Assembly: GCA_013151865.1 (NCBI GenBank)
Contig: JAADHN010000153.1
Location: 3,568-53,418 of the forward strand
Direction of reading: 5' to 3'
Origin: Kiritimatiellota bacterium
GTDB lineage: Bacteria; Verrucomicrobiota; Lentisphaeria; Oligosphaerales; JAADHN01
Length of the DNA: 49,851 bases
The first letter of the stretch is position 1; each line of letters begins with the position of its first letter. The notes beneath the pieces were generated by a model. It was not told where the DNA came from. It was given only the letters and a program-made list of their open reading frames with translations, and ran no database searches. Below, piece by piece: positions 1-49,851 of this stretch. A program made the position numbers and the translations under genes.

Positions 1-23
1 CCCGCCGCAAGATCCGTGGCGGG
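1..23. terminator. GC-rich hairpin at window edge, possible terminator
   Basis: The first 23 bases can fold into an 8-pair stem (CCCGCCGC with GTGGCGGG, one G-T pair) around a 7-base loop. It lies 45 bases beyond the stop codon of the minus-strand lactonase gene, where a terminator would be expected. Any T-tract would fall outside the window, so this is only a candidate. Confidence 0.25.
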
Positions 24-67
24 TCCCGTCTTTACCCACAATAAACAACCACCGTCTCGATTGTCTA

Positions 68-946
68 TCACGAACCGGACATTTGCGGCGCCCTTTGCCC
101 GGCAAGGCAAGCATCCCCGGCCGCCAACCGATACGCTTCCACTGCGGTCCCGCCCAGGATCCGGGCCTGCTCGGTCTCGGACAGGCCCGCAATAAACCGG
201 GTAACGATTTGATGCCACCGGCGGTATGGACAGGCGACAAGGCAGACGGGCCAGTCGGAACCGAACATCAACCGGGCCGGGCCGAACGCCTCCAAGACCG
301 TTTCCAGGTACGGCTGCAGTTGCTCTTCGGTCCAGTTCCGATAATCCGCCTCGGTCACCAAACCGGAGATTTTGCAGTATATCCGGTCGCGACCGGCCAA
401 CTCTCGCATCCTCGTCGCCCAAGGCTCGAAGACGTTATTCCGAATGCACGGTTTGGCGATATGGTCGAGAACGAAACACTGCCCCGGGTGCCGGTCCACC
501 AACTCGATGGCTTCCGGCAACTGCCGCTCGTGGATCAGGATGTCGTAGGCCAAGCCTGTTTCCGAAAGCAGGTCGATGCCCCGATTGAAGTCGGCGTGGA
601 GCATGAAGCCCTCCGGCTCGCCTTGCACCACGTGTCGGACCGCCTTCAGAACGGGACGCTCCGCGAACCGTTCGAGGAGCTTCCCGACACCCGGATCGAC
701 CAGCGGGACCCAACCCACCACGCCCTTCACGAACGGACTCGTCGCAGCCAATCCAAGCAACCATTCTGTCTCTTCGATACATTGGCGCGCCTGAACCGAA
801 ACCACGCCGTCGATGTCTGCGGCGGCAATTTCCAGCTCCAGATCGCCAGGCAAAAAATCCCGACGGATGACCGCCATGGCGTCGTCGATCCAATCGTACT
901 CAGCCGGGTTGTAGCGCCAGAAATGATGATGGGCGTCAATTTTCAT
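68..946 (-). CDS. Amidohydrolase-family sugar lactonase (L-fuconolactonase/rhamnonolactonase type)
   Basis: This 292-residue protein belongs to the amidohydrolase-2 TIM-barrel family (COG3618), whose characterised members include L-fucono- and L-rhamnono-lactonases. The N-terminus [14 protein letters not shown] carries the metal-site HxH motif. DHIAKP in the middle and FGSDWPVC near the C-terminus supply the other conserved His and Asp. The ATG at 946 was chosen because homology begins exactly there; the open frame continues upstream but without family-like sequence. An aldo/keto reductase resembling sugar 1-dehydrogenases lies upstream on the same strand, which would make the lactone this enzyme opens. 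Cytoplasmic, with no signal peptide. The family is well supported. The exact sugar (fucose, galactose or rhamnose series) is inference. Confidence 0.85.
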
Positions 947-1202
947 GACAATCTTTGGCCTCGCTGGGAGTCGGCGCGTCCCGCAGTGGCTTCGGACGAA
1001 TTCGAGGCGCAGGGGGACAAGGCGCCGCAACGAGGGGCCCCTTCCGTACAACATGTACAGAAAATGCAGACCTCTCCAGTGCGCCGTCGTCGCCGACCCT
1101 CCGCGCGTTCTGCGTCCACGCCCTTGTGCCTTCAGCACGACCGACTTGATGCAGCCTGTGCGGTGATGGACGCGTGCGGATCACATCCCTCCCGCGGCCA
1201 AA

Positions 1203-2222
1203 TCATGAACCGAAGCGGTCGGAAATCGCCTGCCAAAAGGCTTGGGGAATCGAGTGCTGCACCAGGCCGACATTTTCCCGTACGCGTTCCGGACGGCTGG
1301 TGTTCAGAGCCACGCTAACCACGCCCGGCGCCGACAGCGCATATTGCACGCAGGCGGCCGCCGGCTGCACTCCGTAGTTGCGGCACACCGCAAAGAACTG
1401 TTCCCGCCAGTCGAACAGCGCCTGATGTTCCGGCGTATCCGGCTCGATCATCTTGTAATCAAAATACTTGCCCCCGACCAGGAACCCGGCGTGAAACACA
1501 GCCGAATTAACGATCCCCACCTTGCGCGCCGCCAGCGACCGCATGAATTCGAGCAGTTCCGGCGGGTGCCGGTAGATCGTCATGCTGTTGGCGAACATGA
1601 CCCAGTCCAGCTTCACGTGGTCGTCCACCTCGCGGACCACACGCCAATCTTTTGCTCCAATGCCGACCCCGGCCACTTTGCCGGCCATTTTCAATTCCGC
1701 GAGCGCCCGGTAGGCCCCCACGACGTTCTCAAGCCGTTTTCGACGGTCGTCGGGCGACGATGCCGCGGCAAGGACCTCGTCCGGATCGTGGACCGAGACC
1801 AGCTTCGGGGCGTACGTCTCCCCCAGCAGCTCGCAGCCCTGCTCCCAGCACCGCAGGATGCCGTCGTAGCCAACACATTGTTCCGCGTCGAACCGAAGGC
1901 CCGCCCAAACCCCCGGCTCGAACGTGGGCTCCGGACCTTGCAAGGGAACGCGCAGCCACCCCAGTTTGTTGCTGATGATGATGCGCTCCGACGGGATGTT
2001 CAATGTCCGCAGTCCCCGGCCGATCACCTCGAGAGCCAATCCCGCGCCGTACTTTCCCGCGGAGTCCGCAACCACCGGGCCGTCCACGTTGGCGAACCAT
2101 TCCCGAATGATAGCGGACTTCGTGTCATCCGACAGGGGCTGATAGAGATTCCCCAGGCAACTGGTCCCGAAGACAATTGGCGGCACCTCGAGCCCCGTCT
2201 CACCCAAAGGACGATACTGCAC
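1203..2222 (-). CDS. Aldo/keto reductase, D-threo-aldose 1-dehydrogenase (L-fucose dehydrogenase) type
   Basis: A 339-residue aldo/keto reductase. The start YRPLGETGLEVPPIVFGTS is typical of the family. The catalytic Asp/Tyr/Lys/His region is represented by ADSAGKYGAGLALEVIG, ISNKLGW and SVHDPD. The ADSAGKYG motif resembles aldose 1-dehydrogenases that oxidise L-fucose or L-galactose to the 1,5-lactone. The chosen start is the GTG at 2222, because AAGGAG lies nine bases upstream and the protein then begins at VQYRPLG. A longer frame from 2498 would add 92 low-complexity residues unlike the family. The downstream neighbour is a lactonase and the upstream neighbour a zinc alcohol dehydrogenase, so the three probably form one catabolic unit. 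Substrate is inferred. Confidence 0.85.
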   Translation of the reverse strand: MQYRPLGETGLEVPPIVFGTSCLGNLYQPLSDDTKSAIIREWFANVDGPVVADSAGKYGAGLALEVIGRGLRTLNIPSERIIISNKLGWLRVPLQGPEPTFEPGVWAGLRFDAEQCVGYDGILRCWEQGCELLGETYAPKLVSVHDPDEVLAAASSPDDRRKRLENVVGAYRALAELKMAGKVAGVGIGAKDWRVVREVDDHVKLDWVMFANSMTIYRHPPELLEFMRSLAARKVGIVNSAVFHAGFLVGGKYFDYKMIEPDTPEHQALFDWREQFFAVCRNYGVQPAAACVQYALSAPGVVSVALNTSRPERVRENVGLVQHSIPQAFWQAISDRFGS

Positions 2223-2440
2223 GGCGGCCGACTCCTTGTTCTCAACCCTCCAGACGCCGAGGCGCACCATCGCTCGTCCGTCTCCCCTGACGAGGCTGCC
2301 GAACACCGTCGTTCCCGGCGGCAAGCTGCGACTGCCGCTTTCGTCCTCAGCGTCCGGCGGGCCGCGGAGGTCGGGACTGGGGCCGCTGCCTCCAAACCGC
2401 GTTGCCGGGGCCCGCCGCCGTTGAATTCGTTTCGCCCGTC

Positions 2441-3469
2441 TTACTCGCCGGATACCTCGACCAGGACCCTGGTGAACGCGGCGGGGGCCGCACTCCAATC
2501 GCGCAGCGCCCGGCCGGCCTCAGCCATGGGGACGACCCGACTCACCATCCGATCGACAGGGACCTTGCCGGAAGCCAGTCGATCCATGACGGCCGGGAAA
2601 TCCTTCGGTGTGGCGTTCCGGGAACCGCGGATGTCCAGTTCCCGCTGCACGAACAACTTGGTCTCATAGCAGACAGGCTCTTTGGCGTATCCGATGTAAA
2701 CAACCCGACCGGTGAACGCCGTCACCTGGATCGCCATCCGGTAAGTGGCCGGCAAGCCGATAGCTTCGATGGCCAAGTCCACGCCGTCGCCGCCCGTCAG
2801 ACGAGCAATTTCGGCAGCAACGTCGACCGCTCCCGATTTGAGTGTCTCGGCGGCGCCGGCCGCCCGGGCCGTCTGAAGCTTGGCGTCGTCGATGTCCACG
2901 GCAATCGTACGGGCCCCGCGGGCAGCCGCACCGGCGACCGCGCCCAAACCAACGGCCCCGCAACCGAACACCGCGACCGTGTCCTCCGGCGCACACTCCC
3001 CGCGGTCCACCGCATGGAACCCCACGGTCAACGGTTCGACCAGGGCCAGCCGTGTGTTGTCCAAGCGGTCGTGCGTGAATAGATCCTTGTACGGCACAAC
3101 GATAAACTCCGTCAACGCGCCGGAGCGCTGGACCCCAAGTGTGGCGTTGTCGCGGCAGGCGTTGGAACGACCGCGGCGACAGGCGGGGCAACTTCCGCAC
3201 GCGGTATACGGCGAGAGCGTCACGTTCGCCCCGACGCGCCAGCGGCCGGGCACGCCCGCACCGAGCTGTTCGATGGCGGCGGCCACCTCGTGCCCGGGAA
3301 TTCGCGGATACGAGACCAGCGGATTCAGCCCCCGGAACGTGCTCAGATCCGAGCCGCAGAACCCGACCATCCGCACCCGAAGCAACACTTCGCCCGGACC
3401 GGGGCCGGATGGGGCAGGCGCCTCGACAACGGCGGTCTTGCCGGGTGCAGTAATGAGAAATGCTTTCAT
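2441..3469 (-). CDS. Zinc-dependent medium-chain alcohol (sugar/sugar-acid) dehydrogenase
   Basis: A 342-residue medium-chain dehydrogenase/reductase. The catalytic zinc ligands appear as GFCGSD and PGHE. The four structural-zinc cysteines are in CGSCPACRRGRSNAC. The Rossmann glycine motif is FGCGAVGLGAV, followed by an acidic Asp in TIAVDID that favours NAD. It probably oxidises a polyol or 2-keto-3-deoxy sugar acid, because it precedes an aldose dehydrogenase and a lactonase on the same strand. That assignment rests on context only. The ATG at 3469 starts MKAFLITAPGK, the normal family N-terminus; 17 extra codons upstream look unrelated. A 24-base perfect palindrome lies about 80 bases before the start and could be its operator. 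Confidence 0.85.
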   Translation of the reverse strand: MKAFLITAPGKTAVVEAPAPSGPGPGEVLLRVRMVGFCGSDLSTFRGLNPLVSYPRIPGHEVAAAIEQLGAGVPGRWRVGANVTLSPYTACGSCPACRRGRSNACRDNATLGVQRSGALTEFIVVPYKDLFTHDRLDNTRLALVEPLTVGFHAVDRGECAPEDTVAVFGCGAVGLGAVAGAAARGARTIAVDIDDAKLQTARAAGAAETLKSGAVDVAAEIARLTGGDGVDLAIEAIGLPATYRMAIQVTAFTGRVVYIGYAKEPVCYETKLFVQRELDIRGSRNATPKDFPAVMDRLASGKVPVDRMVSRVVPMAEAGRALRDWSAAPAAFTRVLVEVSGE

Positions 3470-3545
3470 GATCGCGGTCCCTGTTGCCGTCGACAGGGCG
3501 GTCTCGGCGTTTTGAGGCACTCCTGGCCCCGGGGGAAACCTCAGG

Positions 3546-3569
3546 ACCGGTTGCCGGCCGGCAACCGGT
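3546..3569. promoter_or_regulatory. 24-bp perfect palindrome between cdsA and the alcohol dehydrogenase
   Basis: Positions 3546-3557 (ACCGGTTGCCGG) are the exact reverse complement of 3558-3569. As RNA this could form a 10-bp stem with a GGCC loop. It sits 80 bases downstream of the cdsA stop and 77 bases upstream of the dehydrogenase start, both on the minus strand. No T-tract follows, so an operator for the sugar genes or a Rho-type/structural terminator are both possible. Confidence 0.5.
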
Positions 3570-3648
3570 TACGACGCCGCGACGGAGGGTGTGAACAGAT
3601 ATGAGTCGAAGCGCGGTGCGGCCGGGTTTCCCTAGTGCGAACCGGGTC

Positions 3649-4554
3649 TCAGACGGCATTCATGGCGTGCGTTTTCAGGCTGACGATGAGCTGTATGCAG
3701 CCATAGAACGCCGGGGCGGTAAAAATGAGGCTGTCGAGCACATCCAGCACGCCGCCCAAGCCGGGGATCCGTCCGCTGTTCTTGCTGCCGGCGGCTCGTT
3801 TGAGTGCGGACTCCGCAATATCGCCGACGAAGCCGAGGATGGCCAAAAGGACCCCCAAGAAGATGGCGGTGGGATATCCGAGGACGGGGACCCCGCGGAC
3901 TTGGAAAGCGTCCCGGCCCAGCGCGACGAAAAGGACGGCCGTGATTACGCTGAAAACCATGCCGGCAATAAAGCCTTCCCAACTTTTTTTCGGGCTAAGC
4001 ATGGGCACGATTTTGTGGTTCCCGCCCGGAAGTCGGGCGCTCCAAGTGCCCAGAGTGTAGGCGCCGACATCGCCCAGCTTGGTCACGGCGATGAGGAAGA
4101 TCACCAGCAGCCGCCCGGACATGCGAAGTCCATCGCTGTAATAGAGGCGCGCAATAAAACTGAGGGACCAGATCAGGCACACGAACCCGGCCACGGATGC
4201 CACGAGGGCGAGCAGGGCATCGCGTCTGGGCGGGGGACCGATGAAAACGCTGAGGAACCCAAGCACGAGAAAGAAGGTCATCAACAGGACTTCCGCTCCG
4301 TTGAATACGGGCAGGTCCGCCACGCCTTCGATGGCGATGAGGGAGAGTAAAAGAACAGCGGCGATGGAGGTGAGGGCGGGCATGCCCGGCAAACCCATTT
4401 CCCGGGCCATGGCGAAGTACTCGTTCAGGGCGGCGTGAGAGAGAGCGAGGGCCAGGACGAGGAAGAGCAGGGCGCCGGGTAGTCCGGGCCACACCAAAGC
4501 GGCCAACGCGACGAAGCTGAACCCGATTCCGAAAACCAGGCGAGACCTAAGCAT
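3649..4554 (-). CDS. cdsA: Phosphatidate cytidylyltransferase (CDP-diacylglycerol synthase)
   Basis: A 301-residue polytopic membrane protein making CDP-diacylglycerol from CTP and phosphatidic acid for phospholipid synthesis. It has about seven to eight hydrophobic segments and the conserved cytoplasmic stretches KLGDVGAYTLG and SPKKSWEG. The C-terminal signature GDIAESALKRAAGSKNSG continues as PGLGGVLDVLDS. Compared with the E. coli signature, the Asp of K-D is Asn, the His of PGHGG is Leu and the Arg of LDR is Val; the two Asp of the DxxD pair remain. The ATG at 4554 overlaps the uppS stop by eight bases, indicating coupling. The usual dxr-rseP genes that follow cdsA elsewhere are absent; sugar dehydrogenase genes follow instead. 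Confidence 0.93.
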   Translation of the reverse strand: MLRSRLVFGIGFSFVALAALVWPGLPGALLFLVLALALSHAALNEYFAMAREMGLPGMPALTSIAAVLLLSLIAIEGVADLPVFNGAEVLLMTFFLVLGFLSVFIGPPPRRDALLALVASVAGFVCLIWSLSFIARLYYSDGLRMSGRLLVIFLIAVTKLGDVGAYTLGTWSARLPGGNHKIVPMLSPKKSWEGFIAGMVFSVITAVLFVALGRDAFQVRGVPVLGYPTAIFLGVLLAILGFVGDIAESALKRAAGSKNSGRIPGLGGVLDVLDSLIFTAPAFYGCIQLIVSLKTHAMNAV

Positions 4555-5308
4555 CGGCAACGCCTCCGAAACGGCGGCGGCGGCGACTATAGTCGTCGAT
4601 CGCGCGGAAGAATTCCTGTTCGGTGAAATCCGGCCAGTACGTGGAAGTCACCCACAGTTCGGCATAAGACGCCTGCCAAAGCAGGAAATTGCTCAACCGC
4701 ATTTCGCCGCTGGTTCGAATGATGAGGTCCGGGTCCGGCAAGCCGGCGGTATCGAGATGGGCGGTGACGGTGTTTTCGTCGATCCGGTCGGGATCGAGCC
4801 GACCGGCCCGAACCTCCCGTGCAATCCGGCGGACGGCAGTGGCGATTTCGGCTCGACCGCCGTAGCTGAGCGCAAGGGTAAGGACGCCCTCGGTGTAGGA
4901 ACTGGTTGCACGGCAGACGCGATCCAGCGTTTGCCGGACCGAGGCGGGAAGGCGTTCCAGATCGCCGATGGCATTGAGCCGAATGCGATGTTTTTTGAGA
5001 TCGCCGAGTCTTTCCTTGAGAAAGCGCTCCAAGAGTTCCATGAGGGCCCGGACTTCACCGGGCGGGCGACGCCAGTTCTCGGTACTGAACGCGTAGAGGG
5101 TCAGGTAACGAATGTGAGCGTCAGCGCAGGCCTTGACGACCCGCCGCACGCTTTGGGCCCCCCGGCGGTGACCTTCGATTCGCGGCAGTCCGCGTTCGCG
5201 GGCCCAGCGCCCATTGCCGTCCATGATGACCGCCACGTGCCGAGGCCGGTGATCGTCCGCCGGCACGATGGCGGACCGGGGAACTCGGCGTTCGGGGTGG
5301 TCTTCCAT
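4547..5308 (-). CDS. uppS: Isoprenyl transferase (undecaprenyl diphosphate synthase)
   Basis: A cis-prenyltransferase of 253 residues that builds the C55 lipid carrier for peptidoglycan and LPS. Motif I HVAVIMDGNGRWARERG contains the catalytic Asp. GHRRGAQSVRRVV, YLTLYAFSTENWRRP and the C-terminal DLIIRTSGEMRLSNFL with LWVTSTYWPDF complete the five conserved regions. The ATG at 5308 follows AGAGGA at about 13 bases. An in-frame GTG at 5338 would add ten residues but has no ribosome site. It lies between purA and cdsA on the same strand and overlaps cdsA. Confidence 0.95.
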   Translation of the reverse strand: MEDHPERRVPRSAIVPADDHRPRHVAVIMDGNGRWARERGLPRIEGHRRGAQSVRRVVKACADAHIRYLTLYAFSTENWRRPPGEVRALMELLERFLKERLGDLKKHRIRLNAIGDLERLPASVRQTLDRVCRATSSYTEGVLTLALSYGGRAEIATAVRRIAREVRAGRLDPDRIDENTVTAHLDTAGLPDPDLIIRTSGEMRLSNFLLWQASYAELWVTSTYWPDFTEQEFFRAIDDYSRRRRRFGGVADA

Positions 5309-5453
5309 CCGACTGCAAGTTTCCTCTGGTGTGTTCACAGGAAGCTATGGCGCCCGCATCGCCGTGCAGGGCTGCGCACCGCCGCTGCATGGCGTCAGTC
5401 ATCTTCACGGCATTCGCCGAACACTGCTCTCGCGCCGAGGCCCGGGGCCGCGC

Positions 5454-6728
5454 TCACGACACGGCGAAAGTCTGGGAACGCCGGGGTCCCACCGAGACCA
5501 GACCGATGGGGGCGCGGACCAGTTCCTCGAGTCGCCGCAGATACGCCTGTGCTTCAGCGGGAAGTTCGTCCCAATCAGCGGCCTGCGCAGTGGACTGCTT
5601 CCAGCCCGGGACCTCCTCGTACTGCGGCACGACGCGCTCGAGATCATCGGCCTCCGTCGGCACTCGATCGATGAGTTCGCCGCCGATCTCGTAGGCCGTG
5701 CAGATCTTGATGACATCCAGGCCGTCGAGTACGTCCAGTTTGGTCACGGCCAGTGTATCGGCCCCGTTGAGCATGACCGCGTAACGGGTGGCCACAGCGT
5801 CGAACCAGCCACAGCGCCGCGGCCGGCCGGTGGTGGCGCCGAACTCGCGTCCCTCTCGGCGGAGTCTCTCACCCAAATCATTCCGAAGCTCGGTGGGGAA
5901 CGGACCGCGCCCCACCCGGGTGGTGTAGGCTTTGGCGACGCCGACCACACGGTCGATCCGCGCCGGCGGCGCACCGGCGCCGGTGCACGCCCCTCCGGCC
6001 GTGGTATTGCTGCTGGTCACGTAGGGATAAGTCCCGAAGTCCACATCAAGCCACGTGCCCTGAGCCCCCTCGAAAAGCACTTCCCGGCCTTCCTCGAACG
6101 CCCGGTTCAAGGTCAAGACGGTGTCTTGAACCAAGGGGGCGAGTTCATGGGCCACGGCGGCAAGTTTCTTCCACTCCGCGTCGACGTCGAGTTCGGGAGC
6201 GGCGGCATCGCGGAGGATCCGATTGTAAAACGAGGCCTGCCGGCGGAAACGGACTTCCAGGCGGTCGAGCCGGCAAAGATCGGCGGCCCGAATTCCCACA
6301 CGATTGACTTTGTCGGCATAGGCCGGCCCGATGCCGCGCTTGGTGGTGCCGATCTTGTTCTCCGCGAGCTTTTGTTCCAACAGACCGTCGAGCAGACAAT
6401 GATACTGGAATACGAGTTGGCATCTGGAACTGATTTGAAGACGCCCGTCCACATTCAGACCACGGCGGCGCAGTTCCCGGATCTCGTCGAACAAGGCAAG
6501 GGGATTGACGACGACGCCGTTCCCGATGATACAAAGCGCCTGCTCGCGGATGATGCCGGAGGGGACGAGGTGCAGCACGAAGCGTTCCTCGCCCACCTCC
6601 ACGGTATGCCCGGCATTGTTTCCCCCCTGGAAACGCACGACGACCTCGGCGCTCTCGGTCAATACGTCGATGACTTTGCCCTTGCCCTCGTCCCCCCACT
6701 GGAGGCCTATGAGTACGGTGTTTGGCAT
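5454..6728 (-). CDS. purA: Adenylosuccinate synthetase
   Basis: A 424-residue enzyme joining IMP and aspartate with GTP in AMP synthesis. The P-loop QWGDEGKGK, NNAGHTV, GTTKRGIGPAY and GAQGTWLDVDFGTYPYVTSS are all present. The C-terminal guanine site contains the TKLDVLDG motif. Length matches the family. The open frame extends 78 codons upstream, but the ATG at 6728 begins MPNTVLIGLQWGDEG, the standard N-terminus, and GGAAG lies upstream of it. It heads a minus-strand series with uppS and cdsA and is divergent from mlaE. Confidence 0.96.
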   Translation of the reverse strand: MPNTVLIGLQWGDEGKGKVIDVLTESAEVVVRFQGGNNAGHTVEVGEERFVLHLVPSGIIREQALCIIGNGVVVNPLALFDEIRELRRRGLNVDGRLQISSRCQLVFQYHCLLDGLLEQKLAENKIGTTKRGIGPAYADKVNRVGIRAADLCRLDRLEVRFRRQASFYNRILRDAAAPELDVDAEWKKLAAVAHELAPLVQDTVLTLNRAFEEGREVLFEGAQGTWLDVDFGTYPYVTSSNTTAGGACTGAGAPPARIDRVVGVAKAYTTRVGRGPFPTELRNDLGERLRREGREFGATTGRPRRCGWFDAVATRYAVMLNGADTLAVTKLDVLDGLDVIKICTAYEIGGELIDRVPTEADDLERVVPQYEEVPGWKQSTAQAADWDELPAEAQAYLRRLEELVRAPIGLVSVGPRRSQTFAVS

Positions 6729-7318
6729 AATGATCTGGTCTTCCGAGTTGCGGTTTTGGTCGATGCTGTCCTCTGGGGCGCCGCCGGGTCCGAGAGAGAT
6801 CGGAGGCCCTATCTCGAATAATAACGCATGAGCCATTTGCTGCGACAGCGTATCTCGACCGGCTTCGGAACATTGCTGCAGTCCGCCGCCCCGGGCCGTG
6901 TTTCGAAACAGTCCGTACGGCGTTCGACGCAATGCCTCCGTGTACGCTGCCTCCTCTCGCAACGAAGTTCATGAATCAATCAGGGCCTATGGGGGTCCCC
7001 TATCGGTCGGCAGAAACCTGAGAACAAAACGCCGGGACACTCCGACCGCGTTCGAACCTTTTCCGACTGCATTCTAACGTAATTCCCGGGGAGGTGAATT
7101 CAATCACAGCGGCAGCGATGAACGACGCCGGCGATCACAGCATGGGCCCGCCCGGTGGCGAGTATGCGCATACCGTCCGAACCCGCCGGAATCGACGGGG
7201 GTTGCGTGGTATAGTATACGTGGGCGGTACTGTATCGACGACCGGTCGGGTCAGGCGGTCCGGCCGAGTGCATCCGCCTCTTACGTGGCAAGGTTGTCGG
7301 CGGGAGAATGACTTACGC
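6729..7318. other. 590-base gap between divergent purA and mlaE holding repeat copy A
   Basis: No convincing coding frame is present. The gap contains copy A of the three-copy element (about 6820-6980). A further 45 bases ending near 7023 also resemble the bases after copy C (shared CGGCAGAAAC). A TATAGTATAC stretch at 7210-7219 lacks a good -35 partner. The promoters of both divergent operons must lie here, but I cannot place them. Confidence 0.6.
6820..6980 (+). repeat. Copy A of a three-copy intergenic element, possible structured RNA
   Basis: This copy shares ordered blocks with 10226-10402 and 16402-16570. They are a stem half ACGC (6824-6827), ten bases, TGCTGCGA (6838-6845), the other stem half GCGT (6848-6851), ATTGCTG (6872-6878), a hairpin at 6893-6914 (GGGC with GTCC around TGTTTCGAAACA), GCAATG (about 6929), CCTCTCGC (6953-6960) and CATGAA. 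ACGC/GCGT replaces the ATGC/GCAT of the other copies, a compensatory change. Its strand is given by the shared orientation; whether it is transcribed is unknown. Confidence 0.65.
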
Positions 7319-8122
7319 ATGAAGGTACTTGAGCCGGAATACCTGGACCCTCCGGACAACCCCGCTGCCGCGGTCGGCCGTGATCTGCTTCTGGCGGTGC
7401 GAAACGCCGGGCGAGCGTTGCTGATTCTGGGCGAAGCGATCTTGTGGCTGCCGGAAGTATTCCGCCGCCGGCGGGAAACGGTCCGGGAACTTTACTTGTG
7501 CGGAGTCAAGAGTATCGGCGTCACCTCGACTGTCGCTCTTTTCACGGGGATGATCCTCTCCCTGCAGGCGGGGTTGGTGTTGCGCGATTATGGACAGCAA
7601 GTCCAAGTCGGCACATTGGTGGCGCAAACCATGTGCCGAGAGATGGGACCGTTTATGACCGCGTTGATCCTGGCGGCGAGCGTGGGCTCGGCCATGGCGG
7701 CGGAAATCGGGACGATGGCGGTATCGGAAGAGATATCCGCCCTGCACGTCATGTCCATCAACCCGGTGCGCTTCCTGGTGACTCCGCGTCTGGCCGCTTT
7801 CATCATCATGTGTCCCGTCCTGACGATATACACCAACGTCGTGGGCGTCATGGGGGGAATGCTTGTGGCTTACACCCAGTTGGGAGTGGCGCCGTCCGCG
7901 TATTACCGGAACGCCCTCGAATACCTGCACAACAAGGCGGTTTACGTGGGGCTTTTGAAGGCCCTGGTTTTCGGCGCCATCGTGGTGACGGTCGCCTGCT
8001 ACCAGGGACTGAGCGCGCGGGACGGCGCCGTGGGTGTGGGGCGTGCCACCCGTAAAACGGTGGTGCATTCGTTTCTTCTGGTGTTGGTGACCGGTTACGT
8101 CATCACGCGTCTCTTCTATTGA
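7319..8122 (+). CDS. mlaE: MlaE-family lipid ABC transporter permease
   Basis: A 267-residue inner-membrane permease of the MlaE/YrbE family, which moves phospholipids between membranes with an MlaF ATPase and an MlaD substrate-binding ring. Family-typical stretches include TSTVALFTGMILSLQAG, REMGPFMTALILAASVGSAMAAEIGTM and SINPVRFLVTPRLAA, with about five membrane segments. The start is the ATG at 7319 (MKVLEPEY), preceded by GGGAGA; 75 upstream codons in the same frame do not resemble the family. mlaF and mlaD follow, so the three core transporter parts are together. MlaB and MlaC are not encoded nearby. Confidence 0.92.
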   Translation: MKVLEPEYLDPPDNPAAAVGRDLLLAVRNAGRALLILGEAILWLPEVFRRRRETVRELYLCGVKSIGVTSTVALFTGMILSLQAGLVLRDYGQQVQVGTLVAQTMCREMGPFMTALILAASVGSAMAAEIGTMAVSEEISALHVMSINPVRFLVTPRLAAFIIMCPVLTIYTNVVGVMGGMLVAYTQLGVAPSAYYRNALEYLHNKAVYVGLLKALVFGAIVVTVACYQGLSARDGAVGVGRATRKTVVHSFLLVLVTGYVITRLFY

Positions 8123-8234
8123 ACTTGAACTCCGCCGGGGGGATTCTCCCGGGCTGTCCTTTCAGCGCGCAGCTGAGCAACGAACGGTTTCGTGCGGACT
8201 TCGCGACGGTCGCCCGGGATCCCGCCCTTGCAAC

Positions 8235-9080
8235 ATGAGTCCTTCGATGATCCAACTGCGGAATATTTACAAGTCGCTGGGGGGGCGCCCGGTCCTCCGG
8301 GACGTCACGCTGGAAGTGCGGCGCGGAGAGAGCCTGGTCATCGTCGGGTCGAGCGGCACGGGCAAGAGCGTCACGCTGCAGCACATGGTCGGCCTGTTGC
8401 ATCCCGACGCCGGTGACGTCCTGATCGAAGGCGAGTGCATCAACCGTGCCACGGGGCGGGCCGTGGAGCGCATTCGTGAAAAGTTCGGGGTCCTCTTCCA
8501 GTCCGGGGCCCTTATCAACTGGATGAATGTTTTTGACAACGTGGCGCTTCCTCTCTACGAAAAGACGAGTCTCGGGGACGAAGAGATCGCCGCCAGGGTG
8601 CGAGAGGCGCTCGCGCTGGTGGACCTCCAAGGGACCGAGGCCAGGATGCCGGCGGAATTGTCCGGCGGGATGCGCAAACGCGCCGGGCTGGCCCGGGCCA
8701 TTATCATGCGACCGTTAATCGTTCTGTACGATGAACCGACTTCGGGCCTGGATCCGGTGATGTCGCGGCGCATCGATCGCCTCATTCGGGACGTGCAACG
8801 CCGCTTCAACACCACGGCAGTAGTGGTCACGCACGACCTGCAGAGCGCCTTCACCGTGGGCGACCGGATTGCCATGCTGGCGGAAGGGAGAATTGTCGAA
8901 GTAGGCACTCCGGCAGAATTCCGTGCCAGCACGTGCCCGGCGGTGCAGGAGTTCATTTCGGCACAGTTTTCCGAAGCTGCCCGGGCTGAGGAGGCGGTCG
9001 CGTGGACATCGCCCCCCCGAGAAACTCAAGCCCCGGCAGGATCGGACCGCACCGGGTCGGATCAGGAGGACAGGAAATGA
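8235..9080 (+). CDS. mlaF: MlaF-family lipid ABC transporter ATP-binding protein
   Basis: A 281-residue ATPase. Walker A is GSSGTGKS, the signature is LSGGMRKRAGLARA, Walker B is LIVLYDEPTSGLDP and the switch His is in VVVTHDL. LFQSGALINWMNVFDNV is characteristic of MlaF rather than of general ABC ATPases. The last 25-30 residues are a hydrophilic tail beyond the normal fold. It starts 112 bases after mlaE, with an alternative in-frame ATG at 8247. Its stop overlaps the mlaD start as ATGA, indicating translational coupling. Confidence 0.93.
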   Translation: MSPSMIQLRNIYKSLGGRPVLRDVTLEVRRGESLVIVGSSGTGKSVTLQHMVGLLHPDAGDVLIEGECINRATGRAVERIREKFGVLFQSGALINWMNVFDNVALPLYEKTSLGDEEIAARVREALALVDLQGTEARMPAELSGGMRKRAGLARAIIMRPLIVLYDEPTSGLDPVMSRRIDRLIRDVQRRFNTTAVVVTHDLQSAFTVGDRIAMLAEGRIVEVGTPAEFRASTCPAVQEFISAQFSEAARAEEAVAWTSPPRETQAPAGSDRTGSDQEDRK

Positions 9081-10222
9081 GCGGAAAACGGAAGGTCACC
9101 TGGCGACAACTGTCGCTCGAGTTCATGGTGGGGTGCTTTTTCTTCGGAGCGCTGGCCTTGTTGGCGACTTTCACGATTCTGCTGAGCCGGGAAACGTTTC
9201 TCAAACCCAAGACACACCTGACCGTGGTGTTCCCGAGCATTATCGGTCTCAATGAAGGCGACAATGTTCTGGTGCGCGGGGTGCGTGTCGGTCGGGTGGA
9301 GCGGATCCGACTGGGCGGCCGTTATGTTCATGTGCGCCTGGCGCTGGAGCAGCCGCTGCAGCTTTTCACCGGCTACAGCATCGAGGTCCGGTACTCATCG
9401 ATCCTGGGCGGACGTTACCTGTACGTTTACGAAGGAGACCGGGACAGCAGTCCCATTCCTGCCGGACAACCCCTTTATGGGACGGCCCCTCCGGACCTGA
9501 TGACCGAGACCGCAAGGTTGGTCCAGGATGTGAAGGTCGAGTTGAATCGGGTGCTTTCAACAATCGAGCAGCAAGACCTGATCCGCAAATTCGCGGCTTT
9601 GGTCGAGAATGGACGCGTTTTGACCGAGGACCTGCACCGCGGCAAGGGGACCCTGGGCAAACTCATCCAGGATCCCGCCCTGTACGACAGGGCACTTCAG
9701 GCAGTAAACGACCTGCGGGCTGCGGGCGCCCGTGTCGAGAAGGCGGCGGAGACCATTCAGGCCGTTGCCGCCGACGCCAGGGCCGGCAAAGGCACGGTAG
9801 GCAAACTGCTGGTGGACGATTCCCTCTACCGCGACGCAAGAGCTATTTTGGCCGACGCCAGGGCCGGCAAAGGCACGCTGGGGAAACTGTTGACGGACGA
9901 CTCCTTGTACGATAACTTCCAGTCCGCGAGCAAGGATCTCAAGCAAGCCGCGCAAGCCCTGACGGACAAAGGATCCACCGTGGGACGGCTCCTTTCGGAC
10001 GACGGACGGTTGTACGAAAAAGTGTCGGAATCTTTGGATGCGGTACACGAAATCACCGAGGACGTGCGGTCCGGACGGGGTACGTTGGGACGTTTGGTCA
10101 AGGACCCTTCTCTGTACGAAGAGGCCCGCAAGACGGTGCAGGAAGCCCGACGCGCCGTGGAAGATTTTCGGGAACAGGCACCGATTTCCACTTTTGGAAA
10201 CCTGATTTTCGGGGCACTGTAG
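9077..10222 (+). CDS. mlaD: MlaD/Mce-domain lipid transporter subunit with five C-terminal repeats
   Basis: A 381-residue membrane-anchored Mce protein. A single N-terminal membrane helix (about residues 18-36) is followed by one Mce domain (TVVFPSIIGLNEGDNVLVRGVRVGRVE). A long helical tail holds five copies of a G-K-G-T-L-G-K-L-x(2)-D-x(2)-L-Y-type motif beginning near residues 189, 237, 264, 299 and 333. At DNA level, 27 bases at 9770-9796 recur exactly at 9851-9877, 81 bases (27 codons) later. AGGAGG lies seven bases before the ATG, which overlaps the mlaF stop. In the known family the Mce domain forms a hexameric periplasmic ring; the repeats probably lengthen that periplasmic part. Confidence 0.9.
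   Translation: MSGKRKVTWRQLSLEFMVGCFFFGALALLATFTILLSRETFLKPKTHLTVVFPSIIGLNEGDNVLVRGVRVGRVERIRLGGRYVHVRLALEQPLQLFTGYSIEVRYSSILGGRYLYVYEGDRDSSPIPAGQPLYGTAPPDLMTETARLVQDVKVELNRVLSTIEQQDLIRKFAALVENGRVLTEDLHRGKGTLGKLIQDPALYDRALQAVNDLRAAGARVEKAAETIQAVAADARAGKGTVGKLLVDDSLYRDARAILADARAGKGTLGKLLTDDSLYDNFQSASKDLKQAAQALTDKGSTVGRLLSDDGRLYEKVSESLDAVHEITEDVRSGRGTLGRLVKDPSLYEEARKTVQEARRAVEDFREQAPISTFGNLIFGAL
9770..9877 (+). repeat. 27-base exact direct repeat inside mlaD
   Basis: Positions 9770-9796 and 9851-9877 are identical and encode ADARAGKGT both times. The spacing is 81 bases, exactly one 27-residue protein repeat, so a recent in-frame duplication of a repeat unit is likely. Confidence 0.85.
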
Positions 10223-10225
10223 TCC

Positions 10226-10402
10226 GAGTAATGCACGAATCATCTGCTGCGATCATGCATCTCAGACGCCTTCGGAACATTGCTGTCGCCCACTGAGCGA
10301 GGCGGCGCTTCAATACGGCCGCGACCCCAGGCGTCGGTCGACGCAACAAGCTGAACCTGTATGAATAAACAGCATCCTCTCGCCGCACAATTCATAGGCA
10401 AT
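10226..10402 (+). repeat. Copy B of the three-copy intergenic element
   Basis: This copy starts just after the mlaD stop. Blocks: ATGC (10231-10234), ten bases, TGCTGCGA (10245-10252), GCAT (10257-10260), ATTGCTG (10279-10285), a GC hairpin GCGGC/GCCGC (10302-10306 with 10318-10322), GCAA (about 10343), CCTCTCGC (10376-10383) and ATTCAT. TGCTGCGA to ATTGCTG is 34 bases, as in copies A and C. The rest of the gap to the kinase gene (to 10612) shows no further recognisable feature. Confidence 0.65.
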
Positions 10403-10612
10403 CCAGACAACAAGCGCGATGGCCTGGGTAATGCACATCCTTCCGCGCCGCAAGCGGCTCGTGCTTTGCTCGGGCCAAGCTGAGTTCCGTGCACGATTCG
10501 ACAGGGGTGATCGCGGCTGAATCTCGGTTGGCGCGAAGTGCGGATCTCGCTATCGAGGCCGAACTGCGCGGCCGTTCCGGAGCGGCCGGCGCACGACACG
10601 AACAGACAAACC

Positions 10613-13600
10613 GTGAACATTTCACCTGAAAACCTGGAACGCGGCACTGTCATCGCGGGATACCGCATTGAAGAAGCCATCGGCCGGGGCGCCATGGCCG
10701 TGGTGTACCGGGCGGTGCAGTTGAATCTGCAGCGTTCCGTGGCCCTGAAGGTGCTGACCGAAGAACTGGCGGGCGATCAGGAATTCGTGGCGCGTTTTTT
10801 TAATGAGGCCCGGGCGGCGGCGGCCATTTCCCACCCCAACATCATCCAGGCGTACGATGCCGGTGTGGCCGAGGGCGACATCTATTATTTCGCGATGGAA
10901 TATGTGGAAGGCGAGACCCTTCAAACGCGCATTGTCCGCGAAGGCCGGCTCGATGTTCGCCCTGCGCTGGACATTGCTCTGGACATTGCCGGCGCCCTCC
11001 AGTACGGCTGGGAAAAACAACGTTTGACCCACGGAGACATCAAGCCGGAAAACATCATGGTCACCAGCGAAGGGGAGACCAAACTCGCCGATTTCGGCCT
11101 GGCCAAAGTCGCCGGGCATGAGTATGCGGGCGAGGGCATCATGCTGACCCCGTTGTATGCGCCGCCCGAACGCATCCGCGGGGAAGCGGGCGAGGGCGAT
11201 TGTCGAGCCGACATCTATTCGTTCGGCGCCACTCTGTACCACATGTTGGCGGGGGCCCCGCCGTTTCCGGGCGAGGATCCCACGACAGTCATGCGGCGTC
11301 ATCTCGAGGAGGCGATACCGTCTCTCCGGCGCGTGGCCCCGCCCCCCCCTCGAGAAGTGGATGAATACGTTCAGCGTCTGTTGGCCAAGACCCCTGGGGA
11401 ACGTCCGGCGGATTGGGCGCAGGTTGTTCGGGCTCTGCGCCGACTGCGGACCCACTGCGGCCCCAAAGCCGGCCGGCCGGTAGTCATGCACCAGTCGGCG
11501 CGCGCCCAAGCCGCCGCAGCCTCGGCGGTGGCGGCGGACCGCCGGGCCAGAGGGCGTTCGCCGGTCGGCGCGCTGGTTGCGGCGGCGGTCCTCACAACCC
11601 TGCTGGCCGGGGCAGGGTATTTCTTCTACAAACGCAACGCGACGTCTCCGGCGCCGCCCTTTTCGGCCGAGACCGCGAGGACAGTTGCCGACGACAGCGA
11701 ACAAGCGGAGTGGCTGCGGCTCAAGGGCAAACTCGGGAGCGTCCGAGACCCGGGACAGGCCGTGAAAATGCTCGAGTCGTTCCGGGAAGTACACGGGAAT
11801 AAGCTGCCGTCGGATTTCGATTGGTACCTTGAACGATACAAGCGGCGCCTGGAAACGGCTGCTTCTCACGGGACGCCGAAGACACCGAAGCCGGAAGACG
11901 TGTTGGCCCGGCGTGTGGCTACCGTGGCCTCCGGCGCCGGCGAGGGCCAACTGACGCCGGCGGAACGCGCCCAGATACTGCGGGAAGTCAGCGCCCTCAT
12001 CGCGGAAAAAGCCCTTACTCCGGGTCAGCGAAAACAACTGACCGCCGTCCGCGAACGGCTTATCGGCGCGTCCGCCCCCGAGGCCCCGGCAGAACGCACG
12101 GGGCCGATCCCGGTCGAGGCCCGCGTCCCGGTCGCCGCGCCGGAGCAGGCACAAACACCGGAGCCGGAGTTCGCGGCGGAGACGCGCGAAACCCTCGAGG
12201 CGGATGCGTACGTGACGCTCCTGGCGCAAGTCGCCCGGAGAGGTTTCGGCCTGCAGCGTTCGCTGGAACCGTTGAAAGAATCCGTCAGCACATGGCTGAC
12301 CGCCCACCCGGCGCCGTCGCCGCGGCGGGAACTGGTCGCGTTTCTCGGGCGGCGGGTTCTGCCCGGGGCGACCGGATTCCTGCGAGCGTTGATGGCACGA
12401 AAATCGGGGTTGGTGGGCAGACAATTGTCCAGTCCGAAATTCGGGAAACGCACGATCCGAGAGGTCTCGAGCCGGGGGATTAAACTGGCCAAAGTCACGC
12501 GCTACGGCGAGACCGCCGTTTGGGTTCCCTGGACAGCCCTCGATTCCCCTCCGTACTTGCTGTATTTGGGCGCCGTGGCTTTCAGCGAAAGCGAGAGGAC
12601 GCCGTCCTTGGACGCGTGCACATCATACCTTTCAGTACTCCTGTTGACCGGCGCCGGGAAGCAACTCGAACAGTTCCTGAAACGCTTCCGAGACGCGGAG
12701 GCGCCGGAGAAAAAGCTGTGGAGCGCCCTTGCGGCGGACTTGGCCCGATCCCCGCAGCAGGTTCGGGCCCTGGATCTCTGGCGTCGAGCCCGGGAGCAGT
12801 ATCTTTTGGGGGGACGTGTCGGGCCCTATCGCCTTCTGAAGCGCCTAAGCCAGAACGGGGACGCCCTGCTGCCTTGGCGCAAGACGCAAATCGAGGGAAT
12901 GCTTCGGGTCTGCGAAGAGTACCTGCCGGAGAAGACGGCCGGGCGCCTGGTCCGCAAGGCCCGCGAGCAATTGGGGATCCTTCCGAGCGAGGCCCTGGCC
13001 TTGGCCGGCGTCGCCTATGCGCGCTACGGACTGTTGGATTTTCCGGAGCGGAACAGCATTGACCGCATTCGCGCCGAGGCGCTGCAACTCATGTCCGCAA
13101 GCGTGAAAGACTTGGACGGACCGGCCGGATGGCGGCAGCTCGAGCCGCTGCTTTTTTCGTCCCCGCGGCGGAGCCGGCAATTCTTCCCGGGGCTGGACAT
13201 GGTTCTTTACAGTGCTATGACCCGCGATCAAAAACTTCCTGCAGCCGTCGCGGCCGCACAGAATATTCTTCACGCCGGCGCGCTGATCGAGATCGGCGAT
13301 TGGGGGAAGGCACAGTTTTTCCTTGCAAAAGCCGACAGCGGTTCCATCGGCGGACTGCCTGCCAACCTGCAGAGCAGCGCCGTATTCACGCAAGCCCTGA
13401 TTGCAGATCGTTTCGGGGCCCCGCGGCGTACCGTCTTGAAGTTTCTCGCCCGAATGGGAGAAGTGCCCGCGGGACGTTCACCTCCCGCGGCCCTGGCGGC
13501 GGCCCAGGCGGAATGCGCCGTGCTTGTTCGCGCTTTTGATCTTGAAGCGGCCCCCTGGCCCCCGTGGTCGGAATTGGCCGAACAAGGCCCCCCGCCCCTG

Positions 13601-14458
13601 ATGCGCCAGTTCGTGCTCGCAAGTCTTGCGTGGCTCGTCGAAGCGGGGCGCGGCAAAGAGGCAGCCCGGCTGATTTCCACGATTTGCGACGACGGCAACA
13701 CCGGTCGCAAGCTGGGCTTTCAGCCTGGGGATGCGGTGTTTCTCAAGGCCGTCGGACAATGGCTCTCCGCACCGGAAGGCGCTCCGTTGCCGCGAGTAAC
13801 GACACAAGTCAGCCAAGCCGGCCATCTCGGACGACTCTATGTCGCGGCCATAAGCGCCGCGCCCCGAGTGCGCCCCGAAGTGCGCGACAGTCTGGTGGAT
13901 GCACCCCTACTGCCCAATGCGGGGAAAACGGTATTTGACGCCGATGCATGGTTTAATCAATGCATTCTTCGGGTAGATTATGCTTTGACGACCGGTCGCG
14001 TGAAACGCGCACTCGAAATTGTGGAACGCGTGCTCGATGACAGGTCTCTCAATCTAACCGGGTATTATGCCCGGCTACGCGCCCTGCAGGCCGGGCTCGA
14101 GACCCTTTCCGGTAATATCGGACGGGCGCGGGATCTGCTGGGCGGTTTGGAATGGAGTACGGGCAGCTCGGCCGCCGAGCGGGATTTTGTCCGAGTTTTC
14201 GCCCGCCCTTCCGGTCTGGATACCTGGCCTCGGTCCGTGTCCCCGGCCTCCGAAGCAGGCTTTTGGTTCGGGTGGCTCAATTGGGCTGTCAAAGCGCAGG
14301 GGGACCCCAACGCCGCCCGTCCGCGGCTTGCGGCCATGGAAAAATGTCGCACCACTCAGGCCGAGAAAGCACTGCTCAGGGGGTTGCGCATATTCTGCGC
14401 CATCCAACCGAGCGGTGCGGAAAAAGAAACGACGGACACGGAACCAGTCCGGCCTTGA
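10613..14458 (+). CDS. Large membrane Ser/Thr protein kinase (Hanks type)
   Basis: A protein of about 1281 residues. The N-terminal kinase domain has the glycine loop GRGAMAVVYRA, Lys46 in VALKVL, HGDIKPENIM with catalytic Asp142, ADFGLAK with Asp160, and an APE-like APPER. HRD is HGD, so it is a non-RD kinase. One membrane helix near residues 319-340 separates the kinase from about 930 residues predicted outside the cytoplasm, which are Ala/Leu/Arg rich and helical, possibly TPR-like. The start is uncertain: GTG 10613 begins just before the domain, and GTG 10538 would add 25 residues; neither has a clear ribosome site. It precedes mcsA. Its input and targets are unknown. Confidence 0.88.
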   Translation: MNISPENLERGTVIAGYRIEEAIGRGAMAVVYRAVQLNLQRSVALKVLTEELAGDQEFVARFFNEARAAAAISHPNIIQAYDAGVAEGDIYYFAMEYVEGETLQTRIVREGRLDVRPALDIALDIAGALQYGWEKQRLTHGDIKPENIMVTSEGETKLADFGLAKVAGHEYAGEGIMLTPLYAPPERIRGEAGEGDCRADIYSFGATLYHMLAGAPPFPGEDPTTVMRRHLEEAIPSLRRVAPPPPREVDEYVQRLLAKTPGERPADWAQVVRALRRLRTHCGPKAGRPVVMHQSARAQAAAASAVAADRRARGRSPVGALVAAAVLTTLLAGAGYFFYKRNATSPAPPFSAETARTVADDSEQAEWLRLKGKLGSVRDPGQAVKMLESFREVHGNKLPSDFDWYLERYKRRLETAASHGTPKTPKPEDVLARRVATVASGAGEGQLTPAERAQILREVSALIAEKALTPGQRKQLTAVRERLIGASAPEAPAERTGPIPVEARVPVAAPEQAQTPEPEFAAETRETLEADAYVTLLAQVARRGFGLQRSLEPLKESVSTWLTAHPAPSPRRELVAFLGRRVLPGATGFLRALMARKSGLVGRQLSSPKFGKRTIREVSSRGIKLAKVTRYGETAVWVPWTALDSPPYLLYLGAVAFSESERTPSLDACTSYLSVLLLTGAGKQLEQFLKRFRDAEAPEKKLWSALAADLARSPQQVRALDLWRRAREQYLLGGRVGPYRLLKRLSQNGDALLPWRKTQIEGMLRVCEEYLPEKTAGRLVRKAREQLGILPSEALALAGVAYARYGLLDFPERNSIDRIRAEALQLMSASVKDLDGPAGWRQLEPLLFSSPRRSRQFFPGLDMVLYSAMTRDQKLPAAVAAAQNILHAGALIEIGDWGKAQFFLAKADSGSIGGLPANLQSSAVFTQALIADRFGAPRRTVLKFLARMGEVPAGRSPPAALAAAQAECAVLVRAFDLEAAPWPPWSELAEQGPPPLMRQFVLASLAWLVEAGRGKEAARLISTICDDGNTGRKLGFQPGDAVFLKAVGQWLSAPEGAPLPRVTTQVSQAGHLGRLYVAAISAAPRVRPEVRDSLVDAPLLPNAGKTVFDADAWFNQCILRVDYALTTGRVKRALEIVERVLDDRSLNLTGYYARLRALQAGLETLSGNIGRARDLLGGLEWSTGSSAAERDFVRVFARPSGLDTWPRSVSPASEAGFWFGWLNWAVKAQGDPNAARPRLAAMEKCRTTQAEKALLRGLRIFCAIQPSGAEKETTDTEPVRP

Positions 14459-14476
14459 GGGCGTCAATTCAGATAG

Positions 14477-14520
14477 CGCCCCGGTCCGGGGCGGCGGCCG
14501 CGGGTTGCGCAGCAAACCCG
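14477..14520 (+). terminator. Two tandem GC-rich hairpins after the kinase gene
   Basis: Positions 14477-14493 form an 8-bp perfect stem (CGCCCCGG) starting 18 bases after the kinase stop. A second imperfect hairpin (GGGTTGC with GCAAACCC) follows at about 14503-14520. There is no T-tract, so termination is only a possibility. Confidence 0.3.
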
Positions 14521-14686
14521 ACCGATCCCGCAACAACTAGGAAAACAAGCCCGAGCGCCCCGGGGCCGGCCCGTGTGCGCAGAACGAGCACAGGCCGCAC
14601 GGTCGATGCTCCCGATGAACCGGGCCGATGGATGGCGTTCTGGCGTGACTGTGCGCTCGAGGACCGTTGCCGGGAATTTGCGAAAA

Positions 14687-15241
14687 ATGTTTTGCGAAAA
14701 ATGCCATAAAAACCAAGCCACCGTCCACATCAAGGAGATGACTGGCGACCAGGTCAAAGTACTTCATTTATGCAGTGAGTGCGCCGGGGCGGCGGCCCTC
14801 CCGGAAGAGAATGCGGCCCTGAACCTTGCGGAGATTTTGTATAAACTTGCGGCCGGGGCGGCCGAATCGATGGAATCGAGTACGGACACGGACGTCCCTT
14901 CGGGCCAGAGCATGGCGGCTCCGGACTCGACCGAAACCGAGACGGTTTGTCCTGGTTGCGGGCTGACGCTCGCAGAGTTTCGCAAAACGGGCCGGTTGGG
15001 CTGCGGAGACTGTTATCCGGCGTTTGCAGCAGCGCTCGAAGACGTTTTGCGTGACATGCACCGGGGAACGGTCCATCGTGGCAGGCGCCCCGAGTCGGGG
15101 CCGCCTACCGGGGGTGGTCCATCGTCTCGGGAACGAGCCGTAGCTCGATTGCGAGAAGAGCTGTCGCGGGCGGTCGCCGTTGAAGCCTACGAGCGGGCGG
15201 CGGAACTCCGCGATGAAATTCGGCGGGCCATGTCGAATTGA
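14687..15241 (+). CDS. mcsA: McsA-like zinc-finger/UVR-domain activator of McsB
   Basis: A 184-residue protein with the McsA layout. A first CxxC pair occurs in MFCEKCHKNQATVHI and LHLCSECA, and a second in VCPGCGLTL and GCGDCYPAF. A C-terminal UVR motif follows (RLREELSRAVAVEAYERAAEL). In Firmicutes McsA activates the arginine kinase McsB and links it to ClpC. The ATG at 14687 starts MFCEKCHKN, where homology begins. mcsB follows 75 bases later and clpC comes next, matching the classical order, but no ctsR is present. A low-complexity linker (about residues 60-88) separates the two zinc parts. Confidence 0.9.
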   Translation: MFCEKCHKNQATVHIKEMTGDQVKVLHLCSECAGAAALPEENAALNLAEILYKLAAGAAESMESSTDTDVPSGQSMAAPDSTETETVCPGCGLTLAEFRKTGRLGCGDCYPAFAAALEDVLRDMHRGTVHRGRRPESGPPTGGGPSSRERAVARLREELSRAVAVEAYERAAELRDEIRRAMSN

Positions 15242-15316
15242 CGACGAACCGACTCGGGAAGACCGTCCTGCGGCCGGTTTTTTCAGGCAAGATGTGTCCT
15301 GGGCGCAGTGAGTTCG

Positions 15317-16399
15317 ATGCACGCGATCATTCAACAACTTTGCGGGCGCCTGCCGGCTTGGATGTCCAAAGCCGGCCACGACGCCCCGGAAGGTGCAGTG
15401 GCGGTGTCCACCCGGGTCCGACTGGCCCGCAATCTGGGCGACGTCCCGTTCCCCGGCCGGGCTGCGCAGGCGGTCCGACGCCAAGTGTGGGGGCGTTTGT
15501 GTGCCCTGGCAGGCGAACTGTTCGAGACGGAGGCCCCGGCCGAGATGGAAATGGTCGAGTTGGCTCCGGCGGAACGGGAAGTGTTGCTCGAACGCCGATT
15601 GGTAAGTTCGGAGCTATGCAGTTGTGGTGAAGGCAGCGGCGTACTGCTTCGGAGCGACGAGAGCGTGGCCCTGCTGGTGAATGAAGAGGATCATGTACGG
15701 ATTCAGGCCCTGTTGCCCGGTCTCCAGTTGGCGGAGGCGTACCGTTGCTCGGAACAGGTGGACGCGACGTTCTGCCGCAGTGCTCCGGTGGCGTTTTCGG
15801 AGCGGTTCGGGTTCTTGACGGCCTGTCCCACAAATGCCGGCACCGGCATGCGTGCGTCGGTTATGCTTCATCTCCCGGGGCTGGTTCTGACCGAGCGTAT
15901 GGAAAGCGTGGTCCGTGCGATCGGCGAATTGGGGGAGGCGGTGCGCGGCGTCCACGGAGAAGGCTCGGAAGCGGTTGGACATTTCTTTCAGATATCAAAC
16001 CAGTCCACTTTGGGCGAGTCTGAAACGGAAATCCTGGAGCGTCTCGATCATTTGATCCGGGACTTGGTCTGGCAGGAGCTGAACGCACGTCGCCACTTGG
16101 TGCGACATGAACGGACCCGACTTTTGGACTATGTGGGCCGGGCGTTGGGTGTACTGCGGCACGCATACCGAGTTTCGGGCCGGGAAAGTCTGGCGCACCT
16201 GTCAGCGCTCCGGCTCGGAGCTCTTTTGGGCTTGTTTCGCACGTTGGAGGCGCCCATGATCGAGGAGTTGATTTTGCACACGCGGCCGGGCCACCTGCAG
16301 GTTCGGGTCGGCCGGGAGATGGACGAGGCAGAACGAGACGAGGCCAGGGCCGCCGTTATTCGCAAGGCCCTGACGCCCGAAAAAATCGGAGCAGGCTAA
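15317..16399 (+). CDS. mcsB: Protein-arginine kinase
   Basis: A 360-residue phosphagen-kinase-fold enzyme that phosphorylates arginines, marking proteins for ClpC. VSTRVRLARNL and LVNEEDHVRIQ are the nucleotide and acidic catalytic regions. LTACPTNAGTG holds the catalytic Cys (about residue 170), and NQSTLGESE is a further conserved segment. RDEARA at residues 340-345 fits the RDxxRA allosteric phospho-arginine pocket described for McsB. The ATG at 15317 is used; GTG 15308 three codons earlier is equally possible. It lies between mcsA and clpC, and copy C of the intergenic element follows the stop directly. Confidence 0.93.
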   Translation: MHAIIQQLCGRLPAWMSKAGHDAPEGAVAVSTRVRLARNLGDVPFPGRAAQAVRRQVWGRLCALAGELFETEAPAEMEMVELAPAEREVLLERRLVSSELCSCGEGSGVLLRSDESVALLVNEEDHVRIQALLPGLQLAEAYRCSEQVDATFCRSAPVAFSERFGFLTACPTNAGTGMRASVMLHLPGLVLTERMESVVRAIGELGEAVRGVHGEGSEAVGHFFQISNQSTLGESETEILERLDHLIRDLVWQELNARRHLVRHERTRLLDYVGRALGVLRHAYRVSGRESLAHLSALRLGALLGLFRTLEAPMIEELILHTRPGHLQVRVGREMDEAERDEARAAVIRKALTPEKIGAG

Positions 16400-16401
16400 C
16401 C

Positions 16402-16570
16402 TGAATGATGCATGTGTTCTCTGCTGCGATGACGCATCTCACACATTTTCAGAGTATTGCTGCCACCCATCGACCGAGGCTGTGTTGCACACAGCCCGGC
16501 CCGGCGCGCGCCGCAATGGCTTGAATCCGTGTGAGTCACTCCCTCTCGCGAGGAAGTCCATGAAGTAATA
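16402..16570 (+). repeat. Copy C of the three-copy intergenic element, between mcsB and clpC
   Basis: Blocks: GATGC (16407-16411), ten bases, TGCTGCGA (16422-16429), GCATC (16434-16438), ATTGCTG (16456-16462) and the strongest hairpin of the family at 16478-16496 (GGCTGTGT/ACACAGCC with a three-base loop). GCAATG (about 16513), CCTCTCGC (16542-16549) and CATGAA follow. Resemblance to copy A continues to CGGCAGAAAC near 16620. It fills the gap before clpC, so it may act in the clpC leader. Confidence 0.68.
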
Positions 16571-16685
16571 AGGCCAGCCCGGACGGACTGCGGCGCCGGA
16601 CCCGCCCAAGTTGGACGGCAGAAACGAACTGTGAACCCGACGGGGAGCGTCCCCCGACAATGTTGAAAGATCTTTTGGAGTCAAA

Positions 16686-19247
16686 ATGCAAGATAAAGAC
16701 GACGGTTTCGCGTTTGCGATGAATAACTTCACACCGCGCGCCCAACAGGTGTTGGTGCTGGCGAAGCGGGAGGCGAAGCGTTTCGGCCATAACTACGTCG
16801 GGACCGAACATCTGCTTTTGGGCCTGATCAAGTTGGGCCAGGGGGTCGCGGTCGCCGCGCTCGAGGCGATGGGACTGGACTTGGAGACCGTGCGCTTCGA
16901 GGTCGAGAAACACTCGGCCCCGGGCGACTCCACGCAAGTCGCCGGCGATCCGCCGCTGACCGTTCGCGTCAAGAAAGTACTAGCGCTGGCGGCCAAAGAG
17001 GCCCAGGGCTTGAACTACAATTACATCGGCACCGAACACTTGCTTTTGGGACTGTTGCGCGAAGGAGACGGGGTCGCTGCCCGCATCCTGCGCAACCTCA
17101 ACGTGGATGCGGACGCCGTCCGCGTCCACGTGATGAAGGCGCTGGATCCGAACTACCTACCGCCGGAGGCGAAAGAGGGAGTGCCCGCCGCGCCGACTTC
17201 GGGCCAGAAATCCGGCCAAGGCAAGAAGACCAAAACCCCTGCCTTGCGGACGTTCGGACGCGACTTGACCGAGCTTGCCCGACAGGGGGACCTGGACCCG
17301 GTCATCGGCCGCGCGGACGAAATCGAACGCGTCATCCAAGTCCTCTGTCGGCGCAACAAGAACAACCCTGTCCTGATCGGGGAAGCGGGCGTGGGCAAAA
17401 CCGCCATCGTCGAAGGTTTGGCTCAGGCCATAGCCGAGGGCAAGGCGCCGGAACTTCTCCGGGATCGAGAGGTGATCGCTCTGGATCTGCCGCTCATGGT
17501 GGCCGGGACCAAGTATCGTGGGCAATTCGAAGAGCGCATTAAGACGGTTATGGACGAGATTCGGCGGGTCAAGAACGTCATCCTTTTCATAGACGAACTC
17601 CACACCATTGTGGGCGCCGGGGGCGCTGAAGGGGCCATGGATGCCTCGAACATTCTGAAGCCCGCGCTTTCGCGCGGCGAGATTCAGTGTGTCGGCGCAA
17701 CGACCATGGACGAATACCGCAAGCACATCGAGAAAGACGCCGCCCTCGAACGCCGTTTCCAACCCATCATCGTCGACGAACCATCCCAGGAGGAAACGCT
17801 CGATATCCTGCGTGGACTTCAGTACAAATACGAGGATTTCCACCGGGTCCAATTCACGGATGAAGCCTTGAGCGCCGCCGTCAGACTGTCCGCCCGCTAT
17901 ATCAGCGGCCGACACTTGCCGGACAAAGCCATCGATGTCATCGACGAGGCCGGCGCACGTGCCCGTATCTCCTCGATGGTCCGCCCGCCGGACCTGACGG
18001 ACCTGGAGAACGAGATCACCGAGGTCCAGCGTGCCAAAGAGCAGGCCGTCGAAGAACAGCAATTCGAAAAAGCGGCCGACCTCCGGGACCGGGAGAAACA
18101 GCTCAAGCACAAGTTGGAAGAAACCCTTCGGGCGTGGGGAGAGGAGCGAGACCGACAGAAAGTCACCATCGGCCTGGACGACGTGCGCCAAATCGTTGCC
18201 AAGATGAGTGGCGTGCCGCTGCAACGCATGGCCGAGGGCGAGGCAACGCGCTTGTTGCACATGGAAGAAGACATTCGGAAAGTCGTGGTGGGCCAGGATC
18301 ACGCGGTCCAGGCAATCAGCCGGGCGCTGCGCCGATCCCGCGCCGAACTCAAGGATCCGAACCGCCCCATCGGCTCGTTCATTTTCCTGGGGCCGACCGG
18401 TGTCGGCAAGACATTGCTAGCCAAGGCGTTGGCCGAATTCATGTTCGGAGACGCCGACGCCCTGATCCGGATCGATATGTCGGAGTACATGGAAAAGTTC
18501 AACATCAGCCGTTTGGTGGGGTCTCCCCCGGGCTACGTCGGCCATGGCGAGGGTGGGCAATTGACCGAACGCGTCCGTCGACGTCCGTACTCGGTCGTAC
18601 TTTTCGACGAAATCGAGAAGGCTCATCCGGATGTGATGCACATGCTCCTGCAAATCCTCGAAGAAGGCCAATTGACAGACAGTGTGGGGTTCCGTGTCGA
18701 TTTCCGAAATACCATTGTGGTCATGACTTCGAACGTGGGGGCGATCCGATTGACGCGTCCTTCCGGCATGGGATTCGGAGTTGCGAGCACCGTTGCTTCC
18801 GATCACGAAACCATGCGCCTCCGGCTTGAGGAGGAGGCCCGCAAGCTGTTCAAGCCTGAGTTTCTCAATCGCCTGGACGAGATCGTTGTCTTTCGGCAGT
18901 TGGAACGGGACGACCTGGCCGAGATCGTGGACATCGAATTCCGCAAAGTGACCGGCCGACTGGTGCAGCGTGGCGTGCGCCTGGACCTCGCCCCGGAAGC
19001 TCGGGCGTTTCTGATCGACAGGGGGTTCAAACCGGAATTCGGCGCCCGAGAGCTTCGACGCGTCGTCGAGCGTTATGTGGAGGATCCCCTGGCCGAGCAA
19101 CTGCTCCGGGGCAATGTCCGAGACGGCGCGCGGATCCGGGTGGTCGTTGCCGACGACAGACTGGCGTTCGAGACGGGGGTCGCGGACGGTGAAGATGCCC
19201 CCACGGACGGCGAGCCCAAGGTTGTAACCGGCGCCGCAGGGAGCTGA
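16686..19247 (+). CDS. clpC: ClpC AAA+ unfoldase of the ClpCP protease
   Basis: An 853-residue class I Clp/Hsp100 protein. Two N-terminal Clp repeats each contain GTEHLLLGL. The first AAA+ module has Walker A GEAGVGKT (near residue 233) and Walker [10 protein letters not shown] middle domain carries a UVR segment ([20 protein letters not shown]), which marks it as ClpC rather than ClpB or ClpA. The second module has GPTGVGKT (near 569) and [15 protein letters not shown] ClpP-contact loop was not identified with certainty. GGAG lies six bases before the ATG. It follows mcsA-mcsB, so arginine-phosphorylated proteins are its likely substrates. No clpP in the window. Confidence 0.95.
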
Positions 19248-19266
19248 CCCGAGCGGGAAACACGCT

Positions 19267-20061
19267 GTGCCTTACCACATCAGCATTCGTCGCACCACGG
19301 CGGAAGAAGCGGACGCCTTTGCTGCAGGGGAGGTTCGCGCGCTCGAAGGGGCCCCCTTCCGCGTGGGAGGAGCGCCGGAAAGCGACTACGTGCTGCCCGG
19401 TGCTGCCGAAGCCGTTTTCCGGCCCGCATCGGACGGCTCCGGGTGGGCGTTGCACCCCGCGGCCGGCGCACCCCCGGGGAGCGTCCGAGTCAACGGGGCG
19501 CCGGCAAGCGCTCCCATCCCGCTGAAGACCGGCGACGAGATTCGCATCGGCGACTGCCTGATTCGATTCGAACAGGTTTTCGAAGGGGCCGAAACCGGAC
19601 GGCACGCTGATTTAGTGGCCTTGGCCGCCCGGGTACTGGTGGGGCTAATCCTGGTGGGCGAACTCCTGGTCGTGACTTGGCTGCCGAAACGACTGCATGG
19701 AGCACGGCTGTGGGACCGCGAAGTGGCCCGCCAGCAGACGACGATGTTCCTGGATCGATTGCGGACGAAGATCGGCGAACTGACGCCTGCCAACCCGGTC
19801 GAAGCCGGCATCCGTGAGGCTCTCTCCACTGAAGTCGACCGACTTGCCAGGTTCTTGAGGATCGGCCAGGAAGGGCTCTCCGCCGAGGCATGGCGCGAAC
19901 TACGCCGAGACCTGGACCGATACGAGAGCGTCCTCGAGCGCCTGCGTTCGCATACTGCACTGGCCCCGCTGCCGGGAATCGACGTGGACGGTGCGGTGCA
20001 GGCCGTGGCCGGCGCCTCCGCCGAGGACCGCATCTCTCCGAGTACACCCCATGACAGATAA
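19267..20061 (+). CDS. FHA-like domain membrane protein of unknown function
   Basis: A 264-residue protein. Residues about 25-103 resemble a forkhead-associated domain (FRVGGAPESDYVLPG near the start; VNGAPASAPIPLKTGDEI and IGDCLIRFE at its end), although the usual GRS and SxxH motifs are weak. A single membrane helix at about residues 116-138 (VLVGLILVGELLVVTWL) is followed by about 120 charged helical residues, probably coiled coil. FHA domains usually bind phosphothreonine, so the kinase encoded upstream is a tempting partner, but that is speculation. It starts at GTG 19267, 19 bases after clpC, and its end overlaps the heptose kinase gene by 11 bases. Confidence 0.7.
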   Translation: MPYHISIRRTTAEEADAFAAGEVRALEGAPFRVGGAPESDYVLPGAAEAVFRPASDGSGWALHPAAGAPPGSVRVNGAPASAPIPLKTGDEIRIGDCLIRFEQVFEGAETGRHADLVALAARVLVGLILVGELLVVTWLPKRLHGARLWDREVARQQTTMFLDRLRTKIGELTPANPVEAGIREALSTEVDRLARFLRIGQEGLSAEAWRELRRDLDRYESVLERLRSHTALAPLPGIDVDGAVQAVAGASAEDRISPSTPHDR

Positions 20062-21091
20062 CAGTTCATCACTCGCCCGGTTCGTGTCCCGTTTCTCCGA
20101 CTGCCGGGTGGCCGTCGTGGGCGACCTGATGCTGGACCGGTACATTTGGGGTCGGGCCACACGGATTTCTCAGGAAGCTCCGGTCCCGGTGGTGCGGACC
20201 GAACGGAAAACCCAAACGCCCGGGGGGGGAGCGAACGTGGTGCGCAACATCTGCGGATTGGGCGGACGGGTCGCGGCTTTCGGCATCGTGGGGGCGGACC
20301 CGGCGGGGGCGGACTTGGTGCGCCTGCTGCGGGAGTCCGGCGCCGAAACGACCGGGATCGTCCAGGTCCCGGACCGTCCGACCACGCTAAAAACCCGGAT
20401 CGTCGCCGGCAATCAGCAGGTTTGCCGGGTCGACCTCGAAAAGACGGAAGCCGTCCCTTCCACCGCTTTGGAACAGATATTGGAGGCGCTCCGGAACGAC
20501 CTCGACGTTAATCGGTGCGATGCGGTCATTCTCGAAGACTACGCCAAGGGCTTATTGACCCCCGGATTTGTGGAACGCGTGGTCGAACTGTGCAGGGGCT
20601 TCGCCGTGCCGTTGGCCTTGGACCCGCACCCGGAACACCCCTTCCAAGTACAGGGACTGCGCCTGATGACCCCCAACCGCGCCGAGGCTTTCGGCTTGGC
20701 CGGGGCGTACTATCGGCCGGGAGTTGCCCCGCTGGAGCAGGACCGGGCCCTGCTTGAGGTCGGCAACCGGCTACGCCGCTCCTGGGGAGTTGAAATACTG
20801 CTCATTACATTGGGCGGCAATGGAATGGCGCTTTTTGAAGGTACGGCCGAACGCCCTGTCCATATCCCGACTCAAGCCCGGGAAGTCTTCGACGTATCCG
20901 GCGCCGGAGACACGGTCATGGCATCGTTCGTAATGGCCCTGGCCGCCGGCGCGCAGCCGGTCGAAGCGGCCCGGCTGTCGAATCACGCCGCAGGCATCGT
21001 GGTCGGCAAGATCGGGACCGCTGCCGTAACCGCCCGCGAGTTGCGCGAGCGCCTTGCCGAGGACGCAAGCCTGACGGGACAACGCAGATGA
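20051..21091 (+). CDS. rfaE1: D-glycero-beta-D-manno-heptose-7-phosphate kinase (RfaE1/HldE kinase domain)
   Basis: A 346-residue ribokinase/PfkB-family enzyme that phosphorylates heptose 7-phosphate at C1 in ADP-heptose synthesis for the LPS inner core. VAVVGDLMLDRYIWG and PGGGANVVRNICGLGG are typical of RfaE1. DVSGAGDTV contains the catalytic Asp and anion hole. It lacks the C-terminal nucleotidyltransferase domain found in E. coli HldE, so the adenylyltransferase must be encoded elsewhere. The ATG at 20051 (MTDNSSS) overlaps the FHA-like gene. Its stop overlaps gmhB as ATGA, so the pair is coupled in pathway order. Confidence 0.92.
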   Translation: MTDNSSSLARFVSRFSDCRVAVVGDLMLDRYIWGRATRISQEAPVPVVRTERKTQTPGGGANVVRNICGLGGRVAAFGIVGADPAGADLVRLLRESGAETTGIVQVPDRPTTLKTRIVAGNQQVCRVDLEKTEAVPSTALEQILEALRNDLDVNRCDAVILEDYAKGLLTPGFVERVVELCRGFAVPLALDPHPEHPFQVQGLRLMTPNRAEAFGLAGAYYRPGVAPLEQDRALLEVGNRLRRSWGVEILLITLGGNGMALFEGTAERPVHIPTQAREVFDVSGAGDTVMASFVMALAAGAQPVEAARLSNHAAGIVVGKIGTAAVTARELRERLAEDASLTGQRR

Positions 21092-21687
21092 TGGATGCAA
21101 CCGAACCGGTGAGGGTAGCCGTTCCACAGCAACGCAACGCCCCCCGGGACTCACGAAAAGCGGTCTTTCTGGACCGGGACGGCACCTTGGTGGCGGACCG
21201 GGGATACCTGGCCGACCCCGAGGGCATCGAACTCCTGCCCGGCGTCGCCGAGGGGCTCGCCGCTTTATTGAAAGCGGGATTCCTGCTGGTCGTGGTGACG
21301 AATCAGTCGGGCGTCGGCCGGGGAATGTTCCCGATGACAGCGGTCGAGGCGCAACATCAACGGCTGAAACAATTGCTGACGGACCAGCATGTGGAGTTGG
21401 CCGGGATCGAAGTCTGCCCCCATTGCCCGGAAGACCATTGCGATTGCCGGAAGCCCGCGCCGGGAATGCTGCTGCGGGCTGCCCGACGCCTTCACTTGGA
21501 TTTGGATTCCTCTTTCTTGGTGGGTGACAAGTGCTCCGACATTCAAGCGGGGGCCGCGGTGGGATGCAGAGGCGTCCTCGTAGGTGCGGACACAGGCGAT
21601 TGTCCGCTTGCCGAGGCCCGATTCTCGGATTTCGGCGGGGTCGTTGCTTGGATCCTGCGGCGGAACGCCGAGGACACAGGCGGGTGA
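21088..21687 (+). CDS. gmhB: D-glycero-D-manno-heptose 1,7-bisphosphate 7-phosphatase
   Basis: A 199-residue HAD phosphatase acting directly after the heptose kinase. Motif I is FLDRDGTLV, motif II VVVTNQSGVGRG, and the C-terminal motif VGDKCSDIQAG. The zinc loop CPHCPEDHCDCRKPAPGM is diagnostic for GmhB against other histidinol-phosphatase-like HADs. The ATG at 21088 overlaps the upstream stop; about 20 residues precede the fold. Confidence 0.92.
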   Translation: MMDATEPVRVAVPQQRNAPRDSRKAVFLDRDGTLVADRGYLADPEGIELLPGVAEGLAALLKAGFLLVVVTNQSGVGRGMFPMTAVEAQHQRLKQLLTDQHVELAGIEVCPHCPEDHCDCRKPAPGMLLRAARRLHLDLDSSFLVGDKCSDIQAGAAVGCRGVLVGADTGDCPLAEARFSDFGGVVAWILRRNAEDTGG

Positions 21688-21732
21688 ATTCCGAGGCGGG
21701 CCTGAGCCAAGACAAGAGAGGGCTTTCTACCG

Positions 21733-22497
21733 ATGAACAGAATCAATTCGACGGTCGCCGTGATACCGGCTCGGTACGCCAGCACACGTTTCCCGGGAAA
21801 ACCGCTGGTCCCGATTGCAGGCAAGCCGATGATCCAATGGGTCTACGAACGGGCCCGGGCCGCAACGAGCATTGACGAAGTCCTCGTGGCGACAGACGAC
21901 ACCCGGATCGCGGAAGCCGTGGAAGCTTTCGGGGGCCAGGCCGTGCTGACCTCGAGCGAACACACGTCCGGCACGGACCGTGTTGCGGAGGCCGTGGCCG
22001 CCCGAGCCCGTCGTGCGGAACTGATCGTCAATCTCCAGGGAGATGAACCCCTCATGCCGCCGTCGGTTATCGACACTTTGGTCGAGACGATGCGTGAGTC
22101 CGCGGCGGAAATGGGAACCGTGGCCGTTCCGTTCGGTCAAAAAACCGGCAGTCCGGACGATCCCAACCTGGTGAAAGTGATCCTGGATTCCGAAGGCTGC
22201 GCCCTCTATTTCAGCCGGGCTGCAATCCCGTACGTGCGAGAGGGCGGGACGCCGGTTGCGCCACTATGGCATTGGGGCCTGTACGCGTATCGCCGGACAT
22301 TCCTCGAGCGATTCGTCCAATGGCCCCCGGGCCGCCTCGAGCAGTGCGAAAAACTCGAGCAACTTCGCGCCCTTGAAAACGGAGCACGCATCCGCGTGAC
22401 CGTGGTGGACAGCACGGGAAGCGTCGGAGTTGACCTCCCCGAAGACGTGAAAACGGTCGAACGCATCCTCCTCGAGTGCGGAGAAAGTGCCCCATGA
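21733..22497 (+). CDS. kdsB: CMP-Kdo synthetase (3-deoxy-manno-octulosonate cytidylyltransferase)
   Basis: A 254-residue nucleotidyltransferase that activates Kdo with CTP for transfer to lipid A. IPARYASTRFPGKPL is the nucleotide-binding start, VATDDTRIAEAV and NLQGDEPLM follow, and HWGLYAYRR with GVDLPED are typical KdsB segments. Length and ends match the family. It is 45 bases after gmhB, and its stop overlaps kdsA as ATGA. Confidence 0.95.
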   Translation: MNRINSTVAVIPARYASTRFPGKPLVPIAGKPMIQWVYERARAATSIDEVLVATDDTRIAEAVEAFGGQAVLTSSEHTSGTDRVAEAVAARARRAELIVNLQGDEPLMPPSVIDTLVETMRESAAEMGTVAVPFGQKTGSPDDPNLVKVILDSEGCALYFSRAAIPYVREGGTPVAPLWHWGLYAYRRTFLERFVQWPPGRLEQCEKLEQLRALENGARIRVTVVDSTGSVGVDLPEDVKTVERILLECGESAP

Positions 22498-23315
22498 GCG
22501 CCGCCGTCGACATTTGTCCCGGGCTCCGTATCGGGCCGCGCGACCCGTTACTGGTCATCGCCGGGCCGTGCGTCATCGAAAGCAGAGAACTCTGCATCGA
22601 GATTGCGACGGTCATGGCCGGCATCTGTGCCGATCTCGGACTCGGCTACGCGTTCAAGGCCTCATTCGACAAGGCGAACCGCACCTCCCTTTCTTCTTAT
22701 CGCGGGCCGGGTATCGAGCAGGGACTCGCGATCCTGGCGGATGTCCGTTCCGCCGTCGGCGCGGCCATTTGCACGGACATCCACGAACCCGCCCAGGCGC
22801 CCGCGGCGGCAAAGATCGCCGACATACTCCAAGTGCCGGCTTTCCTCTGCCGGCAAACCGACCTGCTGCTCGCCGCCGGACGGACGGGACGTGCCGTGAA
22901 TATCAAGAAAGGTCAGTTTCTCGCCCCGGAAGACCTGGCCCCCGCCGTCGAAAAAGTCCGTTCGACCGGCAACGACCGCGTCTTGGTCACTGAGCGGGGA
23001 ACAACTTTCGGTTACCGGAACTTGGTGGTCGACATGCGCTCCCTGGTGATCATGGCGTCCCTTGACGTGCCGGTGGTCTTCGATTGCACGCACTCAGTTC
23101 AACTGCCCGGGGCCCGGGGCGGTGCTTCCGGTGGACAGCGCGAGTTCGTATTCCCCCTTGCCCGAGCCGCGGTCGCGGTCGGCGTCCGGGGACTGTTCAT
23201 GGAAGTCCACCCGCAGCCTGACGAGGCGCTGTCCGATGCGGCCAATTCCCTGCCTTTGACCGGAGTGCGACCGATTTTGGAGAAACTGAAAGTCCTCCAT
23301 GAACTCTCTCGATGA
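22494..23315 (+). CDS. kdsA: Kdo-8-phosphate synthase, metal-dependent class
   Basis: A 273-residue TIM-barrel enzyme condensing arabinose 5-phosphate and PEP. VIAGPCVIES has a Cys where E. coli KdsA has Asn, which places it with the divalent-metal-dependent enzymes such as Aquifex KdsA. Other conserved parts are FKASFDKANRTS, TDIHEP, QVPAFLCRQTDLL, NIKKGQF, TERGTTFGY and FDCTHSVQLPG. The ATG at 22494 overlaps the kdsB stop; an upstream in-frame codon adds six unlikely residues. Confidence 0.96.
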   Translation: MSAAVDICPGLRIGPRDPLLVIAGPCVIESRELCIEIATVMAGICADLGLGYAFKASFDKANRTSLSSYRGPGIEQGLAILADVRSAVGAAICTDIHEPAQAPAAAKIADILQVPAFLCRQTDLLLAAGRTGRAVNIKKGQFLAPEDLAPAVEKVRSTGNDRVLVTERGTTFGYRNLVVDMRSLVIMASLDVPVVFDCTHSVQLPGARGGASGGQREFVFPLARAAVAVGVRGLFMEVHPQPDEALSDAANSLPLTGVRPILEKLKVLHELSR

Positions 23316-23823
23316 AAAGGCACGTCAAATCCGCTTGGTCCTTCTGGATGTGGACGGAGTCCTCACCGATGGGCGCATCGGCTATTTCGGCGAAACCGGC
23401 GAGGTCAAGTTCTTCAATGTCAGAGACGGTCACGCCGTGAAGCTCCTGCGCCGAACCGGGATCAAGGTGGGTCTTTTTTCGGGGCGCGCCGCCGCAGCGA
23501 ACCGGAGACGAGCCGCCGAATTGGGCATGGATTGCGTTTATGAAAACGTAAAGGACAAGCGGACGGCGTTCCCGCGTCTGCTGGCCGAGCACGGCCATAC
23601 GGTCGACGAGTGCCTGTACATGGGGGACGATGTTGTGGACATCCCCGTTCTCAGGGCGGCGGGTGTCGGCGTAACCGTAGCCGATGCGCCGCCCGAAGTG
23701 AAAGAAGCCGCCGACTGGTGCACCCGTGCCCCGGGCGGGGCCGGCGCCGTGCGCGAGGTTGCCGTTTGGCTTCTGAAGGAACAGGGCAAATGGGCTTCGG
23801 TCATGGAGCGCTATCTGTCATGA
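23299..23823 (+). CDS. kdsC: Kdo-8-phosphate phosphatase
   Basis: A 174-residue tetrameric-type HAD phosphatase that releases Kdo from the KdsA product. LLDVDGVLTDG is motif I, GLFSGR motif II, and YMGDDVVDIPVL the metal-binding C-terminal motif. It lacks a cap domain, as expected for KdsC. The start overlaps kdsA by 17 bases and the stop overlaps the next gene as ATGA. The order kdsB-kdsA-kdsC gives the whole Kdo branch after arabinose 5-phosphate; the isomerase kdsD is not present here. Confidence 0.94.
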   Translation: MNSLDEKARQIRLVLLDVDGVLTDGRIGYFGETGEVKFFNVRDGHAVKLLRRTGIKVGLFSGRAAAANRRRAAELGMDCVYENVKDKRTAFPRLLAEHGHTVDECLYMGDDVVDIPVLRAAGVGVTVADAPPEVKEAADWCTRAPGGAGAVREVAVWLLKEQGKWASVMERYLS

Positions 23824-24362
23824 ACCGCCGGCGAATAAACCGGGCACGGCGGGTCGCCGGTCGACTGGCCGTACTCTTGGCAACCGGGGCCGTCGGCGGT
23901 TTTGCAGCCCGGGCCGGCCCCTCGGTTGCGGACACAGAGCTGGTTATCACTCGTTTCAAAACCAGGGGGGCAGATGATCGGGGCGCCGTTAGCTGGGAAC
24001 TCCAGGGCGCGGAAGCAAGAATGGCCGGCGGCAAGGCCCGGATCCGGGACGTGACAGTGGTCTTCTCGCCTCGGGAGCCGGACCGGCGCACCCGGATGAC
24101 GTCCCCCTATTGCGTCCTCGACCGGGAAACACGCACCATCAGCAGCAGGGCGCCGCTCCGTGTCGAAAACGCCGGCTTCATACTCGACGGGATCGGGTAC
24201 GACATTCTGACGGCACAGCAAAAGCTTTTCATCCGCAATAAAGTCCGAATGCAGGTCAAGGCGACGGCAGAAGCATTCGGGCGGGTTACAAAGAATTATC
24301 CGCACAAAAAAACGGTGGGGGCACGCCCTCCCGACCGGACGGAAGAGGGAGAGAAGCCATGA
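23820..24362 (+). CDS. lptC: LptC-like LPS export protein
   Basis: A 180-residue protein with one N-terminal membrane helix or signal segment (about residues 11-31). A beta-rich body resembles the OstA-like fold of LptC (TELVITRFKTRG, ARMAGGKARIRDVTVVF, YCVLDRETRTI, DGIGYDILTAQQKLFI). Sequence similarity in this family is low, so the assignment leans on the position between kdsC and lptA, as in E. coli. In the known system LptC anchors the periplasmic bridge to the LptBFG transporter. The ATG at 23820 overlaps the kdsC stop and the end overlaps lptA. Confidence 0.82.
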   Translation: MNRRRINRARRVAGRLAVLLATGAVGGFAARAGPSVADTELVITRFKTRGADDRGAVSWELQGAEARMAGGKARIRDVTVVFSPREPDRRTRMTSPYCVLDRETRTISSRAPLRVENAGFILDGIGYDILTAQQKLFIRNKVRMQVKATAEAFGRVTKNYPHKKTVGARPPDRTEEGEKP

Positions 24363-25060
24363 CGTCCCAAGCGGTCAAGTGCCATGCGGCGCGGGTTCGG
24401 GGACAGTTCGCCGGGGCTACGGCGCCGGCCGCGTCGCGTCTTGCCGAGGGACGCACTCCCGCGGAGATCGCCGACGGCGGGCGGGCGCTCCGGCGGACAC
24501 TGTCCCTTGTCCTCTTGTTGACCGCGGTCGCCGCCGCGGCCCGGTCCAAACCCGTTGCCGACGACGCTAAGCAGGGAACAAAACAGGCATTCGCGGAGTC
24601 TCTCATAACGTCCGACCGGATGGAAATGGACTTTGCTGCGCATGTGGCCCGGTTCGACGGCCACGTGGTGGTGAAGGATCCGCGAATGACCCTGAAAACC
24701 GACCGACTCATCGCCTTTTTCTCCGCGGACAATCAGCTCACGAAAGTCGAAGCCCTGGGAAACGTCGTAATCCTCCAACCCCAGGTCGACCGGCGGGCCG
24801 AGGCCGGCCATGCCACGTACGACATCAAGAAAGGGACCATTGTCCTCACGGAAACGCCGACCCTGACGACCGGTCTCAATATGCTGAGCGGCGCCGCCCA
24901 GATCACGTACTACCGCGACTCGGAGCGAGTGGTGTGCGAAGGTGGGCAACCGACGATCCGAATCGTCCCGAAGAAAAAGCCCGACGGCGAAAACGTCCCC
25001 GGCATTCTGGATAAGCTGAGCGGCGCCGGAGCCGAAAAAGGAAAGAACGCAAGTGACTGA
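24359..25060 (+). CDS. lptA: LptA/OstA-like periplasmic LPS transport protein
   Basis: A 233-residue OstA-domain protein. The core contains SDRMEMDFAAHVARFDGHVVV, TDRLIAFFSADNQLTKVEALGNVVI and DIKKGTIVLTETPTL, the jellyroll repeats that carry LPS across the periplasm. The hydrophobic export signal (LSLVLLLTAVAAAARS) begins only near residue 47. No alternative ATG, GTG or TTG lies between it and the ATG at 24359, so an unusual 45-residue cytoplasmic extension or an atypical start is implied. It overlaps lptC by four bases and lptB by eight. Confidence 0.88.
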   Translation: MTSQAVKCHAARVRGQFAGATAPAASRLAEGRTPAEIADGGRALRRTLSLVLLLTAVAAAARSKPVADDAKQGTKQAFAESLITSDRMEMDFAAHVARFDGHVVVKDPRMTLKTDRLIAFFSADNQLTKVEALGNVVILQPQVDRRAEAGHATYDIKKGTIVLTETPTLTTGLNMLSGAAQITYYRDSERVVCEGGQPTIRIVPKKKPDGENVPGILDKLSGAGAEKGKNASD

Positions 25061-25793
25061 CGAACCCCAGACTCATCTTCTCGAGACCCGCGGGTTGGTC
25101 AAGGCGTACCGCGGTCGCCGTGTCGTCGATGGTGTGGATCTGAACGTACAACGGGGTGAAATCGTCGGCCTTCTGGGCCCGAACGGTGCGGGAAAGACCA
25201 CCACGTTCTATATGATCGTGGGTCTCATCAGGCCTCAGGAAGGCCACGTGTTCTTCGACGGTCGGGATGTGACGAGCCTTCCCATGTACCAGCGGGCCCG
25301 TCTCGGGATGGGTTACCTGTCGCAAGAACCGTCGGTCTTTCGAAAACTGACGGTCCGCGACAACATCATGGCGGTGCTCGAAACCCTCGACTTGACCCGT
25401 GCTCAGCGCGCGGAGCGCCTCGAAGCCCTGCTCAACGAGCTGCAGCTCACTGCGTTGGCGGGGCAGAAGGCCGCGACGCTCAGCGGCGGCGAACGGCGGC
25501 GGCTCGAGATCACCCGGGCCCTGGCAACCACGCCGTCGTTCATCATGCTCGACGAACCGTTCAGTGGCGTGGACCCCATCAACGTGTACGAAGTGCAGAA
25601 AATCATCGCCCACCTGCGCGATCGCGGATTGGGTGTGCTGGTCACCGATCACAGCGTCCGGGAAACCCTCGCCATCGTACAGCGGGCGTACCTGATCTGC
25701 GACGGTCGAATACTGTGTCACGGATCGAGCGACTCTCTCATTAACGACGAAGAAGCCCGACGCGTCTACCTCGGCCCGCGTTTCGCGGCCTGA
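25053..25793 (+). CDS. lptB: LPS export ABC transporter ATP-binding protein
   Basis: A 246-residue ATPase driving LPS extraction with LptFG. Walker A is GPNGAGKTT, the Q-loop region is GMGYLSQEPSVFRKLTV, the signature is LSGGERRRLEITRAL, Walker B FIMLDEPFSGVDP and the switch VTDHSVRETL. All are diagnostic for LptB. The start is GTG 25053, inside the lptA end, preceded by AAAGGAAAG. The usual next gene rpoN is missing and hpf follows instead. Confidence 0.95.
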   Translation: MTDEPQTHLLETRGLVKAYRGRRVVDGVDLNVQRGEIVGLLGPNGAGKTTTFYMIVGLIRPQEGHVFFDGRDVTSLPMYQRARLGMGYLSQEPSVFRKLTVRDNIMAVLETLDLTRAQRAERLEALLNELQLTALAGQKAATLSGGERRRLEITRALATTPSFIMLDEPFSGVDPINVYEVQKIIAHLRDRGLGVLVTDHSVRETLAIVQRAYLICDGRILCHGSSDSLINDEEARRVYLGPRFAA

Positions 25794-25937
25794 CCGGCGG
25801 TGGGGAAGGCGACGCCCGCGTTCGCTTGCTTGACCGGTACGCCGCGGCGCTCGGAGAGAGAACACTGAGCACTCGGCGGGGCTCGTTGGCCCGCCGGCCC
25901 ATCGCGACTCGCCAGATCAAACAGAAAGGAGGGCCTC

Positions 25938-26336
25938 ATGGACATCATCACCAGTGGCCGAAACCTGGATGTCACCCCGGAACTCCGGCTCCACATCGAG
26001 AACAGGCTGCGGAAACTCGCCGATGAATACCCCAAACTCACGACGGTCCGCATTGTCCTGGCCATCGAGCGCAGTTGGCATGTGGCCGAAGCGCACCTGA
26101 ACGGCAAGCACCTCACGCTCAAAGCTCGGGCACGGACCCCCGATATGTATACCTCGATCGACACGATTGCCGACAAACTCGAGATCCAACTGCGGCGCCA
26201 TGTGGAGCGTCTGCGGGAGCACCGGGCGAAGCGCGCGGCGTCGCCCGGAGCCGACGTGGAGCAAACCGGCCGGACAGAAGATGAATTCGAAGAAGAGGAG
26301 ATCTCGGAGGAATTCCTGGATGTCGCCGAGACATGA
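25938..26336 (+). CDS. hpf: Ribosome hibernation-promoting factor (short form)
   Basis: A 132-residue protein of the HPF/RaiA family that binds the ribosomal decoding centre in stationary phase. MDIITSGRNLDVTPELRLHIENRLRKL is the beta-alpha start, and AEAHLNGKHLTLKARARTPDMYTSIDTIADKLE the second half with the basic surface. The C-terminus is an acidic tail (EFEEEEISEEFLD) and lacks the dimerisation domain of long HPF. AGGAGG lies six bases before the ATG. lptB-(rpoN)-hpf is a known enterobacterial order; here rpoN is absent. Confidence 0.92.
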   Translation: MDIITSGRNLDVTPELRLHIENRLRKLADEYPKLTTVRIVLAIERSWHVAEAHLNGKHLTLKARARTPDMYTSIDTIADKLEIQLRRHVERLREHRAKRAASPGADVEQTGRTEDEFEEEEISEEFLDVAET

Positions 26337-26361
26337 TGCGATCTCCGGGGATTGAGGCCCC

Positions 26362-27489
26362 ATGAGACATGGTCCCCTTCAACCAGTGCGCCGGGTGCTG
26401 GAACGCATGGACCCGGTCTTGTCCGCCGTCACGGTCGTTCTGCTCGCCGCCGGGTGCCTTTTCATTTACGGGGCCGGCCGACAGACCGGGGGGTATTTCA
26501 CGCACTATTGGCTGCGCCAGTTACTGGCCGCGGCCCTGGGCGCGGGCTGTTTTCTGGCGGCGGCAGCATCCGATTACCGGCGCCTCGGGAAGTGGGCATG
26601 GGTCTTCTACGGCGGGGCTGTGGTACTCCTCATTGTCGTGCTGCTGGTTGGCCGGCGGATCAACCAGGCCCGGAGCTGGCTGCCCTTGTTCGGGTTTACG
26701 TTGCAGCCCTCCGAGATTGCCAAACCGGCAACCGTCTTTTTGACCGCCTATGTACTTTCGAGACCGGCCTATGTGCTCAACGCCTGGACGAAAGCAGCCT
26801 TTGTTTTCTGCATTGTTGTGGTGCCGGTGGTTCTAGTCTGCCGCCAGCCGGACTGGGGCACCGCCCTGGTCTTCCTGCCCCCGATTTTGGCCATGGTCTT
26901 TCTTGCCGGTATACGCCGGCGGTGGGTCCTCCTCGCGTGCCTCGGAGTCGTCTTGGCGGCGCCGGTGCTGTTCGCGGTCATGTCTCGACACCAGAAAGAG
27001 CGCATCCGCACGTTTCTGCATCCTTCCGAAAACATTGCGTCGTCGGGTTGGAACGCTCACCAATCGCTGCTCGCAGTGGGCAGCGGCGGGTTTCGGGGCA
27101 AAGGCTTCATGCAAGGGACCCAGTATGTTCTCGGGTTCCTCCCCAGGAAAGTGGCGCCCACCGATTTCATCTTTTCGGTGATTGCCGAGGAGACGGGCTT
27201 CGTCGGCGCCGTCGCCCTGATCGGGGCCTATGCGGTTTTGCTGCTCTGCTGTCTGCGCGGCGCAGTTGTGGCGGGGGACGACTTGGGCGCGTACACGGCC
27301 GTCGGGATCGCCACACTGCTGTTCACACATGTTTATATCAATATCGGGATGACCATCGGAGCGGCCCCAATTATCGGCATCCCCCTGCCCTTGGTCAGTT
27401 ACGGCGGTTCCTTCATGCTGACATGCATGTTGGCACTGGGACTTGTGCAGAGCGTGTATGTGCATCGCCCACAACCGCGACGCTCATAG
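26362..27489 (+). CDS. rodA: RodA peptidoglycan glycosyltransferase (SEDS family)
   Basis: A 375-residue polytopic protein of the rod-shape SEDS family that polymerises lipid II during elongation. Conserved segments are GFTLQPSEIAKPA, QPDWGTALVF, the periplasmic PTDFIFSVIAEETGF and GIPLPLVSYGGS. The Asp in QPDWG corresponds to a residue important for polymerase activity in characterised RodA. About ten membrane helices. It starts 25 bases after hpf. No mreBCD or mrdA neighbour is in the window. Confidence 0.93.
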   Translation: MRHGPLQPVRRVLERMDPVLSAVTVVLLAAGCLFIYGAGRQTGGYFTHYWLRQLLAAALGAGCFLAAAASDYRRLGKWAWVFYGGAVVLLIVVLLVGRRINQARSWLPLFGFTLQPSEIAKPATVFLTAYVLSRPAYVLNAWTKAAFVFCIVVVPVVLVCRQPDWGTALVFLPPILAMVFLAGIRRRWVLLACLGVVLAAPVLFAVMSRHQKERIRTFLHPSENIASSGWNAHQSLLAVGSGGFRGKGFMQGTQYVLGFLPRKVAPTDFIFSVIAEETGFVGAVALIGAYAVLLLCCLRGAVVAGDDLGAYTAVGIATLLFTHVYINIGMTIGAAPIIGIPLPLVSYGGSFMLTCMLALGLVQSVYVHRPQPRRS

Positions 27490-27643
27490 CCTGCCGGGGG
27501 AAGCGACCTCGCGAGTCTCGTCGAGCGGCAAGACCCGGGGCCGCTCCACCTCGAACTTGTCATGCCGCGGCCTGATCGGCGACCATGGAAAGCCCCCCGG
27601 GGCGCAGCCTGACCGCCGCGGCCCTTCAGGAGGACGTGTACCT

Positions 27644-28945
27644 GTGCATTCGGAAACGCTCCATGACGTTTCGGCAAAGCCGGAAAAGGTCGAACGCGCT
27701 TTTCTGGTAGGAATCCGCGGCCCCCAGACGCCGGACGAGGAAGCACGCGAATTGCTCGTGGAATTGGGGGAACTTACCGCCACGCTCGGAATATCCGTCG
27801 CGGGTCGACTGTCCGTCCGACTCGATCACCCCGTAAGTCGTCTCCTGGTAGGGTCGGGCAAGGCTGAGGAAATCGTGAACGCAGCCCGTTCCTGCACGGC
27901 CGATGTCATTGTTTTCGACGAGGCCCTTACGCCATCCCAACAGCGCAACTGGGAGAAACTGGCGGAAATGGCCGTCATCGACCGCCAGGAAGTGATCTTG
28001 GACATCTTTGCCTCCCGAGCCCAAACCCGCGAGGCGGTGCTGCAAGTCCAATTGGCCCAGGCGCGTTACGAGCTGCCGCGCCTGAAACGCCGCTGGTCCC
28101 ACCTCTCGCGCCAGCGCGGCATGCGGGGCGGAATGGGACTCCGCGGGGAAGGCGAGCAGCAGATCGAAGTTGACGCACGGATGGTGCGAAACCGCATCGG
28201 ACGCCTGCAAAAGCAATTGGCGCAAGTCCGAAAACAGCGACGGGTCCAACGGAGTCGGCGTCTGCGCAAACCCGTCCCGCTCGCCGCCATCGTGGGGTAC
28301 ACCAACGCCGGCAAATCTTCACTCTTGAACGCCTTGACCCACGCCGACGTCCTGGTCGAGGACAGACTCTTCGCCACCCTGGACCCGACCGTCCGCCGGA
28401 TCGTTTTGCCGAACCATCGCGAACTGTTGCTTTCCGATACGGTCGGGTTCATTCGCAAACTGCCCCACCAACTCGTCGAAGCCTTCAAAGCCACCCTCGA
28501 AGAGACAGTCCTGGCCGACGTGATCATCGAGGTGCTCGATGTCAGCGCGGGTCAAGTGGAGGAACACCATAAGACCACGCAGGCGGTGCTGCGTGAAATC
28601 GGCGTCCATGACAAGTCCGCCCTGCTGGTGTTTAATAAAATCGACACGATCCAAAACACTTACACGCTCCCTCGCCTCCGACGGCGTTACCCCGGATGTG
28701 TGTTCGTTTCCGCCAAAACCGGCGCCGGACTCAACGTACTCCTCGAACGACTTGCCGAGGTAGCCCTGCCCGGACTCGAATCCGTGGACTTACTCGTACC
28801 GCATCGCAAGTACGAACTGATCGCACTCATCCACCGAACCAGCAGTGTGCTGGGCGAGAAGCACACATCCGAAGGCGTCCGCATCCGGGCCGAAATCCCT
28901 GCAGGCATTCGAGCCAGCATTGAGAATTTTATCGTATCTCCTTGA
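27644..28945 (+). CDS. hflX: Ribosome-associated GTPase HflX
   Basis: A 433-residue GTPase that rescues or splits stalled ribosomes. The N-terminal HflX domain includes DHPVSRLLVGSGKAEEI and VIVFDEALTPSQQRNWE, then DRQEVILDIFASRAQTREA and the QLAQARYELPRL linker. The G domain has GYTNAGKSSL (from residue 218), DPTVRR, DTVGFI and NKIDTI. The start is GTG 27644, preceded by AGGAGG ten bases upstream; the frame is open further upstream but overlaps rodA and is not family-like. Confidence 0.93.
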   Translation: MHSETLHDVSAKPEKVERAFLVGIRGPQTPDEEARELLVELGELTATLGISVAGRLSVRLDHPVSRLLVGSGKAEEIVNAARSCTADVIVFDEALTPSQQRNWEKLAEMAVIDRQEVILDIFASRAQTREAVLQVQLAQARYELPRLKRRWSHLSRQRGMRGGMGLRGEGEQQIEVDARMVRNRIGRLQKQLAQVRKQRRVQRSRRLRKPVPLAAIVGYTNAGKSSLLNALTHADVLVEDRLFATLDPTVRRIVLPNHRELLLSDTVGFIRKLPHQLVEAFKATLEETVLADVIIEVLDVSAGQVEEHHKTTQAVLREIGVHDKSALLVFNKIDTIQNTYTLPRLRRRYPGCVFVSAKTGAGLNVLLERLAEVALPGLESVDLLVPHRKYELIALIHRTSSVLGEKHTSEGVRIRAEIPAGIRASIENFIVSP

Positions 28946-29298
28946 AAAATCGCTTGACTCGATGCAACCGAGGCTGTACAGTACCCCAATTGACGAAAGA
29001 ACTGCCGCGATCCATTCAGCGTCGGCGGTCGCTGTCCCCGGGGCTCCGCGGGACGCCCGTCCACGATTCCATGTGACACCCGACCGCTTCGGTCTCCGAG
29101 CGTTCCCTTCAAGTGCTGCGTCCGGTTTCCGGCGCTGTTTCCCTTTCCGCCAATACGGGGATGCTTCTACCGTTCTGACTTCGGTCCAGCGGCATACGCT
29201 GCACCGCACGAGGCCGTTCTCGGTCCACAGTCGGGCAATCCCGGATCCATTGCAGCCATGCGTGGGAAACCGGGGAACACCATGGGTGCCGGGGAAGC
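28946..29298 (+). other. 353-base gap between hflX and coaE, probable long leader
   Basis: No coding frame is supported. The gap begins with a strong sigma-70-like promoter at 28954-28982. If it is used, the coaE-rho transcript would have a leader of about 310 bases. I could not match the leader to any known riboswitch or RNA family. Confidence 0.5.
28954..28982 (+). promoter_or_regulatory. Sigma-70-like promoter upstream of coaE and rho
   Basis: TTGACT (28954-28959) and TACAGT (28977-28982) are separated by exactly 17 bases, the best promoter match I found in the window. Transcription would start near 28989 and run into coaE and rho. Confidence 0.55.
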
Positions 29299-29961
29299 AT
29301 GGAACGAGTCGTTGCCGAATCGGAAACATCCGGACCGCCCCCGACCCACGTTCCACGGGGCCTGGTGGGTATCACGGGCGGCCTCGGCGTCGGCAAGACC
29401 ACTGTGCTGCAAATCTTGCGGGAAAAGGGGGCGGAGGTCTTGGACGCCGATGATGTGGTCCACCGCCTGTATGCGCCGGGAGAAGCCGCTTACCGCGCTA
29501 TTCGACGGCGATGGGGAGCCGACGTGCTCCAAGCCGATGGCACGATCGATCGAACGCGTGTGGCCGATCTGGTATTCGGGACCCCGACCGAACGTCGGTG
29601 GTTGAACGGCTTGGTGCATCCTCTGGTCCGAAAGCGCATCCGAATCGCGGCCTGCCGGACACCCGGCTTGCTCTTTTGTGCAATCCCGCTGTTGTTCGAA
29701 GTCCGCTGGGAACGGGACATGTGGCGAACTGTGGCCGTCTGGTGTCCCGAGGCCGTTCAGATGAAACGACTCGAGCAGCGGGGATGGTCCGGTGCGGAGA
29801 TCCGACGTCGGCTCGCAACCCAGCTCCCGATGAACGAGAAATTGCACAGAGCGGACTACGGCCTCATCAATTTTGGCAGCCTGGAGCTGCTGCGTCGGCA
29901 GTGCGAAATCTTGCGGAAGAAACTGGAACACGTCTTGACTGTGGAGGATGCCCGCGTATGA
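29299..29961 (+). CDS. coaE: Dephospho-CoA kinase
   Basis: A 220-residue P-loop kinase for the last step of coenzyme A synthesis. [12 protein letters not shown] is Walker [13 protein letters not shown] the acceptor-substrate Asp motif, and [11 protein letters not shown] the conserved CoA-site segment. An N-terminal extension of about 20 residues precedes the fold, so a later start is conceivable, but the ATG at 29299 is the best candidate. Its stop lies within ATGA at 29958-29961, in frame with rho, hinting at coupling. Confidence 0.92.
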
Positions 29962-30074
29962 CTCGCGAATCCGGGAACTCCGGCGGAGAACAAGTATCGC
30001 ACGGCCCCCACCGGCGGAGTGCTGCTGGCGGCAGACCGGCCGGGCACGGCAAGCGAAGACAGGAAAGGTCTACA

Positions 30075-31478
30075 ATGGACGGAGAGAAGAACGCCCGGAA
30101 AAACGGCGGGGCCGCTGAAGTGACCGGGGGCCCTTGGAAGGATAACGGCAATGGCCGCCGGCCGCCGCGCGGCGGCCGACCGCACCGAAGCTATTCGGCC
30201 GCCGTCAAACGGGACCGACCCGCAGGCGGGCTCGATTTGGGGACGCTCCAGGCCATGAGTATGGCCGACCTGACCCGTCAAGCCCTGGAAATGGACATCG
30301 ACGGCGTCGGCAGTCTGAGCAAACATGAACTCATCTTTGAAATGCTCCGGGCCAACACCGAAAAGAGCGGCCTCATGTACGGCGGCGGCGTTTTGGAAAT
30401 CTTGCCGGACGGATTCGGCTTCCTCAGGAGCCCCGAATACAGTTACATGCCCTGCCCCGAAGATGTCTACGTGAGCCCGTCGCAGATCCGGCGCTTCTCC
30501 CTGCGCACCGGCGACACCGTCACGGGGCAAATCCGCCAGCCGCGTGAAAAAGAACGCTTTTTCGCCATGCTCAAGGTGGAATCGATCAACGACGATCCGC
30601 CTGAAGTGAAAAAAGAGCGAATCCCCTTCGAAAACCTGACCCCGCTCTTTCCCAATCAACGTCTCATCATGGAGCGCGAGACGGACGAAATCACGATGCG
30701 CGTCGTGGACTTGGTCAGCCCCGTCGGGCGCGGTCAGCGCGGCCTCATCGTCGCTGCGCCGCGAACCGGAAAGACCGTTATCCTTCAGAAAATGGCCAAC
30801 AGTATCACCAACAACAACGACGATATCCTCCTGATCGTGCTGCTCATCGACGAGCGCCCGGAAGAAGTCACCGACATGAAGCGCTCCGTCGACGGGGAAG
30901 TCATTCACTCCTGCTTCGACGAACCCCCCGAACGCCATGTGCAAGTGGCGGAGATGGCCATCGAACGGGCCAGGCGCCTTGTCGAGCACGGGCGGCACGT
31001 CGTCATCCTTCTGGACAGCATCACCCGCCTCGCCAGGGCCTACAACACCATCGAACCTCACAGCGGGCGCATCCTGAGCGGAGGCGTGGACGCCAACGCA
31101 CTTCACAAACCCAAACGCTTCTTTGGCTCGGCACGGAATATCGAGGAGGGCGGCAGCCTCACAATTATCGCTACGGCCCTTGTCGAAACCGGCAGCCGAA
31201 TGGACGAGGTCATCTTCGAAGAGTTCAAAGGTACCGGCAACATGGAACTCCATCTGGACCGACGACTGGTCGAAAAACGCACATTCCCCGCCATCAACAT
31301 CGAGAAAAGCGGAACCCGTCGCGAGGAACTGCTCCTCGATCCCGAAGAATTGGAACGGGTTTGGTCTCTGCGCCGCATTCTCAGCGGCGTCCCGCCGGTC
31401 GAAGCCATGGAGTTGTTGATCAATAAGCTGAAGAAAACCCAAAACAACATCGAGTTCCTGATGTCGCTCCAAGTCTGA
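30075..31478 (+). CDS. rho: Transcription termination factor Rho
   Basis: A 467-residue RNA-dependent ATPase and helicase. After a basic, Gly/Arg/Asn-rich disordered N-terminus (about 50 residues) come the Rho N-domain ([19 protein letters not shown]) and the cold-shock-like RNA site ([20 protein letters not shown]). Walker [10 protein letters not shown] is near residue 229, with [13 protein letters not shown], the Q-loop region [14 protein letters not shown] and a C-terminal [12 protein letters not shown]. The ATG at 30075 has AGGAAAGG six to seven bases upstream. An alternative ATG at 29958 overlapping the coaE stop would add 39 residues. E. coli Rho has 419 residues, so the extra length is N-terminal. 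Confidence 0.95.
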
Positions 31479-32088
31479 CCCCGCCCGCCGACGTTGACTT
31501 CGAATAAGCCGCGGGCGTGTCCCGGATGAATCTGCCGCACCGGCGGTGGACTCTCGGGGTCCGCGCTTCCTTGGTCCGGTCCCTTCGGCGCCGCCTCCCT
31601 GTCCCTCTCTCGCCCGTGGGACCGCCGAACAACGGCCGCAAGATCCTCCCGAACCGTTTTGTCCCGACGAAGATTGGCGGTGTACCCAAGAAGCCCTTTG
31701 GGGGCCACGAACGATTCGAAGAAGACCACCGTCGAATCCTTCCGCGATAGGCGTACGCAACTCCCGTCTTGATCGCGGAGAGAACGAGAAGGTCCCCTTG
31801 ACCGATGTGTCGAAAGACTTGTCAAGGTACTCGGTGTTGCGGTCGCGCCTCCTCCCCGTGACAGCCGTGTCGACAACGAACTCGAGAGTGACGCCGAAGG
31901 AACCTGGAGCAGGTGCAGTGTCCGGTCGGTTGCCGCTCGATGCGGCAACCGCGGGCGTCACACCCTCGGCGTTTCCGAATTGTGTCGGCAGCCAAGTCGG
32001 CGGTGGCTCCCAAGGGACGCGGCGAACCGGATAAGAACGGCCATATTACACTGCGTGGTTCTGGTATTTTTTTCCCGGGGAGCCCATT
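31479..32088. other. 610-base gene-poor gap between rho and the GH2 glycosidase
   Basis: Frames of up to about 160 codons exist on either strand, but none shows a recognisable family, a ribosome site or a consistent start. I therefore treat it as non-coding or decayed. A GGGGAG ribosome site at the right end belongs to the GH2 gene. The gap separates the housekeeping block from the carbohydrate block. Confidence 0.5.
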
Positions 32089-35000
32089 ATGAAACAAGCC
32101 CTGCTGCGTCCTCGCCTCCCTTTGTGTGTGGCGATCCTGTGTATCTCGGCCGCGGCCGAACCCGTCACCCCGACGCCTTCGGGGCAACGCGCGGTCATGC
32201 GCCTCGACGGCGCCTGGCAAACACGGGCGAATCAAGGCTGGAACTTCGACTTCCCACCGGGCGACGACGGCTGGCAGAACATCGAGGTTCCCTCCCGCGG
32301 CGGGCCGTTTCTCAAGACCTTCAGTGTCTATGACTCGGATATCCGGAAGCTGCTCGACAAGCAGGGCCGGCCCATCGCGGACAAAGCGTCCGCGTGGTAT
32401 CGCCGGAAATTCGAGTTGCCGCCGGGGCGCAGAGCAGGGAAACGCGCGGTATTGCAATTCGAAGGATTGGGCTTCAAGAGCGCGGTCTGGCTCAACGGCA
32501 AACTCATCGGTCGCTCACTGCAGGGGATGATCCGGCTGGATTACGACGTAACCGATGCGCTGCACGACGGCAAGAACGAACTTGTGGTCGGCCTCACCAA
32601 CCGCACGGGGCTGGTGGACGCGCGGAACAACGTGCTGCTTGCCCCGAGCCGCGGCGGTTTTGCGGGTATCTGGGGGCATGTCACCCTTGAGTTGGTCCCC
32701 GATGTCCACGTCGACGACGTGTATGTGAAGACCTTTGTGAAGGCCCGACGAATCGAGTTCGACATCACCGTGACGAACGCACGGCCACTGCCGGTGAATG
32801 TTGCTCCGAGCGTTCTGATTACTGGCAAGAACGGCGTCCCCGAGCGCTTGGTCGAAGCTCCGGTCGTAACGATTCCTGCCGGGGCCGCGAGAGTCGTGCG
32901 TGTCCGCGACGACTGGGTCGCACCGATCCTGTGGTCGCCCGGAACACCCGCCCTGTACTTCGCTTATGCCCGGATTCGGGAAAAGGGCGCGGTCGTCGAC
33001 GAAAAACGCGTGCGCTTCGGGTTCCGTGAGTTCGAGATCCGAGACAAGCGTTTCTACCTGAACGGACGACGGATCACGCTGTTGCGGGACTCGCTGTTGA
33101 CCCCCCCGGGAACCGACTACGCCAATGTGGCGATCGGCGATCCGCGATCCGGCGGCTTCCGGCTCACGGCCCGGCGCCCATGCAACACAGTCCGTATGCA
33201 TATCGGCTTCATCAACCGAAACGTCATGGACTGGGCCGACGAGCTGGGCGTCATGATCATTCCGGAGTTTTCCCCGCCTGCAGTCGCATCGTACCCGCCG
33301 GAAAAGAAAAGGCTTTGGCTGCCCGCATACATCGAGTATGTCAAAGGCATCGTGCGGCAGTACCGCAACCGGCCGTCCGTGGTAATCTGGAACATGACCA
33401 ACGAGACCTACTGGGACAGGATGCCCGACCACCCGGAATACAAAGCAGTCGCACGGGAACTCATCGGCGCCGTGCGTGAACTGGACGCCATCCGACCGCT
33501 TGACGGCGACGGGGAAAACGGTTGGGACGGCCTGCTGTCCATCGTCAATGTGCATTACCCCGAAAGCCAAGCCGGCCCACTACGCGACGAGTTTCCCCAC
33601 TCCGGCCTGGTGGTTCCCAACAACTTCTCGTGGTTGAAAGACAAGGGCGAGAACACCGGATGGCGCACGCGGTTTGTTTGGGACAGGCCACTCATCGTCG
33701 GCGAATACTGGAGCCTGGGCGGTTCGCCGACCAAATGGTGCGCCTTCGCCGGAGAAGCCGCATACGACTGGGAGAAGTGGAGTCGGCAAGACATCAAGTT
33801 CGGCGATGGATATCCCGGGAACCCCTTTGCCGAGGCGGTGATGATCCTGACCGATATCTACCGGCGTCGCGGAGTGGCGGGACTGAATCCGTGGTACGGC
33901 AATCGTGCGCTGGTCATGCCGCAAGTGGCCGTGCGTCGAGTCGATTTCCACCCGAACTTCTTCGGGGGCGAGACAGCTGCGCGCCGCGTGGTCTTGTTTA
34001 ACGAAGGCGAACACGAATACACGTACAGAACGTTCCTTCAGTGCACCCTGAGCACGGCTGCAAGGGGGACACTGTGGCGAGAGCGAATCCCCGTCGTCTT
34101 GAAACCCGGGGAAGTCCATGAGATGGACATTCCCATCCAGTTTCCGCAGGTTTCGGCGCAGGTCGCGGCAACACTGAAAGTGCGCCTGATGTTCTGGGCG
34201 GCCGGCGGCACCCACGAAAAGAGCCGGTTCGAGGAAACGGTTTTCATCCTGCCGCGCCCGTCGCTGGCGGATGTGGACGCCGGTTCGATCATGCTGGTGG
34301 ATGCTTCCGGCGAAACGGCCGCAGCCTTGACCGAACTCGGCCTCAATCTGCAACGTGCAGCCTCCGTGACGTCGGCAGGTTTAAAGAACAAACGCGTCGT
34401 CATCGTCGGGGAAAAGACCGAGTTGTCCCGATTCAAAAACGTCCTCGTCCGCTTTGCCCGTGAAGGCGGACGGGTAATTGTGTTGCGGCAGGACAAATGG
34501 TATTCCCTCGGCTCGGAATTCCCCGAAATCGATGAGAAACACATTTGCAGTCGGACCTGGAAACGCACGTACGACCACCCTATTCTCACCGGCATCGACG
34601 ACCGACAGCTCTCGTGGTGGAGGCCCGACCACTTGGTTGCGGCACGCGCTCTGGTGAAACCCGCCAACGGCCGTACCCGGGTCCTTTTGGACGCGGGAGG
34701 CGTGTACGGGTTGGAGTGGATGCCGCTTGGAGAAACGCCGTGCGGCAAGGGAACGGTCCTTCAAAGCCAGCTGTTCCTTTGTGACCGCGTGGGTGTCGAA
34801 CCTGCCGCGGGATTGTTTCTGTCCAGACTCGTCCGCTATGCCGTCGACTACGTGCCGCCGCCCACTGCTCCGCTGCACGTGTTGGCCGGCGCCAACCGCG
34901 ACGCCGTCGGCCTGCTTCGCACGTGCAACATCGAAATCATCCCGGGACTCAGCGGCCCCTCGGGGCCGTTGTTCGTCGACGCGTCCGCCGATCTGTCCGA

Positions 35001-36774
35001 GGCGGACTTCGCGGGAATCAAAGAATTGTTGGCCGCGGGCGGACGCGTGTGGCTCCACGGCTTCACGCCCGAGACCGCGAACAAGGCGGCGAAGATTCTG
35101 CCGTTCAAGCCGACCCTGCGGGAGTTTGACGACAAGAAGATCCAAGCGCTGGCGCGGCGGGCCGATGCACACATACTGAACGGACTGTCCACAGCCGACT
35201 TTTTTTGGACGGAAGTGAACCTCGGCGCGCGGGCGGGATACTTCGCCGAGGGCAAGCCGCTGGCGTCCATCGGCCGCTACGAACTCTTGCTGCCGACGTT
35301 GCAGTCGGGCCGGAGACTGACCGACCCGGGCGTCCTGACGGAAATTCCCGTCGGCAGGGGCTCGGTGTTGTTCGACACGCTGCCCTGGGAGCGCGCGCTG
35401 GCCACGCGCGGGCCGAGCGTGATGCGTATTGTCAGCGCCGTCGCGGCCAACCTCGGCGCACGCATTCGACCCCGGGTCGAGAAATCCTACCGCTACTTCT
35501 ACCTCGACCTGTCCCAACATGCGAACATGGGCTACTACGATGAGACGCCCGACGACGGCAAGGGCGGCTGGATGGACAGCGGCGAGTCGGACATGTGTTT
35601 CTTTCTCGTCAACCATACCGGGCGGCGCGGGGGGAACGGCCCGCCCGTCCCGGTGGACAAGTTTCCGACAATGAACCGGTTCTGCGGTCGACCGTTTCGA
35701 CTCATCGATCCTGCGAAAAACCACGGCCACGCCATCATTTCGCTGCGCGGCAAGGACCGCCGCCTGAAACTCCCGGACCGCAAAACAGGCATTCCCGTCG
35801 GCAGAAAAGCGGATGTCTTCTGGTTCGCACACGCTGCCGGCTGGGCGCCGAAAGGCAAAGACCCGACACCGGTCGTGGCGCGCTACGTATTCCACTACGC
35901 CGACGGCTCGACCGTGGAGTTCCCGGTGCGCTGGCACAAAGACATCTCGGATTGGTATCATCCCAGCCCCGTGGCGAACGCACAGGTCGCGTGGACGGGC
36001 AAGAACCGTGTCGCCTCGCCTGTCGGCTTTTACGTGACGGAATGGAAGAATCCGCACCCGGACAAGGTCGTGGCATCATTGGATGTCATTGGTGCGTTGG
36101 AGACAACGCAGATTATGCTTTTGGGTGTAACCGGCGGCGTCGAGGCGGGCGATGAAGAGATCGGAAGCGCGGGGCGCCCTTTTGCGGTTTGGGATCCCGC
36201 CGACTACCGGGACGGCGTCCTGCCTTGTCGCGAGTACCCGGCGGCCGCATTCAAACCACTCAAAGACTCCCCGAGCCCGCAACCGGCCCGGATCGGTGAT
36301 GCGCCCGCCTTGCGTTTCACCGGGGCGGAAGGACTGAGCGCATCGCTGGAAAGCGTCGACGAACTGGCGGAGATTGCGCCGTTCGCACTCGATGTCGACC
36401 TGTCGCCCGACGCGACGCCCGACGACTACTACGGCGGCGTTTACCAAGCCATGGAGTACAAGAAGCGGGGCTTCCGTCTCGTGATGAACCGCGGCCTGAA
36501 GTTGGACGTGCACATCTTCGCCGGCCAAGGCCGGAGCCGGACCCTGCGGGGCAAGACCGTTCTTTCCACTCGCGGGCAGTATCATGTTTCCGTACGGTTC
36601 GACGGCGACAACGCCATGTTGTTCGTCAACGGCAAGCTGGACGCCGCCACGCGTTCGCCGCTGCCCGCGACGTACACAGGTCACGCCATTGTCGGTTCCG
36701 CATCCGGCAAAGGCGGCTACCACTTCAAAGGCCGCATCGGTCGCATCACCCTCTCGCGCCTCGGGAACGAGTGA
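32089..36774 (+). CDS. Secreted multidomain glycoside hydrolase family 2 enzyme
   Basis: A 1561-residue exported protein. A signal peptide (LRPRLPLCVAILCISAAAEP) is followed by a GH2 sugar-binding jellyroll (WYRRKFELPPGRRAG, AVWLNGKLIG), an Ig-like domain and a TIM barrel. The putative acid/base is Glu439 in WNMTNE and the putative nucleophile Glu539 in VGEYW. The middle region has two glutamine-amidotransferase-like segments (near residues 750-830 and 925-1010), as in some beta-galactosidase-like enzymes. The last 210 residues look like a LamG/concanavalin fold (FVNGKLDAATRS). GGGGAG lies seven bases before the ATG. Substrate cannot be read from the sequence. A glycyl radical enzyme gene follows within 50 bases. 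Confidence 0.87.
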   Translation: MKQALLRPRLPLCVAILCISAAAEPVTPTPSGQRAVMRLDGAWQTRANQGWNFDFPPGDDGWQNIEVPSRGGPFLKTFSVYDSDIRKLLDKQGRPIADKASAWYRRKFELPPGRRAGKRAVLQFEGLGFKSAVWLNGKLIGRSLQGMIRLDYDVTDALHDGKNELVVGLTNRTGLVDARNNVLLAPSRGGFAGIWGHVTLELVPDVHVDDVYVKTFVKARRIEFDITVTNARPLPVNVAPSVLITGKNGVPERLVEAPVVTIPAGAARVVRVRDDWVAPILWSPGTPALYFAYARIREKGAVVDEKRVRFGFREFEIRDKRFYLNGRRITLLRDSLLTPPGTDYANVAIGDPRSGGFRLTARRPCNTVRMHIGFINRNVMDWADELGVMIIPEFSPPAVASYPPEKKRLWLPAYIEYVKGIVRQYRNRPSVVIWNMTNETYWDRMPDHPEYKAVARELIGAVRELDAIRPLDGDGENGWDGLLSIVNVHYPESQAGPLRDEFPHSGLVVPNNFSWLKDKGENTGWRTRFVWDRPLIVGEYWSLGGSPTKWCAFAGEAAYDWEKWSRQDIKFGDGYPGNPFAEAVMILTDIYRRRGVAGLNPWYGNRALVMPQVAVRRVDFHPNFFGGETAARRVVLFNEGEHEYTYRTFLQCTLSTAARGTLWRERIPVVLKPGEVHEMDIPIQFPQVSAQVAATLKVRLMFWAAGGTHEKSRFEETVFILPRPSLADVDAGSIMLVDASGETAAALTELGLNLQRAASVTSAGLKNKRVVIVGEKTELSRFKNVLVRFAREGGRVIVLRQDKWYSLGSEFPEIDEKHICSRTWKRTYDHPILTGIDDRQLSWWRPDHLVAARALVKPANGRTRVLLDAGGVYGLEWMPLGETPCGKGTVLQSQLFLCDRVGVEPAAGLFLSRLVRYAVDYVPPPTAPLHVLAGANRDAVGLLRTCNIEIIPGLSGPSGPLFVDASADLSEADFAGIKELLAAGGRVWLHGFTPETANKAAKILPFKPTLREFDDKKIQALARRADAHILNGLSTADFFWTEVNLGARAGYFAEGKPLASIGRYELLLPTLQSGRRLTDPGVLTEIPVGRGSVLFDTLPWERALATRGPSVMRIVSAVAANLGARIRPRVEKSYRYFYLDLSQHANMGYYDETPDDGKGGWMDSGESDMCFFLVNHTGRRGGNGPPVPVDKFPTMNRFCGRPFRLIDPAKNHGHAIISLRGKDRRLKLPDRKTGIPVGRKADVFWFAHAAGWAPKGKDPTPVVARYVFHYADGSTVEFPVRWHKDISDWYHPSPVANAQVAWTGKNRVASPVGFYVTEWKNPHPDKVVASLDVIGALETTQIMLLGVTGGVEAGDEEIGSAGRPFAVWDPADYRDGVLPCREYPAAAFKPLKDSPSPQPARIGDAPALRFTGAEGLSASLESVDELAEIAPFALDVDLSPDATPDDYYGGVYQAMEYKKRGFRLVMNRGLKLDVHIFAGQGRSRTLRGKTVLSTRGQYHVSVRFDGDNAMLFVNGKLDAATRSPLPATYTGHAIVGSASGKGGYHFKGRIGRITLSRLGNE

Positions 36775-36818
36775 GGGATCGCCGCGGTCACGCTTTCTGC
36801 AGAAGGGGTCAGTTAGGC

Positions 36819-39056
36819 ATGGGCACTGGCCGGAATGTTTCGTCGGTCGCGGACTCCGCAGGCAGGGCGTCGAACGATATCGGGCTGCGGTCGCTGGTGC
36901 TGTCGGTCCGACAAGAACTGCTCGGCGCCGAGGACAGCATCTGCCTGGAACGGGCACGCCTGGTCACGGAAGCGTGGCGACAGCACGAGCACGAGCCGGC
37001 CGGCCTGCGACGCGCCCGGGCTTTCGAACACGTATTGCGGCACATGACGCTCGATGTGACGTCGAACCCGATTTTCGCAGGGAACACATCCTCGAAACCC
37101 CGGGCCTGGATGCTCGTACCGGAACACGGCTTTGCCGAACCCGCGCAGGTAATCCACGAAAACGACGGATTGGCCGGCATTCTCCACAGCGGCGTCCCCG
37201 CCGACCTTCGCGATTTCTGGCGGGACCGGTCCCTTGGGGGCAACAGTGACAAGGGGCATTTGGCCGTCGACCTCCACACCGTGGTCCACGTGGGGCTTGA
37301 GGCGCTGATTGCGCGGGTCGACTCTCTGCACGACGCCGGCACTCCGGCGCAACGGGCCTATCGCACGGCCATGCGGATCTGCTTGACGGCGGTAATCGAG
37401 TGGGCCGGACGGTATGCGAACACCGCGGCCCGGGCCGCCCGGACCGCGTCCGATCCGTTGGTCCGCTCCTGTCTCGAACGGATGTCCAAGGCGTGCCGCC
37501 AAGTCCCGGCTCGACCGGCTCGAAACCTGTTCGAAGGGTTGCAGGCCATCGTGCTGGTGCACCTGGCCCTGGCCCTCGAGGGACACGGCATGTCGGTGTC
37601 GATCGGGCTCCCGGACCGTGTCCTGGCACGGTTTGTCGCATCGAACCTGGACGAAACGACGACCACGGCCTTGATCGGTGCATTTATGCTCAAGATCACC
37701 GCAAACTCGGTTTTCGGGCGCGGCTCGAAGACCCAGGCCGTAACAGTCGGCGGCGCCGACGCACGCGGACGAGACTGTTCGAACCGATTGACGCGCTGCT
37801 TCCTCGATGCCGCCGATCTGGTCCGGGTGGGGGACCCGCACCTGTTCCTGCGTTGGCATCCGCGCCTGGCCCCGAGCTTGAAATCCAGGGCCGCCGACCT
37901 GCTGGCAGCCGGCTTGAGTATGCCGCTGCTGATCCACGACAACCCCACCGCCCAAGGTTTCGTCAACGCCGGGGTGGCGCCGGAGGACGCGTGGCAATAC
38001 TGCGTCATCGGATGCAATGAATTGGGCATTCCCGGCCTGGCTGCGGAGTCCGCAAATGCGCGGGCCGGAAACGTGCTGTACCTCGAGATCTTGAATCAAC
38101 TGTTGCTGGACCATCCCTCGCCCGACAGCGTCTCGGACACGAATGCGCTCCTGGACATACTGGAAACTGCCCTGGAGCGCCGGTTGCGAGCCGCCCGGAA
38201 ACATTGCGTCGAGGCTTGGCGCCGCCTGCCGGAGGCGGCGCCTGTGCCGTTCACTTCGGCCCTGATGCACGGCTGCATCGAAGCAGGCGATGACATGGTC
38301 CGGGCCATGAAGTACCGCATCCCGGGCCTGTTCGAGCGGCAATTGACGAACGCGGCCAACGCCCTGGCCGCCATTGACCGACAGGTTTTCCGGGAACGGA
38401 CAGCGACACTTTCGCAACTCGTTGACGCCATGAAGAATGACTACCGCTCCGCGGCGGCCGAGTGCCTGCGACGCAGCCTCCTGACCTCTCCGAGATGGGG
38501 AAACGACGAACCGGCAGCCGACGCTTGGGCGATGCGCCTGCTCGACATGCGCGAATGCGTGCTCGACCGAATCGACCGCGAATTCGGGCACAACGGGCAC
38601 ATCGTCTGCCACGTGGTCCGCAGCCTGCATCATCTGGACGGTAAACGGACCGGCGCTTCGCCGGACGGTCGCCATGCCGGGCGCCCCGTCGCCGACAGCA
38701 TCGGCGCAGGGGCCGGCGAGGCGACCCGCGGCCCCACGGCCGTCTTGAATTCTGTGGCCCGCATCGACGCCTGCACCTACTATCGCGGTGGCTACAACCT
38801 CAATATCACACTCCCCGCCGGGCGGACCCGAGCGAACGTGCTCCTGCCCTTGATCGAAGGGTTCTTCCGGCGCGGCGGCCAGGAACTGCAGGTGAACTGC
38901 CTCGATGCGGAGAGGCTTCGGGATGCGCAACATCACCCGGAACGTCACGGCGACCTGCTCGTGCGATTCGCCGGGTTGAGTTCCAGGTTCGTGGACCTTT
39001 CCCGGGTCGAGCAAGACGAACTGATCGCCCGGGCCGAGGCCATCCCGAATCCCTGA
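36819..39056 (+). CDS. Glycyl radical enzyme (PFL/diol-dehydratase-like), substrate unknown
   Basis: A 745-residue protein of the pyruvate formate-lyase superfamily. The active-site loop YCVIGCNELGIPG supplies Cys399 and Glu401, the G-C-x-E pattern of dehydratase/lyase members; PFL instead has two adjacent Cys. The glycyl radical loop near the C-terminus is VRFAGLSSRFVDL with Gly719; the usual aromatic after Gly is Leu. The start is the ATG at 36819 preceded by AAGGGG. A GTG at 36771 overlapping the GH2 stop would add 16 residues. No radical-SAM activating enzyme is encoded in the window. Context with a secreted GH2 enzyme suggests a sugar-derived substrate, but this is inference. Confidence 0.85.
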   Translation: MGTGRNVSSVADSAGRASNDIGLRSLVLSVRQELLGAEDSICLERARLVTEAWRQHEHEPAGLRRARAFEHVLRHMTLDVTSNPIFAGNTSSKPRAWMLVPEHGFAEPAQVIHENDGLAGILHSGVPADLRDFWRDRSLGGNSDKGHLAVDLHTVVHVGLEALIARVDSLHDAGTPAQRAYRTAMRICLTAVIEWAGRYANTAARAARTASDPLVRSCLERMSKACRQVPARPARNLFEGLQAIVLVHLALALEGHGMSVSIGLPDRVLARFVASNLDETTTTALIGAFMLKITANSVFGRGSKTQAVTVGGADARGRDCSNRLTRCFLDAADLVRVGDPHLFLRWHPRLAPSLKSRAADLLAAGLSMPLLIHDNPTAQGFVNAGVAPEDAWQYCVIGCNELGIPGLAAESANARAGNVLYLEILNQLLLDHPSPDSVSDTNALLDILETALERRLRAARKHCVEAWRRLPEAAPVPFTSALMHGCIEAGDDMVRAMKYRIPGLFERQLTNAANALAAIDRQVFRERTATLSQLVDAMKNDYRSAAAECLRRSLLTSPRWGNDEPAADAWAMRLLDMRECVLDRIDREFGHNGHIVCHVVRSLHHLDGKRTGASPDGRHAGRPVADSIGAGAGEATRGPTAVLNSVARIDACTYYRGGYNLNITLPAGRTRANVLLPLIEGFFRRGGQELQVNCLDAERLRDAQHHPERHGDLLVRFAGLSSRFVDLSRVEQDELIARAEAIPNP

Positions 39057-39164
39057 TCCCCAAGCTCTCGCAGTCGCACCCATTGAATGCGCGCACAGGC
39101 CGTGCACTTGTCGTGAAGGGGAACGGTCTCCGAAGCCGTGCCCTCCGGAAAGCGACGCCGGAGG

Positions 39165-40085
39165 TCAACCGGCGTGGTAAACATGCCGAGCCGAGGATTT
39201 GAAGAGCAGGAGGGTGAAACCGAGAATCAATAGAAACAAGACCCAGGCCAGGGCGCAGGCGTAGCCCATTTTGAAGTCGGCAAAGGCCACGTTGAACAGG
39301 TAGAGGGAATAGAAGAGGGTCGAGTCGACCGGCCCACCGGTGCCGCGGGTCATCACGTAGGCGGGAGTGAAGAACTGGAACGCACCGATCAACCCCATGA
39401 TGAAAACAAACAGGATCTGGGGGCTGATGAACGGCAGTGTGATATGTCGAAGCCGGTGCAGGACGCCGGCGCCGTCCACCTCCGCGGCTTCGCGGAGTTC
39501 GCGCGGCACGTCCTGAAGAGCTGCGAGAAAGATGACCACCGATCCGCCCACACCCCACAAACTCCAGAGCACGATGGCCGGCTTGGCCCAGAGCGGATCG
39601 GCGAACCAGCCGGGCGGCTCCCCGAGGTGCAGGAAGGCGAGGATCGGGCGCAGGATGGCGTTGATCGCGCCATTCTGGGGGTTGAAGAGCCAGACCCACA
39701 AGACGGAGCCGGCCACCAGCGGCACGATGGACGGCACATAGAAAAACGTCCGGTACAGGGCTTGGCCCCGGATCTTCAGGTTCAAGAGCAAAGCCAATCC
39801 GAGAGCTGTAACGATTCCGAGCGGTACGGCCAGAGCGGCAAAGTACAACGTGTTCCAAAGTGCTTTCCAGAACAGATTGTCCTGAAGAAGGTTTGAGTAA
39901 TTTGCCGGGCCGACCCACACCGGCGGTTTCATCACACTGTAGCGGGTGAAGGAGTAATAGAACGACGCCGTGATCGGGTAGAGTGTGAAAAAGACCAACC
40001 CCAGGATCGCCGGTGCACAGAAGGCGAGCCCCAGGATGGTTCGGCGGCGCGCCGCCGGCGACCTGCGGGCGTTCATGGTGGTCAT
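39165..40085 (-). CDS. Carbohydrate ABC transporter permease (MalF/UgpA type)
   Basis: A 306-residue inner-membrane protein with six predicted helices. The N-terminus (AFCAPAILGLVFFTLYPI) is followed by the coupling-loop EAA motif EAAEVDGAGVLHRLRHITLPF, typical of CUT1 sugar importers. The ATG at 40085 overlaps the stop of the binding-protein gene as ATGA, preceded by GAGGGGA. Normally a second MalG-type permease follows, but the next gene is on the opposite strand and converges. The partner permease and ATPase must be elsewhere. Confidence 0.9.
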   Translation of the reverse strand: MTTMNARRSPAARRRTILGLAFCAPAILGLVFFTLYPITASFYYSFTRYSVMKPPVWVGPANYSNLLQDNLFWKALWNTLYFAALAVPLGIVTALGLALLLNLKIRGQALYRTFFYVPSIVPLVAGSVLWVWLFNPQNGAINAILRPILAFLHLGEPPGWFADPLWAKPAIVLWSLWGVGGSVVIFLAALQDVPRELREAAEVDGAGVLHRLRHITLPFISPQILFVFIMGLIGAFQFFTPAYVMTRGTGGPVDSTLFYSLYLFNVAFADFKMGYACALAWVLFLLILGFTLLLFKSSARHVYHAG

Positions 40086-41410
40086 TCCCCTCTTCGGATG
40101 GCGTTCAGTTCGCGTTGGGTGACTTCCCTGGCGTGAGCCAGTGCTTCGGCCGGGGTGGCGCGCCCGTACACGGCGGCGCCTACGGCCCGGGTCAGCTCGC
40201 GCATATACCGGGCCTGTACGGGCATGACGGGGCGCTGATGCCGACATTCCTCGAGGATCCGCAGGAATTGACCGTATCGTTTGCGGCCGCGGACCTTGGC
40301 GAAGAACGGAGACGCTTTGAAGCCCGGAAAAAGACCGGTGGCCTCTCCAACGAGGGCCGTCCCTTCCGGGGTGGCGCACAGCCAACGGATGAACTTCCAG
40401 GCCGCTTTGCGGTCCCGGACGCCCCGCGGAATCGCCATGCACCATCCTCCGACCCAAGAGCTGTGTTTCTCCCCGTCCGGCGGGGACGGGATGTACCCAA
40501 TGCCGTAATCCAGATTCGGAGCATAGCGTGCGAGGTCCGCAACCCCGCCGATGTGGAGGCACATCATGGCCACTTTTCCGGTAATGAAAGGGTTCTGTTC
40601 CGCCGCCCCGAACCCTTGCTGTAGACCGGCGATTTTAGTGGCGTCGTACTGCTTTGCGTAGCTGACCATCCATTCCAGGGCGCGGACCACGGCCGGATCG
40701 TCGGCGGTGATCCTGTCGGTCTCGGGGTCGTAAAAGCGACCGCCGAAGGCCCAGCCCCAGGTGAACATCGAGTTGGCTTCTCCGTACTGGGCCCAGGGGA
40801 TCAGACCGATCTGGACCAATTCGCCGTCTTTCACGACGGTCAGGGCCCGCGCGTAGCGGTCCAATTCATCGGTCGTGGTCGGCGGCCGGTCCGGGTCCAG
40901 TCCCGCTTTGCGAAACGCCTCCCGATTCCAAACGAAACCGAAGTTGGGGTCCGCGCAAAAGGTCAAGGCCCAAACCTCGCCCTTGTAGACATTCTGCCGC
41001 CAGCAGGGCAGAAAATAATCGGCCTCGCCGATACCGGCTTCCCGGCACAGGTCGGTCAAGGGCTCGAGCGCCCCCCACTCCGCCCACGACGCGACCTGCG
41101 GACCGTCCACGAAGACCACCTCGGGGGGACGGTGGGCCGCCACTGCGGTGAAAAACTTCTGGTTCGTGGCAAGGTCGTTGGCGGCAAACACGGTCCGGAG
41201 GTCGACATCGGGATGATCGGCCCGGAAGGCATCGCACACTTTGCGAAAACCTTCGGCCATGGTCCCGCCCCAAACATGCCAGACGCGCACGAGGGGCTTC
41301 CCGCTGTCGGCACGCTTTCGTCCGGACGAACAGCCGACAACGGCCACGGCGAGCAGAAGACACACGCCGACACCCCCGAGAATCGTACGGCAAACCCGGC
41401 TGAGGACCAT
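40082..41410 (-). CDS. Extracellular sugar-binding lipoprotein of an ABC transporter
   Basis: A 442-residue solute-binding protein (SBP family 1). A lipoprotein signal ends in the lipobox VVGC followed by SSGRKR. The mature part has LVRVWHVWGGTMAEGF, FVDGPQVASWAEWGALEPL and SSWVGGWCMAIPRG, typical of oligosaccharide binders. The start at ATG 41410 has GGAG eight bases upstream; 48 further codons upstream are not needed. It is translationally coupled to the permease gene. The ligand is not predictable from sequence. Confidence 0.9.
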   Translation of the reverse strand: MVLSRVCRTILGGVGVCLLLAVAVVGCSSGRKRADSGKPLVRVWHVWGGTMAEGFRKVCDAFRADHPDVDLRTVFAANDLATNQKFFTAVAAHRPPEVVFVDGPQVASWAEWGALEPLTDLCREAGIGEADYFLPCWRQNVYKGEVWALTFCADPNFGFVWNREAFRKAGLDPDRPPTTTDELDRYARALTVVKDGELVQIGLIPWAQYGEANSMFTWGWAFGGRFYDPETDRITADDPAVVRALEWMVSYAKQYDATKIAGLQQGFGAAEQNPFITGKVAMMCLHIGGVADLARYAPNLDYGIGYIPSPPDGEKHSSWVGGWCMAIPRGVRDRKAAWKFIRWLCATPEGTALVGEATGLFPGFKASPFFAKVRGRKRYGQFLRILEECRHQRPVMPVQARYMRELTRAVGAAVYGRATPAEALAHAREVTQRELNAIRRGE

Positions 41411-41841
41411 TGTCTCCGTCCTTTTCCGCCCGCACGTCCCCTGTACCGTTCGTGTCGGGAAACAGGTGCGACTCATCCTGAATTCGGGTTGGCTGCGCCC
41501 GGATCGGTCGAAGGTCGAATGAGACCGATCTGTCGAGAATCGCCGATGGCGCAACGCGGCGGGCGTATGGGCCGGCGCTCCAAGCCCTTCCGCGGCGATC
41601 AGCGACTCCGTACCTTGACCTTGCGGAACAATGGCGCCACTACGTTCTTACGTTCAGGGTGACGACAAAGTATAGCTTCTCTTCCGGGTCCGCACCACCC
41701 CGAGAAACGCCCTCGGTTGGGATGGGACATCCGTCGGCATCCGCGGGTTTGAATTCACACGATTGCGTCGGTAGCTTTGCTGGATCGTCCGCTTCCCGCC
41801 TGCACACACGACAACGGCCTCTGGAGTCAGGAGAAACCGGA
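41411..41841. other. 431-base divergent gap between the binding protein and oxidoreductase genes
   Basis: No coding frame is supported. Both divergent promoters must lie here. The only one I can suggest is the plus-strand pair at 41648-41676. No clear palindromic operator was found. Confidence 0.4.
41648..41676 (+). promoter_or_regulatory. Possible promoter for the Gfo/Idh oxidoreductase gene
   Basis: TTACGT (41648-41653) and TATAGC (41671-41676) are 17 bases apart. The match to sigma-70 consensus is moderate, and the leader to the ATG at 41842 would be about 160 bases. Confidence 0.3.
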
Positions 41842-42837
41842 ATGAATGCACGCCTCGCCTCGGACGCGCCTGTCAATGTGGTATTCATCGGCGCCGGCAG
41901 TCTCTCGACCAAGTACCACTATCCGTCCCTGGCCGACATGCCGGACGTTCGAATCGTTGCGGTGTGCGATCTCGTCCGGGAAAAGGCCGAGCGAAACGCC
42001 GCCACATTCGGCATTCCATCGATCTACACGGATTACCGGGAGATGCTCGACAAAGAGACTTTCGACGCCGTATACATCGTCATGCCGCCCCAGGACAGTT
42101 TCGACCTGCTCCATGATTGCCTGGGGCGCGGCCTGCACACGTTCTCCGAGAAACCGCCCACGGTCACTGCCTTTCAGACCAAAGTCCTGGCTGGCTTGGC
42201 GGAAAAGAACGGGTGCATCACGCAAATCGGGTTTCAACGCAAACACGTACCGCTGGTGAAAAAAATGCGGGAAATGGTCGAAGCCCGTGGGCCCATCGAT
42301 CAATTCTTTTCGGAATTCATCAAAGCCAGTCCGGGCGGTGGGTTGTATTACAACGGCAGGATCGACATTCTGACGTGCGACGCGATCCACATGCTGGACA
42401 CGGCCCTGTGGTTGGGGGACGGATCCAGTCCGCGTCTGGCCAGCGTCACCCGGCAGTCGTGGAACGACCAGAACGTGAAATTCAACGCTCTGCTCCGGTT
42501 CGAATCCGGCACGAGCGGGTTCTTCAGCGCCACGTGGAATTCAGGACGGCGTCACCTGCGGCTGGACATTCACGGCCAGAATTGCTGCGCGGTGGTCGAC
42601 GTGGAAACGGCCGGGACGTACTTCGACCCGGAGCATGCGACAGGCATTGCGATTACGGCCGAGGAGGCGGCTGGCTCGAGCAAGGATTTTCGGGTCCTCG
42701 GCTTTTACGACGAGGACCGGGAATTCATCGAAGCCGTCCGCGCCGGAGATCCCTCCCTGCCGCAATCTTCGTTCCCCAAATCCGTCCGGACCATGGAGGT
42801 GGTCGAGCGGATCCTGGCTGGAACGGAAGGCATCTGA
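41842..42837 (+). CDS. Gfo/Idh/MocA-family NAD(P)-dependent oxidoreductase
   Basis: A 331-residue protein with the family's Rossmann start VVFIGAGSLSTKYHYPSLA. The catalytic EKP motif is in SEKPPTV, and the second half carries the conserved His in LTCDAIHMLDTALWLG. Members oxidise or reduce sugars, inositols or sugar-nucleotides; nothing here fixes the substrate. AGGAG lies nine bases before the ATG at 41842. It is divergent from the sugar transporter genes, so a role in using the imported sugar is plausible. Confidence 0.9.
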   Translation: MNARLASDAPVNVVFIGAGSLSTKYHYPSLADMPDVRIVAVCDLVREKAERNAATFGIPSIYTDYREMLDKETFDAVYIVMPPQDSFDLLHDCLGRGLHTFSEKPPTVTAFQTKVLAGLAEKNGCITQIGFQRKHVPLVKKMREMVEARGPIDQFFSEFIKASPGGGLYYNGRIDILTCDAIHMLDTALWLGDGSSPRLASVTRQSWNDQNVKFNALLRFESGTSGFFSATWNSGRRHLRLDIHGQNCCAVVDVETAGTYFDPEHATGIAITAEEAAGSSKDFRVLGFYDEDREFIEAVRAGDPSLPQSSFPKSVRTMEVVERILAGTEGI

Positions 42838-43072
42838 AGCCGCGTCGACCCATCGCGCGAACGGCGGACCGAATCCACGGGGCAGGGGCACGGGGGACCA
42901 CCACTGTGTGGAATGGCGTTGGTGCTGCGCCCATGCGGCACGGCGCCGGACGGCGCAGGCCCCGCCTTCTTGAACATCGCCCCGCCCTGAGCCCCGGCCC
43001 CCATGTGCGCCGGCAGCCCCCGAGGCATTCGATGCCGTCGCGGCGCGATAACCGGCCGAACAAGCGTGCCGC

Positions 43073-44527
43073 TCAAGCGATGTAAGTACTGGCCGAAGTG
43101 TCCCCGCCGTGTCCGGTCCAGTTCGTGTGGAAGAACTCGCCCCGAGGCTTATCCACGCGTTCGTAAGTGTGGGCCCCGAAGTAATCCCGCATGGCCTGCA
43201 GCAGATTGGCCGGCAACCGGTCACGGCGGTAGCTGTCGTAATAACTCAAAGCGCTGTTGAAGGCCGGAGTCGGAACGCCATTGAGCACAGCGATGGACAC
43301 GACGCGGCGCCAAGCCTCTTGACAATCCTCGATCACGCCCTTGAAGAAAGGCGCCAACAACAGGTTGGGCAAGTCAGGGTCGGCATCGAAGGCTTCTTTG
43401 ATACGCCCCAAAAACCGGGCACGAATGATACACCCGCCACGCCACATCAGGGCGATCTCACCGTACTTGAGGTCCCAATCGTACTCGGCGGCGGCCAGTC
43501 GCAGCAATTGGAAGCCTTGGGCATACGAGCAGACTTTGCTGGCATACAATGCCTTACGGATGTCTTCTATGAGCGTGGCCGGGTCACCATTGTAAACCGG
43601 CTGCGGTCCACTGAGCACGGTCGAGGCCGCCACCCGCTCCTCCTTGAGCGCGGACATGCACCGGGCGAATACCGCCTCGGCGATGGTCGCGGTCGGTGCA
43701 CCGAGGTCGAGGGCGCTTTGACTGGTCCATTTGCCCGTACCCTTTTGTCCGGCCGTATCCAGGATCATCTCGACCAGGGGGCCGCCGGTTTCCTCGTCTT
43801 CCTTGGCCAAAATATCGCGCGTGATCTCGATCAGGTAACTGTTCAGCTCGCCTTCGTTCCATTCTCTGAAGACCTCGTGCATCTGGGGCGGCGTCATGCC
43901 CAGGAGCGTCTTCATCAGGAAGTAGGCTTCGCAGATCATCTGGATGTCGCCGTATTCGATCCCGTTGTGGACCATCTTCACATAATGGCCGGCGCCGTTA
44001 TCGCCCACCCATTCACAGCAGGGCTCGCCCTCGGCTTTGGCCGCGATGGCCTTGAAGATGGGGCCGACGTGGGGCCACGCTTTCGGGTTGCCGCCCGGCA
44101 TGATGCTGGGACCGATCAACGCGCCCTCCTCGCCTCCCGAAACGCCAGTGCCGATGAAGTAGATCTCTTTTTCTGCCAAGTAGTTCGTGCGGCGAATCGT
44201 ATCGGGAAAATGGCTGTTCCCGCCGTCAATGACAATGTCGCCCGGCTCGAGGAAAGGCAGGACGGTTTCAATGAAGGCATCCACCGGGGAGCCGGCTTTC
44301 ACCATCAGCATGACTTTGCGTGGCCGCGCCAAGGCGGCGCAGAATTCCTCGGGCGAATGACAGCCGATGATCTTCTTGCCCTTGCCCCGTCCGTTCACGA
44401 ACCGGTCGACCTTGCTCACCGTACGGTTGTAGCACGCCACGGTGAAGCCTTTGCTTTCCATATTCAGGATCAGATTCTCACCCATCACGGCGAGACCGAT
44501 GATGCCGATATCCGCGTTCCCACTCAT
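43073..44527 (-). CDS. gnd: 6-phosphogluconate dehydrogenase, decarboxylating
   Basis: A 484-residue long-form enzyme making ribulose 5-phosphate. The dinucleotide-binding start is IGIIGLAVMGENLILNM, CYNRTVSKVDRF fits NADP, and the family signature IVIDGGNSHFPDT follows. GTGVSGGEEGA, KMVHNGIEYGDMQ-like KMVHNGIEYGDIQ and the C-terminal FHTNWTGHGG are conserved. GGGAG lies eight bases before the ATG at 44527. It follows the phosphofructokinase gene on the same strand, separated by about 190 bases. The short gap beyond its stop (42838-43072) is convergent and shows nothing recognisable. Confidence 0.95.
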   Translation of the reverse strand: MSGNADIGIIGLAVMGENLILNMESKGFTVACYNRTVSKVDRFVNGRGKGKKIIGCHSPEEFCAALARPRKVMLMVKAGSPVDAFIETVLPFLEPGDIVIDGGNSHFPDTIRRTNYLAEKEIYFIGTGVSGGEEGALIGPSIMPGGNPKAWPHVGPIFKAIAAKAEGEPCCEWVGDNGAGHYVKMVHNGIEYGDIQMICEAYFLMKTLLGMTPPQMHEVFREWNEGELNSYLIEITRDILAKEDEETGGPLVEMILDTAGQKGTGKWTSQSALDLGAPTATIAEAVFARCMSALKEERVAASTVLSGPQPVYNGDPATLIEDIRKALYASKVCSYAQGFQLLRLAAAEYDWDLKYGEIALMWRGGCIIRARFLGRIKEAFDADPDLPNLLLAPFFKGVIEDCQEAWRRVVSIAVLNGVPTPAFNSALSYYDSYRRDRLPANLLQAMRDYFGAHTYERVDKPRGEFFHTNWTGHGGDTSASTYIA

Positions 44528-44690
44528 GTGTGCTTCTCCCTGTTGTTTATTCGGCATGGTGTTTTCATTCCGAACTTGACAGTACCCTTTTGCCGCCGGG
44601 GCAGTGGTGCGAGACGCGAAAAGCAAGCGTCCCCTCAATCGATTTGTTCATGGTAATCGTGCTTGCCGTCGACCCGACGCCTTGCCGAAA

Positions 44691-44710
44691 CGGACGCCGT
44701 TTCGCCGAAC
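44691..44710 (-). terminator. Hairpin just after the PPi-phosphofructokinase gene
   Basis: CGAAACG and CGTTTCG form a 7-bp perfect stem around five bases, starting within ten bases of the minus-strand gene's stop. There is no clear T-tract, so it is a weak terminator candidate. Confidence 0.3.
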
Positions 44711-44718
44711 GCCCGGGC

Positions 44719-46005
44719 TCAACGCAGAGCTTGGGGCACATACTCCGAGAGTTGTTTCGGAGCAAAGGCCGGCCTGAGACGGGCGAAACGCTGCCGTCCG
44801 TTCACCAGCGGCACACTGGGCCAATCCTCGCCGATCAAGGGGCGGACGTATGCCAGGAACTGGTCCGTAACGTCGCACCGGTCCTTCGTGATCCAGGCTG
44901 CCGGGAAGGTCCGCTCCGAATTGGCGACCTTCTCAAGCGGTACCTTGTCGTAGCGGACACTGTAAATCAGGCCCGGTTCCCGCAGAATCGTGGCCATGAA
45001 GCCGCCCCGGCCCTCGAACGCCAGCAGTGCGGCCTTTTGGCCGACCCGGTACGCCTCATCGAGGTCCACCACCGAGGCATACACGGCCGTGTCCCGTTGG
45101 GCCGTGCCGTACGTCTGCCCGCGGGCGTTGCCCCGGGCCGCCAGCCCGTGGGCGTTCAAGTAGTTGACCAGGGCCTGCTGCACCGTTGTCCGGCTGGCGC
45201 TGAACTGGACGTGACCGAAACTGTCCCGCGATGCACCCAAGTCGCCGATGTCACATCCTTCACTGACCACCACCACAGCCCGACCGCGACGTTTCACCGT
45301 GGCGTTGATTTTGTCCGCCATCTCCTCAAGCGCCAATGCCCCTTCCGCCAAGAAAATGAGCAGGGGCGTCTCGCGCGTGGGGTCCGCCAAACGAGCCGCC
45401 GCCGGGATGAACCCGATCTTGCGGCCCATAGCCTGGAGCACGAGCACCGGGTCGGACGGGCAGGAGCCGCGGTTCTCTTCTTCGGCGTTCTGCACAATGT
45501 GGGACCAGTACCGGGCCACGGAACCGTAACCCGGTGTGTGGTCGATGAGTTCGAACGCACTGTCGCCCACGTCGTTGTCAATGGTCTTCGGGATGCCGAC
45601 CGCGACAACTTCGATGCCCCGTTCCCGGGCCAGGGCCGCCACCTTATGGGCCGTATCCATCGAATCGTTGCCGCCGTTGTACAGAAAATAGCCGATGTCG
45701 TGGGCTTCGAGCACCGCCACCACGCGCTCGAAATCTTCCTCCTGGTGAGCTTTCATCTTGTACCGACACGTGCCGATGGCGCCCGCAGCCGGCGTGTTGC
45801 GCAGAAGCGCGATCTCTTGTTCGTCCTGGACCGACAAATCGAGGAGTTCTTCCTTCAGAACGCCCTCGATGCCGTGCCATCCCGCATAGACGTGCCCGAC
45901 ACGGGCCGGAAACATTCGAGCCGTTTCGACCACGCCTCGGAGGGAACTGTTGATCACGGGCGAAGGACCGCCCGATTGCGCCACCAACAGATTTCTTGCA
46001 GCCAT
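44719..46005 (-). CDS. pfp: Pyrophosphate-dependent 6-phosphofructokinase
   Basis: A 428-residue phosphofructokinase. NGGNDSMDTA has an Asn-Asp pair at the position that is Asp-Gly in ATP enzymes. GIPKTIDNDV has Lys in place of Gly, the hallmark of PPi users. The reaction is reversible, saves ATP and is common in anaerobes. LLVAQSGGPSPVINSS and AMGRKIGFIPAAARLAD are further family motifs. GGGAGA precedes the ATG at 46005. The neighbouring gnd and mannonate-type SDR genes make this a central sugar block. Confidence 0.92.
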   Translation of the reverse strand: MAARNLLVAQSGGPSPVINSSLRGVVETARMFPARVGHVYAGWHGIEGVLKEELLDLSVQDEQEIALLRNTPAAGAIGTCRYKMKAHQEEDFERVVAVLEAHDIGYFLYNGGNDSMDTAHKVAALARERGIEVVAVGIPKTIDNDVGDSAFELIDHTPGYGSVARYWSHIVQNAEEENRGSCPSDPVLVLQAMGRKIGFIPAAARLADPTRETPLLIFLAEGALALEEMADKINATVKRRGRAVVVVSEGCDIGDLGASRDSFGHVQFSASRTTVQQALVNYLNAHGLAARGNARGQTYGTAQRDTAVYASVVDLDEAYRVGQKAALLAFEGRGGFMATILREPGLIYSVRYDKVPLEKVANSERTFPAAWITKDRCDVTDQFLAYVRPLIGEDWPSVPLVNGRQRFARLRPAFAPKQLSEYVPQALR

Positions 46006-46159
46006 TATTCATCTTCTCCCGTGGTTAGTCCAGGCCTCGTTTCGAGAACACCCGCCGTCGCTCGCCGGCCGCCTGCCTCGCCGTCCTCAACGGACCGAAT
46101 TCTCCGGTCCCGCGCCTTCGTCCGGACGGCAACGCCCCATCTTCGCCGAGCTTGTGCGG

Positions 46160-47017
46160 TCAGACCCCACTGAAAGCGCTGAATCCGCCGTCCACCGGGA
46201 TCACCGTGCCGGTGACGAACGCGGAGGCCTCGTCGCTCACCAACCACAGCAGGGCGCCCAAGAGGTCGTCGGGCGTCCCGTATCGACCCATGGGGGTGTG
46301 CGAGACGATCGTTTGTCCCCGAGGCGTCATGCTCCCGTCCGGATTGGTCAACAGGCTGCGGTTTTGCTCGGTCAGGAAAAACCCGGGCGCGATGGCGTTG
46401 ACCCGAATACCGACTTTGGCCATGTGCACGGCCAGCCAAAGAGTGAAATTGCTGACCGCTGCTTTCGCCGCGCTGTAGGCCGGGATCTTGGTCAACGGCG
46501 TAAAGGCGTTCATGGACGAAATATTCACCACTGTGCCGTGGCCTCGCTCCGCCATATCCCGCGAAAAGGCCTGTGTCGTGAGGAACGTCCCCAAGAAGTT
46601 GAGGCCGAAGACGAACTGGACGCCGTCCGGGGTCAGGTCGTAAAATGTCTTGATCGCCGGGTCCGAGCCCTCGAGATCGTCCGGGAACAGGAACTCTTTG
46701 CTGGTCGTCCCTTGGGGGTGGTTGCCGCCGGCGCCGTTCACCAGGATATCGCACGGACCGAATGCCTCGATGACGCGGGCGTGGGCCTGCTGGAGGCTGG
46801 CCGTTTCAAGCACGTTGCAGGCCACGCCGATGGCCGTGCCGCCGGCCTCGGCGATTTCTTTCGCGGTCGCCCTCGCCGCGTCTTCACGCAGATCCAGCAC
46901 AGCGACACGGGCCCCGCATTCCCCGAGGGCCCGCACCATGCAGCCGCAGAGCACACCGGCGCCGCCGGTGACCACCGCGGTCTTCCCCGTCAAGTTCACG
47001 TTCAAAGGTACACTCAT
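46160..47017 (-). CDS. uxuB: SDR-family oxidoreductase, D-mannonate oxidoreductase type
   Basis: A 285-residue short-chain dehydrogenase. TGGAGVLCGCM is the cofactor loop, LVNGAGGNHPQGTT is typical of fructuronate reductases/D-mannonate oxidoreductases, and VVNISSMN with AYSAAKAA holds the Ser-Tyr-Lys triad. In that role it interconverts fructuronate and mannonate in uronate breakdown. AGGAGG lies nine bases before the ATG at 47017. A 12-bp palindrome resembling a LacI-family operator lies about 76 bases upstream. The family is certain; the specific substrate less so. Confidence 0.82.
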   Translation of the reverse strand: MSVPLNVNLTGKTAVVTGGAGVLCGCMVRALGECGARVAVLDLREDAARATAKEIAEAGGTAIGVACNVLETASLQQAHARVIEAFGPCDILVNGAGGNHPQGTTSKEFLFPDDLEGSDPAIKTFYDLTPDGVQFVFGLNFLGTFLTTQAFSRDMAERGHGTVVNISSMNAFTPLTKIPAYSAAKAAVSNFTLWLAVHMAKVGIRVNAIAPGFFLTEQNRSLLTNPDGSMTPRGQTIVSHTPMGRYGTPDDLLGALLWLVSDEASAFVTGTVIPVDGGFSAFSGV

Positions 47018-47092
47018 GTCGTCTGACCTCCTGGGTGCTGCCGCTTTCCCCGATCCGAGCGAACCTGCGCTGCCGAGCCGGTTCGCCAAACT

Positions 47093-47104
47093 CAAAACGT
47101 TTTG
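47093..47104. promoter_or_regulatory. LacI-type operator-like palindrome upstream of the SDR gene
   Basis: CAAAACGTTTTG is a perfect 12-bp palindrome with a central CG and A/T half sites, the general form recognised by LacI/CcpA-family repressors. It lies 76-87 bases before the SDR start. The sequence CTCAAAACG also occurs about 45 bases before the minus-strand alcohol dehydrogenase start (near 3515-3523). Confidence 0.4.
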
Positions 47105-47122
47105 TGAAAAGCACCGAAACCC

Positions 47123-47147
47123 GAGACTCCCGTGAACGGGGGGTCTC
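47123..47147 (-). terminator. 9-bp hairpin between hypC and the SDR gene
   Basis: GAGACTCCC (47123-47131) pairs with GGGGGTCTC (47139-47147), with one G-T pair and a 7-base loop. Read on the minus strand it lies after hypC and is followed by a moderately T-rich stretch, so it could end the hyp transcript. Confidence 0.35.
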
Positions 47148-47302
47148 AGTGTAACATGCCCTCGAAACACGAGGCAATCCAGGGCCGCGAGATGCGAAAC
47201 CCGCCCCTGATTCACCCGAAAGAAACCCGCCGAGGGGAAACGGGGCCGGGCGAACGACGGCAAAGGCGGACCGCTGCCGGGAGAAGGCCGGCGGCGCCGA
47301 CT

Positions 47303-47539
47303 TCACACTGTCGAGTCAGGCGCCGAACCGATCCCAGAAGACGCCAGGATCTCGCGGTACTCGGCCACATCCTCCTCGGACCATTTGCGAATGGCGAAAC
47401 CCGCGTGCAGGAGGACGTAATCCCCAACCGCCGGGGCCTCGATGAAGGCCACGTTCGCCGTGCGCCGAATGCCGTCGATGTCCACCAGCGCTTCGGTATC
47501 GTGTAATTCGATGATCTTTGCGGGAACTGCCAGACACAT
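47303..47539 (-). CDS. hypC: [NiFe]-hydrogenase maturation chaperone HypC
   Basis: A 78-residue protein beginning MCLAVPAKI, the signature in which Cys2 binds the Fe(CN)2CO fragment during [NiFe]-hydrogenase assembly. The OB-fold body includes ALVDIDGIRRTANVAFI and VGDYVLLHAGFAI. The ATG at 47539 was chosen because Cys must follow the initiator Met; a much longer frame upstream overlaps hypF out of phase. It starts 14 bases after the hypF stop, so the two are one unit. Confidence 0.95.
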   Translation of the reverse strand: MCLAVPAKIIELHDTEALVDIDGIRRTANVAFIEAPAVGDYVLLHAGFAIRKWSEEDVAEYREILASSGIGSAPDSTV

Positions 47540-47553
47540 GAGAACGTGCCCCG

Positions 47554-49842
47554 TTAGTGTTTCAACGTGTGCTCGGCCAACGCCACAGCAGCCTGGCCAT
47601 AACATACCCCGGCATCGTTCGGCGGCACCTGCCGGTGGCGCCAAATGCGAAAACCCGCCGTCGCGAGCGCTTCGGTCGTCCACCCCGTGAGCAGTGAATT
47701 CTGAAAAACACCGCCCGAGAGGACGACTTCCTCCAAGCCGGTCTGTTCCCGCAGCATCGAACAAGTACGCACCACGGCTCCGGCCACCGTAGCATGAAAC
47801 AGCGCGGCCATTTCGCGGATGTCGGCCCCGGTGCGCCGGGCCCGGACGAGTCGTCGGACCAGCGGCGCAAAAGAAACCACCGCGACCTCGGAGCCGGTCG
47901 CGAGTTCCACGGGCGCCGGAGCGGGGCGGACCCCGGCACGTTCGGCCGCCGTCTGCAATCGGATGGCCGCCTGCCCTTCGTAGGTAATTGTATCGCAAAG
48001 GCCCAAAAGTGCGGAAACCGCATCGAACAGGCGACCCGCGCTCGAGGTGTTCGGAGACCGATGCGAAACCCGCAGGACCTGCAGCAACACGGCCCGGTCT
48101 TTCTCGTTCAGCCCCGGAAGCAGTTCCGCGGCGAGGCGGGCGCCCTCGTCCGAACCGAATGCAGCGACCAGCAAGCTCAAGGCAATACGGACCGGATGCT
48201 TTACTGCCGCGTCCCCGCCCGGCAGCCGCAGCCACTCGAAACGTGCCGCACGCCGGTACGAGGCCAGAGAGGCTTCGAGAAATTCGCCGCCCCAAACCGT
48301 GCCGTCCGGTCCGTACCCGGTACCGTCCAGAGCGACTCCGATGGCCGGGCCCTGACGCCCGTTCTCCGCCAAGCAGGCGGCAATATGGGCATGGTGATGT
48401 TGCACCCCGAGCAGGGGCGCCAGGCGGACCCTGCGGGCAAACCGAGTAGAGAGATAGTCCGGATGCAAATCGTGAGCGACGACCGCGGGCCGGACCCCGA
48501 GCAGGGCCACCAGATCCCGAACCGCCGACTCGTAGAACCGGCAGGCGGCCCATTCGGTCAGGTCTCCCACATGCTGGGAGAGAAAGGCGTCGCTGTCGCG
48601 CGTAACGCAAAACGTGTTCTTCAGCTCCGCACCGCACGCCAGGACGGCCGCGCCGGTCACCGGCAGTTTCACCGGGGTGGGAACATACCCCCTGGAACGG
48701 CGGATCGGAAACGGGGCGCCCGCGGCGAACATTACGACAGAGTCATCGCAGCGACGGACGATGGGGCGGTCGTGGTCCAGGGCGAAATGCGCTGCCCGCC
48801 CCAAAATGTCGGGCACGAGTTCCGCGAAATCGGAGATGATGGGCTCCTCGGTCCGGTTGGCACTGGTCATTACCAGGGGACCGATCTCACGCAGGAGCAG
48901 CAAGTGCACGGGCGTATAAGGCAGAAAAACACCCACGTCGTCCGTGTCGGGCGAAATCAGGGGGCTCAAGGTCGAGTTCGGCCGTCGCGGCAGAATGACG
49001 ATGGGGTGCGCGGGCCGTTCCAGAAACGCCTCGATCTCCGGGGTGGTCCGACAGTGATTTCGCACTTGTTCGACCGAGGAAAACATGACGGCCAGTGCTT
49101 TGTGCGGACGCGCCTTGTCCCTGCGCAACCGCTCCACGGCTTGACTGTCGTCGGCTCGGCAGGCCAAGTGAAAACCGCCCAGACCCTTGACGGCCACGGT
49201 GTGACCCCGCTCGAGTAATCGTGCGGTCTCCGCAATGGGGTCCCCGGGCACTTCGCCCCCGCGCTCGTCCCGGAGGGTCAATCGCGGACCGCAGGCCGCG
49301 CACGCGTTGGGCTGGGCATCGAAGCGTCGGTCCCGCGGGTCCGTGTACTCCGCTTCGCAAGCCCGACACATGGGGAACCCGACCATGGACGTCCGGAGAC
49401 GATCATACGGCAGGGACCGAATGATGGTGAAACGGGGACCGCAGTTGGTGCAGTTAATGAAGGCGTATCGGTATCGCCGGTCAGCCGGATCGAACAGTTC
49501 CCGACGACAGTCGCCGCAAGTGGCCAAGTCGGGCGGCATCCCGGCCGCCACATCGCCGGAGCGCTCGCTCCGGCTGATGACGAAAAGCCCGGCGTCGCCC
49601 CTCACCGGAACCTCCCGGGCCTCGAGGGCATCGATGCGCGCTTGGGGCGGCGGCGCCTGCCGCAGGCGCACCAGGAATTGCCGAACCCGCGCCGGCGGAC
49701 CCTCGACCTCGATGATGACTCCGGAAAGCGCGTTCAGGACAAAGCCCGACAATCCCGCCTCGACGGCGTATCGATACACGGTGGGGCGAAAGCCCACTCC
49801 CTGGACGCAACCCCGGACCTCAATGTGCATTCGCTTGTTCAT
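47554..49842 (-). CDS. hypF: Carbamoyltransferase HypF for hydrogenase cyanide ligands
   Basis: A complete 762-residue enzyme that makes the carbamoyl-AMP and thiocarbamate from which the CN ligands of [NiFe]-hydrogenases derive. Domains in order: acylphosphatase (RGCVQGVGFRPTVYRYA), paired zinc fingers (CGDC, CTNC, CRAC, CAAC, residues about 110-190), a YrdC-like domain (VAVKGLGGFHLACRA, HKALAVMF, MTSANRTEEP) and a Kae1-like domain with VQHHHAHIA near residue 480 and VLSGGVFQN. Only nine bases of the window precede the ATG, so its upstream neighbour is unknown. hypC follows; hypD and hypE are not in the window. Confidence 0.96.
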   Translation of the reverse strand: MNKRMHIEVRGCVQGVGFRPTVYRYAVEAGLSGFVLNALSGVIIEVEGPPARVRQFLVRLRQAPPPQARIDALEAREVPVRGDAGLFVISRSERSGDVAAGMPPDLATCGDCRRELFDPADRRYRYAFINCTNCGPRFTIIRSLPYDRLRTSMVGFPMCRACEAEYTDPRDRRFDAQPNACAACGPRLTLRDERGGEVPGDPIAETARLLERGHTVAVKGLGGFHLACRADDSQAVERLRRDKARPHKALAVMFSSVEQVRNHCRTTPEIEAFLERPAHPIVILPRRPNSTLSPLISPDTDDVGVFLPYTPVHLLLLREIGPLVMTSANRTEEPIISDFAELVPDILGRAAHFALDHDRPIVRRCDDSVVMFAAGAPFPIRRSRGYVPTPVKLPVTGAAVLACGAELKNTFCVTRDSDAFLSQHVGDLTEWAACRFYESAVRDLVALLGVRPAVVAHDLHPDYLSTRFARRVRLAPLLGVQHHHAHIAACLAENGRQGPAIGVALDGTGYGPDGTVWGGEFLEASLASYRRAARFEWLRLPGGDAAVKHPVRIALSLLVAAFGSDEGARLAAELLPGLNEKDRAVLLQVLRVSHRSPNTSSAGRLFDAVSALLGLCDTITYEGQAAIRLQTAAERAGVRPAPAPVELATGSEVAVVSFAPLVRRLVRARRTGADIREMAALFHATVAGAVVRTCSMLREQTGLEEVVLSGGVFQNSLLTGWTTEALATAGFRIWRHRQVPPNDAGVCYGQAAVALAEHTLKH

Positions 49843-49851
49843 GGATGTCCG

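Follow-up and report, generated by a model that had tools for sequence, protein, structure and literature searches.

The gene under study, which lies in a window of 49.9 kb (the whole stretch of DNA that was analysed), encodes a real, functional-looking and oxygen-sensitive glycyl radical enzyme (GRE) of an undescribed subfamily of the eliminase type. From its sequence, we propose that the protein is a cytosolic radical dehydratase of a GCNEL/CHVVRS subfamily, that its substrate bears both a hydroxyl and an anionic group and that the enzyme is activated in trans; we put the probability of this reading at roughly 0.5. The features concerned are listed in Table 1.

Table 1. Window positions of the GRE gene, its upstream neighbour and the active-site codons
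Feature	Position	Strand	Basis
Glycyl radical enzyme (GRE), 745 aa, GCNEL/CHVVRS subfamily	36819..39056	+	ORF, Pfam domains, motif alignment, tree
Secreted GH2-like protein (1561 aa), ending 44 bases before the GRE	32089..36774	+	GH2 domains, signal-peptide-like N-terminus
His147 codon, equivalent of GDH His164 / HypD His160	37257..37259	+	Alignment; invariant in nine sequences
Lys304-Thr305 codons, Thr at a usually aromatic position (GDH Tyr339, HypD Phe340)	37728..37733	+	Alignment
Cys399-Asn400-Glu401-Leu402 codons, predicted thiyl Cys and CxE glutamate	38013..38024	+	Arithmetic from residue numbering; invariant in nine sequences
CHVVRS (597-602) codons, Arg601 at the HypD Thr645 / IslA Phe682 substrate-contact position	38607..38624	+	Alignment, PMC8473560
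Gly719 codon, predicted glycyl radical site, loop RFAGLSSR	38973..38975	+	Aligned with GDH Gly763

The reading frame is open from its ATG to the stop codon, and a GTG 48 bases upstream of this ATG is an alternative possible start. Against Pfam, the protein matched the PFL-like domain with 282 bits and the Gly_radical domain with 59 bits, both far above the cut-off, and it has the catalytic Cys and the radical Gly, which together place it in the GRE superfamily. The first-pass annotation had expected a radical enzyme on the basis of Cys399, Glu401 (G-C-N-E) and Gly719. All three are found at these positions; together with Asn400 and Leu402 they were invariant in seven homologues, and they remained so in nine sequences, when a member from genome G272 and a sister protein were added. 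Third codon positions diverged by 53–67% as against 21–35% for second positions, which indicates purifying selection on the GRE gene.

Searches with the NCBIfam equivalog models assigned the protein to no characterised family. The best model, TIGR01774 (PFL2/glycerol dehydratase subfamily), scored 307 bits against a cut-off of 678, and the scores were 219 (cut-off 1050) for choline trimethylamine-lyase (CutC), 186 (cut-off 1100) for trans-4-hydroxyproline dehydratase (HypD), 263 and 219 (cut-off 1000) for the (2S)-3-sulfopropanediol dehydratases HpfG/HpsG and 62 (cut-off 994) for pyruvate formate-lyase (PFL). The best relatives in the PDB were the coenzyme B12-independent glycerol dehydratase (GDH), a ‘glycyl radical protein’ (9rco), the corresponding propanediol dehydratase (PDH) and CutC, and a profile of the clade likewise scored higher against solved eliminase structures (CutC 346, GDH 335, PDH 322, PflD 316 and YbiW 306 bits) than against BSS (243), HPAD (147) and PFL (77). 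In a tree of 60 GRE sequences, the window protein formed a clade (support 1.0, stem 0.74) with five proteins of its own order and a protein encoded by an Armatimonadia metagenome-assembled genome (MAG); the Lentisphaeria protein L063 was sister to this clade (support 0.998). GDH, PDH, CutC, PflD, YbiW and HypD, with which the protein shares 23–27% identity, were placed elsewhere in the tree. Thus, the unclear subfamily noted at first pass stands, and a clustering with glycerol dehydratase or choline lyase, which would have spoken against it, was not seen. An eighth member of the clade, with 48% identity, was found in G272, which belongs to another family of the same class. In an even sampling of 388 genomes across the phylum, only three, counting the host, gave a strong match, so the clade is rare. 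L063 (181–2646; G009 C572) is a second GCNEL/CHVVRS GRE in the genome G009 and is 34% identical to the window protein; therefore, two or more branches exist within the subfamily. Our literature searches found no description of this subfamily or of a GRE expansion in Lentisphaeria.

Residue equivalences were taken from sequence alignment at 23–27% identity, and an AlphaFold model based on four sequences (pLDDT 51) was too poor for geometry. The window protein has the CxE motif (C399-N400-E401), the conserved feature of GRE eliminases (PMC8473560). Ser259 aligns with GDH Ser282, and Met258 with GDH His281 and HypD Asp278; for GDH Asp447, the alignment gives no clear equivalent (Glu410 or Asn413). 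All eight clade members have GCNELG[IV]PG, SKTQ, CHVVRS and a glycine loop of the form R[FVI][AS]G[LF], and GCNEL, Thr305-Gln306 and CHVVRS are found in the sister L063 as well. Thr305 stands at a position where an aromatic residue is typical (PMC8473560). Arg601 aligns with HypD Thr645, which donates a hydrogen bond to the substrate and corresponds to IslA Phe682 (PMC8473560). Both Arg601 and Thr305 were invariant in the nine sequences, and among the 60 GREs compared, none outside the clade and its sister has Arg at position 601. Lys304 is present in all eight clade members and absent from L063. The invariant Arg601, absent from the other references and paralogues compared, appears to be the main new feature of the clade, and this Arg at a substrate-contact position is why we propose that the substrate is anionic.

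The first-pass annotation had regarded the GCNELGIPG loop as unlike the usual forms. This view was not sustained, given that E. coli PflD has GCVELSIPGR and two other host GREs carry GCVELTIPGK; many Lentisphaeria GREs have the same loop, and we dropped GCxEL as a novelty. As judged from the alignment, the clade is marked out by Asn400, CHVVRS and Thr305 rather than by the loss of Pro, and CHVVRS is the better signature. Some other GREs of the order have no CxE: the C15 gene of the host (L059 6725–9013) has GCHWTCLPG, and three related proteins (L066, L074 and L015) have SCMGL..PG-type loops. Their loops suggest a chemistry outside the eliminase class.

We also looked for the enzyme that would generate the radical. 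No activase-family radical SAM gene was found in the window or on its contig, and none was found in the available flanks (5.6–49.9 kb) of any of the eight clade members (0/8), so that the absence of a nearby activase pointed out at first pass is borne out and extends to the whole clade as sampled. The canonical GRE–activase gene pair was thus seen at none of these loci, as far as their flanks were available. Searching the genome for orphan activases, as had been suggested, revealed two activases that score above the TIGR02494 cut-off, as against 9 GREs; both activases lie off the contig of the window. One, C146, lies directly before its own GRE. The other, C175 (L052 6915–7886), has two ferredoxin-like cluster motifs, lies beside a Sel1-repeat gene and is an orphan activase: the 15-kb stretch that holds it contains no GRE. 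When the genome was searched with the PflA model, these two again ranked at the top, with none above the cut-off. Given the two activases elsewhere in the genome, the window GRE is not necessarily left unactivated.

A surplus of GREs is common to the related genomes. Counting only activases above the cut-off and joining fragments, the numbers of GREs and activases were 24/4 in G001, 17/4 in G004, 9/2 in G007, 19/5 in G008, 13/3 in G009, 12/5 in G013, 11/3 in G014, 10/1 in G017, 7/1 in G019, 17/2 in G022, 19/3 in G025 and 6/3 in G272. G013, which has one further activase just below the cut-off, is closed into a single contig; therefore, the surplus is more than an effect of fragmentation. C146-type activases occur in all six genomes of the order that have a clade GRE and are absent from G272, and C175-type activases occur in five of these six and in G272, being absent from G014. 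Because the clade loci have no local activase and GREs outnumber activases even in the single-contig genome, the economical reading is that a shared activase activates the clade GREs in trans.

The gene neighbourhood was less informative. The first-pass description of the upstream gene as a glycosidase of 1561 residues, secreted and ending 44 bases before the GRE, proved accurate, and its candidate catalytic Glu motifs are WNMTNET and LIVGEY. A scan of 36400–39300 for a promoter and a plus-strand terminator gave zero matches, which is compatible with co-transcription of the two genes. However, a GH2 neighbour is kept beside the GRE in no other clade member examined, so its adjacency carries little information on the substrate, and the link between the GRE and the sugar of the GH2 enzyme is weak. 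The neighbours of the GRE are GH2 and ABC transporter genes in the window, 6-phosphogluconate dehydrogenase in G009, DUF480 in G022, NADH-oxidase-like and metallo-lactamase genes in G001, a ZnuA-like gene, beside the GRE, in G008 and G014, which are congeneric (with fucosidase-like and TIM-barrel genes also present in G008), histidine kinase and GH120-like genes in the Armatimonadia MAG and a sulfatase in G272. Across six further neighbourhoods, the common genes were limited to 6-phosphogluconate dehydrogenase (window, where it lies 4 kb from the GRE, and G009) and the ZnuA-like gene (G008 and G014). As the neighbourhoods differ between genomes, we dropped conserved gene context as a clue to the substrate. 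Two side observations were made here. In the window, HypC-like and HypF-like (hydrogenase maturation) ORFs were recognised by eye, from N-terminal sequences only, at 47303–49842 on the minus strand. In G272, the GRE gene is flanked by two direct repeats of 75 nt (L098 8730–8804 and 10980–11054; 83% identical). These repeats contain the 5' end of the sulfatase gene that follows, which looks as though a duplication had inserted the GRE.

We propose the following mechanism. A radical-SAM activase encoded elsewhere (C175 or C146) would abstract hydrogen from Gly719, and the glycyl radical would pass to Cys399. The Cys399 thiyl would then take hydrogen from a carbon of the substrate that bears a hydroxyl group and is held by Glu401, and water or another beta leaving group would be eliminated with the help of His147 to give an aldehyde or ketone. 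Arg601, on strand beta8, and the nearby clade-specific Lys304 would hold the anionic group (carboxylate, phosphate, sulfonate or sulfate), so that a sugar acid, a sugar phosphate or a sulfo-polyol may be the substrate. The assignment to an eliminase-type reaction class has moderate support: among solved structures, the nearest are eliminases, and CxE, His147 and Ser259 are kept. With these residues, the dehydration of a sugar or polyol suggested at first pass is plausible, whereas the C–C cleavage suggested alongside it is less likely, because both the PFL equivalog and the comparison of the clade profile with PFL gave low scores. More tentatively, the clade may be a new isofunctional GRE family whose beta8 Arg binds an anionic sugar derivative for an elimination not yet described, in bacteria that have up to two dozen GREs and a handful of shared activases.

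Other readings of the same residues were considered. A neutral polyol or deoxysugar dehydratase of the glycerol or 1,2-propanediol type, with Arg601 in a structural role, would retain the conserved eliminase residues and could draw on sugars that glycosidases, the adjacent GH2 among them, set free; near some relatives there are alpha-fucosidase-like and GH120-like genes as well as further genes for glycosidases or sulfatases. We consider this unlikely: the contexts seen are rich in glycosidase genes, of which none is kept beside the GRE across members, and in place of the GDH/PDH pocket residues His281 and Tyr339 the clade has Met/Val and Thr. It has been reported that YbiW and PflD cleave 1,5-anhydromannitol-6-phosphate and 1,5-anhydroglucitol-6-phosphate to 1-deoxyfructose-6-phosphate (PMC12441222). 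A similar ring-opening lyase, in which Arg601 and Lys304 would bind the phosphate, would suit the GCxELxIPG loop that PflD shares with the clade and the Gfo/Idh-type, phosphofructokinase-type, SDR and 6-phosphogluconate dehydrogenase genes 2.5–8 kb from the GRE in the window. Nevertheless, such a lyase seems distinctly unlikely: the clade does not group with PflD or YbiW (25–26% identity), these two have no such Arg and differ in strands beta3 and beta8, and no PTS or fructose-6-phosphate aldolase gene was present among the neighbours scanned.

The long stem branch, Thr305 in place of the usual beta3 aromatic residue and a CHVVRS motif unlike every reference examined could also point to another reaction class, such as a C–C or C–N lyase, a decarboxylase or an entirely new reaction. 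We give this little credence, as the profiles favour eliminases over PFL, HPAD and BSS and as His147 and CxE are retained. Finally, the lack of an activase in any flank might suggest an inactive or decaying copy that is never activated, which is hardly credible for an intact frame under purifying selection with all catalytic residues invariant and with activases present elsewhere in the genome. The anion-binding dehydratase activated in trans is the reading that we prefer.

GREs cleave difficult bonds without oxygen, and whenever a further subfamily has been assigned, a new step of catabolism has come to light, as for choline, hydroxyproline, isethionate and anhydrosugars. The clade offers a testable active-site signature, Arg601 with Thr305, and the wider surplus of GREs over activases, in the host and even more so in G001, makes activase promiscuity open to direct testing.

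We finally compared the window protein with known systems. It shares with GDH and PDH (1r8w and 5i2a) the fold family and the equivalents of His164, Ser282, CxE and the radical Gly, as well as an equivalent of the C-terminal Arg782 of GDH. In contrast, identity is 25–27%, the loop is GCNEL rather than GCVEP and there is no adjoining activase; the protein does not cluster with GDH/PDH, and His281 (to Met/Val), Tyr339 (to Thr; Phe in PDH) and Ser642 (to Arg) of GDH are all replaced in the clade. PflD and YbiW of E. coli have the same His, CxE and Gly positions, but they form a separate clade, and their genes adjoin the PflC or YbiY activases, a partner that the window gene does not have. CutC gave the best solved-structure score for the clade profile, spread over several domains, but has 25% identity and a GCVEP loop; HypD has 23% identity. 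The isethionate sulfite-lyase IslA/IseG is an eliminase that uses Arg side chains, including one on beta8, to hold an anionic substrate (PMC8473560, PMC6453916). We had considered Arg601 as the equivalent of this residue, IslA Arg678, and dropped the idea: aligned through HypD and not with IslA directly, Arg678 corresponds to Cys597, and Arg601 lies four residues later; the profile score was 250 bits. The sister L063 differs in its glycine loop (RVAGFSEF) but has the loop GCNELAIPG, CHVVRS and Thr305-Gln306 in common with the window protein.
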